A stretch of DNA of 64,000 bases from Deltaproteobacteria bacterium (GTDB lineage Bacteria > Desulfobacterota > Desulfobaccia > Desulfobaccales > 0-14-0-80-60-11), in the NCBI GenBank assembly GCA_030018495.1, contig JASEFS010000005.1, positions 75,153 to 139,152 on the forward strand, written 5' to 3'. Both the position numbers and the translations under genes were made by a program. Position 1 is the stretch's first letter. Each line of letters opens with the position of its first letter. Below, one piece after another: positions 1 to 64,000 of the stretch. Below the pieces are notes generated by a model. The model was not told the DNA's origin and ran no database searches. It worked only from the letters and a program-made list of their open reading frames with translations.

Positions 1-50
1 AATAAATTCCCCTACAGGGCTATAACTCGGCCAATCCTGGGAGAGCCGGA

Positions 51-1556
51 TCACCAGGTATAGTGGACCGTGTAAGTAATAACCGCCTCACCGTCGGCCG
101 GAACGGTCGGCCGAAATTCGATGGTGCGGGCGTCAGTTTTGACGAAGTCCATGGAATTCGCGGTGACCTTCCACTGAATCCAGCGGTAAAGGTGCTCCAC
201 GATGCGCACTTGAGCGGCTTCCTTTTTGTGATTGCGCACTTTGATTTCGAATGTTTCATCGGCCCAGTGGCCCCCGGTATCCAACTGAAAGTTCGTCTGG
301 CGCCGCTCGCCTACCAAATCGAAGGCATTACCGGTGTAAAGCCGGACCGTCTCATCCCTGGGGGTATGGTCGATGGCGTCTTCCCCGATGAATTCATTTC
401 TGCCGTCCGCGTCGCGCCGGTATAATTTGACTTTGCCTCTGGGCAGCGGCATTCCCAGGCCGGCTTTTTCTGCGTTGTCAAACTCCAGCATCACCCATAC
501 TTTCGGGTTTGATTGGGTGCCGTACTCAGGCCTGGTTCGGAGGCTGTGGACATCCCAGGCGCGATAGCGCTGGTCCGGTCTGAACCCGTCGTAAACGTAA
601 AGGCGTTTAGCGGGGACGTTGGCGGCGCGCACAAACTCCACCTGCTTGATCTCACGGTCCAGCACCGTAGTGGGCCGGGGCAGCGAGTAGAGGTGATATT
701 CTTCAAAGGCCCGTTCCGTAACCCCCGGCGGCTCCGCCATTTTAGCCTCTGCCGCCGCGCCGAGGTCCTGTAGCCGCGCCGCCTCCGGCCGGGCCCGGGC
801 CACGTCGCCGGCCATGAGCTTGACGCTGGCGTTTTCGAAATCCTTGCCGCTCATATTCTCCAGCGTGACCCAGCCGACGATGTCAAATTTATCGCCCTTC
901 TCCGGCGCGATGGCGTTGTAATTGGCTTCCCAGCGCATGCCGCCGGTGAGATACGAGAACTCCACGTCGTGAGGGCCCGGCGCCGCGGTCCACAGCCGCC
1001 ACAGCAGGGTGGGCTTCAAAAAAGCCTTGGGGTCGAGCGCGTCGAAAATCGGCTTGCCCGGCAGGCCGAACTGGATTTTGCCGTCCACCTCCACGATGGG
1101 CTGGCCGCCGCCCTGGGGCTGACTGTAAATCATCTGCCGCACGGCATATTGCTGGCTGTAGCGCTGGAAGGCGCTGGTGTGGGGCGTGTAGCCGCTGCGC
1201 AGGATCTTGCCTTTGACGATTTTCTTCTCGCCGGTCTGGGGCAGGGTGACCTCGAAATCCAGGACCTTGCCCTCCGACTTGCGCAACAGCAGGCCCTCGC
1301 TCAAGGGGTCGCTTTCGTAGTTTTGCTCGAGGATGCGGATGGCGTCGGGCTTCTTGAGGTCTCTCAGCACCACGGAGTCCGGCTCCAGGTGCGCGGTGAT
1401 GTCGCTTATTCGCACCTCGGTTTCTCCCTTCTTCAGCTCCAGAATGCGCGTTTCCTTCACGGTGGCGAAATTCTGATTGTAAATGGTCAGTTGGGTCTGA
1501 GCCAGGACCGGAGCGGCCCACAAGAGCGCCAGGGCAAGGGCGAAGATAACCGGCAT
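51..1556 (-). CDS. Secreted DUF4139 domain protein
   Basis: A 501-residue protein with an N-terminal signal peptide (hydrophobic residues 3-18, likely cleaved after the VLA before Q20), so it should act in the periplasm or outside the cell. The body is typical of DUF4139 proteins: beta-rich, with a conserved stretch around TAAPGPHDVEFSYLTGGMRW and a C-terminal part ending in a W-rich tail. Function of the family is unknown. The start is supported by GGGAGG six bases upstream of the ATG. It is transcribed alone; the next gene in the same direction begins more than 1.7 kb upstream. No frameshift or truncation is visible. Confidence 0.8.
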   Translation of the reverse strand: MPVIFALALALLWAAPVLAQTQLTIYNQNFATVKETRILELKKGETEVRISDITAHLEPDSVVLRDLKKPDAIRILEQNYESDPLSEGLLLRKSEGKVLDFEVTLPQTGEKKIVKGKILRSGYTPHTSAFQRYSQQYAVRQMIYSQPQGGGQPIVEVDGKIQFGLPGKPIFDALDPKAFLKPTLLWRLWTAAPGPHDVEFSYLTGGMRWEANYNAIAPEKGDKFDIVGWVTLENMSGKDFENASVKLMAGDVARARPEAARLQDLGAAAEAKMAEPPGVTERAFEEYHLYSLPRPTTVLDREIKQVEFVRAANVPAKRLYVYDGFRPDQRYRAWDVHSLRTRPEYGTQSNPKVWVMLEFDNAEKAGLGMPLPRGKVKLYRRDADGRNEFIGEDAIDHTPRDETVRLYTGNAFDLVGERRQTNFQLDTGGHWADETFEIKVRNHKKEAAQVRIVEHLYRWIQWKVTANSMDFVKTDARTIEFRPTVPADGEAVITYTVHYTW

Positions 1557-1990
1557 GGATGCCTCCCGTGAGGTGAAGTTACCTGTTGGACAGCCATTCT
1601 ACAAGAAAAGTTACCCCAGGTGCAGATTTCTATTTGCCGGTCTTTACATTTCTGGGATTGAACAGTGCGGAGGTGAATCAGTATCTGTGTGCTGAGGCGG
1701 TTAAACCATGGCGGGGGGGAGCAGACACCTGTTCTAAGCGAATAAACCGCCGCCCCCAGGCGCAGGCAAGAGTAGTTTTGGTCTCAGTGATCTGACTAAC
1801 TCTTGGCCACTTGGTTCCGAAGCCATACCTGACCTTCCTTGAATTGGGCGGGGGAGAGTGGAATTATTCATCCATCCTGGGGCCCCTCTGTCCTTCAACT
1901 CTTTCCAGGCCGATATCGGGAGTCGCTAGATGCCCTATATCTTTAATTTTTGCTCAACCTAAAAATTTTCTATAACTGCTCCAGACCATC
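1557..1990. other. Intergenic region, no gene seen
   Basis: 434 bases between the DUF4139 gene and the end of the response regulator gene, both on the minus strand. It must carry the promoter of the DUF4139 gene. No convincing open frame, tRNA or strong hairpin terminator was found by eye. Confidence 0.5.
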
Positions 1991-3343
1991 CTACCCCGTC
2001 TCAAACCTTTTCAGCTTGCGCCACAGGGAGACCCGATCGATGCCCAGGATTTCCGCGGCCCGGGTTTTGTTGCCGTCCACCTGATTCAGCACCCAGTCGA
2101 TGTACTCCCGTTCGTGGTCTTCCAGGGTGAGGAATTCCTGGCGCTGGCGGCGGGTCACCTGGAACTGGCGCTGCTGGAGGTCGGGCGCCAGGTGTCTTAC
2201 CTCGATGGTGTCGCCGGTGCATAAAGTCACGGCCCGCTCCAGGATATTCTCCAGCTCCCGGACGTTGCCCGGAAACTCGTAGTTCATGAGGATGTCCATG
2301 ACTTCCTTGGAGATTTGGTCCACCGGCTTGGACTGGGTCTGGGCGAACTTGCGCAGAAAATGCTGGGCCAGCAGGGGGATGTCATCCCGGCGTTCGACTA
2401 AGGGCGGCACCGCCAAAGTCACCACGTTCAGGCGATAATAGAGGTCCTGGCGGAAGGCGCCCCGCTCCACTTCATTTCTTAAATCCTTGTTGGTGGCGGC
2501 CAGGATGCGGATGTCCACCGGAATTTCCACGGTGCCCCCCACCCGCATCATGGCTTTTTCCTGGATGACCCTGAGGAGCTTCACCTGCATGGACAGGGGC
2601 ATGTCGCCGATTTCGTCAAGAAAGATGGTGCCGCCCGGGGCCACCTCCAACAGTCCTTTTTTAATGCCGCGGGCGCCGGTGAAGGCCTCTTTTTCGTGGC
2701 CGAAAAGTTCGTTGGCGAGCAAATCTTCAGTAAACGCTCCGCAATTAATGGCCAGGAAGCGCTTGTCGGCCCGGGGGCTCAGGTGATGGATGGCCTTGGC
2801 CACCAATTCCTTGCCCGTGCCGGTTTCGCCCAAGATCAAGACGTTCGTGTCAGAAGGTGCGATTTGGGCGATGGTCTGGCGCAAGGCTTCGATTCTGGCA
2901 TTTTTACCGATGAGCAGAGGAAAGCCTTTTTGGCTCCTGACCTCCCGTTTGAGCTCCTGAACTTCCAGACGCAGCTCCCGCTTTTCCAGGGCCTTTTTGA
3001 CGAGAATTCGCACTTCCTCGTTCTTGTAAGGTTTGGCCAGGTAGTGATAAGCGCCTTTCTGCATGGCCTCCACGGCTGAGGTCACGGTGGCGTAGCCGGT
3101 GATGACGATGATTTCGGTATCCGGGTACAGTTCCTTGGTGCGCTCCAGGACCTGCATGCCGTCGATTTGGCGCATGCGCAGGTCGGTGAGCACCAGATCG
3201 AATTCACCCTTCTCCAGTTCCTGGAAAGCCTCCATGCCGCTTTCTACGGCTACGGTGTCATAGCCTTCCTTGCGCAGGATGAATTCCAGGTTTTCCCGGG
3301 CGATGGGTTCATCATCAACAATCAGGATCCGGCTTGGGTTCAT
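1991..3343 (-). CDS. Sigma-54-dependent NtrC-family response regulator
   Basis: A 450-residue activator with the standard three parts: receiver domain (acidic pair D10/D11, phosphoacceptor D54 in LTDLRM, K104), AAA+ ATPase (Walker A GETGTGKE at about 172-179, DEIGDMP Walker B region) and a C-terminal Fis-type helix-turn-helix (NKTRAAEILGIDRVSLWRKL). It should activate sigma-54 promoters when phosphorylated by its kinase. The sigma-54 contact loop reads EAFTGA instead of GAFTGA (E219). Its first four bases overlap the 3' end of the upstream histidine kinase gene (ATGA overlap), so the two are translationally coupled and form a two-component pair. The signal and target genes cannot be read from the sequence. 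Confidence 0.93.
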   Translation of the reverse strand: MNPSRILIVDDEPIARENLEFILRKEGYDTVAVESGMEAFQELEKGEFDLVLTDLRMRQIDGMQVLERTKELYPDTEIIVITGYATVTSAVEAMQKGAYHYLAKPYKNEEVRILVKKALEKRELRLEVQELKREVRSQKGFPLLIGKNARIEALRQTIAQIAPSDTNVLILGETGTGKELVAKAIHHLSPRADKRFLAINCGAFTEDLLANELFGHEKEAFTGARGIKKGLLEVAPGGTIFLDEIGDMPLSMQVKLLRVIQEKAMMRVGGTVEIPVDIRILAATNKDLRNEVERGAFRQDLYYRLNVVTLAVPPLVERRDDIPLLAQHFLRKFAQTQSKPVDQISKEVMDILMNYEFPGNVRELENILERAVTLCTGDTIEVRHLAPDLQQRQFQVTRRQRQEFLTLEDHEREYIDWVLNQVDGNKTRAAEILGIDRVSLWRKLKRFETG

Positions 3344-4809
3344 GCAGCCTGCCTCTCTATCTTCTGCGGCGCTTGTAAAGGCAAGCGAATGGTGAAGCGG
3401 GTGCCTTCGCCTTCAGCGCTTTCCACGGAGATGGCGCCCCGGTGCTTCTCGATGATGCCATAAACGATGGACAATCCCAACCCTGTGCCTGCGCCCACTT
3501 CCTTGGTGGAGAAGAAGGGGTCGAAGATTCGCTCCAATTCCTGCTTGGGAATGCCGACGCCGGTGTCTTCCACGATGATCACGGCTTGCTGCTTTTCCTT
3601 GTCTTCCCAGGCGGCGATGCGAATCTGGCCGGGCGGCTCGGAAATGGCCTGGACCGCGTTCATCAGCAGGTTCAAGAACACCTCCTGCATGCGCTGGGCA
3701 TCGATATGAATGATCAGATTCCAGGGCACTTCATCCACAATATCCACCCCCGGCGGCACCTGGCTGGAGATGAGCTTGATGGAGCGCTTGACCACGTCCT
3801 CCAAGGGTATGGGCTTAAGAGAAAAGTCCCTCACCCGGGAGAATTCCAGGAGTCCCTTGACGATGTCCCGGGCCCGGTGAACCTCCTGGTCGATATTGCC
3901 CAGCATCTTTTTCATAAAATCCCGGTCTCCCTGTTCCAATTCCTCCACCAGAATCTGGCAGGACGTGGAGATATTATTCAGGGGATTATTCAGCTGGTGG
4001 GCGATGCCCGCGGTGAGGATACCCAAAGAAGACATCTTCTTGGATTGCACCAACTGGTCTTGACGCTTTTCCAACTCCTCCACCATGCGGTTGAAGGCTT
4101 CCACCACCTGCTGGGTCTCATCCCGGGTTTCCAGGACGGGCAGCGGCCGGAAATCGCCCCGGGCGATGCGCAGAGTGGTGTTTTCAATGACCCTGAGGGG
4201 CCGGATGATTTTCCGGCTGACTACGATAGTAAGGAAGATGCCGCCGATCATAAACAGAATCATGGACACCAGGAGTTGGTATTTCAGGGAGCCGATGATC
4301 TCCAGGATTCTTTGGCGCTCGAAAGTTACCAGATATTGGGAAAGTTCCACCAGCCGCTTGCCCCTCTCCCGCATTTCTTCTTCCTGGCCAGAGGTGACGA
4401 TATTTTCCGACTGCCCCCGTCCTGGACTAACCTTGCCCGGCTGGATTGATTGCATGAGTTTGCGGTAAGACAGCAGCTCAACCTTCAGTCGATCCAGATG
4501 AGCCGCGACCTTGAGGTTCTTGCCTTCCGGAAGAATTTCCTCCAGGGCTTGGAGGGCCAGCTTGGAATAGCGCTGATTTTCCTGCAAATCCTCGGGGGAG
4601 CCGTAGAGGAGATAGTTCTTTTCATAGCGCCGCATTTCCAGGATGATTTCCCTGAGGTCATTGGCGACTTCGGCAAAATGCTGTTTGACTTCGATAGAGC
4701 GTAAACTGTGGTAGGAAAAACCGCCTATGGAACCGATAACCAAAATGCTGGCTATGAAACCCACGATTACTTTTTGGCGGATGTTGAGATGAAAGCTCCA
4801 AGCGGCCAT
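3340..4809 (-). CDS. Membrane sensor histidine kinase
   Basis: A 489-residue kinase. Transmembrane segment 1 lies at about residues 12-32 and segment 2 at about 175-197, bracketing a helical, charged extracytoplasmic sensor region. A HAMP linker follows, then HisKA with the phosphoacceptor His in GIAHQLNNPL (about residue 270), and an HATPase domain with N, G1 (VEDTGVGIP) and G2 (GLGLS) boxes. It resembles the NtrB/ZraS class that feeds sigma-54 activators, and its stop codon overlaps the start of exactly such a regulator. A plausible sigma-70-like promoter lies upstream on the minus strand: TTGCAA at 4879-4884, 16-base spacer, TAAAAT at 4857-4862. The ligand is unknown. Confidence 0.92.
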   Translation of the reverse strand: MAAWSFHLNIRQKVIVGFIASILVIGSIGGFSYHSLRSIEVKQHFAEVANDLREIILEMRRYEKNYLLYGSPEDLQENQRYSKLALQALEEILPEGKNLKVAAHLDRLKVELLSYRKLMQSIQPGKVSPGRGQSENIVTSGQEEEMRERGKRLVELSQYLVTFERQRILEIIGSLKYQLLVSMILFMIGGIFLTIVVSRKIIRPLRVIENTTLRIARGDFRPLPVLETRDETQQVVEAFNRMVEELEKRQDQLVQSKKMSSLGILTAGIAHQLNNPLNNISTSCQILVEELEQGDRDFMKKMLGNIDQEVHRARDIVKGLLEFSRVRDFSLKPIPLEDVVKRSIKLISSQVPPGVDIVDEVPWNLIIHIDAQRMQEVFLNLLMNAVQAISEPPGQIRIAAWEDKEKQQAVIIVEDTGVGIPKQELERIFDPFFSTKEVGAGTGLGLSIVYGIIEKHRGAISVESAEGEGTRFTIRLPLQAPQKIERQAA

Positions 4810-5120
4810 AACCCTGCCCTTTTACTAAAAAATTCACGTTATTACAAGCTTCTTCCATTTTATCTGATCCGATGCGTTTTGCAATACCGGCCCACAAGAG
4901 TGGTACCGTTTGCAACGCCTCAGCCGTTCAAACCAGGCATGCCGCTCGACTTGATTCAGAATCGGCCAAAGCAAACGGAAGATGGTTCAAAAGGCGGTTA
5001 AAGGAGTAGGGCAGGGGGAAGAGTGGCAGCCGGATCAAAGCAATTCGGCCTAATCCGGCAAAACTTAAAGAGGGTGACAGGCGCCGTCTGCCATGGGGGG
5101 CGGGTTGCGAGCGGCTTTCC
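4810..5120. other. Intergenic region holding the kinase promoter
   Basis: 311 bases upstream of the histidine kinase gene. Apart from the minus-strand promoter candidate (TTGCAA 4879-4884 / TAAAAT 4857-4862) no gene or clear structure was seen. The small lipoprotein gene ends at its far side. Confidence 0.4.
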
Positions 5121-5291
5121 TTACCAGGCGCTCGAACCCACCGGACAGCCAGGGGAGCAAACGGCGTCCATGCCCCACCAGGAAGGGGCGGGATCGTGCG
5201 GGCCGCCTACGGGGTGGACATATTCCCCCTGGCCGGCACAGGCCAGGAAAATAACCAGCAATGGCAGCAGTATCAAAGTCTTATATCTCAT
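5121..5291 (-). CDS. Small lipoprotein
   Basis: A 56-residue product starting MRYKT, followed by a hydrophobic stretch ending in FLAC, a good lipobox, so residue C18 would be lipidated after signal peptidase II cleavage. The mature part is short and rich in Gly, Pro and His with two more cysteines (CSPGC). A longer reading from an ATG ten codons upstream is possible, but the internal start gives a normal lipoprotein signal. No family is recognised. It stands alone between the kinase and the Cys/His repeat gene. Confidence 0.45.
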   Translation of the reverse strand: MRYKTLILLPLLVIFLACAGQGEYVHPVGGPHDPAPSWWGMDAVCSPGCPVGSSAW

Positions 5292-5534
5292 GTTGCTCCA
5301 GACCTCGTCTTCGAATGGCATAAACTCATCAGGCGCGTTGTCTTCATGATAAGTCTTTTTTGCCGTTCTGACTACCGGCGGAAGATTTTATTTTCTGCCC
5401 ATCGGGCGCTTGATGATCGAGGGCTAAAGAAAGTGCGAGTGCACACCCTGCTGAATTTGAAGACAAGCTCTCGGCGACGGTATTTGATTGCCCCATGAAA
5501 TGATTGATGCCTGAGGTGATCAGGCCAACCGTTC

Positions 5535-5987
5535 TCAGCCCAGCCGGTGACAAACCGGACACTCACAATACGGATGGTGTTTGCCCCCCTGTTCGGAGCA
5601 TTGGGGACAGAAACAATAAGGCGTATGCCTGCCTCCTTTGCCGCCGCATGAGGGACAGGCGCACAAGTGCGTGTGTTTGCCGTCCAAACCGCCGCATATG
5701 GGGCAGATGCAGCCTTTGAAATGCTTGCCCCCCATCTTGACCTGCATCTCCTCGCGCTGATGATAGCCGAATCCCGGCAAGGAGGCGGAGCCGCCGCCGC
5801 CCCCCCGCGGATAGCTGGGAGCAGCGCTCATCGGGCTTTCATAATCTTCGGTAATCTCCAGGGCGTCGAATTTTGCCGCGCATTCATCACAGAGGTCGTA
5901 CTTGGCATAATCGGGGTTAATGCTCCGGGTGGTAGCCGAAACCCGCTTGCCGGACATCAAACATGACTCACACCACTTTTCCTGCAC
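5535..5987 (-). CDS. Cys/His 16-residue tandem repeat protein
   Basis: A 150-residue cysteine-rich protein. The N-terminus has a zinc-ribbon-like CxxC (CESC) and a second CxxC (CDEC) about 25 residues later; a Gly-rich linker (about 60-75) follows. The C-terminal part is three and a half copies of a strict 16-residue repeat, CxCPxC-x4-G[KR]H-x3, ending CECPVCHRLG. The spacing suggests serial metal sites (Zn or Fe). A paralogue of just the repeat part lies at 43491-43697. No characterised family was recognised. Cytoplasmic, with no signal peptide. The ORF is intact and its residue pattern is far from random, so it is very likely real. Confidence 0.75.
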   Translation of the reverse strand: MQEKWCESCLMSGKRVSATTRSINPDYAKYDLCDECAAKFDALEITEDYESPMSAAPSYPRGGGGGSASLPGFGYHQREEMQVKMGGKHFKGCICPICGGLDGKHTHLCACPSCGGKGGRHTPYCFCPQCSEQGGKHHPYCECPVCHRLG

Positions 5988-6230
5988 CCTGGAAACCTCC
6001 TTCAGCCCATTGGCCCTGGCGGGATCTCTCGCCGGCTGGCTGAATGCCTGCCATTAAGTTAAATGTTCAGCATTGTATGCTATTTTTATCCATTTGGAAA
6101 CTCCGGCGGACAAGAAATACCGCACGCCAGGCAGGCATGGGAAGGGACGGGTTGATCGGCGAGTCACTGAGACGGCAGCGCGCCGGGGTGTTCAGATCGC
6201 AGGCAGGATTGCTGAAATTTGGCGCCGCCC

Positions 6231-8231
6231 TTAGTCCTGTTTCTCAAACTTATGAATATTCGGCATGAGGGATACTGAGTCCGATAAAAAATGCGCGGCG
6301 CGTTCATAATAAAGTTGGGAGGTAGTATCGTCGGGGTTAAGACGCAGGACCTCCTGAAATTTTTCCGTGGCCCGGTGCCAATCTTTGCGGCGATAGGCGG
6401 CAATGGCATCAGCGAACAATTTCAATGCCGCAGGAAACTCCCCTTGGGGCAGGGGTCCCAGCAACTCGTATAACGTCACGGACTGAGTCCTGCCTTTCAC
6501 CATGATGCGATCCAGTTCGCGCATCATGAAATCTCTTTTAACCAGTTGATACGTGGCTTCGCTTAAAAGAATCTTGCTGCCGTAAAACTTGTTTACCTTC
6601 TCAAGGCGAAAGGTGAGGTTGACGGGATCCCCCATAACCGTGTAGTTAAACCGGTCGCGAGACCCGACATTGCCGGCCACTACCCGGCCTGAATGCAGGC
6701 CTATGCGCAGGGTCTGGTCAGGATGCCCCATCGCCACCCAGTTCTTGTTCAACGTGCGCATGGCTTCCTGCATGTCCAGGGCCGCGCTGCACGCCAGAAT
6801 GGCATGATCGCGCTGGGGCAGAGGCGCACCCCAGAAACACATGATACCGTCTCCGATGTACTTGTCCACCGTCCCTTTGTGGGCCAGAATTATACTGGTC
6901 ATGGCCGTGAAATATTCATCCAGGAGCGTGATAATCTCCTTGGGCGGCAGTCTTTCCGACAAAGCCGTGAAGTCGGTGAGGTCGGCAAAAAGGATGGTGG
7001 CGTCCACCTCCTCGCCCCCGAGTTCCAGCTTTTGCGGGTCGGCTGCTATGATCTCTACAACGGAAGGAGACACATAACGGCTGAAGGCTTGCCTGAGCCA
7101 GCGCTTTTCCTGGATTTCCGCGGCCAGATATTTCAAAGAGTGGGTGGCGTACACCGCAATCAGGCCGACCATGGCGAGAACCGGCGGCATCCAGAAATTC
7201 TTGAGGATGAACAGGCTCAGGGAAACGAACCCCAGAATAACCAGGAACACCAGGAGGGCGACCAAGCCGGGCAGGGGCGAGAGCCGGGCCGCCAGGATGC
7301 TGAAGCCGAGCACCAGCAGTAAAGAAAGAATAAGCCTCGGGAGCCATTGCAGTTCTTCACCCCAGGCTTTCCGCAAGACGGTGGAGATGATGTGGCCTTG
7401 CATCTCCACCCCGGACATGGCCTGTCTGGAGCCGACAACAAAAGGGGTGTAAAAGTTGTCGGCATGGGCCAGAGGGTCGATGCTGGACTGCATAATCCGG
7501 CCGATAAGGACAATGCGGTCTTTAATTTTGGCGGTCTTGGGCATCAATTCGGGGTTGAGAACCTGATAATAGGAGATGGTCTCGATGCTACCCATAGGGC
7601 CGACAAAGTTGATGAGTCCGGAGAGGTCCGCGGGCAGCTCGTGCTGGGGTCGCCAAAGTTTTGCCACTAAGGCCGGCATGGTATCCAGGCCCCCCAGGCG
7701 GAGGTGGAAACGCCGCACCACGCCGTCCGAATCCGGGGTGACCACAAACAGCGCCACGCCGCTGGCCGCTTCGCTGAACATTTTTAGGGGTTCGACCAGC
7801 GTCTGGCGGTAAATACTGGGGCTTTCGAATTTTTCGATGGTACAGGCCAGGATGACGTTGCCGGCCCGCTGTATGGCTTCGGCAAAGGCGAGATCAGCTT
7901 CCGGCGTGGTCGGATCGGCAAACAAGACATCAAAGATGATTAGGCGCGCCCCTGCTTTGACCAGGTTTTGCACCAGTTGGGCATGCAACTTGCGGGACCA
8001 GGGCCAGGGCCGCTTCAGTTCCTGAAACGAAGCTTCATCGATGCCGACGATGAGCAATTCCGGGGGGGGAGGCGAGGCAGGACGCAGCGTGTAGCCGATA
8101 TCGAGGGCAAGATTTTCCAGGGTCTGGCCAAAATGCGAATAACCCAGGCCAACGACGGCGCCGAACACCAGGAGGCCCACCAGCAAAGCCCGGCTAAACG
8201 GCCCCGGAGAAAATTTGGCAAGTGAGGACAT
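6231..8231 (-). CDS. CHASE2-domain adenylate/guanylate cyclase
   Basis: A 666-residue class III nucleotide cyclase. An N-terminal membrane anchor precedes a large extracytoplasmic CHASE2 domain (FDVLFADPTTPEADLAFAEA region), then three closely spaced transmembrane helices. The catalytic domain follows, with both metal aspartates (FADLTDFT) and the GDGIMCFWGAP motif, and NYTVMGDPVNL further on. The C-terminus is a short TPR-like helical tail. It should make cAMP (or cGMP) in response to an external signal. ATG at 8231 is preferred over a TTG 17 codons upstream because a GGGAGAG lies about ten bases before it. Single-gene unit; the ligand is unknown. Confidence 0.88.
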   Translation of the reverse strand: MSSLAKFSPGPFSRALLVGLLVFGAVVGLGYSHFGQTLENLALDIGYTLRPASPPPPELLIVGIDEASFQELKRPWPWSRKLHAQLVQNLVKAGARLIIFDVLFADPTTPEADLAFAEAIQRAGNVILACTIEKFESPSIYRQTLVEPLKMFSEAASGVALFVVTPDSDGVVRRFHLRLGGLDTMPALVAKLWRPQHELPADLSGLINFVGPMGSIETISYYQVLNPELMPKTAKIKDRIVLIGRIMQSSIDPLAHADNFYTPFVVGSRQAMSGVEMQGHIISTVLRKAWGEELQWLPRLILSLLLVLGFSILAARLSPLPGLVALLVFLVILGFVSLSLFILKNFWMPPVLAMVGLIAVYATHSLKYLAAEIQEKRWLRQAFSRYVSPSVVEIIAADPQKLELGGEEVDATILFADLTDFTALSERLPPKEIITLLDEYFTAMTSIILAHKGTVDKYIGDGIMCFWGAPLPQRDHAILACSAALDMQEAMRTLNKNWVAMGHPDQTLRIGLHSGRVVAGNVGSRDRFNYTVMGDPVNLTFRLEKVNKFYGSKILLSEATYQLVKRDFMMRELDRIMVKGRTQSVTLYELLGPLPQGEFPAALKLFADAIAAYRRKDWHRATEKFQEVLRLNPDDTTSQLYYERAAHFLSDSVSLMPNIHKFEKQD

Positions 8232-8657
8232 GCCTGAAGTGCTCTCCCGCAAAGGGAATATTCCTGCCGGGTAAAGCGGCAATCCATTTGATTCTTCTAT
8301 AACGCCTGCTGAACGGCGGTCAAGAAGCCGGCCTCACTGGCCGCCTTTGTGACGCCTTCGCCGCATCATATATGAATCAGTGGAGCGTATGCCGATTAAG
8401 CCTCATTCAGTTTTTTAAGCCTGCAAAAAAGAAAAGACCGGGTCCTTCAAGGCACTCCGGTTTGGCTTTTCTGTCATGAAATACCTTTCTCGGCTGATTC
8501 AGGACAGTCCTCTAAAAAAAAGTTTAATTGATCTGAGCAAATTTGGTCAAGGATTTTAGAAGCAGATCCTGATATTTTGTGCCTTATGCGCTTTAATGAG
8601 TTAAAGTTGTCATCCTGATTGATTGTTATCAGCGCCCGGGCGCGTCGGCAGCAACCC
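8232..8657. other. Intergenic region with weak hairpin
   Basis: 425 bases between the cyclase start and the zinc-ribbon gene end, both minus strand. Around 8427-8475 there is an imperfect inverted repeat (AAAAGACCGG with CCGGTTTGGCTTTT) that could be a weak terminator. No gene is supported. Confidence 0.35.
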
Positions 8658-8921
8658 TTAAAGGCTTTCGCAAGTCAGGCAGGTGGTCAGCTCTTTGAAG
8701 CCGCATTCCAGGCAAAAAGTGATTTCATGGGTCAGCTTGTCAAAGCTGCTGCTGAACAGGCTGACCGCGCCGCTGCGGCATAATAGCCCATTGCCGCAGT
8801 TCGGACATTGCCCCGGAACCTTGAAACAAAAGCGGACAAGAAGGTTTTCCGTCAGGTCGGCCACGTTTTTTAAGAAGATCTTTACTTCGACGGGTGAAAG
8901 ATTGTGACGAAACTCTGCCAT
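8658..8921 (-). CDS. Small zinc-ribbon protein
   Basis: An 87-residue protein with two CxxC pairs (CPNC at about 39-42 and CLEC at about 70-73) and a further CLTC near the C-terminus, which suggests one zinc ribbon plus a tail. The N-terminus (MAEFRHNLSPVEV) is polar and helical. No named family is recognised. It sits about 120 bases downstream of the carboxyltransferase gene on the same strand, so it could be the last gene of that unit, but nothing ties it to carboxylation. It could also be a general small regulatory or metal-binding protein. Confidence 0.55.
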   Translation of the reverse strand: MAEFRHNLSPVEVKIFLKNVADLTENLLVRFCFKVPGQCPNCGNGLLCRSGAVSLFSSSFDKLTHEITFCLECGFKELTTCLTCESL

Positions 8922-9038
8922 GCCAGGGTAACCCGCATTTTCCTTTTAATAACCGCGGCAGGTTTTTCCCTGACCTCGGTGCTTTTCCAAACTCTAACTG
9001 ATTCCCACCTTGATTTGCAACTTCCTGACACCACCGCA

Positions 9039-10676
9039 TCAGCCTTCCACCTGGATGCTGATGGTCTGGATGTTGTGGTCCACTGACATGGTCGTGTGCA
9101 CGTTGGCCCCTTCCCGGCGGGTGGAGAGGATGTCAATGTAATGAGGCACACCCCGTTCATCGGCAAATTTGAGGCGTTCCCCCGGGGCGAACCCCCCCTG
9201 ACGGAACCAGATTTCCGGCGGCAGGAGCCAGGTTTTGCCGTATTTACCTTCAAATTTCAAGTAGCTTAGGGTGTCGAACGGAAACTGGAGAAAGAGTGCC
9301 AAGTCTTCATCAGAGACGGCCCTGCCTAAATCTTCCTGCAGGCGGCGGCGCTCATGTTCCAAGTCCGGTTCGTGGGGCTTGATCTGCCCGCCTTCGTCGT
9401 AAATGATCTTGTGCCACTTCTTGCCGTCCCGGCGCTGGTATTCCAGGACTTTTTCGCAGATCCAGTCTTCAGGCTCGTAAAACGGCAGGGGTCCGTAGCG
9501 GCCCAGGATAAGATTTTGCAGGTCCAGGGAAGGCCGTTCATAGCGGCCGTTCAGGACATTGCTCACCGCGGTGGTCCAGAGGATCTGAGAGCCCGGCGTC
9601 ACCGACCACCAGTTGCCCAACTCCACCTGGACCCTGGCCAGTTCCTCCAGGATCTCCGGCATTCTTTCCAGGAAGCCGCCCCGGTCGGCCTGCTCAAAGG
9701 CGCTCACCACCGCGCCGCCGGTAAGCTTGTAGTGGGTCACGGTGGGGTCATGGCCCCTGAACGGGCTTTCGAAGGCCTCGTAGATTTTCCGCTCCCGCCG
9801 CAGGATGTCGGAACTCTGCAACAGCGCCTGTATGCTGATGCCTTCGGCTTTCTTGTCATAATCCCGCAAAGTTTGAATGAGGGTCAGCGCCGGGGCCTGG
9901 CCGTAGATGGCGCCGTAGCCGTGGTCGGCCACGTCGCAGATCTTGGCCCCGGCCAGGACCGCGGCGGTCATGCGGCCGATGTCGTTGCCGTCGGTGTTGC
10001 AGCCGTGGTAGTGCAGGATGATATCGGGGAAGGCCCGGGAAATAGCCTCAAACAACTGGCCGACGCGCTTGGGGGTGCCCAGGCCCGCGTAGTTCTTAAT
10101 GGAAATAATGACATCCGGGCCGGTGACCTCCAAAATTTCCCCGACTTTCCCCACATAATACTCATCCGTATGCTCCCTGCCGGTGGAAAAGCAGACGCTG
10201 GGCATGAGCAGCCGCCCGGCCCGCTTGACCTCCTCGAAGACCACGGCCATGTTGGGTACATGGTTGAGGAAGTCATAGACCCGCCAGACATCCACGTACT
10301 TGGCGAATTCCCGCACCACCAGGCGGATGACGTTTTCCGGGTAATGGCGGTAGCCGAAGAGATTGGCCCCGCGGCACACGGTCTGGAGCAGGGTGCGGGG
10401 CATGTGCTTTCGGGCGATGCGCAGGCGCTCGAAAGGGTTCACCTGCTTGCGCATGAGGTCCAGATGTATGGAGGCCCCGCCGCTCACCTCTACGGAGAAA
10501 AAGCCCGCCGCGTCCCGGTATGGGGCCACCCGCACCGTGGTCATGGGCATCAGGCGGTTCTTGAAATCGGACTGAGACACGTCCCGTTCGTTATTGCACA
10601 GGAAATAGCCCTCCGCCCGGCGCAGGGCCGCAAGAATTTCCGCCGGACTCATATCACGGGTGATGCGGTCGTTCAT
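9039..10676 (-). CDS. Biotin-dependent carboxyltransferase subunit, PycB/OadA-like
   Basis: A 545-residue TIM-barrel carboxyltransferase (HMGL-like plus PYC_OADA regions). Recognisable pieces are the N-terminal NERDVSQSDFKNRL (family RDAHQS), FSVEVSGGA, PRTLLQTVCRGANLFGYRHYP, the lysine in ISIKNYAGL that is carboxylated in the family, and the metal-binding HYH in LHYHGCNTDG. In the family this subunit moves CO2 from carboxybiotin to pyruvate (or the reverse from oxaloacetate). It is divergent and stops without the C-terminal biotin-carrier domain that PycB and OadA usually carry. The matching biotin carboxylase lies upstream on the same strand, beyond the YkgJ gene. The acceptor substrate is not certain. 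Confidence 0.75.
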   Translation of the reverse strand: MNDRITRDMSPAEILAALRRAEGYFLCNNERDVSQSDFKNRLMPMTTVRVAPYRDAAGFFSVEVSGGASIHLDLMRKQVNPFERLRIARKHMPRTLLQTVCRGANLFGYRHYPENVIRLVVREFAKYVDVWRVYDFLNHVPNMAVVFEEVKRAGRLLMPSVCFSTGREHTDEYYVGKVGEILEVTGPDVIISIKNYAGLGTPKRVGQLFEAISRAFPDIILHYHGCNTDGNDIGRMTAAVLAGAKICDVADHGYGAIYGQAPALTLIQTLRDYDKKAEGISIQALLQSSDILRRERKIYEAFESPFRGHDPTVTHYKLTGGAVVSAFEQADRGGFLERMPEILEELARVQVELGNWWSVTPGSQILWTTAVSNVLNGRYERPSLDLQNLILGRYGPLPFYEPEDWICEKVLEYQRRDGKKWHKIIYDEGGQIKPHEPDLEHERRRLQEDLGRAVSDEDLALFLQFPFDTLSYLKFEGKYGKTWLLPPEIWFRQGGFAPGERLKFADERGVPHYIDILSTRREGANVHTTMSVDHNIQTISIQVEG

Positions 10677-10687
10677 GGGTGCTCCGA

Positions 10688-10722
10688 TTTTGGTTTTTGG
10701 TTTTTAGTTTTTGGTTTTCAGA
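10688..10722. repeat. Heptanucleotide repeat array (TTTTGGT)
   Basis: About five seven-base units (TTTTGGT, with one TTTTAGT) lying across the end of the YkgJ gene and the gap before the carboxyltransferase start. The last codons and stop of the YkgJ gene are written inside the array. It belongs to a set of similar arrays next to stop codons in this window. Confidence 0.7.
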
Positions 10723-11573
10723 TCAACGGCGGGCCGCCCTGCACAATTTTTTTTCTGCGCGCCCGAAATGCACTGGACAAAGCGATCCGCCAATTTTTCG
10801 AAAATTCCGGATAGCTTTCCCGGAGTAAACAGCATATCCGCAAGATAACGGCAACTGAAGTCGAGGAGCGCCGCATCGTTTTGTTCCAAGATTGCCGCCG
10901 TCTCATCGGCCAGGCCGCAGGTTTGCCGGAATGCGGTCGCACCTGCCAGGCTCCTGAAGGCATCCAAATCATACATGATCGTGGCCATGAGGTCGAGTAC
11001 CGCGGCTTCAACCTGAAGCGGCCCCCGCAGTCCCTGAGCCAGGATGAGGTTCAGCCATTCCCGGCGGGCTTCATCGTACGCCTGGAAACCCTGGTTGGCC
11101 CGCCAGGAGGCCACCGTCCAGACAGTGTCCGCGTCAAATCCCTGGCAATAATCCAGGCGGCGGCAGAAGTAAAAATCCTCGATGCCGTTCTGAGCGAGCC
11201 GGCTCCCCATGGTGATGGGAAAGAGGCGACAGGCCGCCGGCCGACTGTGGTACACCTGGCAGCCGTGCGTCCCCGCGAAGGGACACCCCCCGCCCGGCGA
11301 GCGGGAAAGATCGATGAAAACCAGGGGAAGGTTTGATTGCGCATCCATTTCCCGGCGGGTGTAGCGTTTGAGCAATTCCCCGGTGTTGATCTCCAGGGCG
11401 CGGGCCAAGCGCAGGAGGTCGTACGGACTCAGCATGATGGTGGCCGTGCGGCAGCATCGGTTGAAGCAGGCCAGCCCCGCATGGCACCGGAAGGTAAAGC
11501 GGCTGTCCAGGGTGAGCCATTCCTGGTCCGGCGTTTTATAAACGGATACCTTGGTGGAATTATGACGAGGCAT
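10704..11573 (-). CDS. YkgJ-family cysteine-cluster protein
   Basis: A 289-residue protein with the YkgJ family Cys cluster: CHAGLACFNRCC near residue 30-41, then CPF..HGC and a later CRLFP motif. The family is annotated as a zinc- or iron-chelating domain; its biochemical role is not firmly known. The C-terminal half is helical and without a known domain. The last few residues (KTKN) are encoded by a heptanucleotide repeat array, so the natural C-terminus may have been altered. It is flanked by the two carboxylase subunits on the same strand, which could mean co-transcription. Confidence 0.75.
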   Translation of the reverse strand: MPRHNSTKVSVYKTPDQEWLTLDSRFTFRCHAGLACFNRCCRTATIMLSPYDLLRLARALEINTGELLKRYTRREMDAQSNLPLVFIDLSRSPGGGCPFAGTHGCQVYHSRPAACRLFPITMGSRLAQNGIEDFYFCRRLDYCQGFDADTVWTVASWRANQGFQAYDEARREWLNLILAQGLRGPLQVEAAVLDLMATIMYDLDAFRSLAGATAFRQTCGLADETAAILEQNDAALLDFSCRYLADMLFTPGKLSGIFEKLADRFVQCISGAQKKNCAGRPAVDLKTKN

Positions 11574-12101
11574 TGATGTGAATACCCTACGGAACTTATT
11601 TCAGAATATAGTATTCTGGTTCCCAATCTCCGACTTGGGAACCCAAATTTTAATCAAAGCTCCCGCTTTGCCGGCCAAGCAGAGCTTGGCGCCCAAGAGC
11701 GTTCCCAAGCAGGAGCTTGGGAACGAGGAACGTATTCGCTCACGCCTTGATTGGATGCGTGAAGTCGGTTTAATGGCGGGCACTGCCGCCCTGCATAACT
11801 TTGAACCTTGAACCTTGAACCATCTTCCCGAATGCGTTGATTTCCGCGATGAGCCGGGCGATTTTGTCCACCTCCCGCTCCGTTATTCTGGTTCCCAAGC
11901 TCCGGCTTGGGAACCCAAATTTTGATCAGAGCTTCCGCTTTGCCGGCCAAGCAGAGCTTGGCGCCCAAGAGCGTTCCCAAGCAGGAGCTTGGGAACGAGG
12001 AACATATTCGCTCACGCCTTGATTGGATGCGGGAAGTCGGTTTAATGGCGGGCACTGTCGCCCTGCATAACTTTGAACCTTGAACCTTGAACCTTGAACC
12101 A
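11574..12101. repeat. Tandem duplication of accC tail with palindromic repeats
   Basis: Two near-identical units lie head to tail: 11612-11884 and 11884-12177. Each holds a set of palindromes built on CCCAAGC-NNN-GCTTGGG (11619-11642, 11655-11670, 11674-11690, 11701-11724 and their copies at 11891-11914, 11946-11962, 11973-11996), a GAACCTT heptamer array, and the last 57 bases of the biotin carboxylase gene. The 57-base gene tail at 11828-11884 is identical to 12121-12177, but the copy lacks 14 bases around the stop codon and one heptamer. No protein is encoded here. Confidence 0.9.
12070..12101. repeat. Heptanucleotide repeat array (GAACCTT)
   Basis: Four seven-base units directly downstream of the biotin carboxylase stop codon (read as GGTTCAA on the coding strand). 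A three-unit copy is at 11799-11822 in the upstream duplicate. Confidence 0.8.
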
Positions 12102-13550
12102 TCACGCATAGGGGTTCTTGCCGAATGCGTTGATTTCCGCGATGAGCCGGGCGATTTTGTCCACCTCCCGCTCCGTTTCCTGGTAGTCCAGGAGCTGGGG
12201 ATGGTCGTCGATGTAGGAGGTGTCGAAGTTCATGGCGATGAAATCAGGGTCGCGGACGATTTGCTGAAAGTACGGGATGGTGGTCTTCACGCCCAGGATG
12301 AGGAAGCCACGCAAGGACCGGGCCAGGCGCTGCACCGCTTCCGCCCAGGTGAAGCCGTAAACCGTCAGCTTGACCAGCAGGGAGTCGTAGTACGGGGTTA
12401 TTTCGTAGCCTTGATAGATGGCCCCGTCGAGGCGCACCCCGGGGCCGCCCGGCGATTGGTACACCTGGAGGACGCCGGGATTGGCCAAAAAGTTGTTTTT
12501 GGGGTCTTCGGCGTTGATGCGCACCTGGATGGCGAAGCCCCGCTCCGCCACCTGGTCCTGGGAAAAGCTGATGGGCTCGCCTTCGGCGATGCGGAGCTGC
12601 TCCCGGATGATGTCGATGCCGGTCACCACTTCGGTGACCGTGTGCTCCACCTGGATGCGGGTGTTGACCTCCAGGAAATAGATGGAATCGTCCGCGCCCA
12701 CCAGAAATTCCACGGTGCCGGCGCTGAGGTAACGGGCGGTTTGGGCCAGGCGCACCGCGGCTTGGCAAATCTCCTGCTCGAGCGCGGGCCGCAATCCTCC
12801 CGGCGCAATTTCAATGAGCTTTTGGTGGCGGCGCTGGATGGAGCAGTTGCGCGTCCCCAGGTGCACGACGTTGCCGAAGGTGTCGGCCAGTATCTGCACT
12901 TCGATATGGCGAGGGCGGAATATGCACTTCTCCAGGTAAATCTCATCGTTCCCGAAGCAGAGGAGGGCTTCGGAGCGTGACTGCTGGAGGCCGGCCAGCA
13001 GCATCTTGTCATCTTCTACCTGGCGGATGCCCCGGCCGCCGCCGCCGGAGACCGCCTTGATCATCAGGGGATAGCCGTGCTCCGCCGCGAAGGCCAGGGC
13101 TTCCTGATCGCCTTGAGAGCCCGGGGACAAGACCGCGCTGGCCGGGATCACCGGAATCCCTGACTCCATGGCCAGCCGGCGGGCGATGACCTTGCTGCCC
13201 ATATTCCGGATAACCTCTGGGGGAGGCCCGACAAATACCAGGCCTTCATTGGTGCAGGCTTCGGGAAAATCGGGATTTTCCGAGAGGAAGCCGTAGCCGG
13301 GATGGATTGCCTGGGCTCCGGTCTGCTTTGCCACTTCGATGATGCGGTCGATGCTGAGATAATCCCGGCGGGGCCCCGGCCCCACGCAGACCACCTCATC
13401 GGCCCGCATGATGTGATAGGCTTCCTTGTCCGTCTCCTCGTAAATGCCTACTACCTTGAGGCCCAGTTCCTGAGCGGAACGCATGATGCGCACCGCGATT
13501 TCTCCCCGGTTGGCCACCAGGATTTTATCAATCTTGAGCTTTGGCGACAT
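12102..13550 (-). CDS. accC: Biotin carboxylase subunit
   Basis: A 482-residue ATP-grasp biotin carboxylase: N-terminal ILVANRGEIAVRIMRSA, HPGYGFLSEN, the glycine-rich ATP loop KAVSGGGGRGIR, RHIEVQ, RDCS-like RNCSIQRRHQK, and EVNTRIQVEHTVTE (families usually have EMNTRLQVEHPVTE). It carboxylates the biotin of a carrier protein using ATP and bicarbonate. With the carboxyltransferase subunit at 9039-10676 it could form a two-subunit pyruvate carboxylase (PycA role) or serve acetyl-CoA carboxylase; no biotin-carrier gene is present in the window. The last 57 bases of the gene are duplicated downstream. Length is normal for PycA/AccC. Confidence 0.9.
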   Translation of the reverse strand: MSPKLKIDKILVANRGEIAVRIMRSAQELGLKVVGIYEETDKEAYHIMRADEVVCVGPGPRRDYLSIDRIIEVAKQTGAQAIHPGYGFLSENPDFPEACTNEGLVFVGPPPEVIRNMGSKVIARRLAMESGIPVIPASAVLSPGSQGDQEALAFAAEHGYPLMIKAVSGGGGRGIRQVEDDKMLLAGLQQSRSEALLCFGNDEIYLEKCIFRPRHIEVQILADTFGNVVHLGTRNCSIQRRHQKLIEIAPGGLRPALEQEICQAAVRLAQTARYLSAGTVEFLVGADDSIYFLEVNTRIQVEHTVTEVVTGIDIIREQLRIAEGEPISFSQDQVAERGFAIQVRINAEDPKNNFLANPGVLQVYQSPGGPGVRLDGAIYQGYEITPYYDSLLVKLTVYGFTWAEAVQRLARSLRGFLILGVKTTIPYFQQIVRDPDFIAMNFDTSYIDDHPQLLDYQETEREVDKIARLIAEINAFGKNPYA

Positions 13551-14265
13551 GCCGACCCACCTGTCACGCCGCAGCCTGCCCTTAATGAAAGCCGGGCGCT
13601 GCCTTGATGCGGTTAACTAAAGAAAATATCGTCAAAAACGGTAGTAATGTGGTGAATTTTAGTATGTCTTGCCGTGAATGACAAGAGCGGCAGTTAAACC
13701 TGCCCTGCAAGCGTCTGCCAGGTTCAACCTTTGGAGCCAGGAGCGCCGCGGAAACTGCCATTTAACGACTTGCAGGTCATTTCAAAGCCGGTTTTATGCT
13801 CCCTGAACACCGCGGCCAAAGGATTTCACCTCCGGCAGGCTCTCTTTATTGACGCGTTGGCGGAGTTATTATTACGGCATACTGGTCGGCGGAACCGTTT
13901 GAGAAAAATTCAAATTAGCTATTTCAACTGACAACAGGAAAGCGTTCTTGTGTTGCATAATAATTTTTTTCTTTTACGATGCAGCTTTTAAAATCTTTTC
14001 CCTTGACAATGCTGTCTGTCTCTTGCAAATTAACAAAGGGGGGAGGTGCAATGTTTACAGGTTATCCGGTGGCGATAACCTGGGCAGACAAGTCTTACGC
14101 CCGCTTTTTTGCTGACGGAGGGGGGCCGAAGCGGAGACGTTTCTGGTGCAGTGGATTTTGACGGCTATCTCCGCCGCCTCTTCGCAGCAGCCCTCGCCCT
14201 CGTAGCAATCCGGCAAATTGGCATGCTTTTTATTCCCACCTTTGGCCTGCTTGCGAGGGCAAATT
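13551..14265. other. Divergent intergenic region before the ParA operon
   Basis: About 700 bases between the divergent biotin carboxylase and ParA genes. TTGACA at 14003-14008 with a weak CAAATT at 14026-14031 is a promoter candidate toward ParA. A strong ribosome site (GGGGGGAGG, 14038-14046) precedes a 36-codon ORF at 14051-14161. A short hairpin (GGTTATC/GATAACC) lies at 14060-14080. Nothing else is recognised. Confidence 0.4.
14051..14161 (+). CDS. Possible small peptide ahead of ParA
   Basis: A 36-codon ORF beginning MFTGYPVAITWADK, preceded at ideal distance by GGGGGGAGG and by a possible promoter at 14003-14031. The product has an aromatic N-terminal half and a basic tail (KRRRFW). 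No homologue is known to me. It may be a real small protein, a leader peptide for the ParA operon, or chance. The strong ribosome site is the only solid evidence. Confidence 0.3.
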   Translation: MFTGYPVAITWADKSYARFFADGGGPKRRRFWCSGF

Positions 14266-15312
14266 ATGGGGCGCACCGGCACTTGTCAAGAAAGCAGCGT
14301 CACCCTGAATTGTTCGGAAGATAACCTGCAGCCGCCCGCCAGACTGGCTGTCACGGAGCAACCGGGACGAGTCGGCGCCAAAAAAAAGCTTTGGGACAGG
14401 TGGGACAGCGTGCATAGTGCCGCGCCGACAGGCAAAAACGACCACTGCTCGCCTGTGGCCTCCAAAAGCAACTCCTACGTGGTGGCGGTTATCAATCAAA
14501 AAGGGGGCACCGGGAAAACCACCACTACCATCAACTTGAGCGCGGCCCTGGCCTATCTGGGGCACCGCACCCTCATGGTGGATTTGGACCCCCAGGCCCA
14601 CACCACCATCGGCATCGGCGTGGATCCGGATGCCTTCATTGAATCCATGGCCGAAGTCATGAGCGTGCCGCGCAAGCCCATTGCTGAAATCGTCCTGCCC
14701 ACTTATATCATGGGGCTGAATCTCGCACCGGCCCACATTCATCTGGCCCACGTGGCCGAGCAGATTTACACCCGGGTGTTCCGGGAGACCATCCTGGCGC
14801 AGGCGCTCCAGGGCCTGGATTATGATTTCATTTTCATTGATTGTCCGCCGTCCCTCGGGGTTTTGACCATCAACGCCCTGTATGCCTGCGACTTCATTGT
14901 CATCCCCTGCCAGATCTCCCGCTATTCCCTGGACGGCTTGGCGGACCTTCTCACCAGCATAGAAATCGTGAAAAACCTGAGTATCCAGGACCTGTTTCAG
15001 GGTGATCACTTCAGGGTGCTGCTCACCATGTTCGACCCCCGCAACAAGGTCACCAATCAGTATATTTTGGATGAGTTAAGGCCTTACAAAGAGAAGACCT
15101 TTGCGGCTGTGATACGGAGAAACGAGTCGCTCAATCAGGCCCAAATCGCGCAAAAGGCCATTTTTGACTTTGACTTCGATTGCATCGGGTCTCAAGACTA
15201 CCAGCAGCTTGCCCTGGAATTTCTGAACCTTTATCACCGCAGGACCGGCTTGCCCGTGGAGGATAAGGTGCTTAACGCTCAGGGCAACCAAAGCACCTCC
15301 CTGGAGGGTTAG
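14266..15312 (+). CDS. ParA-family ATPase
   Basis: A 348-residue deviant Walker ATPase. Walker A is KGGTGKTTT in AVINQKGGTGKTTTTINL, followed by MVDLDPQAH and the IDCPPSLG Walker B region. These are ParA/Soj signatures: ATP-dependent dimerisation and nonspecific DNA binding used to position cargo. The N-terminal 70 residues are not conserved-looking, and the start is uncertain: ATG 14266 is chosen because GAGGG lies six bases upstream, but a start 16 codons earlier or a GTG later is possible. No ParB follows; the next genes (22 bases on) are a PrimPol-like protein and a MinD-like ATPase, suggesting one operon. Confidence 0.82.
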   Translation: MGRTGTCQESSVTLNCSEDNLQPPARLAVTEQPGRVGAKKKLWDRWDSVHSAAPTGKNDHCSPVASKSNSYVVAVINQKGGTGKTTTTINLSAALAYLGHRTLMVDLDPQAHTTIGIGVDPDAFIESMAEVMSVPRKPIAEIVLPTYIMGLNLAPAHIHLAHVAEQIYTRVFRETILAQALQGLDYDFIFIDCPPSLGVLTINALYACDFIVIPCQISRYSLDGLADLLTSIEIVKNLSIQDLFQGDHFRVLLTMFDPRNKVTNQYILDELRPYKEKTFAAVIRRNESLNQAQIAQKAIFDFDFDCIGSQDYQQLALEFLNLYHRRTGLPVEDKVLNAQGNQSTSLEG

Positions 15313-15334
15313 GGAGCACATTTAAGGCCGCGTT

Positions 15335-16696
15335 ATGCCCTTTGGCATAGAAATGTCCCGAGAGATGTCGACTTCACAGTTCGCCGTCAAAATCGGCCCG
15401 CAGGAGCTCGGGCAGATTTTCACCTTGAGGAAAAATCTCGATCTTATGCGCGTGCTGGCCAGGTTTGCCGAGCACTACCGCAGACTCGGCTGGCCCCTGG
15501 CTGCCCTGGAGGCGCAATCGGGAGCGGACCTTGATATCGACTTCACCTCTTTTAATAAACCTCTGACCAAGCGGCTGATGGATGAAACTCTCCAGGGCCG
15601 GGAAGTGAACCTGGCAGTGCGCCTCGGGGCTTCGGCCCGAGTGTTTGCCTTGAAAATTGCCGCCGACCAGGCGCCCCTTCAGTTGGACAAATGCGGCCCC
15701 TGGCGCAGCACCTGTATCGCCGCGCTGAAAAACCGCCAGGAGCAGCATTTTTATCGGTTACCTGAGGCCTGGGAATTGCCGTCCTCTGCGCCGGCGGACC
15801 ATATACAGGTGTTGGGAGAAGGGGCTTTGGCGTTTGTGCCCCCGTCCCTGGAACCAGACACCGGGCATAACTGGCGCTGGCTCAAGGCCCCCTGGGAAAG
15901 CCCGCCCTGTCCGCCGCCCGCGGGGCTGCGCCGGTTTCTTGAGAAACATGATCTTTTCACCGTCACCCAGACGGAGCCGGAGCCCCGGCTTCTTGCCTGG
16001 AGCATGCTTTTTCCGCAAATTGCCCGCCATAAGGACCTGTTGAGCACCCTTTTGGCCCCGCCGGTATCAGCGGCCCGGTACTACCGGGAGATCATCACGG
16101 AAGCCCTGAAAGCCGGGATTAATGAGAGCAAAATGCTTCAATCCCTGCTATGGCACGCCCCCCATGGAGAAGCCCGGCGTTCGCCGGAGCTCTGGGGTCA
16201 TTTGGTGAGCTTGGTGACCGAACTGACCCGAACCGGCAGGCCGGCTTCATTCCAGCATGGCCGTAAGGGATTGGGGCAGGAACGAACTTCGCCGAAGCCG
16301 CTGGTTCATCACCTGGAAAGGCTTGCGGCCAGGACCCTGGAGTTGGAGCGGCAGTTGGCGGACTTGCAGCAGGCGCCGAAAGGCCATGGGCGAGGAAGGC
16401 GCGACTTGCCCTGCTGGAAGGAGTGGCTGGCCCTCATCCAGCGCTCCGGCCTGGATGATAAAGATATCCAGGATTTTAAAAGGGAGCTGGCGGATTTTCT
16501 CCGGAAAAACCCGGACCTGGCAGGGGATGAGAAAAAGCTTGTCCTGGTGCGGTACTGCTACGCCAACTACATCAAGATCGATCCAGCCTATGACGGTCTG
16601 CCGGAACGGGACCGGCTCGCCGGAGCCGGGGAGATGGCCAGAACCTTTCTCAACTCCCCGGTTTTAAAGATGCCCACCCGAAACAACCCGAGATAA
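15335..16696 (+). CDS. PrimPol-like protein lacking catalytic acids
   Basis: A 453-residue protein of no named family. Residues about 38-195 follow the layout of the N-terminal domain of bifunctional primase-polymerases: HYRRLGWPLAALEA, then VNLAVRLGASARVFALKIAA (family: NxGxxTGxxSGLxVLDxD), a QHFYRLPE strand, and ALAFVPPSLEP...WRWL (family: VxPPSxHPxGxxYxW). The two metal-binding aspartates are replaced (LKI), so polymerase activity is unlikely. Residues 200-300 and a C-terminal helical part (about 325-435) have no match. It lies between ParA and MinD-type ATPase genes with gaps of 22 and 10 bases. A shorter paralogue is at 39422-40474. The fold assignment is inference from motif order. Confidence 0.6.
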   Translation: MPFGIEMSREMSTSQFAVKIGPQELGQIFTLRKNLDLMRVLARFAEHYRRLGWPLAALEAQSGADLDIDFTSFNKPLTKRLMDETLQGREVNLAVRLGASARVFALKIAADQAPLQLDKCGPWRSTCIAALKNRQEQHFYRLPEAWELPSSAPADHIQVLGEGALAFVPPSLEPDTGHNWRWLKAPWESPPCPPPAGLRRFLEKHDLFTVTQTEPEPRLLAWSMLFPQIARHKDLLSTLLAPPVSAARYYREIITEALKAGINESKMLQSLLWHAPHGEARRSPELWGHLVSLVTELTRTGRPASFQHGRKGLGQERTSPKPLVHHLERLAARTLELERQLADLQQAPKGHGRGRRDLPCWKEWLALIQRSGLDDKDIQDFKRELADFLRKNPDLAGDEKKLVLVRYCYANYIKIDPAYDGLPERDRLAGAGEMARTFLNSPVLKMPTRNNPR

Positions 16697-16706
16697 GGAT
16701 CGAGAT

Positions 16707-17705
16707 ATGGCGAACCATTCCAACATAAAATTGTGGAGCATCGGCGGCGGCAAGGGAGGCGTCGGCAAAAGCGTGGTCACCATAGGCTTAGGGATCAGCC
16801 TGGCCCGCCTGGGGAATCGGGTCATACTCCTGGACGGCGATTTGGGGGGGGCCAACCTGCACACCATGATGGGGCTGCGGTTCCCTTCTGTCACCCTGGA
16901 GGATTTCCTCCTCAAAAAGGTGCCCCGTCTGGAAGATGTGGTTCTGGAAACCCCGATTGAAGGCATCAGCATCATCTGCGGCGCGGACGACATCCTGGGC
17001 GCGGCCAATCCCACCTTCCATCAGAAAATCCGGCTGCTGCGGGAACTGGAAGAGCTGCCCGCGGATTTCGTGCTCATCGACTTGGGGGCCGGCACCTCCT
17101 TCAACATCCTGGATCTTTTCAACCACTCCCCCGGGAAAATCGCGGTCTTCAGCGGCGTTTCCACCTCTCTCCAGAACGTCTACGGATTTATCAAGTGCGC
17201 CCTGTTCCGCAAGATTTCCCGTGAGTTTGCCAAAGATGGCGAGATTCTGGCGCTGCTGTACGAAGAAGATCCTGCGGGTGAGGACATCAGTTGCATGGAT
17301 GACCTGGTGGCCCAGGTCAAGCGGGTGGCTCCTGAAAAGTGCTTCCGGCTGCTTAAGGCGCTCCGTGACTTCGAGGTCTTCTTGGTGACCAACATGGTGA
17401 AAAATGACCAGGATTTCCGGGCCGCGGAGATCGTTCAGTCGGTGTGCGCCGACTTCCTGAACATCAAGCCCCAGATTCTCGGCCACCTGCTCGCCGACCC
17501 GCTGGTGGAAGTGGCCATCAACCAGATGGTGCCCTCGTTGCTGCATCAGCGGGATAACAAGATTGTCAGAGGCCTGGAGCAAATCGCCAAACGGATGGTG
17601 CGCCTGGGCCGCCATTCCTTCCCGGCGTGGTCTCCGGAAGAGCCCAAGTCGGCCAAATCCTCTCCCCTGAACATTTTTAAAGAAGCCTTCGAGAGCAGTT
17701 CCTGA
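16707..17705 (+). CDS. MinD/FlhG-like P-loop ATPase
   Basis: A 332-residue deviant Walker ATPase: GGGKGGVGKS Walker A at about residues 13-22, VILLDGDLGGANLHTMMGL typical of the FlhG/MinD branch, and FVLIDLGAGTSFN as Walker B. The family controls placement of flagella, division sites or other surface structures. The middle and C-terminal regions (residues 170-300) are longer than in MinD, and no clear C-terminal amphipathic membrane helix was seen. It begins ten bases after the PrimPol-like gene, so the ParA, PrimPol-like and MinD-like products are probably made together. No flagellar gene is in the window, so a flagellar role is not supported here. Confidence 0.82.
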   Translation: MANHSNIKLWSIGGGKGGVGKSVVTIGLGISLARLGNRVILLDGDLGGANLHTMMGLRFPSVTLEDFLLKKVPRLEDVVLETPIEGISIICGADDILGAANPTFHQKIRLLRELEELPADFVLIDLGAGTSFNILDLFNHSPGKIAVFSGVSTSLQNVYGFIKCALFRKISREFAKDGEILALLYEEDPAGEDISCMDDLVAQVKRVAPEKCFRLLKALRDFEVFLVTNMVKNDQDFRAAEIVQSVCADFLNIKPQILGHLLADPLVEVAINQMVPSLLHQRDNKIVRGLEQIAKRMVRLGRHSFPAWSPEEPKSAKSSPLNIFKEAFESSS

Positions 17706-17914
17706 TCGCGCCCAATTAAGCCGAGTTTTCATGGTGCCCGCTACGATCGGCGGGCACGCAGGCCCGGCCCGCCGCGGAGAGCTTTTCGAAACTTCAGGCG
17801 CAGGCTGAAGCCTGCGGCTACATCATCAGGTAACAAAGGAAGTTTGTTGTTGTCCGAGTCGAAATCATGGTTAATGTTTAGTTTAAAGAAACCATGCCGG
17901 GCGGAGGATAAGCC

Positions 17915-18379
17915 ATGTTTCTCTATCTGGTCCAGCACGCCGAAGCCAAAAGCAAGGAGGAGGACCCCGGCCGCGACCTGACGGACAAAGGCCGCGCCGA
18001 TATCGGCAAGGTGGCCGGGTTCCTGGGGAAATTGGACTTAAGGGTCGGCCGGGTGGTTCACAGCGGCAAGGCCAGAGCCAAGACCACGGCCGAGATTCTG
18101 GCCGAGGCTGTGAAGCCTTCTCAGGGCATAACGGAGACCGAGGGGCTGGCGCCCCTGGACGACCCCGGAATTTGGGCGGAAAAGGTTGCAAAGATGACCG
18201 AAAATGCCATGCTGGTAGGCCATCTCCCTCATTTGGCCAGATTGGCGGGCCTGCTTCTCTGTCAGGACCGGGAGAAGGCCCCGGTCAATTTCAAAATGGG
18301 CGGCGTCGTCTGTCTGAGCCGCTCAGAGCCAGGGCAATGGGGATTGGAGTGGATGCTGATCCCGGAAATAATGCCCTGA
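17915..18379 (+). CDS. SixA-like histidine phosphatase
   Basis: A 154-residue histidine-phosphatase-superfamily protein of SixA size. The N-terminal motif is LVQHAEAKS, where SixA has RHGxA: the catalytic His is present, but the preceding Arg is Gln and Gly is Ala. Other elements fit: HSGKARAKTTAEILA and the second catalytic His in LVGHLPHLARL. SixA proteins remove phosphate from histidine of phosphotransfer domains; the substrate here is unknown. It is about 210 bases after the MinD-like gene and convergent with the ParA partner gene, with only nine bases between the stops. The intergenic part before it has a GCAGGCTGAAGCCTGC palindrome (about 17800-17816). Confidence 0.75.
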   Translation: MFLYLVQHAEAKSKEEDPGRDLTDKGRADIGKVAGFLGKLDLRVGRVVHSGKARAKTTAEILAEAVKPSQGITETEGLAPLDDPGIWAEKVAKMTENAMLVGHLPHLARLAGLLLCQDREKAPVNFKMGGVVCLSRSEPGQWGLEWMLIPEIMP

Positions 18380-18388
18380 TTTTATTTT

Positions 18389-18667
18389 TTACTTGCCGGC
18401 CAGCTTTTCCTTTACCTGGGCAATAAGATAGGAATCCCGGAACATCTGGTTCTTGACTTCGGCCAGCTCCATTCTGACTTCGGCCAACTGCATCCGCAGT
18501 TTTCTGATATCGTTCTCCAGTTGCTCCAGACGCTCATCTGAGGCAGGCTCGGCAGGGAGGTGCCTGGAGGCTTGGGACTTCAGCGGCCCGGGGACCACCG
18601 CGTCCAGGGGATTTCCCGTGACCACCGCGTCCAGGGGATTGTCTCCGATGGTGCGACGCTTTGACAT
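18389..18667 (-). CDS. Small coiled-coil partner of ParA
   Basis: A 92-residue protein directly downstream (9 bases) of a ParA gene. The N-terminus is basic, MSKRRTIGDNPLDAVV, and NPLDAVV is repeated once; this resembles the ParA-stimulating N-terminal motif of ParB proteins (KRxxLGRGLDALL). A short linker leads to a coiled coil (residues about 43-90, with LxxLxxxI heptads). No HTH or CTPase domain. It fits the class of small adaptors that link orphan ParA ATPases to a cargo (McdB, PpfA/TlpT-type), by position and architecture rather than by homology. Confidence 0.65.
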   Translation of the reverse strand: MSKRRTIGDNPLDAVVTGNPLDAVVPGPLKSQASRHLPAEPASDERLEQLENDIRKLRMQLAEVRMELAEVKNQMFRDSYLIAQVKEKLAGK

Positions 18668-18676
18668 GTTCTCCCC

Positions 18677-19438
18677 CTATGAAGATTTTTCCTGGGCAAT
18701 GATTTCCTGGGCCAGAGACCGGTAGTCCGCGGCTCCGGAGCTCCGGGGATCGTACTTGGTTATCGGCTGTGCAAAGGAGGGGCATTCGGCCAGGCGGATG
18801 TTCTCCCGGATTACCGTTTGGTAGACCACGTTGCCGTTATGTTCCCTGAGCTGTTCCACCACCTCCCTGGCATGGCGGGTGCGGGCGTCCACCCGGCAGG
18901 CGAGGATGCCGGAGACGCGCAAATCAGGATTGATGCGCTCCTTGACCACATTCACGGTATGCAGGAGCTGGGCCAGCCCGGTCAGGGCCATGACATGGGC
19001 CTCCACCGGCACCAGGATTTCCGCGGCCGCGGCCAGGGCGTTGATGGTCAAAATCCCCAAGGTGGGCGGGCAGTCCATCAACACATAGTCCCAGGCCCCG
19101 GGAGAGAGTTTCGCCAGGTGGCGGGCCAGTATCTGTTCCGCGCCCACCTCCCCTGACAGGATTCTCTCCACCCCCACCAACCACGGCGAGGACGGCGCCA
19201 AGTCGACCCCCGGCACCTCCGTCGGCTGAATCACTTCGCTGAGGCCGGCGTTTTCCACGAAAACACCGTACAGCCCCTTCCCCGGCTCCCTGAGGCCGAA
19301 CCAGGCGGTGGCCGAATGCTGCGGGTCCAGGTCTATCACCAGAACCCGCCGGTGCTCCCCCAACGCGGCAGCCAGATTGACGCTGGTGGTGGTTTTGCCG
19401 CTTCCCCCCTTCTGATTGGCTATGGCGATCTTTCTCAT
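18677..19438 (-). CDS. ParA-family ATPase (orphan, Soj-like)
   Basis: A 253-residue ParA with deviant Walker A in IANQKGGSGKTTTSVNLAAAL, VLVIDLDPQHSATAW and MDCPPTLGILTINAL. Length and motifs match small chromosomal ParA/Soj proteins that form gradients on the nucleoid to position cargo. The ATG at 19438 puts the standard N-terminus (MRKIAIANQKGG) first and has GGGGGAGG just upstream; an ATG 11 codons earlier lacks a ribosome site. No parB is near; the downstream coiled-coil protein is the likely partner. It is transcribed toward the SixA gene. A structured, terminator-like element (19489-19557) lies in its leader. Confidence 0.88.
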   Translation of the reverse strand: MRKIAIANQKGGSGKTTTSVNLAAALGEHRRVLVIDLDPQHSATAWFGLREPGKGLYGVFVENAGLSEVIQPTEVPGVDLAPSSPWLVGVERILSGEVGAEQILARHLAKLSPGAWDYVLMDCPPTLGILTINALAAAAEILVPVEAHVMALTGLAQLLHTVNVVKERINPDLRVSGILACRVDARTRHAREVVEQLREHNGNVVYQTVIRENIRLAECPSFAQPITKYDPRSSGAADYRSLAQEIIAQEKSS

Positions 19439-19488
19439 GTCCTCCCCCGGCTGCGGCTTGTGATAAGCCATGTTGGCGAATCAGGCCA

Positions 19489-19557
19489 AAGAAAAACCCG
19501 GGGCGTCATCAGGCCGCAGTCGCAGCCAGTCGGTTCCAGGCAACCGACGCACCCGGG
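19489..19557 (-). terminator. Structured leader / intrinsic terminator before ParA
   Basis: Read on the minus strand: CCCGGGTGCGTC (19557-19546) can pair with GACGCCCCGGG (19507-19497), closing over a hairpin GTCGGTT/AACCGAC (19548-19529), and is followed by TTTTTCTTT. The inner hairpin and the outer stem share three bases, so they compete. It may end transcripts from the upstream small membrane protein gene or act as an attenuator for ParA. Confidence 0.45.
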
Positions 19558-19777
19558 CTGAAGATTGTTGATAGGGACCCTTGGCCGCATGCGGGCCTTC
19601 CGGTTGGGATTTTCCTAACCATGCCACAACCTTGCGGGTCTGTCAATGAAAGTCCGAGCGCGGCAATAGGTGAGAAACTGTCAGGGGAAATCCGCCGGCT
19701 GGCAAGTCGCTCAGAAAAGGCTAAGGCGGAGAGATGAACCCCTGATCAGGTCGCTGAACGCGGCAGCGCCCCCCGAT

Positions 19778-20026
19778 TCACTTACCGGTTTTCTGACGTT
19801 CTTCCGAACCCTTAAGAAAGGAGCGGATTTTTTCCACTTTGTTCCGCAGTCGGGGAAAGCGGTCTTCGATCCAGAGCACCATCCGGTCAAAAATGGGCAA
19901 ATCTATTGACAAAAACAAAGCCCCGAGGGCCAGAAAAAGCCAGCCCTGGAGTATCGGCAGGAACAGTCCCAGGAAGCCCAGGACCACGAACACCGTCCCT
20001 AAAGTTATCCGGATGATGCGCCGCAT
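19778..20026 (-). CDS. PGPGW-type small membrane protein
   Basis: An 82-residue protein with two adjacent transmembrane segments (about 5-24 and 29-42) joined by a short turn LPILQGWLF, then a basic amphipathic tail ending RQKTGK. Layout and the RRIIRITLG start match the small transmembrane PGPGW family, although the PGPGW turn itself reads PILQGW here. Function unknown. It stands upstream of the ParA gene on the same strand at a distance of 340 bases, with a possible terminator between them. Confidence 0.6.
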   Translation of the reverse strand: MRRIIRITLGTVFVVLGFLGLFLPILQGWLFLALGALFLSIDLPIFDRMVLWIEDRFPRLRNKVEKIRSFLKGSEERQKTGK

Positions 20027-20104
20027 GATTAACCCGTTAAGGTTAATCTAAGCAGACAGCCGGTTCATACAACCCGGCTGTTCCTGCAAGACGTAGATAA
20101 CGGG

Positions 20105-20665
20105 TCAGGTGTTAAAATCAATGGCAAGAAATTCGTCTTCGGCAATCCCCCACCGTTTTTTTATTTCGTCCTCTGTAGTGGTAATGACAATCAGCCCCAC
20201 CGGACGGCCTGCCTGCCTGAGAGGGGTGCAAACGGTATAAAGTTTCGAGCCGTCTGAAAGGAACAGCCAGCCTTGGCGGGCTTTGCCGTGTTTAAGGGCC
20301 TGCGTGACCATGTGGTAATGGGAGTAGTAACGTGAATAATTGTCTTTGGGGGGATATATAGCCAAAACGTCTCCGTGCCGGTCCAGCACGCCGATCATAA
20401 AGGGGCAGGCGCGACAGAGTTTCAAGGATTCAGGCGTTTTGCTTTTCAAAGACTGTCTAATGAGCGAGACATCCGACTTCGCCACCGGTCCGACTAAATC
20501 AGAAGCCAGCATTGCCAAGGCTTGCTGAACTTCTTTTTTGAACGCAACGGCGCCCTCACTTAGCTGGACCTTCTCTTTGGTCTGACACCCCAGGAAAGCC
20601 ATTGGCAGGCAAAGAAAAAGTGCATAAATTCGAAAATTCCATTTCCTGATAAATTGTCTCTTCAT
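20105..20665 (-). CDS. Lipoprotein with Cache-like sensor fold
   Basis: A 186-residue protein with a basic N-terminus, a hydrophobic segment and lipobox FLGC (Cys27), so it is probably membrane-anchored by lipid on the outside of the inner membrane or in the outer membrane. The mature part resembles a single Cache domain: IGVLDRHGDVLAIYPP, a conserved tyrosine-rich stretch (YSRYYSHYH), then GSKLYTVCTPLRQAGRPVG. Such domains bind small ligands. A CRAC cysteine pair is present near residue 83. It has no cytoplasmic signalling part, so it would need a partner. About 100 bases upstream is a GACC-N4-GGTC palindrome (20765-20778). Confidence 0.65.
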   Translation of the reverse strand: MKRQFIRKWNFRIYALFLCLPMAFLGCQTKEKVQLSEGAVAFKKEVQQALAMLASDLVGPVAKSDVSLIRQSLKSKTPESLKLCRACPFMIGVLDRHGDVLAIYPPKDNYSRYYSHYHMVTQALKHGKARQGWLFLSDGSKLYTVCTPLRQAGRPVGLIVITTTEDEIKKRWGIAEDEFLAIDFNT

Positions 20666-20974
20666 GCTTCTACTCCTTGCCCAGCAGTTCTCCGGCCCCG
20701 GAATATCTTTTGCCGACGCATCTATTTGGCAGGAGGGTTAAAGAAAGAACAAAATTCAATCAGCAGACCATTTGGTCAAAAGGTGAGCGTTTATTTAATC
20801 GGCGTCAGGCAGTAAGTTAATGCTTTGCTAAATTATTAAGAGGTGACAGTGACTTATTTGCCTTATTCGGTTTTCATCTGTGATGCATAGAGTATACCAG
20901 CATACCTTAAAAAACAGCAGATGTGAAGCTTTAAATGGAACGTTAGCAGATTACGGATATGAAAGGGAGGCCAT
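20666..20974. other. Intergenic region with GACC-N4-GGTC palindrome
   Basis: The region between the Cache lipoprotein and the tRNA-Asp terminator. The only marked element is AGACCATTTGGTCA at 20765-20778, one base away from the TGACC-N4-GGTCA sites that flank the tetR gene. No gene supported. Confidence 0.35.
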
Positions 20975-21010
20975 GAAAAAAGGCTGAGCGCAAAGGCCCA
21001 GCCAAAAAAA
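20975..21010 (-). terminator. Terminator after tRNA-Asp
   Basis: Stem GGCTG (20982-20986) with CAGCC (20999-21003), extended by weaker pairs, flanked by A-runs on both sides that read as T-runs on either strand. It directly follows the tRNA-Asp on the minus strand and could work in both directions. Confidence 0.75.
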
Positions 21011-21013
21011 GCT

Positions 21014-21091
21014 TGGCGGGGACGACGAGACTTGAACTCGCGACCTCCGGCGTGACAGGCCGGCGTTCTAACCAAGCTGAACTACGCCCCC
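21014..21091 (-). tRNA. tRNA-Asp (GTC)
   Basis: Reads GGGGGCGTAG at the 5' end on the minus strand, anticodon loop CTGTCAC giving GTC, T-loop TTCAAGT, acceptor strand CGTCCCC pairing with GGGGGCG, discriminator G and an encoded CCA (21014-21016). 75 bases without CCA. A second tRNA-Asp copy is at 44008-44084 with a different D-loop. Confidence 0.95.
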
Positions 21092-21494
21092 GGAGTTTTC
21101 CTGCCCCTGTTATGAAAGGGACTATGGAGGTGAGTATGTCAAAAAAGGCGAAATGAAGCAAGATTAATCTCGCCTCCGAGGAGTCCCGTCGCCGATTTCG
21201 CCATGGCCATGAAGCTTGCGGAAAAGAAACCATGCCAGGGGGCATCTGATTTCTTGTACGGCCAAGGTCAAGACGCGGTCTAAAGGGCAAGCCGACGGTC
21301 AAACCGCAGGATGGGACTATGATTCCCGTGATGCTTTTTCTCATCACTATCGATGATATGAAAATCATCGTTTATGAGTATTGCGCCTTTGCCTGGCAAA
21401 TCAAATAATATCAGGAATCTAAAAATCCGGAATCAAACTTTGTTTGCTCATGGAAGGTGTAAGGGGGAAGCACCTCCAGGGAAGGGAGGCTTCC
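21092..21494. other. Intergenic region upstream of pseudo-receiver
   Basis: 400 bases holding the tRNA-Asp promoter (minus) and the receiver-gene promoter (plus). A perfect hairpin, CGATGAT-ATGAAA-ATCATCG, lies at 21351-21370. No gene is supported. Confidence 0.35.
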
Positions 21495-21935
21495 ATGACA
21501 CGCGTCCTGATGGTAGACGGCGAGCCCAACATCCGCCGGTTGTGCGCCGAGGAGCTGGAAGAGGAAGGCTACGTGGTGCGCCTGGCGGGAACAGGGGAAG
21601 AGGTGGTGCACCTCATAGACAGCTTTAGGCCCGAAGTGGTCATTTTAGAAATGCGGCTGCCGGATATGTCCGGCCTGGAAGCGGGCAGGATCATCAAAGG
21701 CACCAACCAGAAGATGCGGGTGATTTTTCACTCGTTCGGGATGCCCCCGGACAGTCTGGACCGTTGGGGCGGAGACGCCTTTGTGGAGAAGTCCTTTGAC
21801 CTCTCGGAGTTGAAAAATGCCGTGAGCATCCTCTCCAACCTGAACAATACCTGGCTGGCTCCGGCTGAGGAGTTGACGCCGCACACCAAACTGCCTGTAG
21901 TCCGGGTACCCGGCAAACCCAAAACTCTTTCGTAA
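21495..21935 (+). CDS. Stand-alone receiver-domain protein with Glu at the phospho-site
   Basis: A 146-residue receiver domain plus a 25-residue tail. The acidic pocket reads VDGEP rather than VDDEP, and the phosphoacceptor position is Glu52 (VVILEMRLPDMSGL), while the conserved Lys remains in FVEKSFD. It therefore cannot be phosphorylated in the usual way and may be locked in an active-like state. No DNA-binding or enzyme domain follows. ATG 21495 is chosen over one 17 codons earlier because GGGAGG lies six bases before it. A strong terminator follows directly (21940-22001), so it is a single-gene unit. Confidence 0.8.
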   Translation: MTRVLMVDGEPNIRRLCAEELEEEGYVVRLAGTGEEVVHLIDSFRPEVVILEMRLPDMSGLEAGRIIKGTNQKMRVIFHSFGMPPDSLDRWGGDAFVEKSFDLSELKNAVSILSNLNNTWLAPAEELTPHTKLPVVRVPGKPKTLS

Positions 21936-21939
21936 TACC

Positions 21940-22001
21940 GGCTTGGGAAATGATTCGGCAACGAGAAGAAAATCATTTCCCAAGCCTCCTGTTTTTCCCT
22001 T
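21940..22001 (+). terminator. Rho-independent terminator after receiver gene
   Basis: A perfect 16-base stem (21940-21955 with 21971-21986) and 15-base loop, followed by a T-rich stretch (GTTTTTCCCTTT). Separates the receiver gene from the tetR-mqn operon. Confidence 0.85.
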
Positions 22002-22042
22002 TATCCCCTCCAACCAGAGTTGACGGCAAATCCCAACTATGG

Positions 22043-22060
22043 TATGACCAGATGGTCATA
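22043..22060. promoter_or_regulatory. TetR operator at tetR
   Basis: Perfect inverted repeat TATGACC-AGAT-GGTCATA, ending just before the AAGGA ribosome site of the TetR gene. The core TGACC-N4-GGTCA recurs at 22745-22758 before mqnE. Position and repetition suggest autoregulation plus control of the menaquinone operon. Confidence 0.75.
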
Positions 22061-22070
22061 AGGATTGTTT

Positions 22071-22718
22071 ATGGTTGATACCGTCCGTTCCACCTTCCTC
22101 AATCTGCCCGAAGCCAAGCAGGAAAAGATCCTGGACGCGGCCTTGGCCGAGTTCGCGGACAAGAGCTACGAGCAGGCCAGCGTCAACGTCATGGTGTCCG
22201 CCTGCGGCATCGCCAAGGGCTCTCTCTACCAGTATTTCAAAGATAAAAAGGGGATTTTTCTATACGTTTTCGACCTGGCCGTTTCCCGGGTGCGGCGCAC
22301 CCTGGTCAAGGTAAAAGAGGAAACCGCGGGGGAGGAGTTCTTCACCCGCCTGGAAAAATCCCTGTTGGCCGGGGTGGACTTCATCCGGCGCCACCCCCGG
22401 ATTTACAATTTGTATTTGAAAATTCTCTTTGATCAGCGCGTGCCCGAACGCGAGAGGCTGCTGACCGCAGTGCGCCGGTTCGCCGCGGATTATTTGGGCT
22501 CCCTGGTGCGCCAGGGCGTGGCGCGGGGGGAAATTCGGGCGGACCTGCCTGAGCATACTGTGATCTTTCTCCTTGATGCACTGTTTGACCGCTTTCTCCA
22601 GGCTACCTGCGTGCCGGCCTTCGATGTCACTCTTAACCTGGAAAAGGCTGACGAGCGGGAAATCAGGGAACGTATAGGGGAATTGGTGGGAATTTTGCGG
22701 TCCGGGTTGGCGGCTTAA
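22071..22718 (+). CDS. TetR-family regulator of the menaquinone operon
   Basis: A 215-residue TetR/AcrR protein. The N-terminal HTH reads KQEKILDAALAEFADKSY...IAKGSLYQYFKDKKGIFLYVF, a textbook TetR DNA-binding domain; the C-terminal helical domain should bind an effector that is not identifiable. ATG 22071 is preferred over a TTG two codons earlier because AAGGA lies six bases before it. It is followed after 53 bases by mqnE. Matching palindromes lie immediately before this gene and before mqnE, so it probably represses both itself and the mqn operon. What it senses (a lipid, quinone or CoA ester would be usual for TetR proteins) is open. Confidence 0.88.
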   Translation: MVDTVRSTFLNLPEAKQEKILDAALAEFADKSYEQASVNVMVSACGIAKGSLYQYFKDKKGIFLYVFDLAVSRVRRTLVKVKEETAGEEFFTRLEKSLLAGVDFIRRHPRIYNLYLKILFDQRVPERERLLTAVRRFAADYLGSLVRQGVARGEIRADLPEHTVIFLLDALFDRFLQATCVPAFDVTLNLEKADEREIRERIGELVGILRSGLAA

Positions 22719-22744
22719 GAAATTAAATTTTTTTGTCGAAAAAA

Positions 22745-22758
22745 TGACCTGGTGGTCA
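22745..22758. promoter_or_regulatory. TetR operator at mqnE
   Basis: TGACC-TGGT-GGTCA, the same 5-4-5 core as at 22045-22058, placed four bases before the GGAGG ribosome site of mqnE. Binding here would block transcription into the operon. Confidence 0.75.
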
Positions 22759-22771
22759 CATGGAGGCTGGG

Positions 22772-23869
22772 ATGACAATAAACGGCTGTTTCGCTGATCC
22801 AAAACTCGCGCCGATATACGAGAAAGTAATCCGCCGGGAGCGCCTGGACCGGGATGACGGCTTGACCCTGTACCGGAGCCGCGACCTCTTGGGGGTAGGA
22901 TATCTCGCCGACCTGGTGCGGCGGCGCCTCCATGGCAACAAGGCGTATTACATTTACAACCAGCACCTCAATTATTCCAATGTTTGCGTCAACGGCTGCA
23001 AATTCTGCGCTTTCGGGAAAAAGGCAGACGAGCCGGGAGCCTATGAGATGACCCTGGAGGAGATCATGGCCAGAATCCGGGAGCGGCTGCATGAGCCCAT
23101 CTCCGAAATTCATATTGTCGGAGGGCTTCACCCGGACCTGCCGTTTTCCTATTACCTGGACATGCTCAGGGGCATCAAGGCGCTCAGGCCCGGCGTGCAT
23201 CTGCAGGCCTTCACCGCGGTGGAAATCGCCCACTTGGCGGATATCGCCGGGTTGTCCGTAGCCAAAACCCTTTCCGCTTTAAAAGAGGCGGGTCTGGGGT
23301 CCCTGCCCGGCGGCGGCGCCGAAGTCTTCAGCCCCCGCATCCGGGGGGAGCTTTGTCCCAAGAAGCTGTCGCCCTCGGGCTGGCTGGCGGTTTGCCAGAC
23401 CGCGCACCGCTTGGGGCTCAACACCAACGCCACCATGCTTTACGGCCATTTGGAAACCCTGGAGGAAAGGGTGGATCACCTCATCCGGCTGCGGGAAGCC
23501 CAAGACGAAACCGGGGGTTTTCTCACCTTCATCCCTTTGGCTTTTCATCCCGAAAACACGCAGCTTGCCGAGCTGAGCGGGACCACGGGGTTTGACGACC
23601 TGAAAAACCTGGCCGTGGCCCGTCTCATGCTGGACAACTTCCCTCACATCAAGGCCTTCTGGATTATGATCGGCCCGAAACTGGCCCAACTGTCGCTCTC
23701 TTTCGGCGCCGACGACATCGACGGCACCGTCATCGAGGAACGCATTACCCACATGGCCGGGGCCCAAACGCCCCAAGGCCTGAGCCGCGCCCAACTGCTC
23801 CACATGATCAGGGAGGCAGGCTGCGAGCCCGTGGAGCGGGATACTCTTTATAACGCCATTCCCTCATGA
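22772..23869 (+). CDS. mqnE: Aminofutalosine synthase (radical SAM)
   Basis: A 365-residue radical SAM enzyme of the futalosine menaquinone pathway. It begins TINGCFADPKLAPIYEKV and carries the cluster motif CVNGCKFC (CxxxCxxC) after LNYSNV, then VGGLHPDLPF, SLPGGGAEVF and GHLETLEERV, all typical of MqnE. The family joins 3-[(1-carboxyvinyl)oxy]benzoate to the adenosyl group of SAM to give aminofutalosine. ATG 22772 is chosen because GGAGG is six bases upstream; an ATG four codons earlier is possible. Its last four bases overlap the start of the mqnC fusion gene. First structural gene of the operon behind a TetR operator. Confidence 0.93.
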   Translation: MTINGCFADPKLAPIYEKVIRRERLDRDDGLTLYRSRDLLGVGYLADLVRRRLHGNKAYYIYNQHLNYSNVCVNGCKFCAFGKKADEPGAYEMTLEEIMARIRERLHEPISEIHIVGGLHPDLPFSYYLDMLRGIKALRPGVHLQAFTAVEIAHLADIAGLSVAKTLSALKEAGLGSLPGGGAEVFSPRIRGELCPKKLSPSGWLAVCQTAHRLGLNTNATMLYGHLETLEERVDHLIRLREAQDETGGFLTFIPLAFHPENTQLAELSGTTGFDDLKNLAVARLMLDNFPHIKAFWIMIGPKLAQLSLSFGADDIDGTVIEERITHMAGAQTPQGLSRAQLLHMIREAGCEPVERDTLYNAIPS

Positions 23870-25914
23870 GCCGCCTTAAGGTCATCGACAGGATTCTGGA
23901 AGGGCGCCGACTGGATGCGACGGACGCCCTTTCCCTCTGGGATTTGGATGTGCTCACTCTAGGCCGTCTGGCCGACCTGGTGCGCCGCCGCGTTCACCCT
24001 GAACCAGTGGTAACCTACGTGGTGGACCGGAATATCAATTACACCAACATCTGCACTTCGGGATGCAAATTCTGCGCCTTCTACCGCGCGCCGGGCGACC
24101 CGGGAGGCTATGTCCTGGACTTGGACAGTCTTCGCCAAAAACTGGCGGAAACCTTGGCCGCGGGCGGCACCGGCATTTTACTTCAGGGGGGGCTGAATCC
24201 TGCTCTGCCGTTGGAATTCTACGAGAACCTGGTGGGATTCATCCGCGGCTTCGGCCTCCAGGTGCACGGCTTCTCGCCGCCGGAAATCTCTTTTTTAGCT
24301 CGCCAGACCGGTCTCTCTGTCGAAGATATACTGGCGCGCCTCATTACTGCCGGCCTTTCTTCAATCCCGGGCGGCGGGGCGGAAATCCTCAGCGACCGGG
24401 TGCGCCGGGCCATCTCCCCCAACAAATGCACCGCGGGCGAGTGGCTGCAGGTCATGGGCACCGCCCACGGTTTAGGGCTCAAAACCACGGCCACCATGAT
24501 GTTCGGCCACCTGGAGACCCGGGCCGAACGCCTGGAACACCTTATGCGCCTCCGTGACCTTCAGGACCGGACCGCGGGCTTCACCGCGTTCATCCCCTGG
24601 ACCTTCCAACCCGGCGGCACGGCCTTGGGCGGCAAACCCGCCGGCGCCCTGGAATACCTCAAGACTCTGGCAGTCTCCCGCTTGGTACTGGACAACTTCC
24701 CCAACCTTCAGGTTTCCTGGGTGACCCAGGGGGCCAAAATCGCCCAGGTGGCCCTGCAATTCGGGGCCAACGATTTCGGCTCCACCATGCTGGAAGAAAA
24801 CGTGGTGGCCGCCACCGGCGTCACCTTCCGCCTCTCCCGGGAAGAGATCGTCCGTTTGATCACCGCCGCGGGCTACTCGGCCCAACAGCGGGACCATGTA
24901 TATCGGTTGGTTGGGGAAGGGGGCCAGGGGCTCACGGCTTCCTGCTGCTCGTCCAAGCCCCTTCCCCCAACCTCTTGCCGCGGGTTGGGAGCGGGGTGTG
25001 GGGGTAGGGAAGGGAGATCGTCTCCCAGGCCCTCCCCCCACAACACATCTTTTCCTAAAGTCGCCATCATCGCCAGGGTGGGGGCGCATCGGGATTTTTT
25101 GGCCAGGGGGGTGGAGTACCGGGGGGAGCAGCGGCCTTCCACGCCTTTCGGGGAGGCCAATCCGGTTCATGTCTTCTTGCATGACGGGGTGGAATTTGCG
25201 GTGCTCTCCCGGCATGGCGAGGAGGGGTATCGGGTGTCGGCGCCCTTTGTGAACGACCGGGCCAATTTGTATGCCCTGAAAGCTTTGGGCGTGGAGAAGA
25301 TTCTGGCCTGGTGTGCGCCCGGGGCCATTAATGAAGCCATGGCGCCGGGAAACCTGGTGGCGCCGCATGACGTCCTGGACGAAGGCAAGGGCGGGCCGCA
25401 CACCTTTTTCCCCGGCCGGGGCCAGGGCTTCATCCGGCACAATCCCGTTTTCTGTCCGGGATTGCGTCAGGCCCTTATTGAGCGATTGGCCGACAGTCCG
25501 TTTAAGCTCCACACCAAGGCGGTTTATGTAGGAACCACCGGACCCCGTCTGGAGACTCCGGCGGAAATCCGCAAATTCGCCGTTTTGGGCGGCGACCTGG
25601 TCGGGCAAACCCTGGTGCCGGAGGTCTTCCTGGCCCGGGAATTGGAGCTTTGTTATGCCGCGTTGTGCTATGTGGTGAATTTTGCCGAAGGCGTCAAGGA
25701 CCGTCCTTATGAGCCGGGGGTGCTGTTTGAAGGGTTGGCCACCGCGGCTGAGGTGGAGCGCGTCCGGGAAGTGGAGGCTGCGTTTGCGGATATTGTCCTG
25801 AAATTGCTGCCCGAGCTGGCCGGGACGGAGCGGGACTGCCCCTGCTCCCGCCTTATGGAGCGCTACCGGCGGCGAGGCGACCTGGGGGAGGATTGGCGCA
25901 CGTGGTTTCCGTAA
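23866..25914 (+). CDS. mqnC: MqnC fused to an MTAP/PNP-type nucleoside phosphorylase
   Basis: A 682-residue fusion. Residues 1 to about 346 are MqnC, the radical SAM cyclase that makes cyclic dehypoxanthinyl futalosine: cluster motif CTSGCKFC after INYTNI, HGFSPPEI, SIPGGGAEI. Residues about 347-397 are a low-complexity linker encoded by two palindromes. Residues about 398-682 are a nucleoside phosphorylase of the MTAP/PNP family: TPFG at 426, RHG at 449, GPRLET, VGQTLVPE and CYAALCYVVNFAEG. The base-recognition position holds Asn605, as in 6-oxopurine phosphorylases, rather than the Asp of MTAP. In this operon the likely substrate is futalosine, replacing MqnB. The gene overlaps mqnE by four bases. 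Confidence 0.88.
   Translation: MSRLKVIDRILEGRRLDATDALSLWDLDVLTLGRLADLVRRRVHPEPVVTYVVDRNINYTNICTSGCKFCAFYRAPGDPGGYVLDLDSLRQKLAETLAAGGTGILLQGGLNPALPLEFYENLVGFIRGFGLQVHGFSPPEISFLARQTGLSVEDILARLITAGLSSIPGGGAEILSDRVRRAISPNKCTAGEWLQVMGTAHGLGLKTTATMMFGHLETRAERLEHLMRLRDLQDRTAGFTAFIPWTFQPGGTALGGKPAGALEYLKTLAVSRLVLDNFPNLQVSWVTQGAKIAQVALQFGANDFGSTMLEENVVAATGVTFRLSREEIVRLITAAGYSAQQRDHVYRLVGEGGQGLTASCCSSKPLPPTSCRGLGAGCGGREGRSSPRPSPHNTSFPKVAIIARVGAHRDFLARGVEYRGEQRPSTPFGEANPVHVFLHDGVEFAVLSRHGEEGYRVSAPFVNDRANLYALKALGVEKILAWCAPGAINEAMAPGNLVAPHDVLDEGKGGPHTFFPGRGQGFIRHNPVFCPGLRQALIERLADSPFKLHTKAVYVGTTGPRLETPAEIRKFAVLGGDLVGQTLVPEVFLARELELCYAALCYVVNFAEGVKDRPYEPGVLFEGLATAAEVERVREVEAAFADIVLKLLPELAGTERDCPCSRLMERYRRRGDLGEDWRTWFP
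24905..25050. repeat. Two palindromes forming the fusion linker
   Basis: Inside the mqnC-phosphorylase gene: GGTTGGGGAAGGGG (from 24905) pairs with CCCCTTCCCCCAACC (about 24958-24973), and a second inverted repeat built on GTGTGGGGG / CCCCCCACA spans about 24998-25046. They encode the Gly/Ser/Pro-rich linker and look like an inserted repeat element that removed the stop between two genes. Confidence 0.6.
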
Positions 25915-27131
25915 CCGTGCATCAGGCCGGCTGGGTGGCGACCATGGCGGGGCCGGTTCTCAAAGACGGCGCGGTGGCGGTGGCAGCGGGAAGAATTTTG
26001 GCGGTGGGACCTGCTGCTGAAGTCGGGCAGCGATTTCCCCAAGCTGCCATGGTAGAGCATGGTGACGGAGTGCTGTTTCCGGCCCTGGTAAACGCCCATT
26101 GCCACCTGGAATTTTCGGCGCTGCGGGGGCGAATTCCCCCCCAGAATGAATTAGGTTTGTGGTTGGAGGGGGTCATGGCGGCCATGGCCGGCCTGTCTCA
26201 GGATGAGATTGTCCAGGGCATTGAACAAGGTTTGACAGAGCTTTGGCAAAACGGCGTCTGCCTGGTGGCCGAAACCAGCAACACCGGCTTGAGCCTGCCG
26301 TTTCTGGCCAGAAGCCCCCTTGAATTTCATTATTTTCACGAATGTCTGGGTTTCCATCTCAGGCAACCTGGTCCCCTGGAGATCGACTTCGACGTCTTCA
26401 GAGGCGGCCTGGCCCGGTCTTTGGCCAATTTTTCCGCCGCGGCCCATGCCCCTTATTCGGTGTCAGAGGCCCTCTTCGGGCGGGTGGCGGAGTGGAACCG
26501 CCGCTATGGCCGGCCCAGTGCCGTGCATCTGGCCGAATCCCTGGAGGAGGTCCGATTCCTGCGGGATGGTGACGGATTTTTCCGCCTGCTTCTGCAAAAG
26601 CTCGGCCGCTGGCGGACGGATTACCGGGCGCCCGGTTTGACCCCCGCGGCATATCTGGATCAACTGGGCTTTTTGAGACCGGATACTCTCGCGGCCCACG
26701 GCATCTGGCTGAACGGAGAAGACCTGGAGATTCTGGCTCGGCGCCGCACCTGGGTGGTGCTCTGCCCCCGCTCCAACCTTTACACGGGCGCGGGCTTCCC
26801 CAACCTGCCTGAGCTCAGGCGCGCCGGCGTCAGGCTGGCCCTGGGCACCGATTCTCTGGCCGGCAACCGCGACTTCAGCCTGTTTCAGGAAATGCTTCTC
26901 CTGCATGAACGCTTTCCTGATGTACCGGTTGCTGAACTGCTGGCTATGGGGACCATCAATGGGGCGACCGCGTTGGGGCGGGACAAGGATTTCGGCAGTT
27001 TAACTCCCGGCAAAAAGGCGGCCATGCTCTTCATACCTTTTGAGGCCGGCGGCGATTTTTGGGAAGACCTGGTCCGGGCCGGCGCGGCGGGCAATATTAC
27101 CTGGGCGGCCGCTCCGGCCAAGGAGGCCTGA
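25902..27131 (+). CDS. Amidohydrolase, probable aminofutalosine deaminase
   Basis: A 409-residue amidohydrolase-superfamily enzyme: metal ligands in NAHCHLEFS, HAPYSVS, the HLAES strand, AAHGIWL and the catalytic Asp in LGTDSLAGN. The gene lies inside the menaquinone operon between mqnC and mqnA, so it is best read as the 6-amino-6-deoxyfutalosine deaminase (MqnX type) turning aminofutalosine into futalosine. GTG at 25902 is preferred: GGAGGA ends nine bases upstream. A TTG three codons earlier would overlap the ribosome site. It overlaps the previous gene by 13 bases and ends one base before the mqnA start. The substrate is inferred from context. Confidence 0.85.
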   Translation: MVSVTVHQAGWVATMAGPVLKDGAVAVAAGRILAVGPAAEVGQRFPQAAMVEHGDGVLFPALVNAHCHLEFSALRGRIPPQNELGLWLEGVMAAMAGLSQDEIVQGIEQGLTELWQNGVCLVAETSNTGLSLPFLARSPLEFHYFHECLGFHLRQPGPLEIDFDVFRGGLARSLANFSAAAHAPYSVSEALFGRVAEWNRRYGRPSAVHLAESLEEVRFLRDGDGFFRLLLQKLGRWRTDYRAPGLTPAAYLDQLGFLRPDTLAAHGIWLNGEDLEILARRRTWVVLCPRSNLYTGAGFPNLPELRRAGVRLALGTDSLAGNRDFSLFQEMLLLHERFPDVPVAELLAMGTINGATALGRDKDFGSLTPGKKAAMLFIPFEAGGDFWEDLVRAGAAGNITWAAAPAKEA

Positions 27132-27132
27132 G

Positions 27133-27954
27133 ATGGAAGGCAAACTGCGTCTGGGGCGCATTCACTATATTAATGTCCTGCCAATCTATCATGCCCTGGA
27201 TCAAAACCATGCGGGAAACGGCTTCCACCTCGTCTCCGGCACGCCGGCGGAGCTCAATGCCCGGCTCTTTGCCGGCGCGTTGGACGTGAGCGCCATTTCT
27301 TCGGTGGAGTATGGCCGCCACCACCGGGATTATGCGCTGCTGCCGGACCTGTCCATCAGCACCGAGGGCGACGTGGGGAGCGTGCTTTTTTTCAGCCGCA
27401 TCCCGTTCCGGCGTCTGAACGGCCGGGAGGTGCTCCTGAGCCAGGCTTCGGCCACTTCCGCGGCGCTGCTGAAAATCCTTTTGTATGAGCTGTTCGGGGC
27501 GCGCCCGCTTTACCGTTGCGGCCCGATCGCCAACGGCTTTCCGGATGGCTGCTACGGTCTGCTGGCCATCGGCGATGAGGCCCTCAGACTGCGGGCCACA
27601 GGAATCTACCCTTATTTCCTTGACCTGGGCCGGGCCTGGCATGAGCTTACCGGCCTGCCTTTCGTCTTCGGCGTATGGGCGGCAAGACACGATGTTTGGC
27701 AGAAAAAACCTGCGGAAGTGCGGCTGCTGCACCAAACCCTGTTAGCCGCCAAAGCCCGGGGCCTCAACGCCCTGCCGGAAATTTGCCGCCACGCGCAAAA
27801 ATCGGTTAATCTCACTGAAGAACAACTTCAACATTATTTCCGGCAGCTGCGGTATGATCTGGGGCCGCGCCAACTGGAGGGCCTCAGGGCCTTTTTCAGA
27901 TATCTCCAGCGTTACGGCGCGCTGGAGGAAATGCCGGAGTTGAGGTTTATTTAA
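27133..27954 (+). CDS. mqnA: Chorismate dehydratase MqnA
   Basis: A 273-residue MqnA, a periplasmic-binding-protein-like fold used as an enzyme. It starts LRLGRIHYINVLPIYHAL and has the family stretches LDVSAISSVEYGRH, LSQASATSAALLKILL and LAIGDEALRL. It removes water from chorismate to give 3-[(1-carboxyvinyl)oxy]benzoate, the first committed step of the futalosine pathway. The start follows AGGAGG at six bases, immediately after the deaminase stop. The related MqnD (final dihydroxynaphthoate-forming enzyme) is not in this window, so it must be encoded elsewhere or replaced. Confidence 0.92.
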   Translation: MEGKLRLGRIHYINVLPIYHALDQNHAGNGFHLVSGTPAELNARLFAGALDVSAISSVEYGRHHRDYALLPDLSISTEGDVGSVLFFSRIPFRRLNGREVLLSQASATSAALLKILLYELFGARPLYRCGPIANGFPDGCYGLLAIGDEALRLRATGIYPYFLDLGRAWHELTGLPFVFGVWAARHDVWQKKPAEVRLLHQTLLAAKARGLNALPEICRHAQKSVNLTEEQLQHYFRQLRYDLGPRQLEGLRAFFRYLQRYGALEEMPELRFI

Positions 27955-27981
27955 CTCACCTTACTTTACCGCGGAGAGCCC

Positions 27982-29430
27982 ATGGCTTATCGCAGCCTGC
28001 AGCATTTCATCGAAGTCCTGGAAAGACAGGGCGAATTGGTCCGCATTAATGAGCCCGTAAGCCCGCATTTGGAAATCACCGAAATCACCGACCGGGTCTG
28101 CAAACAGGGCGGGCCGGCCCTGCTCTTCGAGAATGTGCCGGGCTACGATATGCCGGTCCTCATGAACGCTTTCGGCTCCATGAAGCGCATGTGCCTGGCC
28201 CTGGAAGTGGGCGACCTCTCCGAGGTAGCCGCGGACCTTTTGACCTTTCTTGAAGCCGAGGCCCCGGACACCCTCATCAAAAAGCTGAAAATGATTCCCA
28301 AGCTGCGGCGTCTGGCCAATATTTTTCCCAGGACGGTAAGCAAGGCCCCGTGCCAGGAGCTGATCTTTCAGGGCGATGAGGTTGACCTGACAAAGCTGCC
28401 GGTGCTTCATTGCTGGCCCTTGGACGGCGGCCCCTTTATCACGCTGCCTGCGGTGTTCACCCATCACCCGGAGACCGGCCGGCGCAATGTGGGCATGTAC
28501 CGGCTCCAGGTCTATGACCGAAACACCACCGGCATGCACTGGCACCGGCACAAAGGCGGGGCCCAGCACTACCGGGTGGCGGAGGCGAAAGGGGAGCGGC
28601 TGCCCGTCGCGGTGGCCATCGGCCCGGACCCCGCGGTCACCTATGCCGCGACCGCGCCGCTGCCCGAAGACATCGATGAAATTATTTTTGCCGGGTTCCT
28701 GCGCCAGGAGCCGGTGGACATGGTGCCCTGCGTCAGCCTGCCCTTGCAGGTGCCGGCCAATTCCCAAATCGTGCTGGAAGGGTATGTTGAACCGGGGGAA
28801 CGGCGCATCGAAGGACCTTTCGGCGACCACACCGGCTACTACTCCCTGGCCGACGAGTATCCGGTCTTTCATGTCACCGCGCTGACCCGCAGGCGCCAGG
28901 CCGTTTACCCCGCCACCATCGTGGGGCGGCCGCCCATGGAGGACTGCTTCATGGCCAAGGCCACGGAGCGCATTTTCCTGCCCCTTATCAAAAAAACGCT
29001 GCCGGAAATCGTCGACCTTAATCTGCCGGTGGAGGGGGTCTTTCATAACCTGGCCTTTGTGGCCATCGACAAGCGCTATCCCGGCCACGCCCGCAAGGTC
29101 ATGCACGCCCTGTGGGGCTTGGGCCAGATGATGTTTACCAAAATTATCCTGGTCTTTGACAAAGAGGTGGACGTTCAGGATATCTCCCAGGTGCTGTGGC
29201 GCCTGGGGAACAACGTGGACCCGCGGCGGGACGCGGTCTTCGCGGACGGGCCGGTGGACGCCCTGGACCACGCTTCGCCGCTGCCCCACTACGGCTCCAA
29301 GATGGGACTGGACTGCACCCGCAAGTGGCCGGAGGAGGGCTTTACCCGGGAGTGGCCCGAAGTCATCGACATGGACCCGGAAATCAAGCGCAAGGTGGAT
29401 GAGCTATGGCCGAAATTGGGCCTGAAATGA
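27982..29430 (+). CDS. UbiD-family decarboxylase (menaquinone late step)
   Basis: A 482-residue UbiD-type prenylated-FMN decarboxylase: GGPALLFENVPGYDMPVL near the N-terminus, GMHWHRHKGGAQHYR as the Mn/prFMN-binding region, and EGPFGDHTGYYS with the catalytic acids. In the futalosine pathway the UbiD homologue (MqnL) decarboxylates the prenylated dihydroxynaphthoate; the location between mqnA and UbiX/UbiA genes supports that role over ubiquinone synthesis. It begins 27 bases after mqnA with GGAGAG upstream. Its stop overlaps the UbiX start. Confidence 0.92.
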   Translation: MAYRSLQHFIEVLERQGELVRINEPVSPHLEITEITDRVCKQGGPALLFENVPGYDMPVLMNAFGSMKRMCLALEVGDLSEVAADLLTFLEAEAPDTLIKKLKMIPKLRRLANIFPRTVSKAPCQELIFQGDEVDLTKLPVLHCWPLDGGPFITLPAVFTHHPETGRRNVGMYRLQVYDRNTTGMHWHRHKGGAQHYRVAEAKGERLPVAVAIGPDPAVTYAATAPLPEDIDEIIFAGFLRQEPVDMVPCVSLPLQVPANSQIVLEGYVEPGERRIEGPFGDHTGYYSLADEYPVFHVTALTRRRQAVYPATIVGRPPMEDCFMAKATERIFLPLIKKTLPEIVDLNLPVEGVFHNLAFVAIDKRYPGHARKVMHALWGLGQMMFTKIILVFDKEVDVQDISQVLWRLGNNVDPRRDAVFADGPVDALDHASPLPHYGSKMGLDCTRKWPEEGFTREWPEVIDMDPEIKRKVDELWPKLGLK

Positions 29431-30023
29431 CAAAGGATTTGGGCCTGCCGGCCTCCGCCGGAAAAAACCGCTATGTCATTGCGGTCACCGGCGCCAGCGG
29501 CATGCTCTACGCCCGGGAACTGTTCGCCTGGTTTCAGACCCGCCGGGATTTGGAGGTGCATGCGGTTTGCTCCCACGCCGGCGAGCAGGTGCTTAACCTG
29601 GAATTGGGACTGACCTTCAGGGAACTCGTGGGACCGCGTACCAAGGTGCATGCGGTGGATGACTTCACCGCGCCGCTGGCGAGCGGCTCCTTTCGGGTAC
29701 GGGCCGTGGTGGTGATTCCCTGCACCATGGGCACCCTGGGGGCCATTGCCCGGGGGGTGCCGAGAAACCTCATCCACCGGGCCGCGGAAGTGGCCCTGAA
29801 GGAGCGCCGGCCCCTTATCCTGGTAGTCCGGGAAACGCCTTTAAGCCTGGTGCACCTGCGCAGCATGACCCTGGCCGCGGAGGCCGGGGCCACCATCTTC
29901 CCGGCCATGCCGGGCCTCTACCAGCGCCCCGGAAGTCTGGCGGAGATGGCCCGGAATTTCGCCGGGCGGGTGCTGGACCACCTGGGCCTGGATCATGATC
30001 TGACCAGGCGCTGGGGGGAGTGA
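29427..30023 (+). CDS. ubiX: UbiX-family flavin prenyltransferase
   Basis: A 198-residue UbiX/Pad1 flavin prenyltransferase: VTGASGMLYARELF FMN-binding start, SGSFRVRAVVVIPCTMGTLGAIARG and LILVVRETPLSLVHLRSM. It attaches a dimethylallyl unit to FMN to make the cofactor for the adjacent UbiD enzyme (the MqnM role). The ATG at 29427 overlaps the UbiD stop as ATGA; an ATG seven codons earlier is also open. Immediately after its stop (six bases) a TTTTTGG heptamer array begins. Confidence 0.92.
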   Translation: MTKDLGLPASAGKNRYVIAVTGASGMLYARELFAWFQTRRDLEVHAVCSHAGEQVLNLELGLTFRELVGPRTKVHAVDDFTAPLASGSFRVRAVVVIPCTMGTLGAIARGVPRNLIHRAAEVALKERRPLILVVRETPLSLVHLRSMTLAAEAGATIFPAMPGLYQRPGSLAEMARNFAGRVLDHLGLDHDLTRRWGE

Positions 30024-30028
30024 AGCCG

Positions 30029-30053
30029 TTTTTGGTTTTTGGTTTTTGGTTTC
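30029..30053. repeat. Heptanucleotide repeat array (TTTTTGG)
   Basis: Three full GTTTTTG-type seven-base units right after the UbiX stop codon, between it and the UbiA start. Confidence 0.8.
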
Positions 30054-30096
30054 AAAATGCAGCCTGCGCAGCCCCGAAAAAAACAGGCACTTGCCG

Positions 30097-30975
30097 ATGA
30101 CAGGTAAACACCTTTTGCCCAGGTTTTTCCGGAAGCTTGCCATTCTTCTGGAAATGATCAAAATCGAGCACACCGTGTTCGCGCTCCCCTTTGCGTTTAT
30201 GGGCGCGCTTTTGGGGGCGCGGGGCCTGCCCACCCGGCCGCAGGCCTTTTACATTCTCCTGGCCATGGTGGGGGCCCGCAGCGCGGCCATGGCCTTCAAC
30301 CGCCTGGTGGACGCGCCCTTTGATGCCGCCAATCCCAGGACCGCCGGCAGGGCCCTGCCTCAGGGGTTGGTAAGCCGCCGGGCCACCGCGGTCTTCATCG
30401 CGGCCGGCTCGATGTTATTTTTATGGGCCGCCGGCCGCCTCAATCCCCTGTGCCGGAACCTGGCGCCCCTGGCCCTGGCGGTGGTGCTCTTTTACTCCTA
30501 CACCAAACGCTTCACCTGGGCCTCGCACTTTTTTCTGGGTGCGGCCCTGGGCCTGGCCCCGCTGGGCGGCTGGATCGCAGTCAGAGGGGAAGCAGGCTTT
30601 TTGCCGCTGATTTTAGGCGGGGCCGTGCTCCTGTGGGTGGCGGGCTTCGATGTGCTCTACGCCTTGCAGGACGTGGAGTTTGATCGGCGGGTCCAACTCT
30701 TTTCCCTGCCGGCGAATTTTGGGGAAGAAAAGGCCTTGGGCATCGCCCGGCTTCTCCATCTGGGGGCGGCCGCAGGCTTTGTCCTAACCGGTTGGCTGGC
30801 GGGGCTGGGCCCGCTTTACCTGGGCGCGGCCCTGGCTGCCGGGCTGATTCTCTGGTGGGAGCACCGCCTCATTTCCCCCCAAGACCTCTCCTTACTACAT
30901 CATGCCTTTTTCACGTTAAACGGGCTGATCGGCATCGTCCTGGGATTGGCCACCCTGTTCAGCTTCTGGCCGTAA
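30097..30975 (+). CDS. UbiA-family prenyltransferase (menaquinone)
   Basis: A 292-residue polytopic membrane prenyltransferase. The first Asp-rich motif is NRLVDAPFDAANPRTAGRALPQG and the second is DVLYALQDVEFDRR; eight to nine hydrophobic segments follow the UbiA pattern. The NRxxDxxxDxxNPRT form is the one seen in UbiA proteins of futalosine-pathway organisms (MqnP role: prenylation of 1,4-dihydroxy-6-naphthoate). ATG 30097 is chosen; a TTG 17 codons upstream lies in the repeat array and is unlikely. Last gene of the tetR-mqn run, followed by a hairpin. Confidence 0.88.
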   Translation: MTGKHLLPRFFRKLAILLEMIKIEHTVFALPFAFMGALLGARGLPTRPQAFYILLAMVGARSAAMAFNRLVDAPFDAANPRTAGRALPQGLVSRRATAVFIAAGSMLFLWAAGRLNPLCRNLAPLALAVVLFYSYTKRFTWASHFFLGAALGLAPLGGWIAVRGEAGFLPLILGGAVLLWVAGFDVLYALQDVEFDRRVQLFSLPANFGEEKALGIARLLHLGAAAGFVLTGWLAGLGPLYLGAALAAGLILWWEHRLISPQDLSLLHHAFFTLNGLIGIVLGLATLFSFWP

Positions 30976-31020
30976 GAACCTTCGTAAAAAATCAGCGCTT
31001 GCGCCGATTGGTTTAGCAGG

Positions 31021-31055
31021 CAAAAGAATGCCGAACCTCCAAGGGAGGTTCGGCA
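31021..31055 (-). terminator. Strong hairpin terminator
   Basis: A perfect 12-base stem TGCCGAACCTCC / GGAGGTTCGGCA (31029-31040 with 31044-31055) and a 3-base loop. On the minus strand it is followed by TTCTTTTG, so it terminates the small membrane-protein gene at 31076-31177. It also sits at the end of the convergent mqn operon. Confidence 0.75.
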
Positions 31056-31075
31056 CGGAGGAAGAAATGGAGTGG

Positions 31076-31177
31076 TTATTGCTGGTTTACTGAAATGATC
31101 GTCACCAAGAGCAATGGGACATATACGGCCGCAATCAAGAGAAAGGTAATGATCCGGTCAACCATCGTTTTCCCCAT
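31076..31177 (-). CDS. Putative 33-residue single-pass membrane peptide
   Basis: A 33-codon ORF, MGKTMVDRI then a continuous hydrophobic stretch (about residues 9-28, ITFLLIAAVYVPLLLVTIIS) and a polar end VNQQ. A good terminator follows 21 bases after the stop in the same direction, which argues for a real transcript. A second ATG at 31165 is possible (29 residues). No family is known to me; many tiny membrane proteins of this size modulate larger membrane complexes. Confidence 0.45.
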   Translation of the reverse strand: MGKTMVDRIITFLLIAAVYVPLLLVTIISVNQQ

Positions 31178-31567
31178 TTTCGGGGCTCCGCAGCTTTTTC
31201 AGAGCCGAGTTTTTGCTCTCCAACTTACCGGGAAATCAGCACCACATTTATCGAAGGGAGCTGTCAGTTTACATTTAACAGCAGCAAACACCATACCAAT
31301 AATGGTTGTTTATATAATATCAATAAGTTAGCATATTATAAGCAGATTTTCATGTTCAAAATAAATTACAATAAACCTAAAAAAGTTTAAACGGATTGAC
31401 ATCAGGCAGGGTTAAGGCTCGCCGGCTCCCGTTACTTTTTGCGCTTAACCATGCAATCTAAAATCCCGCGTATTTTGCAGGGCAGGCGCTTGCCTTAGAA
31501 AGTATGCGACCTTCTTGGTGAGGTTTTTCGCGGAACTTTCGGTTTGTTATGGGAGGCATGATCGGAA
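31178..31567. other. AT-rich intergenic region
   Basis: About 390 bases, clearly richer in A+T than the surroundings between 31250 and 31400, upstream of both the small membrane peptide (minus) and the small Cys protein (plus). Promoters are expected here; no specific element could be assigned. Confidence 0.35.
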
Positions 31568-31855
31568 ATGACAAAATATTTGGAAGGCCCAAAGGTTTAT
31601 ACCATGTCGCATTTGGCCAAAGATAAGTCAAAGTTGATCCGCGAGGCGCGCTCCCTGGCCGCCCAAAAAAACCATCTGCTGGGTCAATTCGCCATCAGCC
31701 GGATTGTCACCGGCTATCCGCCCTCGACGTCCCGGGGCGCGTTGCGGGCAAAATGCCGCAAGTGCGGCGCGGAAGTGGGCATTGATCCGGAGCATGGGGC
31801 GGTTTTCGGGGAAGGCGTTGAGGATGAATGTCCCAAAGAGTCAGATGATGGCTGA
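31568..31855 (+). CDS. Small Cys-pair protein of unknown function
   Basis: A 95-residue basic, helical protein with one CxxC pair (CRKC, about residues 71-74) and a third cysteine near the C-terminus (DECPK). The start could also be the ATG 12 codons later (MSHLAKDKSK). It may carry a single zinc knuckle. No family was recognised. A palindrome-rich repeat array begins about 100 bases after its stop. Confidence 0.5.
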   Translation: MTKYLEGPKVYTMSHLAKDKSKLIREARSLAAQKNHLLGQFAISRIVTGYPPSTSRGALRAKCRKCGAEVGIDPEHGAVFGEGVEDECPKESDDG

Positions 31856-32439
31856 ACGGCTTGGAGTCCCGTCTGATGCGGCTTATGACGGGAAAATTCA
31901 AGGACTTGGCGCTCTTGGTAACTCTCTCCGGACACTCCGGGCCGCGACCGAAGGCCCTGGATGTACCTGCCAGGATTTACATCTGGTTCCCAAGCTCCAG
32001 CTTGGGAACCCATTCTGGATGCAAAGCTCTGCTTTGCCTGAAGAAGCCGACAGAAGTGAGGTGCATAATTCCATTGCCAAGCGGAGCTTGGCGGCCATTT
32101 GCGTCCCCAAGCAGGAGCTTGGTGACGGGGCAGGAAACGTATTGCGGAGCCGCCTTTTGCCTGAATCAAGCGAAGGCCCTGGATGTACCTGCCAGGATTT
32201 ACATCTGGTACATCTGGTTCCCAAGCTCCAGCTTGGGAACCCATTCTGGATGCAAAGCTCAGCTTTGCCTGAAAAAGCCGACAGAAGTGAGGTGCATAAT
32301 TCCATTGCCAAGCGGAGCTTGGCGGCCATTTGCGTCCCCAAGCAGGAGCTTGGGGACGAGGCAGGAAACGTATTGCGGAGCCGCCTTTTGCCTGAATCAG
32401 GCGAAGGCCCTGGATGTACCTGCCAGGAGATTATAAGCA
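31856..32439. repeat. Tandem four-hairpin repeat array
   Basis: Two direct repeats (31953-32174 and 32175-32405) and a 23-base start of a third (32406-32428). Each contains four palindromes in fixed order, for the first copy: GTTCCCAAGC..GCTTGGGAAC (31986-32009), GCAAAGC..GCTTTGC (32021-32037), GCCAAGC..GCTTGGC (32076-32092) and GTCCCCAAGC..GCTTGGTGAC (32103-32126). ORFs seen through it on both strands are by-products of the repeat. The third partial copy provides the AGGAG ribosome site of the DUF116 gene. Confidence 0.9.
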
Positions 32440-33249
32440 TTGTCAAACCTAAAGATGTTATACAAGCCGGTCCAGGGGAAAACTTACTCGCTGTTTGCCG
32501 AGGGCGGCGACAGCGAACCTTACTACGCTGAAATTAAGCGTTTGGCAGATGCTTTCCTGGAGCGCTGCCCTGACGGAAAAAGGCTTTTGAGCCTGATACG
32601 GAAGGCGGGAGAAAGGTCCGTGCTTTGGGGTTTGCAAACCACGCGGGCCGAGCGGCAGACAATCCGACTTATTAAGGAGGCTCTCAGGCAGTCATTGTCC
32701 GTCTATACCAGAAATGTTTCGAGCCACTTGAGAACCTTGCCCCCGGCCAAACGGCGTGACCGTACGCTTACCACGAAAGAAGAAAAATACCATCTGTACA
32801 TGCTTGAGATCGAATTGGTGAACCGAATTTATAAGGAAGAATTCAAACGCGCCGAATGCAAGTTCGCCCTCATCGCCCATTGCCTGCGCGACTTCAGGCC
32901 GGGGTGCCGCTCAGAAGCAGGTGAAATCGAGGCCGTCTGCCTGAGGTGCACCGAAGACTGCCTGGTTCATCTGGGCGGCATTCTGCTGGAAAAATACGGC
33001 ATCCAACCCTATATCTCGGTCGAAATGGAGCAGGAAAAACTCTTTAGAAAACTCAAGCAGGAGCACCCCAGCATCGGGGCCCTTGGCATCGCCTGCATCC
33101 CGGAGCTGGCCATGGGCATGAGGCTGTGCATCCGCACCGGCATTCCACCCGTCGGCATTCCCTTGAATGCGAATCGGTGCGCCAGGTGGATGGCGCAGGC
33201 CCACGAGACTTCGTTCAACCTGGAACAGCTTGAAGAGCTGCTTACTTGA
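32440..33249 (+). CDS. DUF116 family protein
   Basis: A 269-residue protein with a helical N-terminal part and a C-terminal DUF116 domain: CLRCTEDCLVHLGGILLEKYG, YISVEMEQEKLFRKLK, IGALGIACIPELAMGMRLC and GIPPVGIPLNANRCARWM. The conserved cysteines suggest metal or cluster binding; the family has no established activity. TTG 32440 is taken as the start because AGGAG lies nine bases upstream; ATG 32455 is the alternative but lacks a ribosome site. The AGGAG comes from the adjoining repeat array. Family assignment is firm from the C-terminal motifs. Confidence 0.85.
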   Translation: MSNLKMLYKPVQGKTYSLFAEGGDSEPYYAEIKRLADAFLERCPDGKRLLSLIRKAGERSVLWGLQTTRAERQTIRLIKEALRQSLSVYTRNVSSHLRTLPPAKRRDRTLTTKEEKYHLYMLEIELVNRIYKEEFKRAECKFALIAHCLRDFRPGCRSEAGEIEAVCLRCTEDCLVHLGGILLEKYGIQPYISVEMEQEKLFRKLKQEHPSIGALGIACIPELAMGMRLCIRTGIPPVGIPLNANRCARWMAQAHETSFNLEQLEELLT

Positions 33250-33287
33250 GATAATGGGCAGGCGGTCTTTTAGTTATTTCAAGTTCT

Positions 33288-33647
33288 TCAGCCTGCCTCT
33301 GTTTGATTTCGTCCGGGGTGTGGTCCCGCCCCCTTCCCGGCAGTCAAAATCTCTTTAGCCCATTTCCGGTAAAAACCGCTTTTTTCGGCGGTCCGGGCAT
33401 GTACCTCCAGGGGATGCGCCTCATACCCATGCGATATCAAGTGGCGCACATAGTGGAAAATGAAAGGGAGCACCCCGAGGGCCCTCCACTGAAGTACGTG
33501 AGCCAATTCGTGCGCCAACAGCCTGTCGTTGAGGTCGACCCCCCTCCTGACGAGAATAACATTCCACCAAGCCTGGGCCTTGGCCCAGGTTGGGATGAGC
33601 CAGGGCACTGTGAGGATGCGGACTTGGAAAATTGAGGGGTCAGACAT
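33288..33647 (-). CDS. Small zincin-like metallopeptidase
   Basis: A 119-residue protein with an HExxH motif in LLAHELAHVLQWRALG (about residues 44-59), the hallmark of zincin metalloproteases, followed by a second His/Glu-rich stretch (HYVRHLISHGYEAHPLEVHA) that could give the third ligand. There is no signal peptide. It is small for an active protease and resembles the minimal HELAHVxQ domains also found in DUF4157-type proteins. It starts 24 bases after the acetolactate decarboxylase stop on the same strand, so the two are likely co-transcribed. Confidence 0.6.
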   Translation of the reverse strand: MSDPSIFQVRILTVPWLIPTWAKAQAWWNVILVRRGVDLNDRLLAHELAHVLQWRALGVLPFIFHYVRHLISHGYEAHPLEVHARTAEKSGFYRKWAKEILTAGKGAGPHPGRNQTEAG

Positions 33648-33671
33648 GACTTCAAAATGAGTGACGCAAAC

Positions 33672-34442
33672 TCACTTTTCCACCCGGTCGACGGCTTTCT
33701 CCCCGCCTGCCGTCAAATCTTTCCGAAGAAACTCCGCGTTCTGAGGAAGATGTAAATCAAACTTGGTCATCCGGGAGGTCTCAATTTCGGCCTCCCCGGT
33801 CCGGAAGTCCAGCACGTGTCCCCCGGCCCGGCGGTCTGCCGTGATGAAATGCAGGTGATACCCGGCTACATTAACCCCGGACAGGAAAGGGGGCGTCCGG
33901 AAGCCCACCAGCACTCCTTTGATCTCACGAAACTCAAAAACTGCCTGCTGCTTAACGGCATCAGTGAGTCTGGGGTAAGGCTTTTGCTGCCGAGGGACGC
34001 TGCGGGTTTTGATGTACGGAAAAGTTCCCGTAATTTTAATGGCATAGATTAGGTTGGCGGAAGGCAACAGCGCCCCTAAACACTTCTCCAGTTCATTGAA
34101 ACCGACTGCCTTCTTGATATTTATCGTCTTTTCGGCCCTGAAGAAAGTGACATTGGCAAAGGGGGTCTTTGCAGTCTCTGCGACCGGATAGGCAACGCCG
34201 TCCGCCTTAACCTGGTAGAATTTCCCGTCCACCCCGATCATTTCGCCGTCCAGGGCGTTGAAGGTGCCGATGCCGAAGTCTCCGTGTTTGCTTAGCCCCT
34301 TAAAAGTCAGATCGCCGTCGTAAATCCCCTCCATCAGGGCCTGGATGGTGGAGTATTGAAATAAACCGTTTTCGGCATGGAGGCTGGGGATGGCCGCCAG
34401 GTTAAGCAACATGAACAAGGCCAGACTTCGGGCGATTTTCAT
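33672..34442 (-). CDS. budA: Exported alpha-acetolactate decarboxylase
   Basis: A 256-residue acetolactate decarboxylase with an N-terminal signal peptide (hydrophobic residues 7-20, SLHA before E24). The catalytic domain shows TFNALDGEMIGVDGKFYQV, a conserved RxE region (GVLVGFRTPPFLSGVNVAGYH) and the zinc-binding GYHLHFI...GGHVLD. The family turns 2-acetolactate into acetoin. Export is unusual for a metabolic enzyme but occurs in some homologues. No acetolactate synthase gene is adjacent. Confidence 0.88.
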   Translation of the reverse strand: MKIARSLALFMLLNLAAIPSLHAENGLFQYSTIQALMEGIYDGDLTFKGLSKHGDFGIGTFNALDGEMIGVDGKFYQVKADGVAYPVAETAKTPFANVTFFRAEKTINIKKAVGFNELEKCLGALLPSANLIYAIKITGTFPYIKTRSVPRQQKPYPRLTDAVKQQAVFEFREIKGVLVGFRTPPFLSGVNVAGYHLHFITADRRAGGHVLDFRTGEAEIETSRMTKFDLHLPQNAEFLRKDLTAGGEKAVDRVEK

Positions 34443-34802
34443 CTACCGGTCCTCCCTTTTGTTCTCTAAACAGGAAAATCAGCCAAGCAGCCGCTCATGA
34501 GCCGTCGGCTCCGGGGGCGGCACAGGCGTCCTCCAGTGCCGTCTTAATGGCCAAGGCGGGATGCGCTGCGCTTCCCCCACTCCGGGTTTAGAATTTATCA
34601 TCATTGCGTTAGCGAGAATACCTGCCTCGTCCCCAAGCTCCTGCTTGGGGACGCAGATGGCCGCCAAGCTCCGCTTGGCAACAGAATTATGCCTTTCATT
34701 TCTGTCAGGTTTATCAGCAAAGCAGAGCTTTGCATCCAGAAGGGTTCCCAAGCAGGAGCTTGGGAAAAAGATGAAGAGCTTATCATGATCGCCTTAGCGA
34801 GA
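34443..34802. repeat. Four-hairpin repeat element, inverted copy
   Basis: Between budA and the decarboxylase gene. Palindromes at 34628-34653, 34662-34679, 34717-34733 and 34744-34766 repeat those at 31986-32126 in reverse-complement order and with similar spacers, so this is the same element in the opposite direction. No protein is encoded. Confidence 0.88.
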
Positions 34803-35582
34803 TTACTTCCCGGTGAAGACCGGCCGGCGTTTTTCTTTGAAAGCCCGGATGCCTTCCGCGTAGTCGGCACTGTGGGCCACCATGTACCTCAGTTCCTCGA
34901 TGCGCTCCATGACCACAGGGGCAATGGGTTCGGCCTCGGCCAGGACCCGCAACTGCTCCTTGGCCACCGCGATGACCAGCGGCGCTTTCGAAGCAATCAG
35001 CCGGGCCATGTCATAGGTGAAGTTCTCCAGGTCCCCGGCATCCACCAGGTGGTTGAGAATCCCCCACTTGTGAGCCTCCGCGGCTTTCACCGGGGCTGCG
35101 GTGAAAAACATTTCTTTGACCAGATTCAGGGGCAGGCGGCGCATAAAGTCCAGCAGGCCGGTGGTGTTGAAAGGCAGGCCCAGATTGGCCGGAGTAATGG
35201 CGAACCGGCAGGTCTCGTCCCCGATGACGATGTCGCAGCACAGCACCAACTGCGTGGCGCCGCCCCATACCGAGCCGTGCACCATGGCGATCACCGGCCC
35301 CGGGAACTCCTTGATGGCCCTGAAGGCCTTTTCCAGGGGGACGGAGTATTGCAAGGGGTCTTCATTTGAGGGCAGTTCCGCGATATCATGTCCGGACGAC
35401 CAGACTTGCGACTCAGCCGCAGCCCGGATCACCACGACCCGTATGCCCTGTTGCCGGAAATCCTCCAGCGCGGCCATTAATTCTTCCAGCAAAACCCGCC
35501 CCAGGGCGTTGCGCGTGGCCGGCTGATTGAAGATGACGGTGCCGATCAACCCCTGCCGCTCCGTGAGAATGGCTTCAGTCAT
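34803..35582 (-). CDS. Methylmalonyl-CoA decarboxylase, ScpB-like crotonase
   Basis: A 259-residue crotonase-fold protein close to ScpB/YgfG: VWSSGHDIAELPSN, PGPVIAMVHGSVWGGATQL with the oxyanion-hole glycines, and FAITPANLGLPFNTTGLL. ScpB proteins decarboxylate (R)-methylmalonyl-CoA to propionyl-CoA. The CoA-transferase gene lies 49 bases upstream in the same direction, the pairing found in the Scp system, which interconverts succinate and propionate. No mutase gene is present in the window. Confidence 0.85.
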   Translation of the reverse strand: MTEAILTERQGLIGTVIFNQPATRNALGRVLLEELMAALEDFRQQGIRVVVIRAAAESQVWSSGHDIAELPSNEDPLQYSVPLEKAFRAIKEFPGPVIAMVHGSVWGGATQLVLCCDIVIGDETCRFAITPANLGLPFNTTGLLDFMRRLPLNLVKEMFFTAAPVKAAEAHKWGILNHLVDAGDLENFTYDMARLIASKAPLVIAVAKEQLRVLAEAEPIAPVVMERIEELRYMVAHSADYAEGIRAFKEKRRPVFTGK

Positions 35583-35631
35583 GACATATCCCCGCTCTGG
35601 CGCTGCGGCGCCTCCGGTGAACGCCTCGTCT

Positions 35632-36933
35632 TTAAAGCAGCCGCATGTTCTCTGCTTCTTTCAGTAAATCATCCCGAAAACGGGGATGAGCAATGCTGAT
35701 GATATCCAAAGCTCTTTCCCGGGTGGATTTGCCCTTGAGGTTGACCGCGCCGTATTCGGTCACCAGAAAGTGGGTATCCATTCGGGGAGTGGTCACCACC
35801 GTGCCGGGCTTAAACCTGGGGACCACCCTGGAAATCTCGCCATTGTGGGCCGTGGAATAGAAGGCGATGATGGATTTGCCCCCGCGGGAATTGAAGGCCC
35901 CCCGCACATAGTCCAGTTGCCCGCCGGTGCCGCTGAATTCAAAGCCGCCCAGGTATTCGGAATTGCACTGCCCTAAAATATCCACTTCGATGGTGGAGTT
36001 GATCGAAATCATGTGGTCGTTTTGGGCGATGACATGGGGATCGTTGGTATGGGAGACCGGGTAGCTTTCCATGCTGGGGTTGTCATTCATAAATTCATAC
36101 ATGGCCCGGTCCCCCAAGGCGTTGGTAAAGACGTGCTTGCGGCAATGCAGATTTTTTCGGCGGCCGGTGACGGCCCCTTTTTGGATCAGATGCATCATGC
36201 CGGGGCAGAACAGTTCCGTGTGGACGCCCAAATCCTGGTGGCTTTCCAGATGCCGGCACACGGCATTGGGGATGCCGCCGATCCCCAACTGAATGGTGGC
36301 CCCGTCAGGCACCATTTCAGCGATGAGGTGTCCGATGGCCTCGGCCTCGGGCTTCGGCGGGGAGGGCACAGTCTCAAGGAGGGGCAGGTCGTTTTCCACT
36401 ACGGCATCGACTTCCGAGATATGGAGCAAGGAATCTCCAAAGACGCGCGGCATATGGCGGTTGACTTCGACAATCAGCCGTTTGGCGCAGCGGGCCGCAG
36501 TGGAGATATAGTCGTTTACGGTCCCGAAGCTGAAGAAGCCCGCCTTGTCCATGGGCGAGACGGTGGTGACCGCGACGTCGACCTTCATGAAATCCCGGAG
36601 CAAGCGGGGAATTTGATGAAATTCGTTGGGAACGAAATGGTTCAGCCCGCATTTCACCAGCTCCCGGTCAGCGCCGCTGACAAACCAACAATACGCCGAC
36701 AGGCGGTCACTGAGATCAGCCGCCAGAAGTGTCCGCCCCACGTGTTCCATGGGAAGCAAGGAAAAGACCTTGAGGGCCTTCAGGTCCCCGGCCCGGACGC
36801 GGTCCGCGATAGCGCCCAGCAAGGCCGGCGGCTCCCCTGTTCCCATGCCGTGCACCAGCGTGCTCCCATGGGCAATGTGCTCAACGGCCCTGGCCGCAGT
36901 TGTCAGCTTTTTCTGGTAGTCCCCTTTATACAT
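35632..36933 (-). CDS. Acetyl-CoA hydrolase/CoA-transferase family protein
   Basis: A 433-residue CoA-transferase of the 4-hydroxybutyrate/succinyl-CoA transferase group. Visible features: GMGTGEPPALLGAI near the N-terminus, ATIQLGIGGIPNAV, the catalytic Glu region MISINSTIEVDILGQCNSE, and the signature GTGGQLDYVRGAFNSRGGKS. It moves CoA between carboxylic acids; together with the following ScpB-like decarboxylase the likely partners are succinate and propionyl-CoA (ScpC role), but acetate is also possible. First gene of the two-gene unit. Confidence 0.85.
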   Translation of the reverse strand: MYKGDYQKKLTTAARAVEHIAHGSTLVHGMGTGEPPALLGAIADRVRAGDLKALKVFSLLPMEHVGRTLLAADLSDRLSAYCWFVSGADRELVKCGLNHFVPNEFHQIPRLLRDFMKVDVAVTTVSPMDKAGFFSFGTVNDYISTAARCAKRLIVEVNRHMPRVFGDSLLHISEVDAVVENDLPLLETVPSPPKPEAEAIGHLIAEMVPDGATIQLGIGGIPNAVCRHLESHQDLGVHTELFCPGMMHLIQKGAVTGRRKNLHCRKHVFTNALGDRAMYEFMNDNPSMESYPVSHTNDPHVIAQNDHMISINSTIEVDILGQCNSEYLGGFEFSGTGGQLDYVRGAFNSRGGKSIIAFYSTAHNGEISRVVPRFKPGTVVTTPRMDTHFLVTEYGAVNLKGKSTRERALDIISIAHPRFRDDLLKEAENMRLL

Positions 36934-37311
36934 CTTCCCTCCCCGAGGGATTTCTAAATGTCGGCCAAGGGCCGCTCAATCATTAAATCATTTGTCCGCC
37001 AAAGGTTCAAGGAAACCGCGTGCCGAGGATTGATTCAAGCCCAAAACCGAGATTTGTAACAATTTTCGCAAATTAAGGCGATAATGGTTCAATCCTTTTT
37101 TGATTCCGCTTCTTTTTTGAAGGAGGTCATTAATTTATTGTCCTCTGCCGCCGCGGCGCATATGTTAAAAGGTGTCTGGCTTACAGGGCGTTCTTTTCTC
37201 TTGGGGCCGGGCCTTTGCGCAGTTTTTGTGCAGGGGGAAGCCGCCTTCGGCTGCCCGGCCATCTGATTCCGCGTGGTTCATCATCATGAGTGACCTTACG
37301 AGGAGGTATTC
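36934..37311. other. Intergenic region, no gene seen
   Basis: 378 bases upstream of the divergent CoA-transferase (minus) and small helical protein (plus). A GC-rich imperfect hairpin region lies around 37205-37262. No gene is supported. Confidence 0.35.
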
Positions 37312-37644
37312 ATGAGCAAATACATGCAACTTACTGTTAAGGTAGTTCCTTATTACGAACTGCATAAAACCCACCCGAAAATGGCGCGTTATTTAAACTC
37401 TGCGGTTTCTGATCTGGCGCACCAAAACCCTTCCCTTTATCAAATAGCGGGACAGTTGGACAAACTTCTTTATACTTTTGACGGCACGCCGTTCCGGGAG
37501 GTGCTCCTCCCGCATCGAGAGAATCTGCGCAACCTTCATAAGAGTATCGAAGATAATCTGGCCGACTGGAATCTGGCCCGGGCTGACCGGCTTCTTTATG
37601 AGCTTGAGGACGAATTTGACCAAATAGAAGCTGAATTAGATTAG
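37312..37644 (+). CDS. Small helical protein of unknown function
   Basis: A 110-residue soluble protein, almost entirely helical by sequence, with a C-terminal coiled-coil-like acidic end (LLYELEDEFDQIEAELD). An excellent ribosome site (GAGGAGG) precedes the ATG. No cysteines, signal peptide or known motif. It is followed after 46 bases by the trans-sulfuration enzyme gene in the same direction and may share its transcript. I do not recognise a family. Confidence 0.65.
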   Translation: MSKYMQLTVKVVPYYELHKTHPKMARYLNSAVSDLAHQNPSLYQIAGQLDKLLYTFDGTPFREVLLPHRENLRNLHKSIEDNLADWNLARADRLLYELEDEFDQIEAELD

Positions 37645-37690
37645 CGGCAAAGGCATAAAACCCTGAATTCTTGTGTTAGGAGTCCGAAAT

Positions 37691-38887
37691 ATGGAGAAAA
37701 AGCTTGGCGCGACCCTTAAACAAGCCACCAAAGCCATCCATGCCGGATGTCTGGAGCGGCCGGTATATGGCGAGGTCTCGGTGCCTATTTTTCAGACTTC
37801 CACCTTTGCCTTCCCCAGCGCCGAGGAGGGGGCGGCCCGGTTCTCCGGGGAGGCGCCGGGTTATATTTACACCCGCATGGGCAACCCCACGGTGCATGCT
37901 CTGGAAGACAGCCTGGCCGCGCTGGAGAACGGCCGCGCCGGCTTGGCCACGGCCACCGGCATGGCGGCCATCACCACGCTGTTTCTAAGTCTGCTGAACC
38001 ATCAGGATCATCTCATTGCCTCCGACTGCCTCTACGGCCCCACGGAAGTGGTGATTGAATCGGAACTGCCCCGCTTCGGCATAGAAACCAGCCTGGTGGA
38101 TACCTCCAAACTGGACGCCGTTGAGCAAGCCTGGCGGCCCAACACCAGACTGCTTTATATCGAAACCCCCACCAACCCCACCATGAAGGTCACCAGCATC
38201 CGGGGAGCGGCGGCCATCGCCCACCGGCATGGGGCCCTGCTGGCGGTGGATAACACCTTTGCCAGCCCTTATTTGCAGCGGCCCCTGGAACAGGGAGCAG
38301 ACCTGGTGGTCCACAGTCTGACCAAGTACGTGAACGGTCACAGCGATGTGGTGGGCGGAATGATTGTCGTGAACGATGAGCAGCTTTACCGAAAAATCAA
38401 GCGGGTTCTCACTCTGTTCGGGAGCACCATGGACCCTCATCAAGCCTGGCTCATTCATAGAGGAGTGCGCACCTTGCCCTTAAGAATGGAACGGGCCCAG
38501 GAAAACGCCGTCCGGCTGGCGGAGTTTTTAAGCGGCCATCCCAAAGTCACCTGGGTGCGCTATCCCGGCCTGCCTGACCACCCCCAGCACGACCTTGCCC
38601 GGAAGCAGATGGACGGGTTCGGGGCCATGCTCTGCTTCGGAGTGCAACAAGGGCTGGAAGGGGGCAAGATTCTCCTTAACAATGTGCGCCTGATCACCCT
38701 GGCCGTTTCCCTGGGCGGGGTTGAGTCCCTCATCGAGCATCCGGCGTCCATGACCCATGCCTCAGTACCTCCGGCCAAGCGGGCAGAGGCCGGCATCCTG
38801 GACGAACTTGTTCGCCTTTCCGTGGGCTGTGAGGATTTTGCGGACTTGCGCGCTGACCTTGACCAGGCCCTCAACAAGATTCCCTGA
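37691..38887 (+). CDS. Trans-sulfuration PLP enzyme (cystathionine synthase/lyase family)
   Basis: A 398-residue Cys/Met-metabolism PLP enzyme: YTRMGNPTVHALEDSLAALE, YIETPTNPTMKV, the aspartate in AVDNTFASP that holds the pyridine nitrogen, and the Schiff-base lysine in VHSLTKYVNGHSDVVGG. Members act as cystathionine gamma-synthase, cystathionine lyase or methionine gamma-lyase; sequence alone does not settle which. ATG 37691 is preferred because AGGAG lies seven bases before it; a GTG six codons upstream overlaps that ribosome site. Confidence 0.88.
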   Translation: MEKKLGATLKQATKAIHAGCLERPVYGEVSVPIFQTSTFAFPSAEEGAARFSGEAPGYIYTRMGNPTVHALEDSLAALENGRAGLATATGMAAITTLFLSLLNHQDHLIASDCLYGPTEVVIESELPRFGIETSLVDTSKLDAVEQAWRPNTRLLYIETPTNPTMKVTSIRGAAAIAHRHGALLAVDNTFASPYLQRPLEQGADLVVHSLTKYVNGHSDVVGGMIVVNDEQLYRKIKRVLTLFGSTMDPHQAWLIHRGVRTLPLRMERAQENAVRLAEFLSGHPKVTWVRYPGLPDHPQHDLARKQMDGFGAMLCFGVQQGLEGGKILLNNVRLITLAVSLGGVESLIEHPASMTHASVPPAKRAEAGILDELVRLSVGCEDFADLRADLDQALNKIP

Positions 38888-39421
38888 ACCTTATCAACCC
38901 CTGCCGGCCGGGTGCAAACAGGGCGCCATGAACGGCGCCCCTGCGCCTGGCATGACGCCTCTTTCCAATTTCCCGGTTCTTTTTATCTGGTCCCCGGGCT
39001 GCGCTTGGGAACCGAGTTTTTTCCCCAAGCTGAGCTTGGCGCCGACGGGCGTTCCCAAGTACAACTTGGGAACGAGATCTAAAATGTAGAGCCGGCGCCC
39101 TCGCCGGCATGGAACCGCCGGGGGCGGCGGTTCTGCATTTGCCTGTTGGGATTGATTTTTGCATAGTCAAAATGACCATTCGAAAATGGCCATTTTGATC
39201 ATAGACTTTCCTGATGAACCCGCCTCATCCTAGACTGAACCCTCGTGAATCTCATTAATTGAAATCAGCTATAGCTGCGGCTGTTGTTGTCGCTGAAAAG
39301 AGAGGGTTTCGCTGAGCAGCCCGGGGATTCTGATGGCCTGAGATTGTTGGGACAAATATCATGCTTGTCCCATTATTTGTCATCGCAAAGCACTGCCACT
39401 TTAATTCAAGGTAAAATAGAA
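38888..39421. other. Repeat-bearing intergenic region
   Basis: About 530 bases. Positions 38989-39076 hold a diverged copy of the palindromic element family (GGGCTGCGCTTGGGAACC, CCCCAAGCTGAGCTTGGCG, GTTCCCAAGTACAACTTGGGAACG). Positions about 39088-39135 hold GC-rich short palindromes (GCCGGCGCCCTCGCCGGC). A 32-base palindrome lies at 39167-39198. No gene is supported. Confidence 0.7.
39167..39198. promoter_or_regulatory. 32-base palindrome upstream of PrimPol-like gene
   Basis: TCAAAATGACCATT-CGAA-AATGGCCATTTTGA, with a single mismatch in 14 pairs. It is AT-rich and lies about 220 bases before the PrimPol-like paralogue. It has the look of an operator for a dimeric regulator, or a transcript hairpin; no T-run follows. 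Confidence 0.5.
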
Positions 39422-40474
39422 ATGTCTAAAGGACAGACCAGCGAAGCAGCCTCACAGGTATTTTCCAGAATGCTGCACTCTAAAGAACTGGAACGCATCA
39501 TTCAGGCCCGAAAAAACTTGAGCGACGTCGAGAAGCTGGGAAGATGTGCAGCCCGATATCTAAACCTGGGCTGGTCGCCGGTGGTTTTGGAGGCTCGCCA
39601 CGGCACCGATCTGGGGGTGGATTTTAGCCAGCCTCAAGTCACCTGGCTAGAGTCGTTGATGGATTTAACTTTGCAGGAAGCCAGCCTTCGTCTCGCCATT
39701 CGCCTCCAGCCAAACTCGCAGCTCTTCGTGCTCAAAGTTCATACTGCTCTGGGCAGTTCTCTCCTGAACCGCCTGCAAGGTTGGCGGTCTCCCTGCGTTG
39801 CCCGAGCGGGGAATAACTGGGAACACCATTTCTTTTTGCTGCCTAAAGTCTGGGGCTTTGCTCCGGAGCTTCCCGATTTTGAGGAAAATTCTCCCATAGC
39901 CTTGTTGGGACCTGGAAAACTGATAGTGGTTCCACCTTCTACGGAATTGGCTGGTGGCGAAGTTTGGCAGTGGCTGTATCCCCCCTGGGAGCAGGCCCCG
40001 TGCCAGCCATCTCCAGAATTGCTGGCTATTATCGAGGAGTTGGGCTTTATTTCCCAAAAAAATCTTTCAGAGGACGACTTGCCCTCTTGGAAAGAAATTT
40101 ACCCACTTGTCTGCCATTCGCATAAGCTGTTGCAAGCTTTGCTGGTCCAAGAGAAAAGTCCGGTCCTGTATTATCGAAAAATTCTTTTTGAGGCTATACG
40201 GGCAGGCATGCGCGATCCAGCATTGCTGCAGGGTTTGCTATGGCATGCCCCATTCAGTGAGGCCCGGACTGACCCAAAGGCAAAGAGCCAATTTTTCCAG
40301 TTGGCTGCGATCATTCAGGAGCTTTTATCAAAGCCTCCCACACCAGCCTCCCGGCAGAAAAGGGACGCCGGAGAGGAACGCTTGCTTGAAAAGAACATGA
40401 AAAAGCTGGAGGAACTGCGCCAGGCTGTGGAAGAGTGTCTAGCCGCAATTCAGGACCTGTCTGATTCAAAATGA
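39422..40474 (+). CDS. PrimPol-like protein lacking catalytic acids (paralogue 2)
   Basis: A 350-residue paralogue of the protein at 15335-16696. Matching segments, in order: LNLGWSPVVLEARHGTDLGVDF, LRLAIRLQPNSQLFVLKV, GWRSPC...EHHFFLLPKVW, KLIVVPPSTELAGG.VWQWLYPPWEQAPC and LLQGLLWHAPFSEAR. The layout is that of PrimPol N-terminal domains but the DxD metal pair is absent (LKV). The C-terminal 100-residue extension of paralogue 1 is replaced by a short coiled coil. ATG 39422 aligns with the paralogue start; an in-frame ATG at 39284 would add 46 residues with no match. It stands alone, without ParA neighbours. Confidence 0.6.
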   Translation: MSKGQTSEAASQVFSRMLHSKELERIIQARKNLSDVEKLGRCAARYLNLGWSPVVLEARHGTDLGVDFSQPQVTWLESLMDLTLQEASLRLAIRLQPNSQLFVLKVHTALGSSLLNRLQGWRSPCVARAGNNWEHHFFLLPKVWGFAPELPDFEENSPIALLGPGKLIVVPPSTELAGGEVWQWLYPPWEQAPCQPSPELLAIIEELGFISQKNLSEDDLPSWKEIYPLVCHSHKLLQALLVQEKSPVLYYRKILFEAIRAGMRDPALLQGLLWHAPFSEARTDPKAKSQFFQLAAIIQELLSKPPTPASRQKRDAGEERLLEKNMKKLEELRQAVEECLAAIQDLSDSK

Positions 40475-40706
40475 GCCGGCCTTCCGGCTAGCTGGAGCGA
40501 AACAAGCCTTCGCTAAAATCTTTAGGTTCAACTTGCTTAGTACAACGGCTTAAAAATTCGCTAAGGTATTTTTCTCATTGAGCGTTTTTGCGCTTAGCGA
40601 GAAATAATCTTTCCTCTCGCAAAGACGGCAAGTTCGCAAAAGTCGCAAAAGTCGCAAAATATCTTACCGAATTCATAAAAAGCTGTACTTAGAAAAAGGG
40701 GTAACC

Positions 40707-42989
40707 ATGGCGGGCAAACTTTTTCAAGATCTTTTCCAGGGGCAAATGGACTTTATTTTTTTCTTCAAAGGCCTGGCCTTTTTGCTGGTACTGGCGGTCG
40801 CGTGTCTGTTTCGCAAAGATACCTCCCAACGCCTGCCGTGGCGCTGGTTCGGGTTGTTCGCCTTGGCGCAGGGGATTGCTGCCTGGCTGTCTTTGATAGC
40901 TTTATATTTTGGCAAGTCTCTTCCTTTAATAACCATAGGCACAGGGTTGGAAATTATATCCTGGGTGTTGTTAGCGGAATTCGGACGCTCAGGATTAAGC
41001 CGGCTGGTGGGACGTGATTCGGGGTTATGGCTTATTGCCTTGCTGCTGATGCTCACCGGGTTGGGCGGCCTCAAAGGATGGAGCGGCATAGAACAGACAA
41101 GCCGCTACACCTTGGGATTAACAGGGGGCCTGTGGGCTGCTGTTGCCCTTTTCTTGGCCGGGCGTCATCTCCCCACCAGGGAGCAGGGCGGCAGTCTCAC
41201 CGCAAGCCTTTGCTTGGGACTATTCTCATTAAGTGTGGCGCTTTTTCCTCCGGGTTCACCGGCATCATCGGGTTCCTTTCTTAACCAGGCTCTCTTTTTA
41301 CAATATACCGGCATACCTCTGGAATTCTGTCAGGGTCTGCTGGCGTTCGGGATGGCGGCCGGCATCTATGGCTTGCTGCCTTGGCGGCACAGAGCCGAGG
41401 AAAGCCAGGAGAATCGTCGCCGTTCCCGTTTTATGTTTGCCTTGCTGACCACGCTTGCCGTCATCCTGGGACTGGGAAGCGTCCTGACGCTTTACCTGGG
41501 GGAATGGGCCCATAACAAGCACGAAAAAGTCAAGGCCGAGGCGCAAGAGTTCGCCAACATCGTGGTGAGCCGGTTAAACACCGAATTCAAGCGGATGGAA
41601 GACGGGGTCACTTCCCTGGCCGAAACGAATTGGCTGCCCGAAGCGGTGCAGACTTTTAACAAAACAGACCAAAGAGACATCAACGCCTTACTGGACCGCT
41701 ATCGGGACACCCTTGACGCCTCGGTTGTCTATCTCATGGACCGGAACGGTAAAACCATAGCATCTTCAAATCGCGCCGCACCGGACAGCTTTGTCGGCAA
41801 AAATTACGAGTTCCGCCCTTATTTCAAACAGGCCATCGACGGCAATGTGGGCCGGTATTTTGCCGTAGGGGTCACCTCCAAAGTGCCCGGATATTATGTC
41901 AGCCAGCCGGTGAAGCTTCCCTGGCGCAAAAACATCGTCGCCGTAGCAGTGGTGAAAGTTACCCTGGACAATATCACCGCCGAACTGCAAGCCGCCGGGC
42001 AGAAGGGCAATTCCTTGATATGCCTGGCGGACCCCAGAGGCATCGTTTTTTTGGCCAGCCAACCGGACATGATTTTTAAGACCCTGTGGCCGGTGGCGGA
42101 GGAAGACAGGAGCAGCTTGCGGCAACAATACGGCAAGGAGCAGTATCCCGCAATTTTTCCGGAAAAGATAACGGACGGCAGCAAAGTGGAGTACCAGGGG
42201 CGCAATTATCTGGCCTCCTTTGCCGGAACTATTCACGCCGGCTGGTCGGTATTCTTTTTCCGTCCCATCGAGCTGGTGGGGGTCTACCGCCTGACCGGCA
42301 TTGCCGTCGCCTGCATCCTGGCAATCCTGGCTTTGGTTATCGTGGGCACCAATTTTTACTTTAAGGAGTCCAGCATCGCTGCGGCAGATCGATTCCGGGC
42401 CATGTTCGATGCCACCCCGGAAGCCATCGGGGTTGTCGATCCGGATACTTTACAGATAGTTGAAGCCAATCGCTCTTTGGCCTCATGCCTGGGCTACACG
42501 CAAAAAGAGCTGGTGGCCTTGAAGCTGGACCATCTGGTAAGCCTGAAGCCCCAACAAATTCAGGACCAGCTTGCCCAGCTCATAATGGATGAAGAGACCT
42601 TCAGCGCCCAGTGGCGAGCCCGCAAAAAGGATAACTCCTTTTTGTCGCTGGAGGTTAAGGGATCTAAACTGATGCATCAGGAAAAAGTGCTGGCCATGAT
42701 CTTTTTCCGTGAAGCCGAAGAGGTTGCCTCGCCTTTTCTTGCCAGGCTCCGGCAAAGAGGCCGCAGCTTGCCGGTACAGGCTGACGCCTCCAGCGCCTCG
42801 GCGGCAATCCGGATGGATTTATCGCCTGAGTTGCCGCAAAATATCCCAGCCAACACTGAAGAAAAAAAGCCCCTTGATTACGAAAATTTTGATCAAGAAG
42901 CCAGAAAACTGATCAAGAAAATCGAGGAAGCCATAGTCAAAGTGGAGCGGTATCGGAAAAACTCTGCGAAGCGTCCGGCAGAAAAATAG
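40707..42989 (+). CDS. Membrane Cache/PAS sensor without output domain
   Basis: A 760-residue sensor. About eight hydrophobic segments fill residues 15-270, an integral-membrane sensing region. An extracytoplasmic double-Cache domain of the DctB type follows (DRNGKTIASSNRAAPDSFVGKNYEFRPYF, GYYVSQPVKL), then another membrane helix near residue 540 and a cytoplasmic PAS domain (FRAMFDATPEAIGVVDPD). After the PAS there is only a helical tail of about 80 residues; there is no kinase, cyclase, GGDEF or methyl-accepting domain. It probably signals by binding a partner. A 10-base repeat (AAGTCGCAAA, about 40630-40660) lies upstream. Confidence 0.8.
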   Translation: MAGKLFQDLFQGQMDFIFFFKGLAFLLVLAVACLFRKDTSQRLPWRWFGLFALAQGIAAWLSLIALYFGKSLPLITIGTGLEIISWVLLAEFGRSGLSRLVGRDSGLWLIALLLMLTGLGGLKGWSGIEQTSRYTLGLTGGLWAAVALFLAGRHLPTREQGGSLTASLCLGLFSLSVALFPPGSPASSGSFLNQALFLQYTGIPLEFCQGLLAFGMAAGIYGLLPWRHRAEESQENRRRSRFMFALLTTLAVILGLGSVLTLYLGEWAHNKHEKVKAEAQEFANIVVSRLNTEFKRMEDGVTSLAETNWLPEAVQTFNKTDQRDINALLDRYRDTLDASVVYLMDRNGKTIASSNRAAPDSFVGKNYEFRPYFKQAIDGNVGRYFAVGVTSKVPGYYVSQPVKLPWRKNIVAVAVVKVTLDNITAELQAAGQKGNSLICLADPRGIVFLASQPDMIFKTLWPVAEEDRSSLRQQYGKEQYPAIFPEKITDGSKVEYQGRNYLASFAGTIHAGWSVFFFRPIELVGVYRLTGIAVACILAILALVIVGTNFYFKESSIAAADRFRAMFDATPEAIGVVDPDTLQIVEANRSLASCLGYTQKELVALKLDHLVSLKPQQIQDQLAQLIMDEETFSAQWRARKKDNSFLSLEVKGSKLMHQEKVLAMIFFREAEEVASPFLARLRQRGRSLPVQADASSASAAIRMDLSPELPQNIPANTEEKKPLDYENFDQEARKLIKKIEEAIVKVERYRKNSAKRPAEK

Positions 42990-43171
42990 TTATTCAGACA
43001 GGAGCGCTTGAACTGCTTTCTCAAGCCGGGGGCGGCCACACCCCACCGGGCCGGTCAGAACTTTTCGGTTCCTTTTCGGTGGGGAAATGATCTGGAGCTA
43101 AGCATCTTCGCAGGCGGTAGGGCCCTCAACCTCACCCCCCGACAGGGGCTCATGAAATACATCAGAGACAC

Positions 43172-43203
43172 AAAGTAAAGAGGATGCCGTTTGGGCATCC
43201 TCT
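43172..43203 (-). terminator. Terminator after tRNA-Val
   Basis: Perfect stem AGAGGATGCC / GGCATCCTCT (43179-43188 with 43194-43203); on the minus strand it is followed by TTTACTTTG. Placed 29 bases past the tRNA-Val CCA end. Confidence 0.75.
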
Positions 43204-43231
43204 CGATATTTTGATAAGCGGTTTCAAAAGA

Positions 43232-43307
43232 TGGTAGGCGGAAGAGGATTCGAACCTCTGACCCCCGGCTTGTAAGGCCGATGCTCTCCCAACTGAGCTA
43301 TCCGCCC
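43232..43307 (-). tRNA. tRNA-Val (TAC)
   Basis: Acceptor GGGCGGA pairs with TCCGCCT; D-arm AGCTCAGTTGGGAGAGC; anticodon loop CTTACAA giving TAC; T-loop TTCGAAT; discriminator A and encoded CCA (43232-43234). 73 bases without CCA. Confidence 0.95.
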
Positions 43308-43490
43308 GCTAACCTGTAAATAATCTCCGATGACAGACCCTCTTGTCAAGGAGGAAATTCCCAGGGGCATAGAAGGAGCGCAACCATGCGGGAAGAACCC
43401 TTGCTCCCGACCTCAGCTCAGTTTAGGGCGGGGTTTAATTGGAGATGAGCCTCAAGCCGGTCTCACCTCCGTACCGGAGCCAGGCGCCTT

Positions 43491-43697
43491 CTAGCCCAAC
43501 TGATGGCATTCCGGACATTCACAGAAAGCATGGTGCTTTCCCGCCGATTCAAAGCAATGAGGACAAACGCAATAGGCGCTGTGCTTCCCGCCTCTGCCGC
43601 CGCAATGGGGGCAGAAACAGGTGGGCCGATGTCGGCCGTGCGGCGCTCCGCAGACAGGGCAGAAGCAACCCTTATAATGCCGGCCGTCGTATTTCAT
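43491..43697 (-). CDS. Cys/His 16-residue tandem repeat protein (short paralogue)
   Basis: A 68-residue protein made almost wholly of the repeat seen in the C-terminal half of the product of 5535-5987: CFCPVCGAPHGRHRPT, CFCPHCGGRGGKHSAY, CVCPHCFESAGKHHAF and a half copy CECPECHQLG. Each 16-residue unit supplies three Cys and one His in fixed positions, suggesting an array of zinc or iron sites. The long N-terminal ribbon of the paralogue is missing. The gene lies alone between tRNA-Val and tRNA-Asp, with an AT-rich upstream region. Family unknown to me; conservation of two copies in one genome argues it is real. Confidence 0.72.
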   Translation of the reverse strand: MKYDGRHYKGCFCPVCGAPHGRHRPTCFCPHCGGRGGKHSAYCVCPHCFESAGKHHAFCECPECHQLG

Positions 43698-43961
43698 AAT
43701 AACCGAGTCCTTTCTTTTTATGAATTATGATCCTTTAAGTCAACATCCGTGCCAATAGGCATAACTTGTTGAAATAAATAATTAATCTAAATAGAATTGG
43801 GTTAAATAAAGTTGCAGAATGTTCTAATAAATTAACTTATGAATTTATTATTGTTAACCAGATTGCACATTGATAGGCAAATAGCACTGGGATAACAGGA
43901 TGTTAAGGCAGGCAAGAAAATTAATTTTAGAGGGGAAGAACCTGAAAATGAGAAGGGCATG
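43698..43961. other. AT-rich spacer upstream of the short Cys/His repeat gene
   Basis: About 260 bases of low GC (visibly below 40 percent at 43740-43900) between the Cys/His gene and the tRNA-Asp terminator. Probable promoter region; no gene is supported. Confidence 0.4.
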
Positions 43962-43994
43962 AAAAAGAAAGGGTCCTGCCGGCTGACAGGACCC
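43962..43994 (-). terminator. Terminator after second tRNA-Asp
   Basis: Stem GGGTCCTG / CAGGACCC (43971-43978 with 43987-43994); on the minus strand followed by TTTCTTTTT. Located 13 bases beyond the tRNA-Asp. Confidence 0.8.
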
Positions 43995-44007
43995 CGTTTG
44001 GGCTCAG

Positions 44008-44084
44008 TGGCGGGGACGACGAGACTTGAACTCGCGACCTCCGGCGTGACAGGCCGGCGTTCTCACCATCTGAACTACGCCCCC
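44008..44084 (-). tRNA. tRNA-Asp (GTC), second copy
   Basis: Same acceptor, anticodon arm (CTGTCAC) and T-arm as the copy at 21014-21091, with encoded CCA (44008-44010). The D-loop differs (AGATGGTGAG instead of AGCTTGGTTAG), making it one base shorter (74 bases). Confidence 0.95.
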
Positions 44085-44089
44085 GGAAA

Positions 44090-44222
44090 TTAGGTTCAAA
44101 GTTGAAAGTTCAAGGTTCAAAGCTGGTCTTGAGTTCTCAGTCTAAAGCTCATCGTTCAAAATCGAATTGGCTAAAATATTAGTGTTTTCAAACTTTGAAC
44201 CTTGAACTTTGAACCTTGAACA
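44090..44222. repeat. Inverted pair of heptanucleotide arrays after lon
   Basis: GGTTCAAAG/GTTCAAGG-type units at 44091-44121 and their inverse (CTTTGAACCTTGAAC-type units) at 44189-44222. The second array begins six bases past the lon stop codon. The two arrays can pair to form a long stem with a loop of about 65 bases. Confidence 0.7.
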
Positions 44223-44227
44223 TATAT

Positions 44228-46687
44228 TTAGTGCGCCTGGATCTTGGTCGCAGGCTGTTCGTCCGCCGGCATGTAAGCGGCTTCGGCAGGCACCGGCACC
44301 GGCGGGGGCGCCGGCTTGAACAGCTCCTCAGGATCATCCACCGCCAGGGCCAGCTTCAAGACCTCATTCATGTGATCCACCGGCACCAGTTCCACGGCCT
44401 TCAGAATGCGGGCCGGGATCTCTTTGATGTCCTTCTCGTTGTCCCGGGGGATGATCACCGTCTTGATCTGATGGCGGTGGGCCGCGATGATCTTCTCTTT
44501 CAGGCCGCCGATGGGCAGCACCCGGCCCCGCAGGGTGATTTCGCCGGTCATGGCCACGTCCCGTTTGACCGCGGCCCGGATGAGGGCCGACACCATGCTG
44601 GTGGCGATGGTGATGCCCGCGGAAGGGCCGTCCTTGGGGATGGCGCCTTCAGGCACGTGCACGTGGAGGTCCACTTCTTTATAGAAATCACGGGCCAGGC
44701 CGAGGCTTTCCGAAATGGAGCGCACGTAGGAGAGGGCCGCCTGGGCCGACTCCTGCATGACTTCGCCCAATTTCCCGGTGATGAGGAGTTTGCCCTTGCC
44801 GGGCAGGACCACCACTTCGGTCTGGAGCAGTTCACCCCCGAACTCGGTCCAGGCCAGGCCGTTGGTGAGACCGATCTCGTCTTTTTCCTCGGTGCTGCCG
44901 TAGCGGTACTTGGGCACGCCCAGGTACTTGGCAATGGACTGGCTGTTGACCTGGACCTTATGGTCCTTGCCCTTTTGGGCCACTTCCCGGGCCACCTTGC
45001 GGCAGACGGAGGCGATTTCCCGTTCCAGGTTCCGCACCCCCGCCTCCCGGGTGTAAAGGCGGATGATGGTGAGGATGGCGTTTTCCGAGAACTGGATATT
45101 GTCTTCCGTCAGACCGTTGGCCTTGGCCTGCTTGGGAATCAGAAACTTCTCCGCGATCTGGAGCTTCTCCACTTCGGTGTAGCCCGGCAGTCGGATGATT
45201 TCCATGCGGTCCTGCAAAGGCAGCGGGATGGAATAGAGGTTGTTGGCCGTAGTGATGAACATAACCTCGGAGAGATCGTAGTCGCAGTCCAGATAGTGGT
45301 CGTTGAACGCGAAATTCTGCTCCGGGTCCAGGACCTCCAGGAGGGCCGCGGACGGATCGCCCCGGAAGTCGGTGCTCATCTTGTCCACTTCATCCAGGCA
45401 GAAAACCGGGTTGTTGCTCTTGGCCTTCCGCAGCGACTGGATGATTTTGCCGGGCAGCGCGCCGATATAAGTGCGCCGGTGGCCCCGGATTTCGGCCTCA
45501 TCCCGGACGCCGCCCAGGGACAGGCGGATGAAATTCCGTCCCAGGGCCCGGGCCACGGATTTGGCCAGAGAGGTCTTGCCCACGCCCGGCGGCCCCACGA
45601 AGCAGAGGATGGGGCCTTTCATCTTTTTCACCAGGCTCTGGACCGCCAGATACTCCAGAATGCGCTCCTTGGGCTTCTCCAGGCCGTAATGGTCCTCTTC
45701 CAGGATTTGCTCCGCCTCGTCGATGTCGTAGCGGTCCTTGGTCTTTTCGTGCCAGGGCAGAGACAGGAGCCAGTCGATGTAATTCCGGGAGACGGTGGCT
45801 TCGGCTGACATGGGGCTCATAAGCTTGAGCTTCTTGAGCTCATGCTTCACCTTGGACGCGGCTTCGGCGGTCATCTTCTTTTTGCGCAGGCGCCGCTCCA
45901 GGTCCTGAATTTCGCCCTTCATGTCCTCCTTTTCGCCCATCTCCTTCTGGATGGCCCGCATCTGTTCGTTGAGGTAGTACTCCCGCTGGGTCTTTTCCAT
46001 CTGCTTCTTGACCCGGTTCTTGATGCGGTTTTCGATGGCGAGGACTTCGTTTTCCTGGTTGACCATGGTCAGCACCTTCTCCAGGCGTTTGACCGGGTCG
46101 ACTATTTCCAACAGCGCCTGCTTGTCCTCACTCTTGACAGCCAAGTGCGCGGCGATGGTATCCGCCAGACGGGTGGGCTCCTCCAGGGCCGTCACAGTCT
46201 GGAGGGCTTCCTGAGGCACCTTCTTATTGAGTTTGCAATAGGTTTCAAAGGCGTCCACCGCGCTTCGCCGCATGGCTTCCAATTCCGGGGAATATTCCCA
46301 GATTTCCGGCAGTTCTTCCGCCTCTACCTGGAAGAAATGGGGATTGGGCAAAAAATGGCGCACCTGAGCCCGGTATTTGCCCTCGATCAGAACCTTGACC
46401 GTGCCGTCCGGCAGGCGCAGCATCTGCAGGATGGAGGCCAGGGTGCCGATGCGGTAGATCTCGTTTTCCTTGGGGTCGTCCCGCCGGGCGTCTCTTTGGG
46501 TGCACAGGAGCACATATTTCTCCTGGCCCATGGCATATTCCAAAGCCGCGATGGACTTCTCCCGCCCGATGAACAGGGGGGCCACCATGTGGGGGAAGAC
46601 CACAATATCCCGCAAGGGAAGCAGAGTGACGGTCTGAACTCGGCGCGTGCCTTCTTCGCCGCCACGTCTATTCAGCCTGAAAATCAT
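44228..46687 (-). CDS. lon: ATP-dependent protease Lon
   Basis: An 819-residue LonA. The N-terminal substrate domain begins [18 protein letters not shown]; a coiled-coil region precedes the AAA+ module with Walker [14 protein letters not shown]; the protease domain has the catalytic Ser in [13 protein letters not shown] and the Lys in [12 protein letters not shown]. It degrades damaged and regulatory proteins in the cytoplasm. The start overlaps the clpX stop by four bases (ATGA), so lon is translated with clpX. The C-terminus has a Pro/Ala-rich tail of about 30 residues beyond the usual end. Confidence 0.97.
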
Positions 46688-47967
46688 TTTTCCACCACCA
46701 TCCCGGGTTTTTCCCAGGCTACTTCTTCGGAGGTTCTATGCTTGAAAATGGGAGCTGCATGATTCAGGATGAATTCCTGGTTCAGGATGCACTCCTGCAC
46801 GTTTTTCAAAGAGGGCAGCTCATACATCAACTCGAGCATGGCGCTCTCCAGGATGGCCCGCAAACCCCGGGCCCCGGACTTGCGTTTCAGGGCCTCCTGG
46901 GCCACGGCCACCAAGGCGTCGTGCGTGAAAGTCAGGTTGACCTTGTCCATTTCCAAAAGCTTCTGGAACTGCTTGACCAGAGCATTTTTGGGCTCGGTCA
47001 GGATGCGCACCAGGGCTTCTTCGTCCAGTTCGTCCAGGGTGGCGATCACCGGCAAGCGGCCCACGAATTCCGGGATAAGGCCGAACTTGAGCAGGTCCTG
47101 AGGCTGCACTTTGGAGAGGATTTCCCCCAGGGGCAGATTGCGCTTGCTCTTGATGTCGGCCCCGAAGCCCATGGCTTTTTTGCCGATGCGGGCCCCGATG
47201 ATGTCCTCCAGGCCGTTGAAAGCCCCGCCGCAGATGAACAGGATATTGGTGGTATCCACCTTGATGAATTCCTGCTGCGGATGCTTGCGCCCGCCCTTGG
47301 GAGGGACGCTGGCCATGGTGCCTTCGATGATCTTCAGCAGGGCCTGCTGCACCCCTTCGCCGGAGACATCCCGGGTGATTGAGGGGCTGTCGCTTTTGCG
47401 GGCGATCTTGTCCACTTCGTCGATATAGACGATGCCCCGGGAAGCCTTTTCCACGTCATAATCCGCCACCTGAAGCAGGTTGAGGATGATGTTTTCCACG
47501 TCCTCGCCCACGTAACCCGCTTCCGTCAGGGTGGTGGCGTCCGCAATGGTGAACGGCACGTTCAGGATTTTGGCCAGAGTCTGAGCCAAAAGCGTTTTGC
47601 CGCAGCCGGTGGGGCCCACCAGCAGGATATTGCTCTTTTGCAGCTCCACGCCGTTCAAATCGACGCGGGAGCCGATGCGCTTGTAATGATTATAGACAGC
47701 CACGGACAGGATCTTCTTAGCCCGTTCCTGACCGATGACGTATTCGTCAATCTCATTCTTAATAGCCGCGGGTTCCGGAATGGACAGCCGGGAATGCTTG
47801 GCTTCTTCCTTTTCGTACTCTTCGGCGATGATGTCGTTGCACAGCTCGATGCATTCATCGCAGATATAGACGCCGGGGCCGGCTATGAGCTTCTTCACTT
47901 CGCTTTGGCTTTTGCCGCAGAAGGAGCAGAGAAGATCAGTACTTTTGTCAGCACCGCGTTTGCTCAT
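46684..47967 (-). CDS. clpX: ClpX, ATPase subunit of Clp protease
   Basis: A 427-residue ClpX: N-terminal four-cysteine zinc-binding domain (CSFCGKSQ...CDECIELC), Walker [16 protein letters not shown], Walker [12 protein letters not shown], sensor motifs and the C-terminal small domain with [10 protein letters not shown]. It unfolds substrates for ClpP. Gene order tig-clpP-clpX-lon is the classic one. About 270 bases separate it from clpP, so it may have its own promoter. Confidence 0.97.
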
Positions 47968-48239
47968 GTCGAATTTACCTCCGCAAACCCTGCGGGCTAG
48001 TCCGCGCCCTGAACAGGGTTTGTTCTTTACACATTTTTAAGGCGCTTAAGTTCAGCGTACCCATTTGAAATTTAAGATAAGTCGACCTGATGAAGAAATC
48101 CACACCGCCAATGACCTCCCCCGCTCCGTCGACTTAGCGCTGAAAGTATTTTGCAAATTGCTTGCCAACGAACTCCCTTATATATCGGCATCTGAAGCTT
48201 TATCCGTAACCGGAGAAAAACTCCAGTTTTTACGGGACC

Positions 48240-48845
48240 TTACACTTTTTTCAGCATATCCCGGTGAATGATCACCTCATCCACAATGCCGTATTCCTTG
48301 GCTTGCTCTCCGGACATGTAAAAATCGCGGTCAGTATCCCGGGCGATCTTGTCCATGTCCTGGCCGGTGTGACGGGCCAGGATTTGGTTCAACTCCTCCC
48401 TGAGGCGCAAAATCTCCTTGGCCTGGATATCCACATCGCTGGCCTGGCCGGAAAACCCGCCCATCACCTGGTGAATCAGGATGCGGGCGTGCGGCAGGGC
48501 ATAGCGTTTGCCTTTGTCACCGGCAGCCAAAAGCAGAGCCCCCATGCTGGCCGCCTGGCCCATGCAGTAGGTGGCCACCGGACTCCTGATGTATTGCATG
48601 GTGTCGTAGATGGCCAGCCCTGCGGTTACCAGTCCGCCGGGGGAATTGATATAAAAATGGATATCCCGCTCCGAGTCCTCGGCTTCCAGAAACAGCAGCT
48701 GGGCGATGATCAGGTTGGCGATCTCGTCGGAGATCGCGGTGCCCAGAAAAATAATCCTGTCCTTCAAAAGCCGGGAGTAAATATCATAAGCCCGCTCGCC
48801 GCGGCTTGATTGTTCCACTACAATAGGGATTAACTGCATGTTCAC
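48240..48845 (-). CDS. clpP: ClpP, proteolytic subunit of Clp protease
   Basis: A 201-residue ClpP with the Ser-His-Asp triad: Ser in [14 protein letters not shown], His in HARILIHQ and Asp in the following strand (around [17 protein letters not shown]). Starts [29 protein letters not shown] as in the family. It forms the barrel protease with ClpX. The start overlaps the trigger-factor stop by four bases. The terminal Lys-rich end MLKKV is normal. Confidence 0.97.
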
Positions 48846-50161
48846 GCGCTCTCCTGCTCGCTGTCGGCGGGGCCTAACTCGGCCCGGTCGATGATCATTT
48901 TCATGGTCTTTTGCTGCCTTAAATCCCGGCGCAGAAAGTCCATGAGGTTTTGCTCCCGGTAAAACTCTCTCACCTGGGCCAGGTTCCGGCCGCTGGATTC
49001 GGCCAGCCGCTGCAACGCGGCCTCCACTTCGGCCTCCTCCACGCTGATGCCCTCCTGCTTGGCGATCTGCTCGAGCAGGAGGCGGCTGCGCACCCTGAAT
49101 TCGGCCCGGGGCTTAACTGATTCCAACATCTTTTGGAAGTCCAGCCCCTCGATATTGATGTTGTACTGCTGCAGGTTGGCAAGTTGGTCCCGCAGCATGC
49201 TCTCTTGTTCCTGCCTGATGAGAGAGGGGGGCAACTCAAAGGAATGGGACGCGATGAGCTTGTCCAGAACCTGCTGTTCCAGTTGGGCCTGTCGTTCCCG
49301 TTCCTTACTATTAATAATATCCTGTCGGACGGCCTCGCGCAAGTCGGCCATGGTCTCGAACTTGCCCCCCAGACTTTGGGCAAAGGCATCATCCAGGTCG
49401 GGCTGCACCCGTTCTTTGATCTCATGGACCTTGACGGCGAATTCCACCGTCTTGCCGGCAATAAGCGGGTTGAAGAAGTCGGTGGGCAGGTCCACCGCAA
49501 AGCGGGTCTCGCCCCCCGGCATAAGGCCCACCAGGTGGCGTTCGAAGTCCTTATTGAACTTGCCGGTCCCCACCTCCAGGTAGACGTTCTCCCCTTTGGC
49601 TTCCTCCAGGGCCTGGCCGGCAAAATAGCCCTGGTAGTCCAGGATGACGTAATCCCCCTCCGCCACCGGCCGGGGCTCGGCGATGGGCTGGAGCACGGCG
49701 TTGGCCTCGCGGATTTCGTTCAACCGGGCCTCCACCATCTCATCGGTGGCCTCGGCCCCGGGGTCCTGGAGCTCCATCCCGAAATAGTTCTCCACCGTGA
49801 TTTTGGGAGGGATTTCCAATTCCACCACATACCGGTAGTCCTGGTCTTCCACTACCGGGGGCATGGGTTCCGGCCAGTTCATGCCCACGGGGTCCAACTC
49901 CTTTTCCTTGATGGCCTCCTCCAGGGAACGGCGCACCAAGGCATCGGAGACTTCCTGCTCCACCTGCTTTTTGTAGTACATTTCCAGCACGGCCCTGGGG
50001 ACCTTGCCGGGACGGAAGCCCTTGACTTTGGCATGCTTACCCAGATTGCGGTAGGCCCGGTCCACTTCCTGTTTGACTTCCTCTTTGGGCACCACCACGG
50101 CAAGCTTGCGCTTGACTTCGCCCAGGTCCTCCATCTCAACTTGAATCGCGGTTTCGGTCAT
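48842..50161 (-). CDS. tig: Trigger factor
   Basis: A 439-residue ribosome-bound chaperone. The N-terminal ribosome-binding domain includes [19 protein letters not shown]; the middle FKBP-type prolyl isomerase domain includes [15 protein letters not shown] and [12 protein letters not shown]; the C-terminal arm region is helical and contains a run of charged residues. It helps nascent proteins fold. First gene of the tig-clpP(-clpX-lon) cluster; a tRNA-Leu gene lies just upstream on the same strand. Confidence 0.96.
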
Positions 50162-50313
50162 GTGTCGGTTGCTCTTTCGTTTTCTGTGATCTAAAAAAAG
50201 CCGGGTTTGCCCCGACCTGTTTGTGCTTTGGGACCATCCAAGCGGCGGAAAGTTCAGGCTCTTGGCTTACCTCACACGGATGCTTGCGAGTCCCCTTCTA
50301 CCTAAACCCGGAG

Positions 50314-50395
50314 TGCGAGAGGGGGGACTCGAACCCCCACGGTTATACCGCTGGATCCTAAGTCCAGTGCGTCTGCCAGATTCCGCCACTCTCGC
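50314..50395 (-). tRNA. tRNA-Leu (TAG)
   Basis: 82 bases with a long variable arm (CGGTATAACCG), anticodon loop CTTAGGA giving TAG, T-loop TTCGAGT, and acceptor GCGAGAG pairing with CTCTCGC. Discriminator A. Unlike the other tRNAs here, the 3' CCA is not encoded (CTC follows). Confidence 0.94.
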
Positions 50396-50625
50396 CCAAT
50401 CTTTTATCATTGTAATCTATTAATTAAAAGGATTTAAGTCAAGCATTCGCTCACGTCTAAGCGGTTCGGCTGACAGGGGAAATTTGCCCGGTGGAGAGCG
50501 CATCGCGTCCCATTTTGGCTGTTGGGCGAAAAGTGGAAGGGGAAAAGGCGAAAAGGGAACTCTTGTCCAGCGTTTAGAATTGTCGAGGCGGTTCGCGAAC
50601 CGCCTCGAACGGCTGTAAATCGCGT

Positions 50626-51321
50626 TTAGTTGGGCTGGCCGATGCCCGCCGCCTTCAAGTCGTGTTCGGTGACGTGGGCGCGGCGGCAGCAGTCCAGGAG
50701 CTTTCCGTCCACCACCACGGAGGGCACGGCGGTGATGCCATAGTGCTCGGCTTCTTTCACGCCTTGCCCTTCATTGAGGTTGTAAACGGTCACCTCGCAG
50801 TGCGGACAGGCCGTTTTCTGCACCAAATCCACCAGGTCGGCGCACACCGGGCAGCCTGCGGTGAAAACCTCGACTTTTCTCTTGTCCATTGCTCTGGTCT
50901 CCTGTTCTGTATGGCTCTTTAGATAATGCCAGATGGGGCAAAAAGAAAGGGGACCCTCGCCGGGGCAGGTGCCGGCCAGTTCCTGGAGGGCGCGCCTGAC
51001 GGCCACCAACTCCCTGATCTTCTCTTCCACGCCTGTGATTTTACGCTGAGTCAATTTAAGAATTTCCGCGCAGGTGGTTTCTGCCGCAGTGCCCGCGAGG
51101 AAAAGCTCGTTAATTTCCTTAAGGGAAAAACCGAGCTTCTGGGCTTGCTTGATAAACCTGACCCTCTGAACCGCTTCGTCCGGGTATCGCCGGTAGCCTT
51201 CCCCGGGCCGGGGAGGCCTTTCCAGCAATCCCCGCCTTTCATAGTAGCGGATAGTTTCCACGCTGACGTCCGCAGCCCTGGCCAGGGCCCAGATGGTAAA
51301 GCCTTTCTTTTGCTCCTCCAT
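50626..51321 (-). CDS. merR: MerR (mercury-type) regulator fused to a thioredoxin-fold domain
   Basis: A 231-residue fusion. Residues 1-135 are a MerR protein: HTH FTIWALARAADVSVETIRYYERRGLL, dimer helix, and three cysteines C84, C119 and C128 with the same spacings (35 and 9) as the Hg-binding cysteines of classical MerR. Residues about 146-231 are a thioredoxin/glutaredoxin-like domain with CPVC at 157-160, a second CPHC at 172-175, and a cis-Pro region AVPSVVVDG. An internal ATG (50889) with AGGAG nine bases upstream could yield the thioredoxin part alone (50626-50889). Its promoter carries a mer-type operator. No merA, merT or merP is in the window. Confidence 0.85.
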   Translation of the reverse strand: MEEQKKGFTIWALARAADVSVETIRYYERRGLLERPPRPGEGYRRYPDEAVQRVRFIKQAQKLGFSLKEINELFLAGTAAETTCAEILKLTQRKITGVEEKIRELVAVRRALQELAGTCPGEGPLSFCPIWHYLKSHTEQETRAMDKRKVEVFTAGCPVCADLVDLVQKTACPHCEVTVYNLNEGQGVKEAEHYGITAVPSVVVDGKLLDCCRRAHVTEHDLKAAGIGQPN

Positions 51322-51327
51322 GCCTTA

Positions 51328-51359
51328 AATATAAACCCCGTACCATGGTACGGAGTCAA
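51328..51359 (-). promoter_or_regulatory. MerR-type promoter and operator
   Basis: On the minus strand: -35 TTGACT (51359-51354), a 20-base spacer holding the palindrome CCGTAC-CATG-GTACGG (51338-51353), and -10 TATATT (51333-51328). The long 19-20 base spacer and CCGTAC/GTACGG half-sites are those of mercury MerR promoters. The start codon at 51321 lies close to the expected transcript start, so the mRNA leader is very short. Confidence 0.8.
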
Positions 51360-51722
51360 GAGGAGGTAAAAATATTCTTTCCTGGTTGAGACAGCGTTAG
51401 GAACTTTTCGTCCCGTTCTCAAGTGCAACTTGGGAACGAGCCATTCAGAAAAATCTGCTGACGGGGGATGATTGCCCTGCAAGCTGCATCCGGGCGCCAT
51501 TAAATCTCGGGCGACAAAGTATTGTAAGGTGCGCACCGCGCACCAATAAAAGCCCAGGCGACCAAAACGGTGCGTAGTGCGCACCCTGCTGCTTAAGTTA
51601 AGCAGAAATGCTCCCTGATTTGCATGTCATGGGGTGCTGATGCAGGCCATTGTCCTGTAAGAATGGTTCATGATATGATAACTGCTTAGATCACAAGCAT
51701 GATGAAAATATAAGGAGAAAAC
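51360..51722. other. Intergenic region with repeat remnants
   Basis: Contains a single diverged palindrome of the CCCAAG/CTTGGG family (about 51414-51440) and an inverted repeat GGTGCGCAC...GTGCGCACC (about 51529-51585). The aminopeptidase promoter should lie near its right end (AAGGAGAAAA ribosome site before 51723). No gene is supported. Confidence 0.5.
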
Positions 51723-53144
51723 GTGACCGAAGTGCCTGAAAAAGACGAACTGGAACAGTTGCGCGAGCGCCTCATGGTCACCCCCAAGCTGGTGTGGGAC
51801 CAGGTGGACGCGGCGGAGCGGGAGGCCATCCTGGCTTATGCCGAGCGCTATAAGGCTTTTCTGGATACGGCCAAAACCGAACGGGAGGCGGTTCAGGAAA
51901 TCGAGCGCCAGGCCAGGGCCGCGGGCTTCGCGGACCTGCGCGCTAATGAGCCCGGCGACCGGTGTTTCTATAACTACAAAGGCAAGGTCATCGCCTTGGT
52001 GGTCAGGGGCCGCCGTCCTCTGACCGACGGCATCCGCATGGTGGCGGCCCACATCGACTCGCCCCGCCTGGACCTGAAGCAATACCCCCTCTATGAAGAT
52101 ACGGACATGGTATTTCTGAAGACTCATTACTACGGGGGCATCAAGAAATACCAGTGGCTGGCCCGGCCCCTGGCCATCCACGGCGTGGTCCTCAAGGCCG
52201 ACGGCAGCCGGGTGGAGCTCAGGGTAGGTGAAGACCCCCGCGATCCGGTGTTCACCGTGCTGGACCTTCTGCCGCACCTGGCCCGCAAGACCCAGATGGA
52301 AAAGAAAGTCTCCGAGGCCTTTGAAGGGGAAAAGCTGAACGTGCTGGTAGGGGCGCTGCCCCTGGGCAACAAGGACACCAAGGAGCGCTTCAAGCTCTAT
52401 CTCCTGAAATTCCTGGAAGATACCTACGGCATCCGGGAAGAGGACCTGGTCTCCGCGGAACTGGAGATAGTGCCGGCGGGGCCCGCCCGGGACCTGGGGT
52501 GGGACCGCAGCTTGGTGGCGGCCTACGGCCAGGACGACCGGTCCTGCGTCTATCCGGCTCTGGAATCAATCTTGCAGATCGATCAACCGGAGCATACCTG
52601 CATGGCCTTGTTCTACGACAAGGAGGAAGTGGGCTCGGACGGCAATACCAGCGCCAAGAGTTGCTTGTTGGAAGAAATTGTCGAGTTGCTCCTGGAAAGA
52701 GCCGGAGAGCCGCCTCAGGCCCGGCGCCGGGTGCTCATGGCCTCCCGGGCCATTTCCGGAGACGTCAACGGGGCTTTGGACCCGGACTATCCCGAGGTCC
52801 ATGAAAAGCGCAACGCCGCCAAGCTGGGGTACGGGGTCTGCCTCACCAAGTTCACCGGCCACGGCGGCAAATATACGGCCAATGACGCCAACGCCGAGTA
52901 CCTGGCGTGGCTGAGAAAGATTTTCAATGAAGCTGGGGTGGTGTGGCAGGCCGCGCACCTGGGCAAAGTGGACGAAGGCGGCGGCGGCACCATCGCCAAG
53001 TACCTGGCGGTGCACGGCATTGAAATCATCGACAGCGGCCCGCCGGTGCTCTCCATGCATTCGCCCTTCGAGGTGGCCAGCAAGGCGGACCTCTATATGA
53101 CGTTTAAGGCCTTCCGGACCTTTTTCACCGCGCCGGGGCAATAA
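51723..53144 (+). CDS. M18-family aminopeptidase
   Basis: A 473-residue metallo-aminopeptidase of the M18 (aspartyl aminopeptidase) family. Metal-ligand regions are visible: AAHIDSPRLDLK, GQDDRSC, YDKEEVGSDGNTS and the C-terminal LSMHSPFEVASKADLY. The enzymes remove N-terminal residues, often acidic ones, from peptides in the cytoplasm using two metal ions. Start GTG 51723 (AGGAGAAAA upstream) begins TEVPEKDE. Single gene; a heptamer repeat array begins four bases after the stop. Confidence 0.88.
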   Translation: MTEVPEKDELEQLRERLMVTPKLVWDQVDAAEREAILAYAERYKAFLDTAKTEREAVQEIERQARAAGFADLRANEPGDRCFYNYKGKVIALVVRGRRPLTDGIRMVAAHIDSPRLDLKQYPLYEDTDMVFLKTHYYGGIKKYQWLARPLAIHGVVLKADGSRVELRVGEDPRDPVFTVLDLLPHLARKTQMEKKVSEAFEGEKLNVLVGALPLGNKDTKERFKLYLLKFLEDTYGIREEDLVSAELEIVPAGPARDLGWDRSLVAAYGQDDRSCVYPALESILQIDQPEHTCMALFYDKEEVGSDGNTSAKSCLLEEIVELLLERAGEPPQARRRVLMASRAISGDVNGALDPDYPEVHEKRNAAKLGYGVCLTKFTGHGGKYTANDANAEYLAWLRKIFNEAGVVWQAAHLGKVDEGGGGTIAKYLAVHGIEIIDSGPPVLSMHSPFEVASKADLYMTFKAFRTFFTAPGQ

Positions 53145-53147
53145 AGA

Positions 53148-53422
53148 CAGTTTTCGGTTTTCGGTTTTCAGTTTTCAGTTTATATTTAAAGGGCGGAATT
53201 TGTTTTGCGGGAAGGGGACCAGGGGTCTTAAATTCTTGTCTCCACTCCAACCCCCGTATCGGGAGCACAGGCTTCCAGCCTGTGCTTCACCGGCAAGATG
53301 CCTGGGTTCCCGAATGCACAAGGGTTTATGCAATTTTGACAATAGCGGCGGCCAGGGCCGCCCCAGCGGATTAAAGAAGTTTTACAAGTAACGAACACCG
53401 AAAACCGAAAACCGAAAACGGT
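53148..53422. repeat. Cassette bounded by inverted heptanucleotide arrays
   Basis: GTTTTCG/GTTTTCA units at 53148-53181 and their inverse (CCGAAAA units) at 53394-53422 bound about 210 bases. The interior has the short palindrome ACAGGCTTCCAGCCTGT (53269-53285) and no supported gene. The left array starts four bases after the aminopeptidase stop; the right one ends eight bases before the next gene. Confidence 0.75.
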
Positions 53423-53429
53423 AGTTAAA

Positions 53430-54008
53430 ATGGGCAAGTTCTTTTCACGCTTCAAATTTAAGGAGCCGGACCCGACGAACGTCTCCTTCGGCAATATTTC
53501 CAGCTTTTACGGTCTGCTCATCTTTCTCATCACCATCCCCTTCGTCCTCATCGTGGCCCTGGTATGGCTCACCGGCATCCTGGGCTTCAACGCCTATATT
53601 TTTGCCGGCTTTGCAGTGTTGCTGGGTATCGCAATCTGGCGCCTCTACAGAGGCTGGGGGCGTTTCAAGCAGCGGCTGGCCGCGCAGGGGAGCGACTTTC
53701 AGGACATGGTGCGGGAGGCCACGGCCAGCGGCAAGGACGTGGAAATTTCCCTGTTGAGCGGCGTCCTGACCCTGCGCTATAAAGGCCAAGGCAACTGGCC
53801 CGACGCCTTGCCTCAGGCTTCGGCGCCCCTGGCCTTGGAAGGCCCGACGCATATAGCCGCAGAGGCCGTCGAAGTAAACACCGCGCTTCCTCCGGAGCGC
53901 ATCCGGGAGGAACTGGCGGAGTTTCTGCGCCTCAAGGACGAAGGCGTTATCACCGCGGAGGAGTTCGACCGCATCAAAGCGGGCCTCCTGGAGAGGATGT
54001 CCGCTTAA
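53430..54008 (+). CDS. Membrane protein with C-terminal SHOCT domain
   Basis: A 192-residue protein with two transmembrane helices (about residues 27-48 and 53-70), a soluble region of about 90 residues without a known motif, and a C-terminal SHOCT motif (IREELAEFLRLKDEGVITAEEFDRIKAGLL). SHOCT is a short oligomerisation or targeting motif; function unknown. Start ATG lies just inside the edge of a repeat cassette with no strong ribosome site. A clear terminator follows. Confidence 0.7.
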   Translation: MGKFFSRFKFKEPDPTNVSFGNISSFYGLLIFLITIPFVLIVALVWLTGILGFNAYIFAGFAVLLGIAIWRLYRGWGRFKQRLAAQGSDFQDMVREATASGKDVEISLLSGVLTLRYKGQGNWPDALPQASAPLALEGPTHIAAEAVEVNTALPPERIREELAEFLRLKDEGVITAEEFDRIKAGLLERMSA

Positions 54009-54035
54009 GTCAGCAGAAATTAAAATTTAAAAAAT

Positions 54036-54070
54036 GGAAAGGCAGGTTTGCGCCTGCCTTTTTGTTTTTT
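54036..54070 (+). terminator. Rho-independent terminator
   Basis: Stem AAAGGCAGG / CCTGCCTTT (54038-54046 with 54053-54061), six-base loop, and the T-rich tail TTTTTGTTTTTT. Ends the SHOCT gene transcript. Confidence 0.9.
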
Positions 54071-54122
54071 CGGCGTGTTTCAATTGAGGCCGATGTCCTC
54101 TGTGGGACAGGGGCTGCTGCCT

Positions 54123-54305
54123 CTAAGCCTTGGGACCGCCCCCTTTGAGGAGCTCCCAAACGGGCAGCGCGGCCAGGCCGCCGGCCACCCCGGCGAGATA
54201 GCTCGGGACAATGGTGTTAAAAATCCTGGTCCAAATGAGCCCGAAGATGTAGCTGGCGGCCAGCATGGCCACCAGGGTGATGAGCAGCCTGTTTCTAAAG
54301 GACAT
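54123..54305 (-). CDS. Small two-helix membrane protein
   Basis: A 60-residue protein with two hydrophobic segments (about 6-25 and 34-52) and a short Gly-rich C-terminus (KGGGPKA). The ATG at 54305 has GGAGG six bases upstream, which decides this start over a longer reading. No family recognised. Single gene facing the SHOCT terminator. Confidence 0.6.
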   Translation of the reverse strand: MSFRNRLLITLVAMLAASYIFGLIWTRIFNTIVPSYLAGVAGGLAALPVWELLKGGGPKA

Positions 54306-54617
54306 GAATAACCTCCGATCTTCGAAAGCGCCCGCAAGAGACAATTTCCTGAATAAAACGTAATCTGGTTTAAAGGTAACCATCCCTGCTGAAGAAGGTA
54401 GATTCAGGCAGTAAAAATCTTCGGGACGTCGGCGACGAAGGCCTTTGTAGCGAGGCGGTTAAGTACTGTAGCGGCATGATTTATCACGCCTTGTTTAGGG
54501 CGCCAGAATGGCGCCCCGGGAAGAAAATCACGGTTGTCATGGATTCGTAAGTCTGTTTGGGTGTCGGGTTGGCTTGCAGAATTGATTTGTAGTTTAGGAA
54601 CCGCTTAGGCGGGCTCT
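54306..54617. other. Intergenic region with GTAG-CTAC type palindrome
   Basis: Positions 54468-54517 hold the repeat GTAGCGGCATGATTTATCACGCC followed by the palindrome GGGCGCCAGAATGGCGCCCC. The same type of element occurs at 62186-62237. The rest shows no gene. Confidence 0.55.
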
Positions 54618-55253
54618 TCAGTCTCCGGGGTTCGCTGCGTCCGCGGCGATTTCTTCGTCGCCCAGGGCGAAAGCCGGGCCTCCGCTGAGGGCCGAGCTAT
54701 CCCAGAAGTCCTTGCGGTAGCGGTAATAAATGTGCAGCCGGCTGAGCGCGGCGATAAGCTGCTTCAGGTCATCCTCCGGCAAGTCGTTGATGCATGACTG
54801 CAGAAACACGAGAAAAGCGGCGGGCAGGTAGAACCCCTCCTTCCCCAGGCTGGCCTTGAAATCCAGGCGAAAGCTGCCGTCTTGAATTTGATAAAAATCC
54901 GCCTGGTAGGTTCTCAAAGGCGGCTCCTGGTTGGGGGCCTGGCCCAGGTGCACCGCGCCCAGGGGAAGCTGAGGCCGCTTCACGGCTCCATCCTCCGTCA
55001 GGACCAGGTCATGCACCTTGTCCAGAAAAGACATGAGTTCTTTGGCCACCCGGGTTTCGTTCAATTCCGCCAGTTCAAAAAGGATGCGGGCATAGAAGTG
55101 GAGGGCCAGAATAACGATGTCGCTTCCCATATCCTGGCTCTGATACCAGAGGGTCTGCGGGGCGGCCAGGTCTTTGGCGAAAAAGTCAACCCGCATCGTC
55201 GACTTATGAATGACGCGTTCTCGGGCAAATTTCGAGAAGAGACGTTTGAGCAT
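54618..55253 (-). CDS. Conserved-looking soluble protein, function unknown
   Basis: A 211-residue mostly helical protein starting MLKRLFSKFARERVIHKS. It has no signal peptide, membrane segment or cysteine motif. ATG 55253 is preferred (AAGGTC upstream) over a TTG six codons earlier that would overlap the preceding gene. It begins ten bases after the DUF3426 gene stop, so the two form an operon. I do not recognise a family. Confidence 0.6.
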   Translation of the reverse strand: MLKRLFSKFARERVIHKSTMRVDFFAKDLAAPQTLWYQSQDMGSDIVILALHFYARILFELAELNETRVAKELMSFLDKVHDLVLTEDGAVKRPQLPLGAVHLGQAPNQEPPLRTYQADFYQIQDGSFRLDFKASLGKEGFYLPAAFLVFLQSCINDLPEDDLKQLIAALSRLHIYYRYRKDFWDSSALSGGPAFALGDEEIAADAANPGD

Positions 55254-55263
55254 GTGCTGACCT

Positions 55264-56178
55264 TTATTCAACGGGGACTCGGGGCCCGTCCACCACAGTG
55301 ATATTAAATCCGAACCGGGCCTCGGCCAAATTATCGGGCACCCCGAACAACACTGCGGTAAAAGGCTGCGACGCGCCGGCTTTAATAACCTTCACACCCT
55401 GCCGCCCCCCGGGGGTGGCCAGCCAGCGCTTGATTTCCTCAGGATCATTGTGCAGCAGCTCCTCATCCGTTATAGCGGTGCCGCCGTAGAACAGGATTTC
55501 CTGCACCGGCTGATTCATCGGATCAACCAGCGAAGCTTTGAGTCTGATGGGACCTCGAGGTTCGCCGGTAAGATTTTTTACCTCTCCCTGGATGACCAGA
55601 AGCTGGCCGCCGGTGACGTTCACCAGCTCCTGATAGCGGGCGTCATGGAGCGTCACCACCAGGTTCCTGAGCCCCTCGGGGGCAGCCTGGGGCAGGGGCG
55701 GGGCCAATTTTCTGGATCCCCCCGCGAGTGCCTCGGCGTCTGAAAGAGTTTCCCCCCTTTTATCAAGGTACCATAATGCGATAAGGGCTAGCAAGAGCCC
55801 CAAGAGGCAGCCGCTCATTATCGCAAAAAATATGGCGCGACCGGGTTTTTTTGGCTTTTCCATGCGGGCTTCGGGAACGGGAGATACGGGTTCGCCGGCC
55901 AACAAATTCTCCTCGGCCGGGGTAAACGGAGCCGAAAATTCTTCTGCCGCCGGTTCGGGCTCCGACTTGAGGGGCGGCTCCGGAGGGAGAATGTCCTGGG
56001 AAAAGGGCCTGTCTTTTGTCGCCGGCGTTTCTTCTCCCGCTTGCCGCAGACCCTGGCCTTCGGCATCAACGGTAAAGACGTGCTGACAGCGGGAACAACG
56101 CACTTTGACAGTATCCCCGGTTATGAGGCTGTCATCCAGATTGAACCTGGTGCCGCACTGCCCACAAGTAATTATCAT
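55264..56178 (-). CDS. Zinc-ribbon and DUF3426 membrane protein
   Basis: A 304-residue protein. The N-terminus is an MJ0042-type zinc finger (CGQCGTRFNLDDSLITGDTVKVRCSRC), a long acidic/Pro-rich linker follows (residues about 40-110), one transmembrane helix (about 118-138), and an extracytoplasmic C-terminal DUF3426 domain (LVVTLHDARYQ..VTGGQLLVIQGEVKN). The arrangement, cytoplasmic finger plus outside domain, is usual for the family in deltaproteobacteria. Function unknown; forms a two-gene unit with the following helical protein. Confidence 0.8.
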   Translation of the reverse strand: MIITCGQCGTRFNLDDSLITGDTVKVRCSRCQHVFTVDAEGQGLRQAGEETPATKDRPFSQDILPPEPPLKSEPEPAAEEFSAPFTPAEENLLAGEPVSPVPEARMEKPKKPGRAIFFAIMSGCLLGLLLALIALWYLDKRGETLSDAEALAGGSRKLAPPLPQAAPEGLRNLVVTLHDARYQELVNVTGGQLLVIQGEVKNLTGEPRGPIRLKASLVDPMNQPVQEILFYGGTAITDEELLHNDPEEIKRWLATPGGRQGVKVIKAGASQPFTAVLFGVPDNLAEARFGFNITVVDGPRVPVE

Positions 56179-56562
56179 AAGAATAACTATTTGAAATTAT
56201 TAATTAATCTAAACTATTTTATGTTACCTCAAACTGAACCAAGAGGAAAGCTTATTTTTTCTCCGGGAGAAATAAACGGTGGCGGGAAAGCGGAGAGCGA
56301 TTTAAGAAGCCGGGAGCAGCCGGGAAGCTCTCGAACCCCCCGCATTTTCTGGTTTACAGGATCGGGAAGATTTTTTATAAATATTAATTGAGGTCTTTTA
56401 AGCGGCCATACAGCATTAGATAAAAGGATATTAAGGGCTGAGGCGCTTTAAGGCAATTTAAGAAAAGGAACTGGCGTTACGAATCATAAAAAAAGCCGGT
56501 CCTGCATGGCTAAGGTCGGCGGTCAGGTAATTTCGGAAGACGCCTTTTGAAAAAATTTGAGC
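56179..56562. other. Divergent intergenic region
   Basis: 384 bases between the divergent DUF3426 and dnaJ-like genes, AT-rich at 56180-56225 and 56370-56400. Promoters for both directions are expected. No gene supported. Confidence 0.4.
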
Positions 56563-57591
56563 ATGAATGCGTGGGAAGGCTACCGCATATTAGAAGTTTC
56601 ACCCAGGGCCAGTTGGGAGGAAATCCGCAGCCGGTTCCGGGCCTTGGTTTGCGCCTGCCATCCGGACCGGCATCCCGACAATCCCGAGGCCGTCGCCCAA
56701 TTCCGGCGGGTGGTGGAGGCCTACGAAACCATCCGGGCGGCCCGGAGCCGTTCCCGCAGACGGCGTCCGCAATACTACCGCACCGATTTCCGGGTAAAGG
56801 AAGAAGTCTTTGAAGAATTCTTCGGCATTTCCGCCGGCGCGGGGCAAACCGCCAGCACCGGTCCAGACTTCCGGTACGACCTGCGCATTCCCTTCATGGC
56901 GGCCATGCAGGGTTTGGAAACAACCATAAACGTGCCCAGGGTTCAATCCTGTCCGCAGTGCAGCAACACCGGACTGGAGCCGAGCAGCCAGCCATGTCCT
57001 GATTGCCAGGGCAGCGGCCGGCGCTCCCTGGGTCCCGGACTTTTGCGTTTGGGGCCGGCCTGTGGGCGCTGTCAGGGCACCGGCAGGTTGCTGAAGTACT
57101 CCTGCCTGGCCTGCCGGGGTACAGGCTATCAAAAAAAATCCCAGAGCTATTATGTCAAGATTCCGGCAGGGACGGAAGACGGAACCCGCCTGCGGTTCAT
57201 CGGTGAGGGCGGCAGGGGCATCGCCAACGGCCCGCCGGGCAATCTGGAAGTGGTAATTTCGGTGGAGCCCCATGCCTTTTTTACCAGGGTGGGCAGGGAC
57301 TTGCATTGTAAAGTGGAGATTTCTTTTGCCCAGGCAGCTCTCGGCGGCACCATCCAAGTGCCGACCCTGAACGGTTTCCGCTCCGTGTACCTGCCGCGGG
57401 GCACGCAGTCAGGCGAAGTCATCAGGTTCCGCGGCGCCGGAGCGCCCAAAGGGCCTGGCCATGCAGCCGGGGACCAAATCGTCGAAGTCGTTGTCACTAC
57501 GCCCGCCACCTTGAGCCCGGGACAGCGGCAGATTTTAGAGGAGTTTCAGCAGTCGGGGCGGGGGGAACTAAGCCTTGCAGCTCATGAATGA
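56563..57591 (+). CDS. DnaJ-family co-chaperone
   Basis: A 342-residue type I J-protein. The N-terminal J domain has the HPD motif in CHPDRHPDN; a Cys-rich central domain with four CxxCxxxG units (CPQCSNTG, CPDCQGSG, CGRCQGTG, CLACRGTG); and C-terminal substrate-binding beta domains (YVKIPAGTEDGTRLRFIGEGG). It stimulates DnaK. It is about 30 residues shorter than standard DnaJ and lacks the Gly/Phe-rich linker, so it is probably a specialised homologue rather than the main DnaJ. ATG 56563 is used; a TTG two codons earlier is open. No dnaK or grpE is adjacent. Confidence 0.88.
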   Translation: MNAWEGYRILEVSPRASWEEIRSRFRALVCACHPDRHPDNPEAVAQFRRVVEAYETIRAARSRSRRRRPQYYRTDFRVKEEVFEEFFGISAGAGQTASTGPDFRYDLRIPFMAAMQGLETTINVPRVQSCPQCSNTGLEPSSQPCPDCQGSGRRSLGPGLLRLGPACGRCQGTGRLLKYSCLACRGTGYQKKSQSYYVKIPAGTEDGTRLRFIGEGGRGIANGPPGNLEVVISVEPHAFFTRVGRDLHCKVEISFAQAALGGTIQVPTLNGFRSVYLPRGTQSGEVIRFRGAGAPKGPGHAAGDQIVEVVVTTPATLSPGQRQILEEFQQSGRGELSLAAHE

Positions 57592-58105
57592 ATTTACCCA
57601 CTTGGATGAACAGGGGCGGTTAACCATGGTGGAGGTGGGGGACAAGCCCGTCACCAAACGGGAGGCGGCGGCCTCCTGCCGCATCCTGGTGGGCCCGAAA
57701 ATCTTTCCCCTGCTTCTAAGCGGCGGGCTGCCCAAAGGCGACGTCTGGGCCGCGGCGCGCCTCGCAGGTATCATGGCGGCAAAACATACGGCCGGGCTCA
57801 TACCCTTGTGCCACCAACTGCCTTTAACCGGCGTAGACGTTGATTTCACCACCGAACCGGCCGATTTCGCGGTGGTCATCAAGTCCCGAGTCCGGACCGA
57901 GGCTCGCACCGGCGTGGAGATGGAAGCCTTGGTGGCTGCGGCCACCGCGGCCCTGACCATATACGATATGTGTAAAGCCGTGGATCGCGGCATGGTCATA
58001 CAAGATTTACTGCTGCTGGAAAAAAGCGGCGGCGCCAGCGGCGCTTACTTCCACAATTCGCCCTCTGAAAATCAGGACGGGCCACCGCGAGCCGACAATG
58101 GATAA
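57584..58105 (+). CDS. moaC: Cyclic pyranopterin monophosphate synthase MoaC
   Basis: A 173-residue MoaC: MVEVGDKPVTKREAAA, AGIMAAKHTAGLIPLCHQLPLTGVDVDF, RTGVEMEALVAAATAALTIYDMCKAVD and the catalytic lysine region. It converts 3',8-cyclo-GTP to cyclic pyranopterin monophosphate in molybdenum/tungsten cofactor synthesis. The gene overlaps the dnaJ end by eight bases and the dksA start by eight bases. Other moa genes are not in the window. The C-terminal 15 residues are unconserved. Confidence 0.95.
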   Translation: MNEFTHLDEQGRLTMVEVGDKPVTKREAAASCRILVGPKIFPLLLSGGLPKGDVWAAARLAGIMAAKHTAGLIPLCHQLPLTGVDVDFTTEPADFAVVIKSRVRTEARTGVEMEALVAAATAALTIYDMCKAVDRGMVIQDLLLLEKSGGASGAYFHNSPSENQDGPPRADNG

Positions 58106-58463
58106 GGAAAGCCTCGAATTCTTCCGCTCATTGCTGCACGAACGCCTGGAAGAGCTTATCGGCCAGGCCGAAGTCACCAGGTCCACCATGACCGGGGCCG
58201 GCGCCGCCCCGTTTCCGGATCCCACCGACCGCGCCACCCTGGAAACGGACCGCAATTTCACCCTTCGCATCAGGGATAGGGAACGCAAGCTCATTGCCAA
58301 GATCCGCGAGGCGATAGAACGGATTGAGGACGGCACTTACGGCATCTGCGAAATCTGCGGCGGCGACATTTCGGAGAAGCGCCTCCGGGCCCGCCCGGTG
58401 ACCACCATGTGCATTGCCTGCAAATCAAGGATGGAAGCCATAGAAAGAGCCAAAGGCGTCTAG
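58098..58463 (+). CDS. DksA/TraR-family zinc-finger protein
   Basis: A 121-residue protein of the DksA/TraR family: N-terminal coiled-coil helices with the DxxDxA-like tip (DPTDRATLETDRN) and a C-terminal four-cysteine zinc finger CEICGGDI...CIACKSRMEA. DksA-type proteins enter the secondary channel of RNA polymerase and work with ppGpp. It overlaps moaC and is followed 21 bases later by rlmN, so it is inside the dnaJ-moaC-dksA-rlmN run. Confidence 0.92.
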   Translation: MDKESLEFFRSLLHERLEELIGQAEVTRSTMTGAGAAPFPDPTDRATLETDRNFTLRIRDRERKLIAKIREAIERIEDGTYGICEICGGDISEKRLRARPVTTMCIACKSRMEAIERAKGV

Positions 58464-58484
58464 TCCCCTGTTTTTGTCCACCGC

Positions 58485-59516
58485 ATGCATTCTCCCCTCC
58501 TTGACTTGAAAGAGTTTACCCTGGAAGAACTGGAGCACCGCGTCCTGAGTTGGGGCCAGCCCCGGTTCCGGGCCCGGCAGCTCACCAAATGGCTTTACAA
58601 AGGCGCTCTGGACTTTGACGAAATGACCGATGTCAGCCGGGAGTTCCGCCAGGAACTGGCCGGACGGGCCTGCCTTAGCCGCCTCAAGTTGGACAAAGAG
58701 GAATTTTCGGCGGACGGCACCCGGAAGTTCCGCTGGCGGCTGGCTGACGGACACGCCATAGAATCCGTCCTCATTCCGGAAGAAGATCATCTCACCCTGT
58801 GCCTCTCCAGCCAGGCGGGTTGCGCCATGGGCTGCCGCTTTTGCCTCACCGCGCGGCAAGGTCTCAAGCGCAATCTCACAGCCAGTGAAATTGTCAATCA
58901 AATTCTGGGAGTAAAGGCGCGCCTGGGGCAGGACAAGCCGCTGAAAAACCTGGTGTTCATGGGAATGGGTGAGCCCCTGGCCAACTATGACGCGCTCATT
59001 CGCGCCCTCACCATCATTCAGGCTCCCTGGGGCCTGAATTTTTCGGCCCGCCGGGTGACGGTCTCCACCGTAGGCTTGGCCCCCCTCATACCACGTTTAG
59101 GCCGGGATGTCAGAGTCAACCTGACGGTTTCCCTGAATGCCGCGGACAATCACACCCGGGAGGCCATCATGCCCGTCAATCAGACATATTCTCTCGACGC
59201 GGTGTTGGCGGCCTGCCGGGCTTATCCGCTGCCCCGGCACCGGCGCATCACCTTTGCCTACGTGCTTCTGGCCGGGATCAACGACAGCCCGGCCCAGGCC
59301 CGGGAATTGGCCCGGTTGCTTAAGGGCTTCCGCGCCAAAATCAACTTAATTCCCTTCAATCCCCATCCGGACCTGCCATTCTCTGCGCCTGGGCCGGATC
59401 GGGTACTGATGTTCCAGGAAATTCTGCGGGAGGCCCATTACCCGGTCTTCATCCGGGAAAGCCGGGGCCGGGACATTGCCGCAGCCTGCGGCCAGTTGGT
59501 GGGGGAATTGCCTTAA
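58485..59516 (+). CDS. rlmN: Dual-specificity rRNA/tRNA methyltransferase RlmN
   Basis: A 343-residue radical SAM methylase: N-terminal helical domain (KEFTLEELEHRVLSWGQPRFRA), cluster motif CAMGCRFC, the MGMGEPLANYDA glycine-rich SAM region, and a C-terminal Cys at the end (AAACGQL) that forms the methyl-transfer intermediate. It methylates A2503 of 23S rRNA and A37 of some tRNAs. Last gene of its run; a heptamer repeat array begins three bases past the stop. Confidence 0.96.
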   Translation: MHSPLLDLKEFTLEELEHRVLSWGQPRFRARQLTKWLYKGALDFDEMTDVSREFRQELAGRACLSRLKLDKEEFSADGTRKFRWRLADGHAIESVLIPEEDHLTLCLSSQAGCAMGCRFCLTARQGLKRNLTASEIVNQILGVKARLGQDKPLKNLVFMGMGEPLANYDALIRALTIIQAPWGLNFSARRVTVSTVGLAPLIPRLGRDVRVNLTVSLNAADNHTREAIMPVNQTYSLDAVLAACRAYPLPRHRRITFAYVLLAGINDSPAQARELARLLKGFRAKINLIPFNPHPDLPFSAPGPDRVLMFQEILREAHYPVFIRESRGRDIAAACGQLVGELP

Positions 59517-60139
59517 GACGGTTTTCAGTTTTCAGTTTGCGGTTTTCCGTAAATTCAACAATTATCGCTTCCTTAAAAATCTTAACAGAACCGGATTTGA
59601 GTCTCTAGCGCCAAAGCGTCCGGCAAAGAAGCAAAGCCTGGTGGCACAGGCGTCCCCGCCTTGTGCTCTGGGAAAAATGTAGTGATTCAAGCTGGATGGG
59701 TGAAGCTTGCTGTTAACTGCTGACCGCTTGAAAACATTTCAAAACCCCCTCACCTCAATCCTCTCCCCCATAAATGGGGGAGAGGAAGGAAAACGATGAT
59801 CACGGGAGTTTCCTTAAAAGGCCTCGCAGTTCTCTATTACCTTGAAGTTTGCCATATCCCGGCGGTTTTTTTCCCTCTCCCCTTTGGGGAGAGGGCAGGG
59901 TGAGGGGGAGTAAATTACCAACAATCTTCCACTGCATATAAGGTTTTGAAATAGCTTCTGAGCACTGGCCACTGACCACCGACCACTGGGCACTGACCCT
60001 TCCGGACCGGTCTCCCGGAACACCCTGATCTGTTGAATACTCCGCCTTGCGTCTTGGCTCCTCCTTGCTTAGTTTTTTAATAAGTATTCTTGAAGCCTTG
60101 CGCCGCCCGGAACCGCATCGGGAAAAAGGAGGGAGATTC
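59517..60139. repeat. Repeat-rich intergenic region with MITE-like element
   Basis: 59519-59545: GGTTTTCA-type heptamers directly after rlmN. 59745-59908: a 164-base element with 10-base terminal inverted repeats CCCCCTCACC / GGTGAGGGGG and two internal palindromes (59761-59784 and 59873-59895). Short direct repeats of ACTGGCCACTGACC type are at about 59960-59995. No gene is supported. Confidence 0.75.
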
Positions 60140-61720
60140 ATGAAGGAAGAGATCATCGCCAAAATTTCTGACTTGCAGGACGGCGACATGAAGGAAATCG
60201 AAATTGCCGGCATTAAAATCCTGCTGACCCGGCTGGAGGGAAAGTTTTACGCGGTGGGCGGCGAGTGCTCCCATTACGGCGGCCCGCTGGCCGAAGGGGT
60301 TCTGTGCGCCGAGACCGTCACCTGTCCCTGGCACCACGCCCGCTTTAATGTAAAAACCGGTGATCTCGTCGCCCCGCCTGCTTTGGATGCCATGACCAGG
60401 TTCGACACGCGGGTGGAGGGGGAAAATGTGGTATTGCTGCTGCCGGACCAGCCGAAGGGCCGGCATAAGCCGACCCTTACGAAACATAATCCCCAGGCGG
60501 ACGGTCGCACCTTTGTCATCCTGGGGGCAGGCGCAGCAGGCAATGCCGCGGCGCAGCAGCTGCGCCATTTAGGCTTTGAGGGCCGCCTGGTGCTCATCAG
60601 TAAAGAGCTGGATCTGCCGTATAACCGTCCGCCCCTGAGCAAAGGATTTTTGAGCGGCGAACAGGAGAAGGCTTCCCTCCCTTTAAGGACTGCGGATTTT
60701 TACCACGAAGCCGGCATCGAGCTGCTGCTGGGCCGCGAAGTGATTCGAGCGGACCTGGAGGCCAAAACCTTGTTTTTTACGGATGAACCTCCTTTGACTT
60801 TCGACGCCCTGCTGGTGGCCACCGGCGGCATACCCCGCAAGCTCCAGGTCCCCGGCGCCGAACTGAAGAACGTCTTTACCCTGAGAAGCCTGGCTGATTG
60901 CGAGGCCATTATCGCCGCAGCCCAAGAGGCCTCCCAGGTTGTGATTATAGGGGCCAGCTTCATCGGCATGGAGGCCGCCGCCAGCCTCAGACAGCGGGGC
61001 CTCTCGGTCACGGTGGTGGGCCCCGGCTCCGTCCCCTTCGAGCGCACCCTGGGAAAGGAAATCGGCCAGACCATTCAAAAAATCCATCAAGAGAAGGGGG
61101 TGGCCTTCCGTCTGGGCCGCAAAGCCTCCAGCCTGAAAGGGGAGGGCCGGGTCCAGGCCGTCGAGTTGGACAACGGCGAGCGTCTGCCCGCAGACCTGGT
61201 GCTGGTGGGCATCGGAGTGCGGCCGGCCACGGCCATGCTCACCGGCGCGCCCCTGAATCCCGACGGCAGCATCACCGTGGATAAATATTTATCTTTCGGC
61301 GATGGCCTTTATGCCGCCGGGGACGTGGCCCGTTTTCCGGATTGGCGCACCGGCGAACTCATCCGCATCGAACACTGGCAACTGGCGGAGGTGCACGGCT
61401 TCACCGCGGCCAGGAACATGGCCGGCCACAAGGTGGAGTTCGTCGACGTCCCCTTCTTCTGGAGCGTGCATTTTGACGATTACCTGTATTACGTGGGGCA
61501 CGCGGGGAGTTGGGACGACATCATCTGGCACGGTTCGCCGGCGGAGGGCCGGTTTGTGGCCTTTTACGTAAAGGGCGGCCGGGTTCTGGCCGCCGCCGGC
61601 ATCGGCTATGACCATGGCATGGCCTATCTGGCCGAACTGATCCGTCAGGGGAAGATGCCCACCCCGGAAGAGTTGCGCCGGGGAGCTTCCGGGGAGTTGC
61701 TCAGCCATCTCAGAATGTGA
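60140..61720 (+). CDS. Rieske-containing FAD/NAD(P) oxidoreductase
   Basis: A 526-residue protein of the AIFM3 / ferredoxin reductase type. Residues 1-100 are a Rieske [2Fe-2S] domain with ligands in CSHYGGPL and CPWHHARF. Residues about 128-500 are a pyridine nucleotide-disulfide oxidoreductase: FAD-binding VILGAGAAGNAAAQQL, LPYNRPPLSKGFLSG, NAD-binding VVIIGASFIGMEAA, and YAAGDVARFP. Likely moves electrons between NAD(P)H and a redox partner; substrate unknown. ATG 60140 is preferred for the GGAGGGAGA just before it; a longer reading from 60047 has no conserved extra sequence. A long hairpin follows the stop. Confidence 0.88.
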   Translation: MKEEIIAKISDLQDGDMKEIEIAGIKILLTRLEGKFYAVGGECSHYGGPLAEGVLCAETVTCPWHHARFNVKTGDLVAPPALDAMTRFDTRVEGENVVLLLPDQPKGRHKPTLTKHNPQADGRTFVILGAGAAGNAAAQQLRHLGFEGRLVLISKELDLPYNRPPLSKGFLSGEQEKASLPLRTADFYHEAGIELLLGREVIRADLEAKTLFFTDEPPLTFDALLVATGGIPRKLQVPGAELKNVFTLRSLADCEAIIAAAQEASQVVIIGASFIGMEAAASLRQRGLSVTVVGPGSVPFERTLGKEIGQTIQKIHQEKGVAFRLGRKASSLKGEGRVQAVELDNGERLPADLVLVGIGVRPATAMLTGAPLNPDGSITVDKYLSFGDGLYAAGDVARFPDWRTGELIRIEHWQLAEVHGFTAARNMAGHKVEFVDVPFFWSVHFDDYLYYVGHAGSWDDIIWHGSPAEGRFVAFYVKGGRVLAAAGIGYDHGMAYLAELIRQGKMPTPEELRRGASGELLSHLRM

Positions 61721-61728
61721 TAGGAAAA

Positions 61729-61781
61729 GAGGGCAAGAGATAAAAAAAGCAGCCTGAAGCCAGGCCTAATCTCTTGCCCTC
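61729..61781 (+). promoter_or_regulatory. Perfect 13-base stem ending at the next start codon
   Basis: GAGGGCAAGAGAT (61729-61741) pairs perfectly with ATCTCTTGCCCTC (61769-61781), with a nested hairpin GCCTG-AAGC-CAGGC (61752-61765). The stem ends one base before the ATG at 61782. No T-run, so it is unlikely to be a simple terminator. Confidence 0.6.
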
Positions 61782-62003
61782 ATGAGCGATATTATTCTTT
61801 CCGCTGCCGGCTTCCTGGTGTTCATTCTCCTGTGTTCCGAGGAATTCCGGGCATCTCTTAAGCGCGCTTGGCGGCGCGCCTACGCCTTCCCCGGCGGCAG
61901 ATACCTGGCGTACCCCGTTGCCGCGCTTCTGGCCCTGGCCGCGGCCGGGCTCATGCTTTTTGCCCTATGGTCCTTTATATCCTCCACGTTTTCTTATGAC
62001 TAG
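61782..62003 (+). CDS. Small membrane protein after a hairpin
   Basis: A 73-residue protein with two hydrophobic segments (about 5-18 and 44-66) and a basic middle (LKRAWRRAYAFPGGR). The ATG falls right at the end of a perfect hairpin and has no ribosome site, so either translation is controlled by the hairpin or the true start is different. The residue pattern is that of a real membrane protein. Family unknown. Confidence 0.5.
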   Translation: MSDIILSAAGFLVFILLCSEEFRASLKRAWRRAYAFPGGRYLAYPVAALLALAAAGLMLFALWSFISSTFSYD

Positions 62004-62387
62004 CAAATCAGGTATAATTCCACTCCCTCAGAAGGCCCCCGCAGCCTTTAGGCTGTGCTTTTCGGTTAAATGGCAGTGGCGCAGACTGAAGCCGGCGGCT
62101 GCAGTATGCCGGTCATTTATGAGGTAACCGCGGTTAATTCATGCCCGCCGTTTCCTGGCTGCGCCAGAAAAAGTTTTGTTTGATCGTAGGGGCGTGATTC
62201 ATCACGGCCTTATAGGCGCAATAAATTGCGCCGCTACAAATAGTGCCCGTTTTTGCCTTTATGAAAGCGGGCCGTAATCCGCGGCCCCTTTCCAGGACAA
62301 ATAAGCTTGGATTCCGCGGAAAAGTCGATTACATTTACTAACTGTCTCACCGATTTGGATCATTTTTGATATTTGAGGGCCGAGATT
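62004..62387. other. Intergenic region with GTAG-CTAC type palindrome
   Basis: 62186-62237 is a repeat with GTAGGGGCG and CGCCGCTAC ends and two palindromes (GGCGTGATTCATCACGGCC, GGCGCAATAAATTGCGCC), similar to 54468-54517. Short GGCTG/CAGCC pieces around 62040-62105 are also repeat-like. The icd promoter should lie near 62300-62370. No gene supported. Confidence 0.55.
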
Positions 62388-63611
62388 ATGGGAGCAAAGG
62401 GCGAAAAAGTGGCGCTGAAACCAGCCGGGGACCTTGAGGTTCCCGATAATCCCATTGTGCTGTTCATAGAGGGCGACGGCACCGGGCCGGACATCTGGCG
62501 GGCCTCCCGGCCGGTACTGGACGCAGCGGTGGCCAAGGCCTATCGCGGCGCCAAAAAAATCGTCTGGCGGGAAATACTGGCCGGGGAAAAGGCTTTCAAG
62601 CAGACGGGCCATTATCTGCCGGATGAGACCCTGGCGGCTTTGCGGGAGTACCGGGTGGCCATCAAAGGCCCCCTCACCACGCCCATCGGCGGCGGCTTCC
62701 GGTCCTTGAACGTCACCCTGCGCCAGGTCCTGGACCTCTACGCCTGCATCCGGCCGGTGAGATACTATGCGGGGGTGCCCAGCCCCCTCAAGGAGCCGGA
62801 TAAGATCAACATGGTGGTTTTTCGGGAAAACACCGAGGACGTCTATGCCGGGTTGGAGTGGCCGGCTTACAGCGACGAAGCCCGGCGGCTCATCGATTTC
62901 ATGAACCGGGAGTTGGGCTGCGCCATAGACACCGGCGCGGCTATCGGCATCAAGCCTATGACCGAGCGGTGCAGCAAGCGCCTGGTGCGCCGGGCGGTCA
63001 GGTATGCCACGGAGCGGGCCCTCGCCAGCGTCACCCTGATGCATAAAGGCAACATCATGAAGTACACTGAGGGCGCGTTCCAGAACTGGGGCTATGAAGT
63101 GGCCTTGGAGGAATTCGAAGGCAAAGTGATCTCCGAGGCGGAAGTGGGCAGCCGCTACAACTGGCAGGCCCCGCCGGGCAAGGTGGTAATCAAGGACCGC
63201 CTGGCCGACAATCTCTTCCAGCAGGTGTTGCTGCGTCCGGATGAGTACCAGGTTATCGCCACCCCGAATTTGAACGGCGACTACCTCTCCGACGCTTTGG
63301 CCGCGCAGGTGGGGGGCTTAGGCATGGCCCCGGGCGCAAACGTGGGGGATGAATGTGCGGTGTTCGAGGCCACCCACGGCAGCGCGCCCAAGTACGCGGG
63401 CCAGGACAAAGTCAACCCCTGCTCCGTCATCCTATCCGGGGCTATGTTGCTGGAGTATTTGGGGTGGCACGAGGCGGCACAGCTCATCCACGCCTCCTTG
63501 CCCCGGACCCTGCAAGCCGGCGTCGCCACCTACGACCTGGCCCGGCTGCTCCCCGGCTCTAAGGAGGTCTCCTGCTCGGCCTTCGGCCAAGCGCTGGTGG
63601 AGCATATGTGA
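62388..63611 (+). CDS. icd: Isocitrate dehydrogenase
   Basis: A 407-residue isocitrate dehydrogenase of the bacterial NADP type: [41 protein letters not shown] with the phosphorylatable Ser region, [16 protein letters not shown], the catalytic Lys region and [19 protein letters not shown]. It oxidises isocitrate to 2-oxoglutarate and CO2. ATG 62388 is used (GAGGG nine bases upstream); a TTG five codons earlier is open. Coenzyme choice cannot be fixed by eye. The gene is followed after 58 bases by a gene for an exported protein. Confidence 0.94.
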
Positions 63612-63669
63612 GGTGGAGTATATGTGAGAAGAGCGTAAGCATGAGCATTGTCCTTAAGAGGGGGTAGTG

Positions 63670-64000
63670 ATGAAAACGGCGCGACTGAAATTTGCTGCAG
63701 GTTGTTTTCTGGTCATCGGCTTGTTCTTCATTTTCTGTCCGCCCGTCCGGGCGCGCCATTTCGAGGAAATCGTCAGGTCCACATATCTTGTCAACCTGGA
63801 GGCCAAGCCGAAATGGTTTCAGCCGGGGCAGCCCATCGATTTTCTGGTTACCCTGAGATTTGAGGACGGCCACCAGGACGGCTTTGATATCGGCGTGTTC
63901 CATGAAGGCCGCCTGGTGGGTTGGGAAATGAATCGCAGGCTGAATGAAGGCATGAACACCTTCAGAATCCGCGACCGCCATTTCAGGGGCGATCCCGGCG
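63670..64000 (+). CDS. Exported protein, start only
   Basis: The first 110 codons of a gene cut by the window end. It begins MKTARLKFAAG with a hydrophobic segment (about 8-26) and RARH, a good signal peptide. The mature part has a beta-rich look (KPKWFQPGQPIDFLVTLRFEDG). A strong ribosome site (GAGGGGG) precedes the ATG. No family recognised from the visible part. Confidence 0.6.
   Translation, partial: MKTARLKFAAGCFLVIGLFFIFCPPVRARHFEEIVRSTYLVNLEAKPKWFQPGQPIDFLVTLRFEDGHQDGFDIGVFHEGRLVGWEMNRRLNEGMNTFRIRDRHFRGDPG

Follow-up and report, generated by a model that had tools for sequence, protein, structure and literature searches.

A three-gene operon in a Desulfobaccales genome encodes a ParA-type ATPase, a catalytically dead descendant of PrimPol (the inactivated PrimPol-like protein, PPL) and an FlhG/FleN-like MinD ATPase, and is a variant of a conserved module in which PPL is followed by a PilZ-like and a MinD-like protein. 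ParA stands here in place of PilZ, and the two share a short peptide, LWDxWD, that tracks with a subfamily of MinD-like ATPases across Desulfobacterota. On balance, we lean toward a rewired spatial-regulation module, in which a duplicated, peptide-bearing ParA would have replaced PilZ, PPL would serve as scaffold, and the nucleoid-tied complex would position a cargo. The window is the whole stretch of 64,000 nucleotides that was analysed.

Operon structure and the two ATPases

The three co-directional ORFs form a tight operon in the order ParA, PPL, MinD-like, separated by only 22 and 10 bp. The ParA gene (positions 14266–15312, + strand; AAA_31, 2e-49) has an ATG start codon with GAGGG just upstream and encodes 348 aa, including an N-terminal extension of ~70 aa; the PPL gene (15335–16696, + strand) encodes 453 aa, and the MinD-like gene (16707–17705, + strand) encodes 332 aa, with a deviant Walker A motif, GGGKGGVGKS, at 16743–16772. 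Gene starts were called mechanically, and many of the relatives are metagenome-assembled contigs. A preliminary description of this DNA had proposed closely spaced genes for a ParA, a PrimPol-like protein and a MinD/FlhG-like ATPase, and domain and structure matches confirm all three at these coordinates. A chance layout is excluded because the layout recurs family-wide. No cargo gene lies next to the operon.

The window ParA matches solved ParA/Soj structures (6e-45 and 1e-34, the latter for T. thermophilus Soj), and two arginine positions, in its DPRN and IRRN segments, coincide with arginines of Soj in the alignment; such arginines have a role in DNA binding by ParA. Nearly all of the order's 29 genomes encode a ParA paralogue that is 62–71% identical but aligns only from residue ~62. 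No ParB gene was found beside the operon, ParB_N matches in the genome being confined to C59 and C48; the best ParB of the genome sits on another contig. The MinD-like protein matches the NUBPL and CbiA P-loop families, and a profile search placed FleN/FlhG (8.6e-20) nearest to it among solved structures. It is 50–57% identical to the MinD-like proteins of sister modules, and its score against the module MinD profile (537 bits) is inside the range linked to the peptide.

PPL derives from PrimPol and is catalytically dead

Of the 29 genomes of the order, 20 encode PPL, with five paralogues in that of the window. A second one within the window (39284–40474, + strand) is without the C-terminal domain and adjoins a dCache/PAS membrane protein (40707–42989). 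At profile sensitivity, none of the genomes sampled outside the order has PPL; the profile gave only weak matches there, and those inspected were bona fide PrimPols. The window PPL sequence alone matched no Pfam or NCBIfam family, and the PPL profile had no direct match among PDB sequences. Residues 35–186 match the phage DNA primase family phrog_1156 (6e-8), and 22 of 31 PPL relatives match Prim-Pol (PF09250; best 9e-12). The AlphaFold model (pLDDT 84) has an AEP/PrimPol-fold domain at residues ~44–206 (15464–15952, + strand) and a C-terminal helical domain of ~70–80 aa (16415–16654, + strand). Its best fold match is S. islandicus PrimPol (3m1m; Foldseek 1.7e-6), and ORF904 (1rni; 1.2e-4) and NrS-1 PrimPol also match. 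The C-terminal helical domain also occurs as standalone small ORFs elsewhere in the window's genome; the PPL C-terminus also resembled the pilotin InvH (E about 1.4), which was taken as chance.

We aligned 31 PPL sequences, comprising the window's paralogues and relatives, from those 20 genomes. The catalytic DhD of motif I reads K-I-A in the window PPL (FALKIAA, 15644–15664, + strand) and is kept in 0 of the 31. The first motif I acid position holds E in 27 sequences, K in two and R in two, the last four being the members of the ParA-linked clade; the second position is never D, and the motif III position is D or E in none. An ExHFY segment is found in 30 of the 31, its register off by one relative to the motif II histidine of PrimPol. 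The AEP-fold domain is acidic (median pI 5.3 vs. 8.8–10 in three true PrimPols), which makes a DNA-binding surface unlikely. PPL derives from PrimPol and is catalytically dead, and we reject an active primase because the catalytic motifs are absent. The middle protein had been described as PrimPol-like in layout and devoid of catalytic acids: the former is borne out by the PF09250 and phrog_1156 matches and the likeness of the model to 3m1m, the latter by the loss of DhD and of the third acid in every member, and the homology found is to Prim-Pol rather than to an unrelated known family.

The conserved module and the origin of its ParA form

Among the 33 PPL genes whose neighbours were analysed, the usual setting is PPL, then PilZ-like, then MinD-like; a TrpB-like gene is often divergent from the set, and an HD-GYP protein (HD_5) often comes after it. 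In three genomes (L011, L069 and L072) the trio follows immediately on Tad pilus genes, Tad and T2SSE domains being verified at L011. PPL also occurs with MinD and an AAA+ protein, with or without PilZ; with PAS/HD-GYP alone; or beside an E1-like protein. Histidine kinase and response regulator genes neighbour sister loci.

The PilZ-like proteins match Pfam PilZ weakly (E = 3e-4 and 0.007). The model (pLDDT 70) shows a barrel, with weak fold matches to the PilZ structures BcsA, PlzA, MotI and MrkH, then the helix that bears the motif, then a hydrophobic two-helix membrane hairpin. Within the order, these PilZ-like proteins are degenerate.

The order ParA, PPL, MinD was found in the window and at L081 only, and L088 has ParA followed by PPL, the contig ending inside PPL; the ParA form is thus known from three genomes, of which the window's and that of L081 contain all three genes in full. 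No PilZ partner is present in the window operon. The L081 module lies ~6 kb from TadE/TadG-like genes. The basic unit is PPL, PilZ-like, MinD-like, and the ParA version appears to be a derived form. The three-gene set that had been singled out as a unit does recur, at L081, but the basic conserved unit is the one with PilZ.

The ParA-linked PPLs form a clade together with the window's second PPL (support 97/96), and the MinD-like proteins of the window and L081 are sisters (100/100). The trees are unrooted, but the PilZ form is phylum-wide, and replacement of PilZ by ParA is therefore the simpler direction. We infer that ParA took the place of PilZ by acquiring the peptide, the complex moving from membrane to nucleoid.

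A peptide shared by PilZ-like and ParA proteins

The most conserved residues of the PilZ-like family are KELWDxWDxxH, in the helix after the barrel, and the tail peptide reads LLWDLWNKEIKP. The three ParAs of PPL loci share KLWDRWD[SKR][VLM]H in their N-terminal extension; in the window, the LWDRWD peptide common to the PilZ-like partners is KKKLWDRWDSVH (ParA residues 39–50; 14380–14415, + strand). The extended identity KLWDRWDxxH occupies the same position in all three ParAs, diverged as they are, and is confined to PPL loci, the paralogous ParAs having no extension.

A DNA pattern for LWDxWD, with Phe also allowed at the first position, gave 22 matches in the 29 genomes: all 16 Leu matches fall in PilZ-like or ParA genes of modules, and the 6 Phe matches fall elsewhere. 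Within the window's genome, the pattern is restricted to the window ParA and the PilZ-like gene at C48. The reversed pattern gave 45 matches in the same genomes vs. 22, so the match count alone is not significant; the placement of the matches is. The AAA+ protein in two loci without a PilZ gene between PPL and MinD ends in PWQxWE, a degenerate variant whose letters are suggestive only of a related form of the peptide.

Association of the peptide with a MinD subfamily

We built a MinD profile from the module loci, ran it over 297 genomes and inspected the neighbours, taking the inspected MinD-like genes above about 345 bits as the MinD subfamily. An LWDxW protein adjoins the MinD gene at 35 of 36 such loci (31 PilZ, 2 ParA and 2 with the weak AAA+ variant), of which 20 PilZ-like, 2 ParA and 2 AAA+ cases are in the order and 11 PilZ cases outside it. 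The sole exception is an orphan paralogue (L214) with no peptide-bearing neighbour. Outside the order, PilZ ends in ...DHxxLWxLWx, with LW(D/E/S)LW, and five of these proteins were verified as PilZ by Pfam. In contrast, the peptide was found beside more distant, lower-scoring MinD-like genes at 0 of 10 loci (Fisher P = 2.7e-9, on loci, uncorrected for relatedness) and was absent in five canonical PilZ proteins inspected away from this MinD. Since the peptide tracks with the MinD subfamily in this way, LWDxWD is probably a MinD docking or activating site. Furthermore, the eleven loci outside the order with a MinD-like gene and PilZ-LWxLW are in genomes without PPL, and L215 has PilZ and MinD without PPL; as the sampled genomes outside the order yielded no PPL at profile sensitivity, the peptide would pair with the MinD-like ATPase rather than PPL.

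Discussion

ParA/MinD ATPases form ATP-dependent dimers on the nucleoid or membrane and are released by partners, commonly via terminal peptides (PMC10241942). Modelled on such systems, the ordinary form of the module would have a membrane PilZ-like protein docking onto the FlhG/MinD-like ATPase through its LWDxWD peptide, with the enzymatically dead PPL acting as a scaffold or adaptor subunit. In the window form, a duplicated ParA with the same peptide in its N-terminal extension would stand in for the PilZ-like subunit: ParA-ATP dimers would coat the nucleoid, and the LWDRWD peptide would recruit or activate the MinD-like ATPase together with PPL, so that the complex would be tied to the nucleoid via the ParA cycle and not to the membrane. 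PilZ would thus supply membrane and signal, and ParA the nucleoid; because the ParA form is without the PilZ sensor, any c-di-GMP input would need another protein. The cargo that the complex may position or count is most likely a structure of the envelope or surface, for instance a pilus-type machine. Binding of the peptide to MinD, activation of the ATPase, nucleoid tethering, the scaffold role of PPL and the cargo are all inferred by analogy; the peptide may have another binding partner, such as PPL, although PPL also occurs without it at PPL-HD loci.

A positioning system whose adaptor is the PrimPol-like protein was among the original suggestions and fits best, with the amendment that the conserved unit contains PilZ and the ParA form is apparently derived. 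Placement of a surface structure, also suggested, draws its only support from sister modules being linked to Tad pili. We rejected flagellar placement: FlhA is present in only 15 of the 29 genomes, the PPL-MinD module occurs in several without FlhA, and no conserved flagellar neighbour was found among the PPL gene neighbourhoods. A defence system was also rejected, PADLOC giving only weak matches to the P-loop.

Of the other explanations, an unlikely but serious one is a transcriptional or second-messenger regulator, with the MinD-like protein as an anti-activator (as FleN acts on FleQ) and PPL as a nucleotide sensor. FleN is indeed the closest solved structure, HD-GYP, PilZ, histidine kinase and response regulator genes adjoin sister loci, and dead palm-fold enzymes can turn into sensors, as BcsE did (PMC7439463). 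No FleQ-type activator is adjacent, however, the conserved basic residues of the window ParA point to the nucleoid, and the PilZ form is membrane-anchored. We doubt somewhat more strongly that the peptide binds PPL, which would then be a hub, with PilZ-like or ParA proteins as membrane or nucleoid anchor and the MinD-like ATPase as a separate effector: PPL, peptide carrier and MinD-like protein do co-occur in most loci of the order, but the eleven loci outside it combine MinD-like and PilZ-LWxLW proteins in genomes without PPL, L215 has the pair without PPL, and the PPL-HD loci have PPL without the peptide.

That the ParA peptide is coincidental and the three genes a chance neighbourhood is very improbable. 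Short motifs arise easily, as the greater number of reversed matches reminds us, but the long identity at one place in three diverged ParAs, all at PPL loci, is hard to reconcile with coincidence. Least credible of all is the earlier suggestion that the operon is left over from a replication-partition module of a plasmid or phage, here read as primase plus ParA, although ParA adjoins a PrimPol-derived protein with phage primase homology (phrog_1156). In the genomes sampled, PPL is confined to one bacterial order, with multiple conserved paralogues per genome and a uniformly dead active site; the ParA form is a coherent clade in related genera, and a second species has the same biotin carboxylase gene upstream. 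No integrase, tRNA (the nearest is at 21014) or other mobile-element signature was found at the locus, nor any plasmid match; its GC content (58.2% vs. 58.3 and 57.3% in the flanks) is that of its surroundings, and its neighbours are housekeeping genes. A single viral-contig match was recorded (27% over 130 aa).

The preliminary description mentioned neither the second-messenger side (PilZ and HD-GYP) nor the peptide that ParA and PilZ have in common. Taking the rewired positioning module further, we propose only tentatively, as the less probable outcome, that a transferable LWDxWx docking peptide defines an undescribed, second-messenger-gated class of MinD across Desulfobacterota, that its transfer from PilZ to ParA switched the positioning surface from membrane to nucleoid, that a dead PrimPol came to serve as a structural subunit, and that two ParA/MinD ATPases, stacked, work on the same cargo. 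Among open-licence papers, we found none on a peptide-bearing PilZ partner of MinD-like ATPases or on a PrimPol-derived MinD partner. If the proposal were true, the gain of a six-residue peptide would let a positioning ATPase exchange its partner and change the surface on which it positions, a directly testable interaction code would exist for an orphan branch of MinD ATPases, and another DNA polymerase-primase fold would have become a non-catalytic subunit outside replication and repair.

Comparison with known systems

The window ParA has the ATPase core and the Soj-aligned basic residues of ParA in ParABS systems, but differs in its extra N-terminal LWDRWD extension. The MinD-like ATPase resembles FlhG/FleN in its deviant Walker A, in FleN being its best-matching solved structure and in the basic, aromatic C-terminal tails of several members. 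In FlhG, an N-terminal DQAxxLR helix stimulates the partner NTPase FlhF (PMC12826062); this motif is absent from the 14 MinD-like members examined, no FlhF neighbour was seen, and the MinD-like protein occurs in genomes without FlhA. PPL is linked to Prim-Pol (PF09250; 3m1m, 1rni) by homology through relatives, by fold and by the order of motifs including GxGG..PPS, but it has an acidic domain, lacks the catalytic acids in all 31 members and has no helicase or PriCT domain that we could find, and it was never seen in a replication context. TadZ/CpaE is likewise a MinD-family ATPase linked to Tad pili; Tad clusters, however, already encode CpaE, and the PPL-PilZ-MinD module is additional to it. 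In the BcsE-BcsQ-BcsR system of E. coli cellulose secretion, the dead GGDEF protein BcsE binds the MinD-like BcsQ in c-di-GMP signalling (PMC7439463), which likewise joins a degenerate enzyme domain to a MinD-like ATPase in a c-di-GMP context; BcsE is, however, a dead REC-GGDEF and not a PrimPol, that system has no ParA, and no cellulose genes were seen here.

Variants of the operon components and other genes

Small ORFs elsewhere in the window's genome (loci L012:8288-8578, L014:8050-8340, and L013:8561-8995) encode the C-terminal helical domain of the catalytically dead PrimPol-like protein (PPL) on its own. A second PPL in the window (39284-40474) lacks this domain and adjoins a dCache/PAS membrane protein (40707-42989), and a PPL paralogue adjoining a ThiF/E1-like protein was observed in two species (L010:10429-11697 and L065:56-1327). 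Downstream of PPL-MinD, a conserved AAA+ protein is encoded (L079:2898-4415, L087:3216-4733, L078:7954-9426, and L071:12698-14164), and its C-terminus carries PWQxWE, a weak variant of the LWDxWD peptide, only where no PilZ gene separates PPL from MinD, which is the case in two loci. An orphan MinD-like paralogue (L214:7464-8456), whose sequence is similar to that of the window copy, neighbors a gene whose product has both PilM and PilN domains. The window also encodes a CHASE2 and adenylate/guanylate cyclase protein (6231-8282, minus strand).

ParA genes outside the operon

Near the operon, on the opposite strand, lies a second ParA-family gene (18677-19471, minus strand) with no obvious partner. 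Another ParA is found throughout the order (29/29 genomes; e.g., loci L177, 6820-7698; L178, 5658-6485; L180; L181; and L183); a small basic ORF (MSKKKxxxGKKTKLAKL...) comes next and overlaps it, usually followed by a divergent, canonical PilZ gene. This order-universal arrangement looks like a two-component ParA system that has so far not been described.
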